From a virus: a stretch of 21,324 bases of DNA. The position numbers were made by a program, and so were the translations under genes. A model generated the notes under the pieces. That model was given only the letters and a program-made list of their open reading frames with translations, ran no database searches and was not told where the DNA came from. Below, one piece after another: positions 1 to 21,324 of the stretch. Within the stretch, counting starts at the first letter, position 1. Each line of letters starts with the position of its first letter. The stretch lies in IMG/VR virus record IMGVR_UViG_3300048818_000046, positions 1-21,324 of that record; one strand, 5' to 3'.

Positions 1-1
1 T

Positions 2-1222
2 TCACAGAATTCTGGCAAGTTTACTATTCTCCCCGGTGGTTTGAAGTGGGAGAAGATGACTTTCAACGCGCAAGAATCACAACTGCTCGAATCACGTAAG
101 TGGAACGCAGAGGAGATCATTCGACTGCTGGGCGGTGCACCACTGCTAGTAAAGATGGGTATGGGGGCTCAGAATAGCACCTATGCATCCTCTTCGGCAT
201 TCTTAGAAGACTATTTCCAGACTTCGCTATTGCCTCATTGCACGGCAATCGAGCAATCGTGCATGCGGGATTTGATTGATCTGAAAGACCGCAGCCGTTT
301 CTATGCAAAGCATGATTCCAACGTAGTCCTTCGTGGATCACTCCGAGAACGCGCTGAGACGTATGAAATTCAGATACGTTCCGGCCAGATGAACCCCAAC
401 GAAGTCCGCGTCACGGAAGACATGGACACAGTCGAAGGTCTTGATTGGTTCTGTCTGCCTGCTAACACCGCAGTATTCCATGATGGCGAGATATACATCC
501 CCGGTCAAGACTTGCCCGGTAAGGAACCTGATGCGGATGATGCAGGCACCAAGCAGACAGACAAGGCCGACAAAGCCAAGGTAACTGCTCGCCTACTGAC
601 TATCGCCAATTCACTTTCAGAGCGTGTCATCAGAAAGCAGACCAAAGGTACTATCACCGCTGAGTTTGTTGCTGATGTTCTCGCTTGCAGTATGGAAACT
701 GCCGCAGAGTATGTATCTGTACACAAGACATTTACCGAATCTGAAGCACGAGCTGCGATTATCAACATGGTCACTAATGGCGACACGAACAGGGAATCTA
801 ACGGACGCTTTGCCCCCGGTAGTGACTCTCATTCACTTATCAAATCTCCAGAAGTGAATGCACAGGTAACAAAGTTGTATGCATCCGCTTCAACATCATT
901 TCACGGGCATGGATCAGACAAGATTGAGCATTCATTCACAGTTGATGGGGCGGGTAACCCTCGTGAAATTCAATCAAGCCACGACAGCGCTAAAAGTTCA
1001 GTCACGGTTCACCCCGGCGACAAAGCGATTATACACACACACCCAGATAATACCGACCCAAAACCTAGCCCAGCGGACGCAGCTATTGCCAAGCAATTTG
1101 GCATACCAAACTATGAACTGAGTAAAAATCAATTGTGGGTTGCTAACCCCGACGGCACTTCAGAAAAAGTTGCGGATGTTGAATGGAAGAACGGCGAGTT
1201 ATCTATCAAGTGGAAGGCATAA
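2..1222 (+). CDS. Phage portal protein (partial, 5' end outside window) with C-terminal JAMM/JAB-like domain
   Basis: Frame is open from base 2, so the gene begins upstream; the TTG at 41 is inside it. The first ~160 visible residues look like the C-terminal half of an HK97/lambda-B type portal: a stretch reading ILPGGLKWEKM, then an AEEIIRLLGGAPLLVKMG-like segment, then an acidic C-terminal arm. Portals form the dodecameric vertex ring through which DNA is packaged and which binds the connector. After a charged linker (about 500-600) and an NGRFAPGS element (about 805-830), the protein continues for another ~130 residues, longer than a normal portal. This tail has HTHP (1034-1045) followed by S and D (S at 1067, D at 1076-1078), close to the JAMM zinc-protease signature HxH-x(7)-SxxD but one residue longer. 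Portal assignment is strong from family pattern; the metalloprotease reading is inference. Stop is 4 nt before the protease start. Confidence 0.82.
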   Translation, partial: SQNSGKFTILPGGLKWEKMTFNAQESQLLESRKWNAEEIIRLLGGAPLLVKMGMGAQNSTYASSSAFLEDYFQTSLLPHCTAIEQSCMRDLIDLKDRSRFYAKHDSNVVLRGSLRERAETYEIQIRSGQMNPNEVRVTEDMDTVEGLDWFCLPANTAVFHDGEIYIPGQDLPGKEPDADDAGTKQTDKADKAKVTARLLTIANSLSERVIRKQTKGTITAEFVADVLACSMETAAEYVSVHKTFTESEARAAIINMVTNGDTNRESNGRFAPGSDSHSLIKSPEVNAQVTKLYASASTSFHGHGSDKIEHSFTVDGAGNPREIQSSHDSAKSSVTVHPGDKAIIHTHPDNTDPKPSPADAAIAKQFGIPNYELSKNQLWVANPDGTSEKVADVEWKNGELSIKWKA

Positions 1223-1226
1223 ATCA

Positions 1227-2159
1227 ATGAAACAAGAAAACAAGTTCTATTTTACCTCTAGGGTGGATACAAGCGTCCTAAATCTTTCTCTGTATGGACC
1301 CATTGGGGCTGACATGTTTGGCGACGGTATTACCGCTGGCAATGTGTCTGATGCCCTAGCCTCTGCTAAGGATTACACATCGGTTACCCTCCGAGTTAAC
1401 TCTCCCGGTGGTGACCTGTTTGAAGGGACGAGCATTTACAACGCACTAAAGGCTTGTAAATCCCCCGTAAATGTCATAGTGGACGGGCTCGCGGCATCTG
1501 CAGCTTCTCTAATTGCAATGGCAGGCGACACGATCACTATGAATCCCGGCAGTGTGATGATGGTGCACGAGGCCCAAGCAGTTGTTATGGGTTATGCAGT
1601 TGACATGCGGAAGATGGCGGATGTACTCGACACACTTACTTCCAGCGCAGCAGATATTTACACGCAGCGTACAGGAATGGCAAAGGATGCTGTCTTGAAG
1701 TTGATGGCAGCAGAAACATGGATGAGCCCCGAGCAAGCAGTAGCAGGTAAGTTCGCTACTTCTGTAGGCAAGGATAAAGCGAAGGTCACCAATTCATTTG
1801 ACCTGTCTATCTTTAAAAACACTCCGATTGAATTAGTAGCAAAGACCAAGCGGGTTGCCGACGAAGATTTGACTGCTGGTGATTTCATCTGGGTAGGTGA
1901 CCCTGATAAGACTGAAACGTGGGCGCTACCGTGGCACTTCTCTACCGAAGAGAAGACCAAGTCCCATTTACGTGATGCACTCGCCCGCTTCGACCAAGAA
2001 GAAAAGATTCCCGCATCAGAGAAGCCAGCGGCCCATGAAAAGTTGGTGCGGCTTGCCACGGAACACGGTATTGACGTATCGACCAAGACGAACGCGGTCG
2101 AAGCATTTGATGATACCGACATTCGTCTGAAGCGTATACAGATTGAGCGGAGGAAGTAA
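1227..2159 (+). CDS. ClpP/S49-like prohead maturation protease with DUF6582-like C-terminus
   Basis: 310 residues. The N-terminal ~195 residues are a ClpP-type serine protease as used by phages to cleave scaffold and capsid protein in the prohead: VNSPGGDLFEG (about 58-67, oxyanion region), DGLAASAAS with nucleophile Ser91, MMVHEA with His114, and ETWMSPEQAVAG around 162-173, where the acidic Glu162 sits in the place of the third catalytic residue. The C-terminal ~100 residues (about 200-310) have WALPWHF, an ALARF helix and PASEKPAAHEKLVRLATEHGI, resembling the DUF6582 domain often attached to phage head genes. ATG at 1227 is chosen over upstream TTG starts because GGAAGG (1212-1217) is correctly placed and the portal stop is at 1222. 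In HK97-like phages the next gene is the major capsid protein; here it is the connector, beginning 2 nt after this stop. Confidence 0.87.
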   Translation: MKQENKFYFTSRVDTSVLNLSLYGPIGADMFGDGITAGNVSDALASAKDYTSVTLRVNSPGGDLFEGTSIYNALKACKSPVNVIVDGLAASAASLIAMAGDTITMNPGSVMMVHEAQAVVMGYAVDMRKMADVLDTLTSSAADIYTQRTGMAKDAVLKLMAAETWMSPEQAVAGKFATSVGKDKAKVTNSFDLSIFKNTPIELVAKTKRVADEDLTAGDFIWVGDPDKTETWALPWHFSTEEKTKSHLRDALARFDQEEKIPASEKPAAHEKLVRLATEHGIDVSTKTNAVEAFDDTDIRLKRIQIERRK

Positions 2160-2161
2160 CT

Positions 2162-2869
2162 ATGTACGAAGCAGTTATTACGCCCCGAGCAGTGCCTGTG
2201 GTTACGCCCGCTCAACTCGCATCCTTTGGGAGATTCGACTTACCCCCGCAATACCTGTCTACCTCACCGCTGGTAAATAACCCAGACTACGACATGCTTG
2301 CCCTGTTCATCAGCGCTGCCACGGACCAAGTTGAGCAGATGTCTGCGACGGCAATGATTACAGAAACTCTGCTGCTGACTCTGGACTTCTTTCCGGGCAC
2401 CCAAGACCCTCGTGCACTGCTCGACTATCAAATGGGCAGAGCATACGAGTGGATGATATGGTACTGGCAAGGTCTTTGGACTAAAGACAGTATTGAGCTA
2501 ATTCGACGCCCTGTGATGACGAGCACTTCGCCTGTAGTTGCCCCAGTGGTGACATACAACGACGTGAACGGGGTACTGCAGACATTTCCTTCGTCTAATT
2601 ACACGGTAACGGCAAACAAGATCACTTTGAATGTTGGTTCGTGGTGGCCCTTGACAGATCGCAGACAGGACTGCATACAAATCCAGTATACAGCTGGGTA
2701 TGGAAGCACCCCCGCAAGCGTACCCGCTCAGTTACAACTTGCTGTCATGTATCTCGCAACTCATTTCTATGAGCAGAGGAACATCGCATCTGTTGAGCCT
2801 ATATCCGAAGTTTACATGACTCTCTGCTCCCTGCTTACATCGTATCGCAGCTGTCGTATCCCGAGGTAA
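2162..2869 (+). CDS. Head-tail connector, HK97 gp6 / phiE125 gp8-like
   Basis: 235 residues. The layout fits the phiE125 gp8 / HK97 gp6-like connector family, which stacks as a ring under the portal: an N-terminal helical part (roughly 35-65) with EQMSATAMITETLLLTLDFFP, a central beta-rich region with YNDVNGVLQTF and NYTVTANKITLN, the family-typical IQYTAGYGSTPASVP near residue 175, and then a helix reading LQLAVMYLATHFYEQRN. The start ATG has a strong Shine-Dalgarno, CGGAGG, about 9 nt upstream, inside the end of the protease gene. It is directly coupled to the protease (2-nt gap) and followed by the closure protein after 3 nt. Residues after about 205 (PISEVYMTLCSLLTSYRS) match the usual C-terminal helix. 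Assignment rests on motif pattern and position, not on an alignment. Confidence 0.8.
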   Translation: MYEAVITPRAVPVVTPAQLASFGRFDLPPQYLSTSPLVNNPDYDMLALFISAATDQVEQMSATAMITETLLLTLDFFPGTQDPRALLDYQMGRAYEWMIWYWQGLWTKDSIELIRRPVMTSTSPVVAPVVTYNDVNGVLQTFPSSNYTVTANKITLNVGSWWPLTDRRQDCIQIQYTAGYGSTPASVPAQLQLAVMYLATHFYEQRNIASVEPISEVYMTLCSLLTSYRSCRIPR

Positions 2870-2872
2870 AAC

Positions 2873-3232
2873 ATGTTAGCCAAGAAATTATCTACAGGCG
2901 TGCGTTATAAAAGTGCGTCGGAACTGAACTGCCTAATTACTTTCATGCAGGCAACGGGCGCAGAGTCTGATGGCACCCTCAATCCTCCTGCATCGGTGTG
3001 GGCGACTCACGCCAGTATAACGATGTGGCGAGGGAAGGAAAACGATACCGCCCAGCAGCGCAATGCCGCATCGTCATTCAAGATTGTAATCCGGTACAAC
3101 AAATACTTCGTCCCTACATCCGACATGACGATTAGTTATCACAGCCAGACCTACAACATTGAGAGCGTTAGTGACATCGACGGCCAGCAAGTGCAGCTTG
3201 AACTGTGGTGCTGGATAGAGAACGACGGATAG
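2873..3232 (+). CDS. Head closure protein (phage head-tail adaptor, SPP1 gp16 / HK97 gp7-like)
   Basis: 119 residues, the usual size (about 100-120) for head-tail adaptors that plug the connector and form the interface for the tail. The sequence follows the family order: an opening strand (LNCLITFMQATG), a variable loop with ASVWATHASITMWRGKENDTA (W/A-x-V-x-P-L type region), FKIVIRYNKYFVPTSDMTISYHSQTYNIESVSDIDG (the conserved region in which an 'I..Y...I......I.Y.G..Y.I..V.D.D' pattern is seen), and a final beta strand with QVQLELWCW. It lies immediately after the gp6-like connector and before the DUF3168 protein, the expected synteny. Shine-Dalgarno GAGG at 2863-2866. Confidence 0.8.
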   Translation: MLAKKLSTGVRYKSASELNCLITFMQATGAESDGTLNPPASVWATHASITMWRGKENDTAQQRNAASSFKIVIRYNKYFVPTSDMTISYHSQTYNIESVSDIDGQQVQLELWCWIENDG

Positions 3233-3252
3233 GCGCATGAGAGAGGCAATGA

Positions 3253-3738
3253 ATGTCATTCACCAAAGGCTTGTATGAGTTACTTGCTGCTGACCCCGGA
3301 ACGTCTGCCATAGTAGGTAACCGAATCTATTTCATTCTTCAACCCAAAGGTACTAGCGTACCCAGTGTGGTTATGTCGAACATTGCAACCAATGACTTCT
3401 ACTCTCTGTCAGGTAATACAGGATTACGTGAGGGTATCTGGCAGTTTGACTGTTATGCGGCTGATTACTACTCTGCAAATGCGCTACAGTTGGCGGTACG
3501 TGCGCTACTTGAAAACTACGTTGGCAACCTACCTGATGCTGGTGCAACGGCAGTAATATCCAGCATCATAACTAAGTCATGGGACTTAGCATATGAACCG
3601 GGCTCTAAAGGGTTCATCTTCCGTAGCCTGCTAGAAGTCCGAATGCATTACTACGATGACAGCCTGCCTATAAGCACACCGTCTAACCCAGAAGCGGTCA
3701 TAGATGGCGGTACGAATACAAACGATGACACCCTGTAA
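3253..3738 (+). CDS. Tail completion/terminator protein, DUF3168 family
   Basis: 161 residues. It opens with a short helix (FTKGLYELLAADPGTSAIVGNRIYF) followed by P-x-VVMSNI, then a beta strand ending FDCYAADYYSANALQLAVRALLENY. This matches the DUF3168 pattern of 'L..d..v..lvG.RIy.......P.v......q.D.ya.......l...v...l'. These proteins (HK97 gp10/gp11 neighbourhood, lambda gpU-like fold) cap the tail tube and contact the head completion protein. The last ~25 residues (SLPISTPSNPEAVIDGGTN) are a low-complexity extension. ATG 3253 has GAGAGG upstream. The next expected gene is the tail tube or gp10-like protein, but a homing endonuclease and an adhesin gene stand between. Confidence 0.78.
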   Translation: MSFTKGLYELLAADPGTSAIVGNRIYFILQPKGTSVPSVVMSNIATNDFYSLSGNTGLREGIWQFDCYAADYYSANALQLAVRALLENYVGNLPDAGATAVISSIITKSWDLAYEPGSKGFIFRSLLEVRMHYYDDSLPISTPSNPEAVIDGGTNTNDDTL

Positions 3739-3757
3739 AAAACCTGAAGGGACCAAC

Positions 3758-4237
3758 ATGAACTTTTACACCTACATGTACTTGCGAGGAGATGCCACGC
3801 CTTATTATGTTGGTCAAGGAACGGGTAATCGCGCTTTTGAATCGCACCGGGGTGCCAAACCTCCTAGATTATCCACCAGTAAGTACAGCAGATATGACCG
3901 TAGTAGGGTGCTGATTCAGTCGCACCCTAACAAGGCAGATGCTCTTACTGCTGAGAAGTTTTTGATTGCTTATTATGGACGCAAAGACCTTGGCACGGGC
4001 ATTCTACACAATTTAACGGACGGCGGGGATGTTGGCCCGACTGGGCATAAGCACACCGCTGAGGCTCTTGCAAAGATAAGTGCAGCGAGTGTAGGTAATA
4101 CACATTGTGTTGGGAAAACCTCATGGAACAAAGGTAAAACGTGGTCCGAGTTAGCCAAACAGATGCGTTTGGCAAAGTTAAACAATATCATAAAGGCTGG
4201 TATTGACACACGGTTCTCCCGTCGATTGACGGAGTAA
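3758..4237 (+). CDS. GIY-YIG homing endonuclease with NUMOD3-like DNA-binding repeats
   Basis: 159 residues. The GIY-YIG nuclease core covers residues 1-90: YTYMYLR (4-10) and YYVGQGTGNRA (16-26) supply the GIY and YIG elements and the catalytic Arg25, and AEKFLIAYYGR has the metal-binding Glu66. The TGILHNLTDGGDVGP stretch (80-94) is typical of freestanding phage GIY-YIG enzymes. After it come HKHTAEALAKISAASVGN (98-114) and TSWNKGKTWSELAK (121-134), which resemble NUMOD3 DNA-binding motifs. Such enzymes cut an allele lacking them and spread by repair; no intron or intein is visible, so it appears freestanding. ATG 3758 is preferred (AAGGG 7 nt upstream) over the in-frame upstream opening that overlaps the DUF3168 gene. 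It interrupts the head-tail joining genes together with the following adhesin. Confidence 0.88.
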   Translation: MNFYTYMYLRGDATPYYVGQGTGNRAFESHRGAKPPRLSTSKYSRYDRSRVLIQSHPNKADALTAEKFLIAYYGRKDLGTGILHNLTDGGDVGPTGHKHTAEALAKISAASVGNTHCVGKTSWNKGKTWSELAKQMRLAKLNNIIKAGIDTRFSRRLTE

Positions 4238-4248
4238 GAGGAAACTAT

Positions 4249-5796
4249 ATGTCGGAATTTTTCAAAATTCTCCCGAGGCGTATGCCTGTGGCAAGTTTGC
4301 CCGCACACGCAACAAACGGAGAGCTAATTTTAACAACGGATACGAATCAGATTTACGTAGGTAAAGGACCTAGCGTCCCTCTTGAGATTGTTAGTAGTGG
4401 CAGTGAATTGCCCTCGGGCAGTGGCAACCTAATCCTTGCTACCCCAGCAGATGGTTCATCTGGCGTGGCCGGATTACGTGTTCTAGTCGCTGCTGACATC
4501 CCGGCGTTGTCTTATGACGCATCCGGTGCTGCAGCTTCTGCTGTCGCGACTGAAGTCACGAACCGCAATACCGCTATTGGTGTTGAAACATCCCGCGCCA
4601 CGACTGCTGAGGGATTGCTCGCGTCATCCGCTTCGTTGACGAGTGCAATCTCGACGGAAGTCACAAATCGAAATACTGCTATCGGCGTAGAGACCACTAG
4701 AGCAACAACCGCTGAGGGTCTTCTAGTACCAAAGACCACAACGGTTAACGGTTATGCCCTATCAGCAAATGTGGTTGTGTCGGCATCTGATCTAACCACG
4801 GGCACGCTGCCCCACGCGCAATTACCAGCTTTAGTGAGCGGTGATATACCCAATAACGCGGCTAATACGAGTGGCTCTGCGGGTTCGGTAGCAGCAGCTA
4901 ATGTCACTGTAGGCACGCTGGCGTCTGGTATGACGCTTGTAGCCCCCGTGCTAGGAACTCCGGCCTCGGGCACCCTTACCAATTGCACATTTCCGACCTT
5001 GAACCAAAACACTACGGGCACGGCGGCCAACCTATCCGGCACGCCCGCATTGCCCAACGGCGTAACGGCGACAACGCAAGCGATGCGCGATTATTCATCC
5101 AGCATTGCTACCACCGCATATGTTGACCAGATGTTTGATCCAACTAAAGCAGTAACACTGTTTGATGATTTCATGTCTGGCACTAATGCTACGGGCTCCG
5201 TCGGAAGTCTAGGTTGGGAGTTTACTGGAACAGGCGGTATACTTACAAATCCAAATCCAAACTCTTCTGGAACACTAGGCGAAGTATTATCCACCAGCGG
5301 TGGAACAAATACTAACGCGTTTTTGGTGTATTTAAGTTACATTACAACGGTCCCCCCTGCTGATAATCCGGGTTGGAATAGTCAAATATTTGATATGCGT
5401 TGGCGAATCAAACTAGCTAAGACTACCTCTGTCGCATACTTCTTTGGTCTGGAATCAGGTGGCCTTGCCGAAGCTACTGCTACTGATTTTATAGCTATAG
5501 CATACAACACTGGCGCAAGCGATACAGGCTTTACACTGATAACGAAAACTAGCAGTGGGGCGCGTAATGCCGTATCTATAGGCGTGTCTGCTGACACGTC
5601 CTATCACACGTTGAGACTAAGAGGGGACGGAACAGGTAGGGTATATGCCTCTGTTGATGGCGGCACTGAGGTATCAACTACAACAAGTGTACCTTCAGCG
5701 GCTCTTATACCCGCTTCATGTGTCACAACACTCACCAATGCGACCGCGGCTTTTCGACTGGATTATTGGTGGATGTTTATGGAACTAGCCCGCTAG
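4249..5796 (+). CDS. Tail fibre/adhesin with Mtd_N-like N-terminus and lectin-like C-terminus
   Basis: 515 residues. The N-terminal ~45 residues (LPRRMPVASLP, GELILTTDTNQIYVGKG) resemble the small beta domain found at the N-terminus of the Bordetella phage major tropism determinant and many tail fibres; the same type is seen at 20198 and 20720. Residues about 100-159 hold a tandem 25-residue repeat (see 4546-4725). A collar-like region follows with GTLPHAQLPALVSGDIPNN, repeated G/A/T-rich segments and TTAYVDQ (about 180-290), the usual sequence texture of trimeric fibre shafts. The C-terminal ~215 residues (from FDDFMSGT to the end) look like a concanavalin/LamG-type jelly roll with FDMRWRIKLA, YFFGLESGG, YHTLRLRGDGTG and VYASVDGG. 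Role inferred: receptor or surface binding. Its place among neck genes is unusual. Shine-Dalgarno AGAGGA upstream. Confidence 0.72.
   Translation: MSEFFKILPRRMPVASLPAHATNGELILTTDTNQIYVGKGPSVPLEIVSSGSELPSGSGNLILATPADGSSGVAGLRVLVAADIPALSYDASGAAASAVATEVTNRNTAIGVETSRATTAEGLLASSASLTSAISTEVTNRNTAIGVETTRATTAEGLLVPKTTTVNGYALSANVVVSASDLTTGTLPHAQLPALVSGDIPNNAANTSGSAGSVAAANVTVGTLASGMTLVAPVLGTPASGTLTNCTFPTLNQNTTGTAANLSGTPALPNGVTATTQAMRDYSSSIATTAYVDQMFDPTKAVTLFDDFMSGTNATGSVGSLGWEFTGTGGILTNPNPNSSGTLGEVLSTSGGTNTNAFLVYLSYITTVPPADNPGWNSQIFDMRWRIKLAKTTSVAYFFGLESGGLAEATATDFIAIAYNTGASDTGFTLITKTSSGARNAVSIGVSADTSYHTLRLRGDGTGRVYASVDGGTEVSTTTSVPSAALIPASCVTTLTNATAAFRLDYWWMFMELAR
4546..4725 (+). repeat. Tandem 25-residue fibre repeat (two copies, 4546-4620 and 4651-4725)
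   Basis: Two in-frame copies, 75 bases each, separated by 30 bases, encode (A/S)TEVTNRNTAIGVET(S/T)R followed by ATTAEGLL. Only two of 25 residues differ, yet 19 of 25 codons differ, nearly all at third positions. The pattern is a heptad-like helical or shaft repeat as seen in trimeric phage fibres. Confidence 0.9.
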
Positions 5797-5807
5797 GAGG
5801 CTTTATA

Positions 5808-6203
5808 ATGCCTGTAACTGTCACTGGTCTAAGTGAGTTATCAGAAATGCTGACACAGGAAAGCGTCCGTACCGCCAAACGATACTTACTGAATGTGGCT
5901 AAACCTGCTGCAGAGGTAGTGTTAGAAGCCTTGAAAGACACAGTACCAGTCGGTGTAACAGGCCGACTAGATGAAGAGTTGACCTACCAAACAAGGTTCG
6001 AGAGTGGTGATGGGACTACCTTGACTATCAACATCGGTCCTGCTCGGTCTACTTGGTGGGGTTCATGGCAGGAGTTTGGAACATTCTGCCAACCAGCCCA
6101 ACACTGGATGGGTCGCGCTTTTGAGAGTTGTAAAGACCGTTGTTTATCCGTCTTCGCAACCGAAGCAACTGCCACACTAATGGATATGGAAAATAAGAAA
6201 TGA
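5808..6203 (+). CDS. HK97 gp10-family head-tail/tail completion protein
   Basis: 131 residues. Small proteins of the HK97 gp10 family act in tail completion at the neck. Features fit: an N-terminal G-L-x-E-L helix (VTGLSELSEMLTQ), a long helix (RTAKRYLLNVAKPAAEVVLEALKDTVPVGVTGRLDEEL) matching the 'A...v...ar..aPv.TG.Lr.si' region, a strand with TLTINIGP, then WQEFGTFCQPAQHWMGRAFE, the hallmark 'EfGT..qpa.PflrPA.e' motif. The ATG at 5808 has a perfect AGGAGG at 5795-5800 that overlaps the stop of the preceding adhesin gene, so the adhesin has been fitted into the operon with translational coupling. The stop overlaps the next start (ATGA). Confidence 0.82.
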   Translation: MPVTVTGLSELSEMLTQESVRTAKRYLLNVAKPAAEVVLEALKDTVPVGVTGRLDEELTYQTRFESGDGTTLTINIGPARSTWWGSWQEFGTFCQPAQHWMGRAFESCKDRCLSVFATEATATLMDMENKK

Positions 6204-6505
6204 TGATCTCTGATAGTCTCTCCCCTTTTGAGTATTTCTCCCAGCACCTACAAATCATAGGCTGGCCGACTTTGTGCTTTGCGGTCTGGAAAGTAACTCG
6301 ATTTATGACCACTGTGGAAACCCGTGTAGTAGGTTCCGAAACACATATTACAGCGATGGCAACTAACCACTTCCCGCACATGGAAGCCAGCCTCGCTAAT
6401 CAAGATACATTACTGAAATCTGTGGATCAATCTTTGAAGACTTTAGTCAGCAACGATGCACCCAGCAGACCCCGCAAAGCACGCAGAACGCCCCGCAGAG
6501 CCTAA
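6200..6505 (+). CDS. Small protein with one membrane-spanning segment, function unknown
   Basis: 101 residues; start ATG 6200 overlaps the stop of the gp10-like gene (ATGATGA), a common coupling arrangement; the second ATG at 6203 is equally possible. A hydrophobic segment near residues 18-35 (LQIIGWPTLCFAVWKVTRF) could span the membrane once. It is followed by an amphipathic stretch with several Thr/Ser and a strongly basic C-terminus (SRPRKARRTPRRA). That architecture, one N-terminal span, a helix and a basic tail, is seen in some small phage membrane proteins including holin-like ones. No lysis enzyme lies next to it, so a holin call is not made. It sits between neck genes and a glycosyltransferase; a membrane partner for the latter is conceivable but not shown. 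Confidence 0.6.
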   Translation: MMISDSLSPFEYFSQHLQIIGWPTLCFAVWKVTRFMTTVETRVVGSETHITAMATNHFPHMEASLANQDTLLKSVDQSLKTLVSNDAPSRPRKARRTPRRA

Positions 6506-6521
6506 GAAATTTAAGAGTTAC

Positions 6522-6572
6522 CACAGGACTTCGAACCCTGTGCAGACTTGGGGATACGTTCGCTCGTATCCC
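6522..6572 (+). other. Two RNA hairpins in the leader of the first glycosyltransferase
   Basis: The 93-base gap holds a stem 6522-6527/6537-6542 (CACAGG/CCTGTG) and a stronger 8-bp stem 6551-6558/6565-6572 (GGGATACG/CGTATCCC) with a TTCGCT loop. Neither is followed by a T-run, so they are not classical terminators; they may stabilise or partition the transcript between operon segments. Confidence 0.5.
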
Positions 6573-6581
6573 TGAGCACCT

Positions 6582-6596
6582 AGCGAAAGGAACGCT
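6582..6596 (+). promoter_or_regulatory. Ribosome binding site presented in a hairpin loop
   Basis: AGCG (6582-6585) can pair with CGCT (6593-6596), leaving AAAGGAA in the loop 3-8 nt before the ATG at 6599. The Shine-Dalgarno is thus exposed in a loop, which decides this start codon. Confidence 0.45.
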
Positions 6597-6598
6597 TT

Positions 6599-7327
6599 AT
6601 GCTCCCTCCAGTAAGCGTAATAATGCCGTGTGGGTACGGTGAGGGTTACTTTCCCTTGGCCCTTAAATGTTTCCTCAGACAAGATTACAAAGGTCCACTG
6701 GAACTAATCTTCCTCGACAACAACATAACACCTGTTGAACACCTACTACCTAAAGATGATCGCATCAAGTATCACCGATGCGGACGTATGCCGATAGGTG
6801 ATTTGAGGAATCTCTGCTGTGAACTAGCAACAGGAGACATCATAGTCCATTTTGACGAGGATGATTGGTCATCCTCTGACCGAATATCAACCCAAGTAGA
6901 ACTGTTGCAACGTTCGGGTACATCAATGGTGGGTTACACAAACATTCTGTACTACCAGATGGCCCCAGATTCGACCGGGGGTACCTACAAGTACTACTTT
7001 GACATTTCTACAATCCGTGGGGGCAGGTTTGGAGTCCTTACGCAATCCAAATATGCCACAGGGACTTCCCAGATGTACCTAAGGGATTGGTGGAAGAAAC
7101 ATCCTTTCCAATCTCTGGGTAGGGGGGAAGATTACTGGGCACAGGATACAGCAAACAAGGCTGGGCAACTGCACAGCGTTGACGGAGGACACTACGTAGT
7201 AGCCCGAGCACACCCCGGTTCACTATCACCACCAATGCTAGGACATGCACAATTCCCGCAGGTTCCCCGCGCCGACTTCCCCGAGCAGTTCTTCACTGAC
7301 ACACAAACACACAGTTTTTCTGCCTGA
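6599..7327 (+). CDS. Family 2 glycosyltransferase (first of two paralogues)
   Basis: 242 residues. A GT-A fold family 2 transferase: PVSVIMPCGY at the N-terminus (nucleotide-binding strand), FLRQDYKGPLELIFLDNN (25-42), MPIGDLRNLCCELATGD (64-80) and the metal/nucleotide-sugar binding DEDDW at 86-90, followed by SDRISTQV. These enzymes move a sugar from a nucleotide-sugar to an acceptor. A second gene of the same length at 17320 shares the RNLC-ELA-G and D(E/D)DDW blocks, so they are paralogues. No membrane anchor is visible; the protein should be cytosolic. Placed just before the tail tube gene, it could glycosylate virion proteins in the infected cell; modification of host surface sugars is the alternative. 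Acceptor and sugar cannot be told from sequence. Confidence 0.83.
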   Translation: MLPPVSVIMPCGYGEGYFPLALKCFLRQDYKGPLELIFLDNNITPVEHLLPKDDRIKYHRCGRMPIGDLRNLCCELATGDIIVHFDEDDWSSSDRISTQVELLQRSGTSMVGYTNILYYQMAPDSTGGTYKYYFDISTIRGGRFGVLTQSKYATGTSQMYLRDWWKKHPFQSLGRGEDYWAQDTANKAGQLHSVDGGHYVVARAHPGSLSPPMLGHAQFPQVPRADFPEQFFTDTQTHSFSA

Positions 7328-7358
7328 AAATTAAGGCGAACACAGCAAGACAAACACC

Positions 7359-7373
7359 GCCTCTTTTTGAGGC
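7359..7373 (+). other. Short hairpin before the tail tube gene
   Basis: GCCTC (7359-7363) pairs with GAGGC (7369-7373) around a TTTTT loop, 13 bases before the tail tube ATG. The Shine-Dalgarno (GAAGGA, 7375-7380) lies directly after the stem. It may insulate or process the highly expressed tail tube message. Confidence 0.4.
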
Positions 7374-7386
7374 AGAAGGAATAACT

Positions 7387-7806
7387 ATGCCCGCTCCATT
7401 TGTAGGACTAGGTACTGTTGTAGAGTACGCTACCGTTCTAAGCCCCACCATTTTTGTCGCCATCACTGGCGCTGATTCTGCTGCTTTCTCTGGCGACAAA
7501 GTAAGCACCAGCAAAACGACTAACTTCGCTACCCCTAATGGAATTGATACTTACATAGCGGGTACTATAGAACCCGGCACCCTTGATATAAAAGCATTCT
7601 ACGAACCGGGAGATGCTTCTCAGGTTGGTCTCGAAGCAATTAGGGTAGCTGGCGCAGCTGTGCCTTTTAAGGTTGTATACCCACTGTCCCTTGGTTCAGC
7701 GTCGTTTAGTGGCATTGTTGAGTCTATGACCAAATCATACCCTCTCGACAAGCCCGCAGTTATTGATATCAAAGTCAAGATCAGCGGACCCGTCACCATC
7801 GTGTAA
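7387..7806 (+). CDS. Major tail (tube) protein
   Basis: 139 residues. The position, directly before the G/GT chaperone pair and tape measure, is that of the tail tube protein that polymerises around the tape measure. The sequence is a compact, Ala/Val/Thr-rich beta protein: VGLGTVVEYA, PTIFVAITGAD, then a TFNATPNGIDTYIAGTIEPGTLDIKAFYEPGD-like region, FKVVYPLSLGSASFSGIVESMTKSYPL and an ending in DIKVKISGPVTIV. The 'E.G.....f.......l.f.a.v......' order agrees with the short tail tube proteins of siphoviruses. Shine-Dalgarno AGAAGGA at 7374-7380. It is flanked on both sides by hairpin-rich gaps, unlike the other genes of the operon, which suggests its own mRNA segment and higher expression. Confidence 0.8.
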   Translation: MPAPFVGLGTVVEYATVLSPTIFVAITGADSAAFSGDKVSTSKTTNFATPNGIDTYIAGTIEPGTLDIKAFYEPGDASQVGLEAIRVAGAAVPFKVVYPLSLGSASFSGIVESMTKSYPLDKPAVIDIKVKISGPVTIV

Positions 7807-7814
7807 TACCCGTG

Positions 7815-7837
7815 CTGGGGTTGCCCTGCAGCCCCAG
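7815..7837 (+). other. GC-rich hairpin after the tail tube gene
   Basis: CTGGGG (7815-7820) pairs with CCCCAG (7832-7837), nine bases after the tail tube stop. The following bases (TATTCTTAC) are only weakly T-rich, so it is at most a partial terminator or a 3' stabiliser for the tail tube mRNA. Confidence 0.4.
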
Positions 7838-7903
7838 TATTCTTACTAACTACCGCAAGTGAATACCCGCACGTTACCACAGAGAATACAGCACACAGAC
7901 CCC

Positions 7904-7956
7904 GTCTCCCTTAGAGATAGCTCTGCGTGAGCTACGTCTAATGGAGACCATTTTTT
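7904..7956 (+). promoter_or_regulatory. Stem-loop that encloses the Shine-Dalgarno of the chaperone gene
   Basis: Outer stem GTCTCC (7904-7909) with GGAGAC (7943-7948) and inner stem TAGCTC (7918-7923) with GAGCTA (7929-7934). The Shine-Dalgarno GGAG is inside the outer stem, and ATTTTTT follows before the ATG at 7957. The structure could lower translation of the chaperones relative to tail tube protein, or act as a leaky intrinsic terminator. Confidence 0.5.
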
Positions 7957-8382
7957 ATGTCTAAACAAATTAGTGAAGTTCAATCTGCCTGCACGCCTGA
8001 GATTCGCCTAGTAGTGAATACGGAAGACGCTGCTGGCAACACCGTCGCAAAGACGTGGAGAATAGTACTGGATTATAGAGCACTCGCCATTATCGAGAAA
8101 GAAACAGGACGAGACCTCAAGCGCATAGAACAATGGAAAGACCTGAAGTCGGCGGAGTTCCCTATATTTGTTCATGCTGGTCTGCATCGCTATCACCCGG
8201 ATGTCACTCAGGCGGAAGTGGAGAACAACCTTAACCCTGCATCACAAATCCCCTTGTCAGATGCGTTCTTTGAAATGTGCTTCCCCGGTGTAGCTGAGGC
8301 TTGGAAGAAACATCAGGACGAAGCAAAAGCAATAGGTGCAACTGTCACCCCAAACGACCAGACGGTGACTCAGAGCGTGTAG
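7957..8382 (+). CDS. Tail assembly chaperone, short form (lambda gpG-like)
   Basis: 141 residues, the product made without frameshifting. The gene lies between tail tube and tape measure, the fixed place of the tail assembly chaperone in siphoviruses, and is followed by a second overlapping frame without its own good start. Visible features: an N-terminal beta region (EIRLVVNTEDAAGNTVAKTWRIVLDYRALAIIEKETGRDL), a helical middle (SAEFPIFVHAGLHRYHPDVTQAEVENNL), and a C-terminus reading PLSDAFFEMCFPGVAEAWKKHQDEAKA, similar to the GTA/HK97-type 'tail tube chaperone' pattern in which a membrane-less helix bundle binds tail tube protein. The last nine codons overlap the -1 frame that yields the long form. 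Confidence 0.82.
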   Translation: MSKQISEVQSACTPEIRLVVNTEDAAGNTVAKTWRIVLDYRALAIIEKETGRDLKRIEQWKDLKSAEFPIFVHAGLHRYHPDVTQAEVENNLNPASQIPLSDAFFEMCFPGVAEAWKKHQDEAKAIGATVTPNDQTVTQSV

Positions 8383-8810
8383 AGCCACCGATTGAAACGT
8401 GGCAAGACCTGTGGGCTGTCGCACGATACGACCTAAATCTTTCATGGTCAGAGTTTGAAGACCTAACCCCAAGCATGTTCAATGCGCTGTGTGCACGTAG
8501 AAACATACGATTCAAGTATGACAGATACGCAGCAGGCATGGTTGCTGCATCTGTATACAACACAAATCGTATTAGTGCCGATAGCCCCATGATCACCGCA
8601 TTTGATTTTATAAGGGAACCTGACCCTGACCGGGATGAACGACAAAAGATTAAAGCACTCATCCAGCAAGTAATTGGGCAACTCCCGAGCAACACACCTA
8701 AAGACAAGTTACGTGATATCCGTAATAGAACCATAGCCTCATTGAAGTCGCAAGGCAGAACCGACGCAGAAACTCTGTTTGATGCGGTTTGGCCCAGCAT
8801 GAAGGAATAA
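7957..8810 (+). CDS. Tail assembly chaperone, -1 frameshifted long form (lambda gpGT-like)
   Basis: A -1 shift at CCCAAAC (8349-8355) joins the first 133 codons of the short form to 151 codons of the overlapping frame, giving about 284 residues and ending at 8810. The T-like part (8355-8810) begins DGDSERVEPPIETWQDLW and continues with LNLSWSEFEDLTPSMFNALCARR, FKYDRYAAGMVAASVYNTNR and FDFIRE, the 'f..ltp.ef..l..r........r.g.iaaa.yN..r' pattern typical of the second chaperone domain. The downstream frame opens only at 8298, just after a TGA at 8295-8297, and has no Shine-Dalgarno/ATG pair, so frameshifting is the natural route. In lambda the long form recruits tail tube protein to the tape measure; the same role is inferred here. 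Confidence 0.85.
8349..8390 (+). promoter_or_regulatory. Programmed -1 ribosomal frameshift signal (slippery site plus hairpin)
   Basis: The heptamer C CCA AAC (8349-8355) is aligned with the codons of the short chaperone frame in the canonical X XXY YYZ form. Seven bases later a hairpin forms: CGGTG (8363-8367) with CACCG (8386-8390), extended inward by CTC/GAG across one mismatch. The zero-frame stop TAG (8380-8382) lies inside the hairpin. Confidence 0.85.
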
Positions 8811-8812
8811 TT

Positions 8813-10765
8813 ATGCCCGTTGTAGGCACACTTACTGTTGATCTAGTCGCAAACACTGCGACCTTTACCGCCGATCTAGGCAAGGCTGGCAACAGTCTCG
8901 ATGGTTTCGGTAAGGCCGCAAAAGACGCGGGCGACAAAGTCGATTACTCGATGATGGAAGCCCGCCATGGCGTGATGATGCTGGGCGAAGAATTTGGCGT
9001 CCATCTGCCACGCGGTCTAACAACATTCATCGCATCCCTTGGCCCAGTAGGCGAAGCAATGGCAGCTGCGTTCCCTTTCCTTGCTGTTGCATTAGGAGCG
9101 AAGTTACTCATTGACCACATCATCAAGTTGCATGAAGAGGCCGACAAACTCACCGAATCCCAAGCAGCATTTGGTCAGACGGTGCAGGGCGTATTCAATG
9201 ACCTAGATGATAAGTTGCTGCGGGCTGGCATCAAGATGGATGAACTGGCTGGGAATCATATCGCAGCCCTTCGCAAAGAATTGATGCTGATAGACCATGC
9301 CAGCATGGATGAACTATCGAAGACGCTAGATAAACTTGCTAAGTCAGCAGATGCATCGTTCGCACAGATGAAAGCTAGCTGGTACATGATTGGTGAAGGG
9401 TCTGCAGGTGCATCCCATGCACTGGGCGAATTCAAACGGAAATATGACGAGCTTCTGTCACATGGAAAAGAGAAGGAAGCGTCTGACTTACTGAAAGGTA
9501 CGCTCGACCAAGCCAATGCATTTTTACAGACTAAGAAGGGTCTGGCTGACACTCTAGGCGGTCATCTAGGTACGGATAAGGAACTTTCCTCGCAGCAAGA
9601 ATTGGTTGATGCTCTTAATGCTCAAGTCACTGCGGCTTCAAAGATTGCTGCGTTAAAGAAAGCTGATGAAGGCATCGCGAAGACCGAGGAAGCCGGAAAA
9701 GAAGCGTCTGATCAGAACGCAATATATAACGAACAACAACGCGGGCTGAGTAAGCGTCTCAACGCTGAGTTCAACTATACAAAGAAGAAGTTTGAACTGG
9801 CCCAGCAAGACGCTAAGAAAGCCCAGCATCTTGCTGAACAAATCGACGAAGAACAATTTGCTGCGACCCGTGCGGTCTCTGAAGAAATAGTGAAGGCCAA
9901 AGAGGAAGCAGGAAAAGAAGAACTTAGTCACACCCTGACAACCGCGAAAGAACAGAATGCGGCTGAGGATGAAGCTGCTCGTCACAAACTTGCGATGCAT
10001 GGGGCGACCTTAGCAGAAACCCTAGCTGCGGATCAGGCTGCACTTACCAAAGATTATGACATTCAGAAAGCTGCTTACGATAAAGACATCTCCCTGCTTA
10101 ACCCGACTACAGAAGTGGCGAGGATTCAGGCTCTAAACAACAGGAAGCTGGAAGCTGAGCAGAAGTACCTGAATGACAAAAAGAAGCTAGATGACAAAGC
10201 TGCAGAGGATTATCAGAAGGCACTGGACAAGGTGCAGAGCGCAGTTGCTAAGACTGCTGCTAAGTCGATCATGGAAAATAAGAACATGGGCCAGGCATTC
10301 GCGCAACTAGGCCAGCAGATGGCGGAAGTTGCGATGGAAAACCTCATGAAGTCAATCATGATCCGCAACATTGAAAAAGAACATGATGCCGCAGATGCTG
10401 CTAGGGGCGCTTACACAGGCGTCATGAAGATGAACCTACCGCCTTATATTGGCTTTCCTCTCGCTATCGCTAGTGGAGCAGAGGCATTTGCTGGTGTCAT
10501 GGCTTTTGCCAAAGGTGGTGAAGTACCGGGAGTTGGATCAGGGGATTCTGTTCCTGCCATGCTAACCCCCGGCGAGACTGTCGTTACCAAGTCTCTAACT
10601 GCACAAGTCAAGAATAATACGGGTAGTGGAGGGCATACATTTCTCTTCCAACCTGCAATTCATGCGATAGACGCTGAGGGTGTAGACAGGATGTTAACCA
10701 AACATGCTGCGACCTTCCACAAACACGTACTGGTAAATCTTCGCAAGATGAACAAGAAGGGTTAA
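8813..10765 (+). CDS. Tail tape measure protein
   Basis: 650 residues; ATG 8813 has GAAGGA (8801-8806) upstream and is better than the in-frame TTG at 8789. It has the tape measure composition: an N-terminal domain with GTLTVDLVANTATFTADLGKAG (5-26), a hydrophobic segment around 70-103 (FIASLGPVGEAMAAAFPFL, GAKLLIDHII), a long Ala/Lys/Glu-rich coiled-coil region (about 105-520), a second hydrophobic part (about 540-565) and a C-terminal FAKGGEVPGVGSGDSVPAML-TPGE block (about 563-585) typical of such proteins. The protein sets tail length; at the usual ~0.15 nm per residue the tail would be roughly 95-100 nm, a figure that is inference. No peptidase or lysozyme domain is visible. Confidence 0.92.
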   Translation: MPVVGTLTVDLVANTATFTADLGKAGNSLDGFGKAAKDAGDKVDYSMMEARHGVMMLGEEFGVHLPRGLTTFIASLGPVGEAMAAAFPFLAVALGAKLLIDHIIKLHEEADKLTESQAAFGQTVQGVFNDLDDKLLRAGIKMDELAGNHIAALRKELMLIDHASMDELSKTLDKLAKSADASFAQMKASWYMIGEGSAGASHALGEFKRKYDELLSHGKEKEASDLLKGTLDQANAFLQTKKGLADTLGGHLGTDKELSSQQELVDALNAQVTAASKIAALKKADEGIAKTEEAGKEASDQNAIYNEQQRGLSKRLNAEFNYTKKKFELAQQDAKKAQHLAEQIDEEQFAATRAVSEEIVKAKEEAGKEELSHTLTTAKEQNAAEDEAARHKLAMHGATLAETLAADQAALTKDYDIQKAAYDKDISLLNPTTEVARIQALNNRKLEAEQKYLNDKKKLDDKAAEDYQKALDKVQSAVAKTAAKSIMENKNMGQAFAQLGQQMAEVAMENLMKSIMIRNIEKEHDAADAARGAYTGVMKMNLPPYIGFPLAIASGAEAFAGVMAFAKGGEVPGVGSGDSVPAMLTPGETVVTKSLTAQVKNNTGSGGHTFLFQPAIHAIDAEGVDRMLTKHAATFHKHVLVNLRKMNKKG

Positions 10766-10768
10766 TCA

Positions 10769-11440
10769 ATGTCTTACCCCATAATGCCAACACTCCCTAT
10801 CTCGATGGGTAAAGGTTTAAAGAAGTCACCAGCATTCAACAACGCTGTGCAGCGTGTCGCTGCTGATAGGGGCAACGCGGCTATCAGTTTTAAACCTTAT
10901 CCAACCTGGAATTTTGAATTCGACATGGACCGCATCACAGGAAACGAAGCCGCTGCATCGTCAGTGCTCGCCCAGTTCATGGGCACCCTGATGGTGTGCA
11001 ACGGTTCTGCACAACTTTTCCTTTTCACCGACACGCAAGATAACGCTTTAGTTTATGCAAACAGCGGAATGCTGGATGTCACACCCGCGTCTGCTACCCC
11101 GATGGGCACCACTGGAAACGGTGTTAGTACGAAGTTTCAATTGGCTCGCTCTATTGGCGGTATCGCTTGGGATGTCATACAGAACACGAACGGTTCTCCA
11201 GCCATAAAGGTGAACGGAGTCACGAAGACGGCTGGCACTGACTACAGCATCAGCAGCACGGGCGTAGTCACGTTCGTCGCTGCTCCTGCGAACGGCTTCT
11301 CTCTGACATGGCAGGGCAGCTTTTATTTCCTCTGTCGTTTCTCTGACAACACAGTTGACTCTACCCGAGTATTTACCACTAACTCAGGTACCGACCAATG
11401 GGACGTGTCGAGCATAACCTTTTCCTCGGAGTTTGTTTAA
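10769..11440 (+). CDS. Distal tail protein, DUF2460 (GTA gp12-like)
   Basis: 223 residues. DUF2460 proteins form the distal ring of GTA-like and related siphovirus tails just beneath the tape measure. Recognisable blocks: an N-terminal PTLPISMGKGLKKSPAFNN with a following SFKPYPTWNFEFDMDRITG (strand-rich arm), a central STGTKFQLARSIGG-type segment (the family motif 'GDG..T.FqL.R.yg'), VKVNGV-(T/K)-type strand with TGTDYSISSTGVVTFVAAPANGFSLTW, and FYFLCRFSDNT near the C-terminus (the 'F..PVRFdtD' position; here the V is replaced by C). Start ATG at 10769 is 3 bases after the tape measure stop. Next to the DUF2163 gene as expected. Alignment would be needed to see how far the N-terminus deviates. 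Confidence 0.82.
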   Translation: MSYPIMPTLPISMGKGLKKSPAFNNAVQRVAADRGNAAISFKPYPTWNFEFDMDRITGNEAAASSVLAQFMGTLMVCNGSAQLFLFTDTQDNALVYANSGMLDVTPASATPMGTTGNGVSTKFQLARSIGGIAWDVIQNTNGSPAIKVNGVTKTAGTDYSISSTGVVTFVAAPANGFSLTWQGSFYFLCRFSDNTVDSTRVFTTNSGTDQWDVSSITFSSEFV

Positions 11441-11441
11441 T

Positions 11442-12383
11442 ATGAAGCGCTTAATGTCTAGCACTCTGATTACATGGTTGCAAGCCAATCCAAATGCACT
11501 AAAGGCGGACCTGTTTGTGATGACGTTGCCTACAGGTACCACCTTCTACGTCACCGAGGGCCAGTGGGATTTAACGATCCCCTCGGGCACCCCCGGCTGG
11601 TCTGGTGCTACTACCACGTTCCTAGCAACAACTTATGGTCGATGGAACCGGGGCAGCATCACGAGCGAAGCAAGCGCGGGCTGTAAAGCAAACACGATGG
11701 CACTTACCTGTGTTCCACAACCCTCAACAGTCTATCCGGGTATGGCTATTGGTTTACTCAATGCGGCACTGAATGGTTTATTTGATGCGTCAGCGATCAC
11801 CGTCTATACGGCGTACATGCCTCTGGGTTCTTATGGCACGATTCCGGCAGGTGGTATTGAAACTAAATTCACGGGCACGATTACAAAGGTGCCAAATGTG
11901 AACCGACTAAAAGTAGACTTCGAGTGCGCTGATCCATTCTACTTGTTAAACACAAATGTACCTACGCGACTATTCCAGTCTAACTGTCCTTTGGGTTTCT
12001 GTGATTCTAACTGTACGCTGGTCGCAGCAACTTATACACAGGCATTCACCGCTAAGTCTGGAAGCACCCAATACCTTCTTACACCCGTCTCTGCATTCAC
12101 GCAGGCCGCTGGGTGGTCAACACAGGGAGTAGTCAAGTGCACGGCTGGCGCTAATGCGGGTTTGAGTCAATCGGTAAAACTACACGACTCGTCCGGAAAC
12201 CTTCAACTGATGAATCCATTCCTACTCCCCGTAACTGCGGGTGACACTTTCAGCGTTATTGCAGGGTGTGATAAGACAGTGACTTCCTGTAAGTCGCGAA
12301 AGACCGCAGCAGGTGCGTCGGTCGATAACTCATCTCACTTCATGGGCTATCCGTTTATCCCACCGCCAACCTCCGCGCTGTAG
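11442..12383 (+). CDS. Tail hub protein, DUF2163 / phage BR0599 family (GTA gp13-like)
   Basis: 313 residues; ATG 11442 immediately follows the previous stop (TAATATG). The C-terminal half (about 180-313) has the BR0599-type signature: FQSNCPLGFCDSNCTL (Cys182, 187, 191), then GCDKTVTSC (Cys276, 283), then GYPFIPPP at the end, where the family has 'C.kF.N..nF.G.P.iP'. The clustered cysteines are the feature that in the related RcGTA hub and lambda gpL holds an iron-sulfur cluster; presence of the cluster here is inference. N-terminal domain (about 1-170) follows the DUF2163 layout, with LITWLQANPNALKADLFVMTLPTG. The protein should sit between the DUF2460 ring and the J/megatron protein, next to the NlpC/P60 gene. 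Confidence 0.84.
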   Translation: MKRLMSSTLITWLQANPNALKADLFVMTLPTGTTFYVTEGQWDLTIPSGTPGWSGATTTFLATTYGRWNRGSITSEASAGCKANTMALTCVPQPSTVYPGMAIGLLNAALNGLFDASAITVYTAYMPLGSYGTIPAGGIETKFTGTITKVPNVNRLKVDFECADPFYLLNTNVPTRLFQSNCPLGFCDSNCTLVAATYTQAFTAKSGSTQYLLTPVSAFTQAAGWSTQGVVKCTAGANAGLSQSVKLHDSSGNLQLMNPFLLPVTAGDTFSVIAGCDKTVTSCKSRKTAAGASVDNSSHFMGYPFIPPPTSAL

Positions 12384-12393
12384 AAGGGAAATA

Positions 12394-12855
12394 ATGCTCT
12401 ATATAAAAGACCGGGAGAACCTTGTTCGCATAGCGTGGACATGGGTCAACACCCCTTATAGGGGATGGTCACGTATGAAGCGATATGGCTGTGATTGTAT
12501 CGGCCTAATTGCTGGCATTTACATTGAAGCAGGGCACATCACTGAACAGGAAGCTGACGCGTCCATACCAAGAGATTACTCGCTTCAAATTGGACAACAC
12601 CAACCTGACACAGAATACATCGACGGTATTATGACGTTCATGCAGGAGATTCAACAGCATGAAGTTAGACCGGGAGATGTAGTTATGTTCAAACTTGCAA
12701 CAGGTCACGCCTTTGCACACTCAGCAATTGTAATTAAGTGGCCTTTGATGATCCATGCAGTCGCTCATGGTGGAGTAAAAGCAGCTGATGCTTTTAAACA
12801 TCCCCTGCTCATAGGCGCAGCACGTCGGTATTTCACGTTGAAGGGAAAACATTAA
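12394..12855 (+). CDS. NlpC/P60-type cell-wall peptidase of the tail tip (GTA gp14-like)
   Basis: 153 residues; ATG 12394 is preferred (GAAGGGAA upstream) over the in-frame opening inside the previous gene. The catalytic pattern is intact: GCDCIGLIAG with Cys35 (Cys33 also near), FAHSAIVI with His109, and a third polar residue region at His121 (MIHAVAHGG). VRPGDVVMF (91-99) is the usual strand before the active-site His. Such enzymes cleave D-Glu/mDAP peptide bonds of peptidoglycan at the tail tip so that DNA can enter. In lambda gpK the same protein also has an N-terminal JAB domain; here the protein is the peptidase alone, and the JAMM-like domain is found instead on the portal gene. Stop TAA is directly followed by the ATG of the J-like gene. 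Confidence 0.88.
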   Translation: MLYIKDRENLVRIAWTWVNTPYRGWSRMKRYGCDCIGLIAGIYIEAGHITEQEADASIPRDYSLQIGQHQPDTEYIDGIMTFMQEIQQHEVRPGDVVMFKLATGHAFAHSAIVIKWPLMIHAVAHGGVKAADAFKHPLLIGAARRYFTLKGKH

Positions 12856-15800
12856 ATGGGTATCTTCACAGGTAATAAAGCATCGACCTCGCGTGTCAAT
12901 GATATTCGTGTCACAAGTTCATCGCAAGGCAAACCTGTACCTGTGGTCATGGGGCAAGGTCGCATTCACCAGAGCCTACTTTGGTTGGATGGTCTGGTCT
13001 CGTGGAAGTCCGACCAAGGTGGCAAGGGCGGCGGCAAAGGCTCTGCTGGGTATATATACGCGAGCGACGTCATAGCGGGGCTCTGTAATGGCCCTGTAAC
13101 ATCTATTGGAAATGTATGGGACGGCCAGACACAGCTTAGTGCTACATCCAAGAATGATTCAATAACTATTGCTGCGGTCTACGCTCCGTCGTATCCTGTT
13201 CAGTTGCTTGCGGACAATGGTGTGTCCCTAGTTACAACTTATAGCGCCACGTACAACGACTTTGGCGCACCCGCGTCAACCGTGTTGAGTGGTTCTGACG
13301 CAGCACCAATGGTGTTGAAGCCTTACGGCACGGTGCTCACGACTGGGCAATACTCCATCAACCCGGCATCTATAGGGACATTTGTTCTGTCTGCAGTCGC
13401 CAACGCTTCAGGCGGTAACACAGTTTATACGGGTACATTCACAGGCGGCACTTCGCCGTATGGCAGTGGTGCGTCCAATGCTTACATCGGATTTGCTTTT
13501 GTCATCACTGGCTTCACTAACCCTCTGAACAATGGCACGTTTGTTTGTGTCGCTTCATCTGCGGCAAATGTCACGTTGGCTAATGCTAACGGTGTTGCTC
13601 AATCCCACGCGGGCAGTGCAGTAGAAACGGGAAACACTTATCACTTCGCAGCAACCGACGTAGGTAAGTCAGCAGTAATTAATTATCAACTCAGCATTCA
13701 GGAAATAAACAACCAAGAGACTGACGTGATCCCATCTGGTCTTGGCATCACCGTTGGTGGAACATATAACCCTGTAGCTGATATGGGCGTCCTCTGGTAT
13801 AGCACTAGCGGAACGCCCGGACCAAACGACATGCAACCTCTTACGCATGTCACCGGAACCCCGAGTACAGGCCAATACAAATTCACTACACCCGGAAGTG
13901 GCAGCACGGGTGGCGCACAATATACCTTTGCGACAGCAGACATAGGTAAGGAAGTCCTGATTTCTTATAAGTATGAGAATCTAAGCGCAGCTACGGGAAA
14001 CTCACCGAACCTTCTGAAGTTTGAATTGTTCGGTGGTGGGCTCGGTCAAGCTGTATGGCCTTTCATTCTGTCTGGTGGTACATCACTAATTGGAACACAA
14101 GACGGTGGGCAGGCTCCTCGGGAAACAGCTTTTCCGGGTGCGGCTCTTGGTTACAGTAACACGGCGTATCTGGCCTATGGTCCTATGTCGTTAGGTAGCG
14201 CTGGTGAGATACCAGACATCACGGTAGAAGTAATTACCCCGGATTCGTTCGGCGGTGGCATCGTCGATTGCAATCCAATTCAGTGCATAACTCAGGTACT
14301 CACAAATACTGTGTGGGGACTAGGCGCGGGTGCAGTCCCATTCCCTGTGTCAGCACTTGACAACGGTGCTTCAGGGACTTGGGGTGGTGCAGTTGGGACA
14401 CCGGGCACCCGCTCGGTAGGTTCTACTGCGTGGAATTGGTTTTCCTCTAATAGTTTCTTTATATCCCCAGTGCTTGATTCACAGGACAGCGCAGCGAGTC
14501 ACATCGGTAAATGGCTAGAAGCTGGAGCATGTTCAGCCTTCATGTCCGAAGGTCTGCTTAAAATCGTGGCTTATGGTACGCAGAGCACAGCGGCCAATGG
14601 TTGCACTTGGGTAGCACCCTCATCGGCAGTTGTGGCTTTAGATGATTCTTGCTTCATTGCTAAAGATGGTGAAGACCCGGTCAAGATTTCTCGTGAACCA
14701 TATACGGATGGCTACAACGAAGTGCAGGTTACATGGAACAATAGAGCCTATCAGTATTCTGGTGAACTTACACAAGAGTTCGACCAAGCCTGTATCAATC
14801 GTTGGGGCCTGAGAATAGAAGACCCACAAAGTTGGAACTTCATCACAACACTGCCCGCTGCGATCTTCTCTGCGAACATGCGTGTAAAGCGGTCAGTGAA
14901 CATCCGCAATACCTACACATTCACGTTACCCTTCACTTACTCCTATCTGGAACCGATGGACCTTGTAACCATCAGCACCACTAGTCTGTGGGCAGCAGGT
15001 TTGAATAATGTGAATCTCGGACTGACTAACTTTCCGGTTCGCATCAAGACGATTGTTGACGACCCTATTACTGGGTTGGAAGTGACTTGCGAAGATTCAC
15101 TATTCTCTGTGGGCGTCCCTGTCATTTTTAACAAGGGCATATCAGCAGGAGATACGATTGTAAATGCATACGCGAACCCCGGAAATTCAGAAATCGTAAT
15201 GTTTGAAGCGACAAGCCGTTTGACTGGTTACATAGGAAATGAGATTTGGATAGGGGCTTGTGGAACTTCTAACGACTACGGAAGTACAAACGTCTGGGTC
15301 TCTCGTGACAACTCCGCTTATCTTCAGGTTGGAACTATAGACCAGCAGGCCCGTATGGGTGTACTGGACTCTACGTTCGCTTCAGGCTCTGATCCTGATA
15401 CGACTAACTCACTAATTGTTGACATGGTTGAGAACAGTGGTCAACTAGAAGCGGGCTCTACAACAGATGCTGACAATGGAACTACTCTATGCTTCGTAGA
15501 TGGGGAAATAATCTCATACTCTTCATGCGCTATTAGTGGTCAGAATCAGTACACGATGGGTCCGAGCGGAAGCCCTGCAACATCCTATATTCGTCGCGGT
15601 CAGATGAAAAGCACTATCGGTTCACACGCTGCAGGAAGTTTGTTCCTACGTCTTGATTCATCGGTGTTTAAATATACTTATGATCCAACGTGGGCAGGCC
15701 AAACGCTCTATTTTAAATTCCAAGCGGTTAACACGTTCGGAAACATGGCACAGGACATCAGCACGCTTACGCCTGTGACTTTTGTTGTACCGGGTGCTAA

Positions 15801-17079
15801 CCCCGGCACCGTAGATGCTTCTAGCGGTTTGATTGTCCCTGCTGCACACTTGGGACAATGCCCTGTGATAGTTCCAACGTCAGTAAGCAATAATCTTACG
15901 AACGGTGGAGCAATTGGGCAATGGGTTATTCCCTGTACGGTTTCAGTTCCCGGCACATTAGAGTTTGATATATCTAGTAACGCCGGAGCAATCTTCGACC
16001 TGCTCATTTATACATCCCAAACTGCAGGGCCAAACGGCTACATAATTCGATATGATGCACGCTCGGGTTCCAACGCAGGGCAAATTCTAGTCCTAACAAA
16101 CGGAACGTGGACAAACATAGGAACTGCACAAACTGCTGTCAACAGCACAACACTATCAAACTGGCATCACGTTCAAGCAGTGCTAGGCACCAATGGCAAG
16201 ATAGACGTGTTCGTTGATGGTATTTGGCAATGCACAGCACGAGACTTGACGCACCCAATCCAAACAGTGCCCGTAGAAGTTGCTTACGGCTACGAACAGG
16301 TTGCGGGAATGACGCTTGCACCCACAGGGTTTACAACTAAGACCCTAGACATATTCCCCGGACAGATTGCCAGCCAATTACGCACTAAACCCGCTGTGGC
16401 AACGGGTGCATTCACCAGTACCAATCCATTAAGCCAAAGTGGAACCACTAAAACCATCCTAATCGCATCGAGCACTGTTCAATGGGGGACTAACGCAGTC
16501 TCATATAACAGCGGTTCCGTTACGCCCGCTACTTATGGGCTTAAATACGTTTACGCGGATGACCCAACTTTCACTGGTGGAGCAGTTACCTATGTTTCTA
16601 CCGCTAACCAACTTGATCTAAACTCGAATGATGGCCGCGTGTGCTTCGGCTTCATTACTACGGCAATTGGCGGGGGTGGGTCTGGCGGCGGTGGTGGCTC
16701 TACTTGCTTCAGTCCGAATACAAAAGTCATAACGCAGCGCGGTGGCATCCCATTCAGCGAGATTCGTGATGGTGATTTGGCACTAACTGCTCGTGGCACA
16801 TGGCGGCGAATCATTCTAGTTACTTCGCATGAATTCTCTGGCGAAGGGTTAGACATGGGCAATGATGAATTCGTGACAAGAGGGCATCACTTCAGGCATA
16901 ACGATGAATGGATGCACGCTTACGAAATGGGCATCTTCGCACCTAAACAGTATGAGGGTGTAATTGCCAACCTCTGGATTGAAGCCGAACCTGATGACGA
17001 TGGCAGCGGCCTTGATACTGAGCATTCGTATACTCTCGCAAATGGGTACGTCGTTCACAACATCATGGCCACCAACTAA
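12856..17079 (+). CDS. J/megatron-like tail tip protein with LamG-like and C-terminal Hint domain
   Basis: 1407 residues. The N-terminal ~110 residues (VNDIRVTSSSQGKPVPVVMGQGRIH, GKGGGKGS, YIYASDVIAGLCNGPV) are typical of gpJ/GTA gp15-type tip proteins, as is the region about 560-760 (DSAASHIGKWLEAG, ISREPYTDGYNEVQVTWNNR). Between them are two copies of a beta domain with TGQY...GK...Y (residues 159-279 and 331-373); the first holds an 80-residue inserted module (176-255). Residues about 1015-1150 resemble a LamG-like lectin (WHHVQAVLGTNGKIDVFVDG). After a GGGGSGGGGGS linker, residues 1284-1407 form a Hint domain: Cys1284 (nt 16705-16707) in CFSPNTKV, block B as VTRGHHF, and an ending VVHN plus IMATN. 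The protein binds host receptor at the tail tip; autoprocessing by Hint is inferred. It starts at the base after the NlpC stop, with GAAGGG (12840-12845) upstream. Confidence 0.85.
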   Translation: MGIFTGNKASTSRVNDIRVTSSSQGKPVPVVMGQGRIHQSLLWLDGLVSWKSDQGGKGGGKGSAGYIYASDVIAGLCNGPVTSIGNVWDGQTQLSATSKNDSITIAAVYAPSYPVQLLADNGVSLVTTYSATYNDFGAPASTVLSGSDAAPMVLKPYGTVLTTGQYSINPASIGTFVLSAVANASGGNTVYTGTFTGGTSPYGSGASNAYIGFAFVITGFTNPLNNGTFVCVASSAANVTLANANGVAQSHAGSAVETGNTYHFAATDVGKSAVINYQLSIQEINNQETDVIPSGLGITVGGTYNPVADMGVLWYSTSGTPGPNDMQPLTHVTGTPSTGQYKFTTPGSGSTGGAQYTFATADIGKEVLISYKYENLSAATGNSPNLLKFELFGGGLGQAVWPFILSGGTSLIGTQDGGQAPRETAFPGAALGYSNTAYLAYGPMSLGSAGEIPDITVEVITPDSFGGGIVDCNPIQCITQVLTNTVWGLGAGAVPFPVSALDNGASGTWGGAVGTPGTRSVGSTAWNWFSSNSFFISPVLDSQDSAASHIGKWLEAGACSAFMSEGLLKIVAYGTQSTAANGCTWVAPSSAVVALDDSCFIAKDGEDPVKISREPYTDGYNEVQVTWNNRAYQYSGELTQEFDQACINRWGLRIEDPQSWNFITTLPAAIFSANMRVKRSVNIRNTYTFTLPFTYSYLEPMDLVTISTTSLWAAGLNNVNLGLTNFPVRIKTIVDDPITGLEVTCEDSLFSVGVPVIFNKGISAGDTIVNAYANPGNSEIVMFEATSRLTGYIGNEIWIGACGTSNDYGSTNVWVSRDNSAYLQVGTIDQQARMGVLDSTFASGSDPDTTNSLIVDMVENSGQLEAGSTTDADNGTTLCFVDGEIISYSSCAISGQNQYTMGPSGSPATSYIRRGQMKSTIGSHAAGSLFLRLDSSVFKYTYDPTWAGQTLYFKFQAVNTFGNMAQDISTLTPVTFVVPGANPGTVDASSGLIVPAAHLGQCPVIVPTSVSNNLTNGGAIGQWVIPCTVSVPGTLEFDISSNAGAIFDLLIYTSQTAGPNGYIIRYDARSGSNAGQILVLTNGTWTNIGTAQTAVNSTTLSNWHHVQAVLGTNGKIDVFVDGIWQCTARDLTHPIQTVPVEVAYGYEQVAGMTLAPTGFTTKTLDIFPGQIASQLRTKPAVATGAFTSTNPLSQSGTTKTILIASSTVQWGTNAVSYNSGSVTPATYGLKYVYADDPTFTGGAVTYVSTANQLDLNSNDGRVCFGFITTAIGGGGSGGGGGSTCFSPNTKVITQRGGIPFSEIRDGDLALTARGTWRRIILVTSHEFSGEGLDMGNDEFVTRGHHFRHNDEWMHAYEMGIFAPKQYEGVIANLWIEAEPDDDGSGLDTEHSYTLANGYVVHNIMATN
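13381..13620 (+). repeat. NNGTF module, copy 1 (inside the J-like protein)
   Basis: Residues 176-255 of the tip protein: a VYTGTFTGG strand, an insert of glycines and SNAYIGFAF, then VITGFTNPLNNGTFVC and a closing VTLANANG strand. It shares the order YTG-x-GG-x-Na-x-G-x-F-x-v-t-x-F, NNGTFxC, TLxN with the copies at 18415 and 19516. Confidence 0.75.
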
Positions 17080-17087
17080 GGAGCAGC

Positions 17088-17318
17088 ATGGAGCACATAA
17101 CTAAAATCCTCGAAAAGAAAAAGTTGAGCGATGGTCAGATCGCAGTGCTGATACAGTGCTGCGATGAGTCTCATCAATCATGGCACACGCTGAGTATCAC
17201 TAAGGACACTACATCTGAGGATGTGACTGGTTGGTTAACCGACCGACAGTCTCACGTTCAGGACAGCCACGCTACAGCAGAAGCTGTAGATACACAGTTG
17301 GCTGCACTCATCGGATAG
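17088..17318 (+). CDS. Small hypothetical protein of the tail-tip operon
   Basis: 76 residues; ATG 17088 has a clear AAGGAG (17079-17084) that overlaps the preceding stop region. The sequence is acidic-to-neutral with an N-terminal helix (MEHITKILEKKKLSDGQIAV), a middle strand region with SHQSWHTLSI, and a C-terminal helix (AEAVDTQLAALIG). No signal peptide, membrane segment or known motif is seen. Its position, directly after the J-like protein and one base before a glycosyltransferase gene (stop TAG 17316-17318, next ATG 17320), suggests a small chaperone or accessory protein for the tip or for the transferase. I do not recognise the family. Confidence 0.6.
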   Translation: MEHITKILEKKKLSDGQIAVLIQCCDESHQSWHTLSITKDTTSEDVTGWLTDRQSHVQDSHATAEAVDTQLAALIG

Positions 17319-17319
17319 T

Positions 17320-18048
17320 ATGGAACCCTTAGTGTCCTGTGTTTGTCCCACAGGAAACCGTCAATCCCTGATAATGATGGCTATTGATTGTTTCCTGTCA
17401 CAGACCTACCCGAACAAAGAATTGATTGTGCTCGATGATGGGGTATCGCCAACCAGCGTGCCCTGCCATCCCTCAATCAAATACCATCGTCACGTCGGAC
17501 CCAAGTTGACCACAGGTGCAAAGCGCAATCTCTGCAATGAATTAGCAGCGGGCGAAGTCATCTGTAATTGGGACGATGATGATTGGTCTCATCCTAGCCG
17601 TGTATCCGTACAGGTAAATCACCTTGTTACTTCCGGCAAAGCATTTACCGGATTTGGACAGATGTATTTCCACGGTAATGACAGCACCTTCCTTATGTCG
17701 AACTGTGGTGGTGGTCTAGGTACCGCACAGTGTTACACCAAAGCATTCTGGCAATCTCATCCTTACCCGAGCATACAGACAACGGAAGACATTTTGTTCT
17801 GTCAAGCAGCAGAGAGATTGGGGGAATGCTCAGTGATCTCTGGCGAAGGGATGATGGTAGCCCGCAGGCACCCAAGCAACTCATGGGACACAATAAATAT
17901 ACTCGACCTAAGACGGTGCACGCCCGTATATGTTTCTGAGTTACCCACAGGTTTCTTGGCAGCTATAGGGATTCCCAAAGACCCTTCGTACACCCTAGGA
18001 AGTCGCCCTCCGGCATTCGTCCACAAGAGTTATGGAGTTCAGATATAG
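17320..18048 (+). CDS. Family 2 glycosyltransferase (second paralogue)
   Basis: 242 residues, exactly as long as the gene at 6599. Sequence blocks: PLVSCVCPTGNR (3-14), DCFLSQTYPNKELIVLDDG (23-41), TTGAKRNLCNELAAGEV (64-80), catalytic DDDDW (85-89) followed by SHPSRVSVQVNHL, and a TEDILFC acidic motif further on. This is the GT-A/family 2 pattern; the RNLC-ELA-G-x-I and D(D/E)DDW blocks are shared with the first paralogue, while the first ~60 residues differ more. Located between the tip protein and the ice-binding-like fibre, so it might glycosylate these adhesins; an alternative is modification of host surface sugars. No membrane anchor is visible. The sugar donor cannot be told. Start is one base after the previous stop, so translation is likely coupled. 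Confidence 0.82.
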   Translation: MEPLVSCVCPTGNRQSLIMMAIDCFLSQTYPNKELIVLDDGVSPTSVPCHPSIKYHRHVGPKLTTGAKRNLCNELAAGEVICNWDDDDWSHPSRVSVQVNHLVTSGKAFTGFGQMYFHGNDSTFLMSNCGGGLGTAQCYTKAFWQSHPYPSIQTTEDILFCQAAERLGECSVISGEGMMVARRHPSNSWDTINILDLRRCTPVYVSELPTGFLAAIGIPKDPSYTLGSRPPAFVHKSYGVQI

Positions 18049-18267
18049 ATTCACACTTTACGCACCACCGCTTATGCGGAGACATCTACAGATACTTGTC
18101 TGAAGTTCTTCTAGGTCATCATGTTTTGTGATGCGCCCTTTCTCATGTTGTAACATAGTAAGTATATCCTACTCAGGATAGTAATGTTGGGGCCGTGAGC
18201 CCAAAGTCCCGCAGCACTAGCAGCGGTGTGCTACTAAAACAATTACCCCTGCAGAAAAGATTACACA
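18049..18267 (+). other. Structured non-coding gap (219 bases) before the ice-binding-like fibre gene
   Basis: No coding frame is supported. It contains a hairpin TATCCT/AGGATA (18165-18170/18175-18180, loop ACTC), another, AGCAC/GTGCT (18213-18217/18228-18232), and a TTGGG/CCCAA stem near 18187-18204. Together with a possible promoter at 18126-18154, this is the longest gap in the operon and looks like a 5' leader for the fibre genes. Confidence 0.5.
18126..18154 (+). promoter_or_regulatory. Possible sigma-70-type promoter for the fibre genes
   Basis: TTGTGA (18126-18131) and TGTAAC (18149-18154), 17 bases apart, each match four of six consensus positions. A start would lie about 18161, giving a leader of ~107 bases. 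Weak match; support comes mostly from the long gap. Confidence 0.3.
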
Positions 18268-19947
18268 ATGTTAACACCTGAAATCGTATTACAGTGGAAC
18301 GTCGTACCCGGCGCTTCTACTTACAACGTCTATCGCGGTGCAACTAAAGCCAGCGTTAGCGATACCCCCTATGCAACAGGAATCACAGCCCCTGCCCCAA
18401 TCAGTGGCTCCCCGTTCTCCATGACCTCATGCGCGACTGGGACAAGCGGTTCAACCCTTTACACAGGTACCTTCTCCAATGGCGGAAGTAATGCCTTTGC
18501 TGGGCGTAGCTTCACAGTTACAGGCTTCACTAATGCTATAAACAACGGCACCTTCCTGTGTACAGCAAGCACGATCACAACCATCACCCTAGGCAATCCT
18601 TCGGGTACGGCTGAGACAGCGACTGCTTTTGCTGCAGTGGTTACGGACCCTATCGCCCACGTCACTTACACTGACCTTGCTGTGATCCCCGGTCGGAGTT
18701 ACTTCTATGAAGTGACATGCGTAAGCCGTGGCGTTGAAAGTGCTGACTCCCTTGGTATCGAATCAGCACCTGTGCCATTCGACTTCACCCCGATTAGCCC
18801 AGACTTGAATGGGTTGGATAACTTCAGCGTTCTCGCTGCGTCAACCATCACAAACACGGGCTCTACTACGATCCTTGGTGATGTAGGTCTATACCCCGGC
18901 ACTTCTATCACTGGGTTCCCTCCCGGCGCTTTGTCGGGATTGATTCATACTGCAGACTTCGTGTCCGCTACGGGACAAGGAACCGCCCAGACACTCTATA
19001 CCGCACTGCAAGCGTATGCACCGACGGCAACCCTCGCTGGTGATATCGGCGGCATGACCTTGGCTCCCGGTGTTTACAAATCCACATCGTCGCTTGCCAT
19101 CACAGGTGAGTTACAACTTGACGCTGGTGGGAATCCTAATGCTGTCTGGATTTTTCAGATCGCTTCAACGCTTACAACTGCCGCATCTAACAGCACCATT
19201 GTCATGACAAATGGCGGTAACGCTGGAAACGTATTCTGGCAGGTTGGTAGCTCAGCAACCATTGGCACCGCTACCACTTTCACAGGCTGCGTCGTAGCTC
19301 AGGCTTCAATCACGGTCAATACAGGTGCATCGGTTTCTGGACGGTTGATTGCTCTTGTAGGGGCCATCACGCTGGATAGCAACAGCATCATATTATTTGA
19401 TTCGGCTCCCTTCGTGCTGTATGCCGCAGGTAATGAGTACGTTGCAGGCGAAATAATCTTCGATACAACTAGTGGATTGTTCGAGGTAGTTTCTACAGCT
19501 GGTGTGGCGGGTCCGTTCGTGTTCGCTCTGAGTTCAGTTGCGGATGCTGTGTCCGGTTCTGCTGTCTACACTGGCGTCATCAGCGGTGGAGCGGGGAATG
19601 CTCTTGTAGGACATACGTTCTCCGTCACTGCGTTCGCTGGAACAACTGTTACTGCGAGTCCTAACAACGGAACGTTTCTGTGCTCTGGGTCATCTGCTAC
19701 AACCTTGACCCTGAATAACCCCGCAGCTATTTCCGAAGTATCTTCGGGAACTGCTACAGATATGGCACCAGCGCGTGGACCGTTCCCAACCGTGCCCGGT
19801 GTTTACACAACTGACGGCACTGTTGTGTGGTACTCGGTCAGCCCAGTAGGTGTATTCCTGCAGCTGCCGTTGCCACCTTCGCCACCTAATGTCCCACCCA
19901 CACCCCCTGCAGCACCAACGGGTCTGATTATCACGTTGGAAACCTAA
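18268..19947 (+). CDS. Tail fibre/adhesin with fibronectin-III-like, DUF3494 ice-binding-like and inserted modules
   Basis: 559 residues. Residues about 6-47 plus about 127-170 form a fibronectin type III-like domain (VLQWNVVPGASTYNVYRG; then HVTYTDLAVIPGRSYFYEVTC), split by an inserted ~73-residue module (50-122). Residues about 180-382 match the DUF3494 ice-binding-protein fold: NFSVLAASTITNTGSTTILGDVG, PGVYKSTSSLAITGELQLDAG, NAVWIFQIASTL and VAQASITVNTGASVSGRLIA, about 200 residues as usual. Residues about 395-545 are a second beta domain (YVAGEIIFDTTSGLFEVVS ... TTDGTVVWYSV) split by another copy of the module (417-496), then a proline-rich end. Such a protein is likely a virion adhesin or fibre; ice binding is one possibility among several for this fold. 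ATG 18268 has only a weak ribosome site (GAAAAG). Confidence 0.75.
   Translation: MLTPEIVLQWNVVPGASTYNVYRGATKASVSDTPYATGITAPAPISGSPFSMTSCATGTSGSTLYTGTFSNGGSNAFAGRSFTVTGFTNAINNGTFLCTASTITTITLGNPSGTAETATAFAAVVTDPIAHVTYTDLAVIPGRSYFYEVTCVSRGVESADSLGIESAPVPFDFTPISPDLNGLDNFSVLAASTITNTGSTTILGDVGLYPGTSITGFPPGALSGLIHTADFVSATGQGTAQTLYTALQAYAPTATLAGDIGGMTLAPGVYKSTSSLAITGELQLDAGGNPNAVWIFQIASTLTTAASNSTIVMTNGGNAGNVFWQVGSSATIGTATTFTGCVVAQASITVNTGASVSGRLIALVGAITLDSNSIILFDSAPFVLYAAGNEYVAGEIIFDTTSGLFEVVSTAGVAGPFVFALSSVADAVSGSAVYTGVISGGAGNALVGHTFSVTAFAGTTVTASPNNGTFLCSGSSATTLTLNNPAAISEVSSGTATDMAPARGPFPTVPGVYTTDGTVVWYSVSPVGVFLQLPLPPSPPNVPPTPPAAPTGLIITLET
18415..18633 (+). repeat. NNGTF module, copy 2 (inside the fibronectin-like domain)
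   Basis: Residues 50-122 of the fibre: LYTGTFSNGGSNAFAG, FTVTGFTNAINNGTFLC and TTITLGNPSGTAE. Conserved with copies at 13381 and 19516. Confidence 0.75.
19516..19755 (+). repeat. NNGTF module, copy 3 (inside the C-terminal domain)
   Basis: Residues 417-496: VYTGVISGGAGNALVG, FSVTAFAGTTV, SPNNGTFLC and TTLTLNNPAAISE. It has a longer loop before NNGTF than the other copies. Confidence 0.72.
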
Positions 19948-19955
19948 GCCTTTCT

Positions 19956-19980
19956 TACCCGGTGTGTATTACACCGGGTA
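19956..19980 (+). other. Perfect 10-bp hairpin between fibre genes
   Basis: TACCCGGTGT (19956-19965) pairs exactly with ACACCGGGTA (19971-19980) around GTATT. No T-run follows on the + strand, so it is not a typical terminator; it may be an mRNA processing or stabilising element between the large fibre gene and the short ones. Confidence 0.55.
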
Positions 19981-19994
19981 GATTTGGATACCTT

Positions 19995-20186
19995 ATGGCA
20001 ATCTCCAATGGCGAAACGTCAGGCTCTAACCCACTCGCGGCCTCAGCAAACTGGAATTTATCTTGGGCTCCCAGTGGGATGGTTCTGATATCAGATGGTT
20101 TTGGAAATGTAGCTTCTAGCTATGTCCCTCTCTCAAGTCTTGAGGGTGGCGCAGCAGCACGCAACCAAGACTGCGGAACTTTTTAA
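19995..20186 (+). CDS. Short tail-fibre-associated protein ending in DCGTF
   Basis: 63 residues if started at the ATG of 19995; an upstream GTG at 19962 is in frame but lies within the 10-bp hairpin stem, so the ATG is preferred even though its ribosome site (GGA, 8-10 bases upstream) is weak. The sequence is Ser/Ala/Gly-rich (SNGETSGSNPLAASANWNLSW, then GMVLISDGFGNVASSYVPLSSL) like segments of phage fibres, and ends NQDCGTF. The neighbouring 170-residue protein ends with the same DCGTF. Possibly a small receptor-binding or fibre-assembly partner. A remnant of a longer fibre gene is the alternative. Followed after 11 bases by the next start, with AAGGGG overlapping its stop. Confidence 0.55.
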   Translation: MAISNGETSGSNPLAASANWNLSWAPSGMVLISDGFGNVASSYVPLSSLEGGAAARNQDCGTF

Positions 20187-20197
20187 GGGGACATTCT

Positions 20198-20710
20198 ATG
20201 GCTCTAAACATCAAAATCCAAACATACCGGGGCACCAAAAGTGCCCTCGCATCTTTGGCCTCAACTGGTTTTGCTGGTGTACTCGCATGGACTACTGATT
20301 CAAACGAACTTTTCGTTGACAGCGGTTCGGGCTCGGGCATCGGCTCAGCTTGGATGCCTATACACGCGGGTCACAGCGTATTTACGGTAGCCAATCAAGC
20401 TGCTCTAATCACCCTTGCCACATCCAACATTGGCGACTTCGCCATTAGCAGTGGAAATGGCATCACCTACATACTGGCTGCTCTACCAGCCTCGACCGCT
20501 GGCAACTGGACAGCGATCACCCAACCGGATGTCACGCCTCTCGGGGCACCTGTCGTGCATGAGTGGGTTACATACATTGATGCAGCAGGCGTTCAGCATC
20601 TCTCTCAGCCTGCATTTACGGACATCAGCGGGTTGCTGGCACAGACGCAGCTACCAGCAACGATAGGGGCGGGAAGCAGCCTTACCAATATAGACTGTGG
20701 CACGTTTTAG
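20198..20710 (+). CDS. Tail fibre protein with Mtd_N-like N-terminus, ending in DCGTF
   Basis: 170 residues. The first ~45 residues (IKIQTYRGTKSALASL, GVLAWTTDSNELFVDSGSG) have the 'R.g....ip.L..Ge.....D...l.vg.g' texture of the Mtd_N-like fibre domain, as at 4249 and 20720. The rest (WMPIHAGHSVFTVANQAALITLATSNIGDFAIS, then ITYILAALPASTAGNWTAI) resembles the 'vadqaaml.L.a..GDvair......tyil' module often seen in tail fibres, and there is a collar-type GLLAQTQLPATIGAGSSLTN near the end. The C-terminus is DCGTF, shared with the preceding short protein. AAGGGG before the ATG is a good ribosome site. Probably a virion adhesin. Confidence 0.7.
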   Translation: MALNIKIQTYRGTKSALASLASTGFAGVLAWTTDSNELFVDSGSGSGIGSAWMPIHAGHSVFTVANQAALITLATSNIGDFAISSGNGITYILAALPASTAGNWTAITQPDVTPLGAPVVHEWVTYIDAAGVQHLSQPAFTDISGLLAQTQLPATIGAGSSLTNIDCGTF

Positions 20711-20719
20711 GGAGGGCTT

Positions 20720-21013
20720 ATGGCTCGTAATGTAGGCGTACAACATCTTCGTGGTGTAAAAGCCAACATTCCCACTCTAGAGCAAGGTGAACTTTATCTG
20801 GCAACCGATGAAGTGCAAGTCTACGTCGGCACAGCGTCTGGGAATGAACTCATTCTCCTCAACACGGTGGGGACTCCGAACGGTTCTCCCGGTCAAAGCG
20901 TGACCGTATCCAAGATCGGTACGGGTACAGGCCCAGCCTCGACAACGGCAATCGTGGGGTTCACCAAGATCATAATCAGGGGTGTCACCTACTGGATGCC
21001 CCTCTTCCGGTAA
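20720..21013 (+). CDS. Short tail fibre protein with Mtd_N-like domain
   Basis: 97 residues; ATG 20720 with GGGAGGG (20710-20716) upstream. NVGVQHLRGVKANIPTLEQG followed by ELYLATDEVQVYVGTASG is the clearest of the three Mtd_N-like domains in the window: the conserved R, L..GEL, TD and (V/I)YVG elements are all visible. The remaining ~45 residues form a short Gly/Thr-rich strand region ending with KIIIRGVTYWMPLFR, a hydrophobic closing strand like those found at the ends of prophage tail proteins. In Bordetella phage BPP-1 such a domain anchors the tropism determinant, but here no lectin domain or variable region follows, so it may be a minimal fibre or capping protein. Last gene before the operon terminator. 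Confidence 0.7.
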   Translation: MARNVGVQHLRGVKANIPTLEQGELYLATDEVQVYVGTASGNELILLNTVGTPNGSPGQSVTVSKIGTGTGPASTTAIVGFTKIIIRGVTYWMPLFR

Positions 21014-21030
21014 AACTGCACAGACTAACA

Positions 21031-21077
21031 GCCCAAGGAATTCATCCATGTGATGAGTTGCCTTGGGCGTTTTTATT
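21031..21077 (+). terminator. Intrinsic terminator of the structural operon
   Basis: GCCCAAGG (21031-21038) pairs with CCTTGGGC (21061-21068), with further pairing in the interior (TCATC with GATGA), followed by GTTTTTATT. It lies 18 bases after the last stop codon. Confidence 0.9.
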
Positions 21078-21113
21078 GTAGATAAAATTGTAGATACGAA
21101 GATCGCGTCTACA
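21076..21113. repeat. Direct repeats TTGTAGATA with an inverted TCTACA copy
   Basis: TTGTAGATA occurs at 21076-21084 and again at 21088-21096, with a 12-base period, and TGTAGA is matched in inverted form by TCTACA at 21108-21113. Repeats of this size and spacing near a tRNA end would suit arm-type integrase sites; that reading is inference. Confidence 0.45.
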
Positions 21114-21197
21114 GTGAAATAGAATTCCTGTGGTTGCGGAAAACTCAGTGTTTCATAGGTTTACTTAGGGTTGGTCCGAGAATTGCAAGGTAGCCAA

Positions 21198-21241
<44 letters not shown>

Positions 21242-21324
21242 TCTGCGAATCGCGAGGTGGGGACAAACTTCGATTATAGCATCGCAATTGCGCGCACCTC
21301 TCTGCCTTATCAAAGAGCGAGCCA
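21242..21324. other. Flank upstream of the tRNA half, no gene seen
   Basis: 83 bases without a supported reading frame. If the junction is an integrated prophage end this is host chromosome; if the window is from a circular phage genome it is phage DNA. Together with 21014-21198, which has only the terminator and short repeats, the last ~310 bases carry no protein gene. Confidence 0.5.
21273..21281 (-). promoter_or_regulatory. Extended -10 promoter element upstream of the tRNA half
   Basis: Minus strand reads TGCTATAAT (21281-21273): a perfect -10 with the TGn extension, 31 bases before the tRNA 5' end. No clear -35 is present at the usual spacing. The arrangement fits a real tRNA promoter. 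Confidence 0.5.

Follow-up and report, generated by a model that had tools for sequence, protein, structure and literature searches.

The window analysed here, a 21,324-base IMG/VR virus record, contains the structural genes of a tailed phage, and two of the encoded proteins contain between them three copies of a segment of about 75 residues, each lying within a different domain. What this segment is, how it comes to interrupt domains that are otherwise unrelated, and what it might contribute to a virion are the questions that the locus raises.

Three copies of a module in the tail tip and fibre-like proteins

Genes recognized in the window include those for a portal, a Clp-type protease, head completion, a tape measure, DUF2460, a Phage_BR0599 baseplate-hub-type protein, NlpC/P60 and the tip protein. 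The last of these, a tail tip protein of 1407 aa (12856-17079, on the + strand, as are the module copies and domains located below), matches Pfam Phage-tail_3 (PF13550, E 3.8e-15) and Rcc01698_C (PF23666, E 9e-9) and falls with tail proteins in PHROG; it carries the first copy of the module. The other two are in a fibre-like protein of 559 aa (18268-19947), which has an FN3 domain split by the module, an Ice_binding domain and a C-terminal domain split by the module, and which, to judge from its position and domains, is probably a virion component. The same region has a homing-endonuclease-like ORF with a NUMOD3 motif (3704-4237), flanked by structural genes, and two family 2 glycosyltransferase-like ORFs (6599-7327 and 17320-18048), one of which lies between the tip and fibre genes. 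Weak matches to Mtd_N, the N-terminal domain of the major tropism determinant, occur just under the cut-off in the ORFs at 4249-5796 and 20720-21013. The C-terminal end of the tip protein (approximately 16702-17076) is a Hint-like stretch (Hint_2, E 4e-4, below the cut-off) that starts with TCFSPNTKV and ends with VVHN and is possibly self-processing; a similar end is seen at locus L039.

Copy 1 (13381-13620; tip residues 176-255) lies between strands of the first of two TGQY...GK...Y domains, as indicated by alignment, profiles, a structural model and an empty-site homologue (L007:4884-8204). Copy 2 (18415-18633; fibre residues 50-122) is nested in the FN3 domain, the halves of which occupy approximately 18268-18402 and 18649-18768. 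Copy 3 (from 19516 or 19522 to 19755; fibre residues 417 or 419 to 496) is nested in a domain that extends from GLFEVVS to TTDGTVVWY, with halves at about 19417-19515 and 19756-19842. A first-pass annotation had defined the three copies by a set of shared motifs, all of which are present; the copies, each of some 75 residues, have pairwise identities of 40-49% (BLAST E 3e-10 to 8e-15), and profile searches of the window recovered these three and no others.

The modules are 66% G/A/S/T/N, and the likeness of the three segments could in principle reflect shared low-complexity composition alone. The Smith-Waterman scores of the three copies (151-181) are nevertheless far above those of 2000 composition-preserving shuffles (means of 43-44, and never more than 99), so that the copy-to-copy match is not an effect of composition; the gap lengths at module sites are also bimodal, either about 0 or 70-80, the latter being one module length, and we give an explanation by composition a negligible probability. 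Recent copying within one genome, which the first-pass annotation had also doubted, finds no support, as copies within a genome are on average no more alike than those between genomes (mean likeness 0.47 and 0.48 respectively), and most of the closest pairs lie next to each other in a single protein.

The tip protein provides an internal control, as had been noted from the sequence at the outset. Its second TGQY domain (13849-13974) has a short loop alone at the corresponding place, which is evident both from alignment of the two domains (GSAVETGNTYHFAATDVGKSAVINYQ compared with GSGSTGGAQYTFATADIGKEVLISYK) and from the tip model, in which the two domain copies have a similar strand order and the module is situated between the first strands of the first copy only.

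Empty sites and the predicted fold

Homologues with and without the insert were both found. In a two-sided test, the 80-residue flanks of each module block were searched separately, with random 75-residue excisions in the same proteins as the control; an empty-site homologue was found for 54 of the 90 testable blocks, compared with 2 of 52 random excisions. The number of distinct module sites is approximately 39-47, depending on the site clustering used. Empty-site counts obtained with joined flanks were discarded, as joins at random positions, used as a control, passed at about the same rate (48 and 47 of 65) because BLAST bridges or slides across the junction.

Each copy in the window has an empty counterpart elsewhere. 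At the tip site, the window sequence ...TGQYSINPA[86 residues]TGNTYHF... corresponds to ...TGQYSIDPA-TGNYHF... in the L007 homologue. The FN3 domain of the fibre homologue in L134 is without copy 2, and in the L131 homologue the copy 2 site is empty by the strict two-sided test. Homologues in L130, L013, L131 and L135 are without copy 3, and show that the GLFEVVS...TTDGTVVWY domain is split by the module, as the first-pass annotation had proposed. The empty sites of copy 2 in L134 and of copy 3 rest on multiple alignments because their flanks are unsuited to separate searches, the left flank of copy 2 being short and the Pro-rich right flank of copy 3 giving no significant separate hit. The pattern can also be reciprocal: L007 carries the module in its BR0599-type protein, at a site that is empty in the window (12190-12205, within the ORF at 11433-12383), and is without it in the tip protein, where the window has it. 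L135 has a copy of its own (6253-6462) inside its Ice_binding domain, at a place where homologues have none. Because the empty sites are clean, and presence is reciprocal in two proteins of related phages, the steps of domain insertion can be reconstructed.

In an AlphaFold2 model of the tip region (mean pLDDT of 86, and over 90 for the greater part of the module), strands of the host domain flank the module on both sides. The barrel of copy 1 (model residues 52-141) is most similar to the FCCH domains of Uba6 and Uba1 (Z 8.1-8.4, rmsd 2.0-2.2); next, at Z of about 7, come phage tail proteins, a segment of the phi92 endosialidase (Z 7.0) and EF-Tu barrels. For copy 2 (fibre model residues 43-128), FCCH is again the best match, with Z up to 8.8. 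The fibre model from 1 to 167, module included, can be superposed on single FN3 domains, with about 75 residues aligned. The two models therefore indicate that copies 1 and 2 fold separately and that the interrupted FN3 domain is complete without its insert, and the fibre model makes visible the split fibronectin-like domain that had been described in the first-pass annotation. As modelled, copies 1 and 2 are self-contained small beta-barrels nested in host domains; the model of copy 3 has pLDDT values mostly below 55.

Had the segments been integral strands of the surrounding domains, they should occur in all homologues, a reading that we consider very improbable given the empty-site homologues and the separate barrels, with no integral strands, in the models of copies 1 and 2. 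The homologues without the insert and the models lend strong support to the module being a nested insertion in loops of other domains, with gain and loss not polarised at single sites. The idea that it travels as a loop insertion has thus held up, with empty-site homologues for all three copies in the window and for most testable sites elsewhere. A mobile genetic element such as an intein or a homing or transposable insert was considered and rejected, as the insert is an in-frame domain of about 75 aa with no other content and no such profile hit.

Distribution and possible function of the module family

Two scans of IMG/VR gave 46 loci and the best 80 of 87, which together represent at least 90 distinct contigs, and iterated profiles identified at least 225 module copies in 167 open frames (at least 132 in 98 non-redundant frames). 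No family in Pfam, NCBIfam or PHROG covers the module, and no solved structure in the PDB matches it by sequence; a PDB sequence match to the filamentous phage g3p (21 residues, E 0.28) was rejected as chance. A Pfam search of 38 module copies produced weak hits alone, CelD_N appearing in 8 of the 38 with E 0.001 at best, and no Ig-family hit at significance.

A scan of 84,980 species genomes of bacteria and archaea with one peptide pattern found, by contrast, a single locus, in an uncultured archaeon assembly; it is on a phage-like contig, where adjacent frames contain the module too and are homologous to frames of the viral loci. This assembly (LFW-28) has seven module matches over three contigs, and it probably holds virus contigs because the locus concerned, L050, resembles phage structural genes. 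The module is likely to be absent from cells, although rarity there is not proved because the scan used one peptide pattern, and from its sequence distribution we regard the module as an undescribed domain family restricted to phages. The sole record with the module in the phage collection is that of Tunturiibacter phage Tunturi_3 (PP885686), in which gp7 has two tandem copies. Host proteins of the module also include the BR0599-type protein and unnamed structural frames of about 310 and 450 aa, none of which has a known receptor role.

Charged residues (D/E/K/R) make up 2.8% of the module, compared with 10.5% elsewhere in the proteins that carry it and 17% across all frames longer than 150 residues. 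The invariant residues (G, Y, N, F, T and L) look structural, and there is no ligand patch of conserved aromatic or charged residues. The EF-Tu fold matches led us to consider nucleic-acid or tRNA binding, as in EF-Tu domain II; this was set aside because the module is nearly free of charge.

We suggest that the module takes the place of a short loop of the host domain, and that recombination between phages may drop it into such a loop or delete it again with the host fold intact. As replacement of a short loop would leave the host fold unbroken, the module could spread as a plug-in at the protein level, with no mobility machinery of its own. On the virion it would be an outward-facing decoration, perhaps with many copies that each bind weakly to the host envelope or to polysaccharide around it, and in this phage it would decorate the tip and the fibre-like protein, in which FN3 and ice-binding-type domains are combined as well. 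The full reading, that of a phage-restricted, autonomously folding beta-barrel of about 75 residues nested in the exposed loops of virion proteins of many unrelated kinds as an outward decoration spread by recombination, has in our estimation roughly an even chance of being correct; its computed parts are the existence of the family, the nested position of the module, the empty sites and the separate barrel in the models of two of the three copies.

A binding decoration is plausible, and weak multivalent binding is our first choice of function, with a probability near one half, followed by an inert spacer. A decoration is favoured by the low charge, by the presence of the module in tip and fibre-like proteins, where FN3 and ice-binding domains are its neighbours, and by the phi92 endosialidase among the matches in fold, and the autonomy of the module by the FCCH-matching barrel in two independent models and by tandem copies in Tunturi_3 gp7 and others. 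The structural look of the invariant residues counts against a decoration, as does the presence of the module in some proteins with no known receptor role. These two points favour a structural spacer or stabiliser, as do the tandem rows; such a domain would likewise be nested and separately folding, with a mechanical role in spacing domains, filling gaps or shielding loops, and would bind no ligand. A spacer would not need the unusual lack of charge, however, and the variation in presence at the same site between close homologues argues that the module is dispensable to its host domain, so that we see this role as possible, if on balance unlikely. The module could instead be a passenger, a loop-tolerant domain that is shuffled by recombination and of little or no use to the phage; this would account for the many sites, the patchy presence and the lack of a fixed partner, and requires no mobility gene. 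Retention of the same core over deep divergence in 98 proteins, with no stop codon among the matches listed, suggests selection, and makes a passenger improbable.

The ice-binding domain and comparison with known systems

Between the two module copies of the fibre-like protein is an Ice_binding (PF11999 / DUF3494) domain (18829-19389; fibre residues 188-374), identified by profile and by fold and absent from the first-pass annotation. The profile match has an E-value of 2.4e-57 and a score of 194 bits against a curated cut-off of 28.7 (E 1e-57 to 1e-60 in a further search), and comparison with 6eio by sequence gives E 4e-50. The model is a DUF3494 beta-solenoid with Z 31-35 to 25 ice-binding protein entries, among them 6eio (Z 34.8, 45% identity). 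Of 52 virus records examined, 13 have an Ice_binding domain. Five of these had been selected by that domain, and the other 8 come from the 47 records selected for the module or the window. The domain is part of a fibre-like phage protein in the window, L130-L136, L028, L031, L020, L027 and L122. A search of 50,697 phage records gave no match to the Ice_binding domain of the fibre-like protein, and we found no paper that combines DUF3494 with ice-binding and phage. Six Ice_binding matches, several of them in long open frames, are present in L008 (IMGVR_UViG_3300038465_000091, 223 kb).

The genes directly downstream of the fibre gene match between the window (19890-21010), L131 (7040-7851) and L130 (6880-7566), which are otherwise different phages, whereas the tip protein matches through the module only; this suggests that the fibre gene and its neighbours move as a cassette. 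In Arctic viruses, PF11999 genes have been described as auxiliary (PMC11515562). Some viral 'ice-binding' genes that have until now been classed as auxiliary host genes may be virion parts. The low charge of the module and the company of adhesive-type domains make a shared surface function a testable proposition. In its boldest form, a near-charge-free barrel confined to phages would be a general plug-in in loops of dozens of virion protein families, even inside an ice-binding domain, forming an interchangeable surface-adhesion layer, and the fibre would anchor virions to ice or another surface through DUF3494; we offer this combination as speculative and rather unlikely.

By profile and fold, the fibre domain is a full member of the DUF3494 / Ice_binding proteins such as 6eio, but the known proteins are cellular, while this one belongs to a multi-domain fibre-like protein encoded near the tail tip gene. 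Tunturi_3, a podovirus of an acidobacterium (Tunturiibacter) from a soil sample in Finland (PMC11924767), shares the module as two head-to-tail copies in gp7 (PP885686); it differs in its podovirus type, in the tandem arrangement and in that the gene adjoins the major head protein gene. For both modelled copies the best fold match is E1_FCCH (PF16190) of Uba1 and Uba6, with borderline Z scores of 8.1-8.8 and rmsd of 2.0-2.7 over 72-79 residues. In E1 enzymes, FCCH too interrupts another domain. The identity to the module is 9-16%, however, and the tip and fibre proteins have no E1 adenylation domains and no E1 function. The PF16190 profile has no match at E <=0.1 in 38 module copies and none at module positions in 22 records, hhalign of the module with phage FCCH-like sequences gave a probability of 0.3% (a shallow alignment of three sequences), and the papers found on the FCCH domain and phage concern ubiquitin-type pathways. 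We therefore claim a similar fold and not shared ancestry, since Z near 8 can reflect a common arrangement and the profile comparison was null.

The comparison with phage Ig-like domains made in the first-pass annotation survives as a likeness in role. No Ig family was matched at significance, and the structure-comparison matches listed for copies 1 and 2 are barrels, closest to E1 FCCH, in a list that need not show every similar fold. Phage virion proteins are known to be modular, their modules usually being viewed as swapped ends or tandem beads, and the Ig-like, BIG2 and FN3 accessory domains are small beta domains that occur on many virion proteins, are present or absent between relatives and have been proposed to bind weakly. 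Modular decoration of virions is thus known as a general behaviour, and the novelty here is one small, undescribed family nested with unusual clarity inside many unrelated domains. Like the Ig-like, BIG2 and FN3 domains, the module is a small beta domain added to many virion proteins and variable between relatives; unlike them, it has a different closest fold and is mostly nested in loops and not appended, even to the point of interrupting an FN3 domain.
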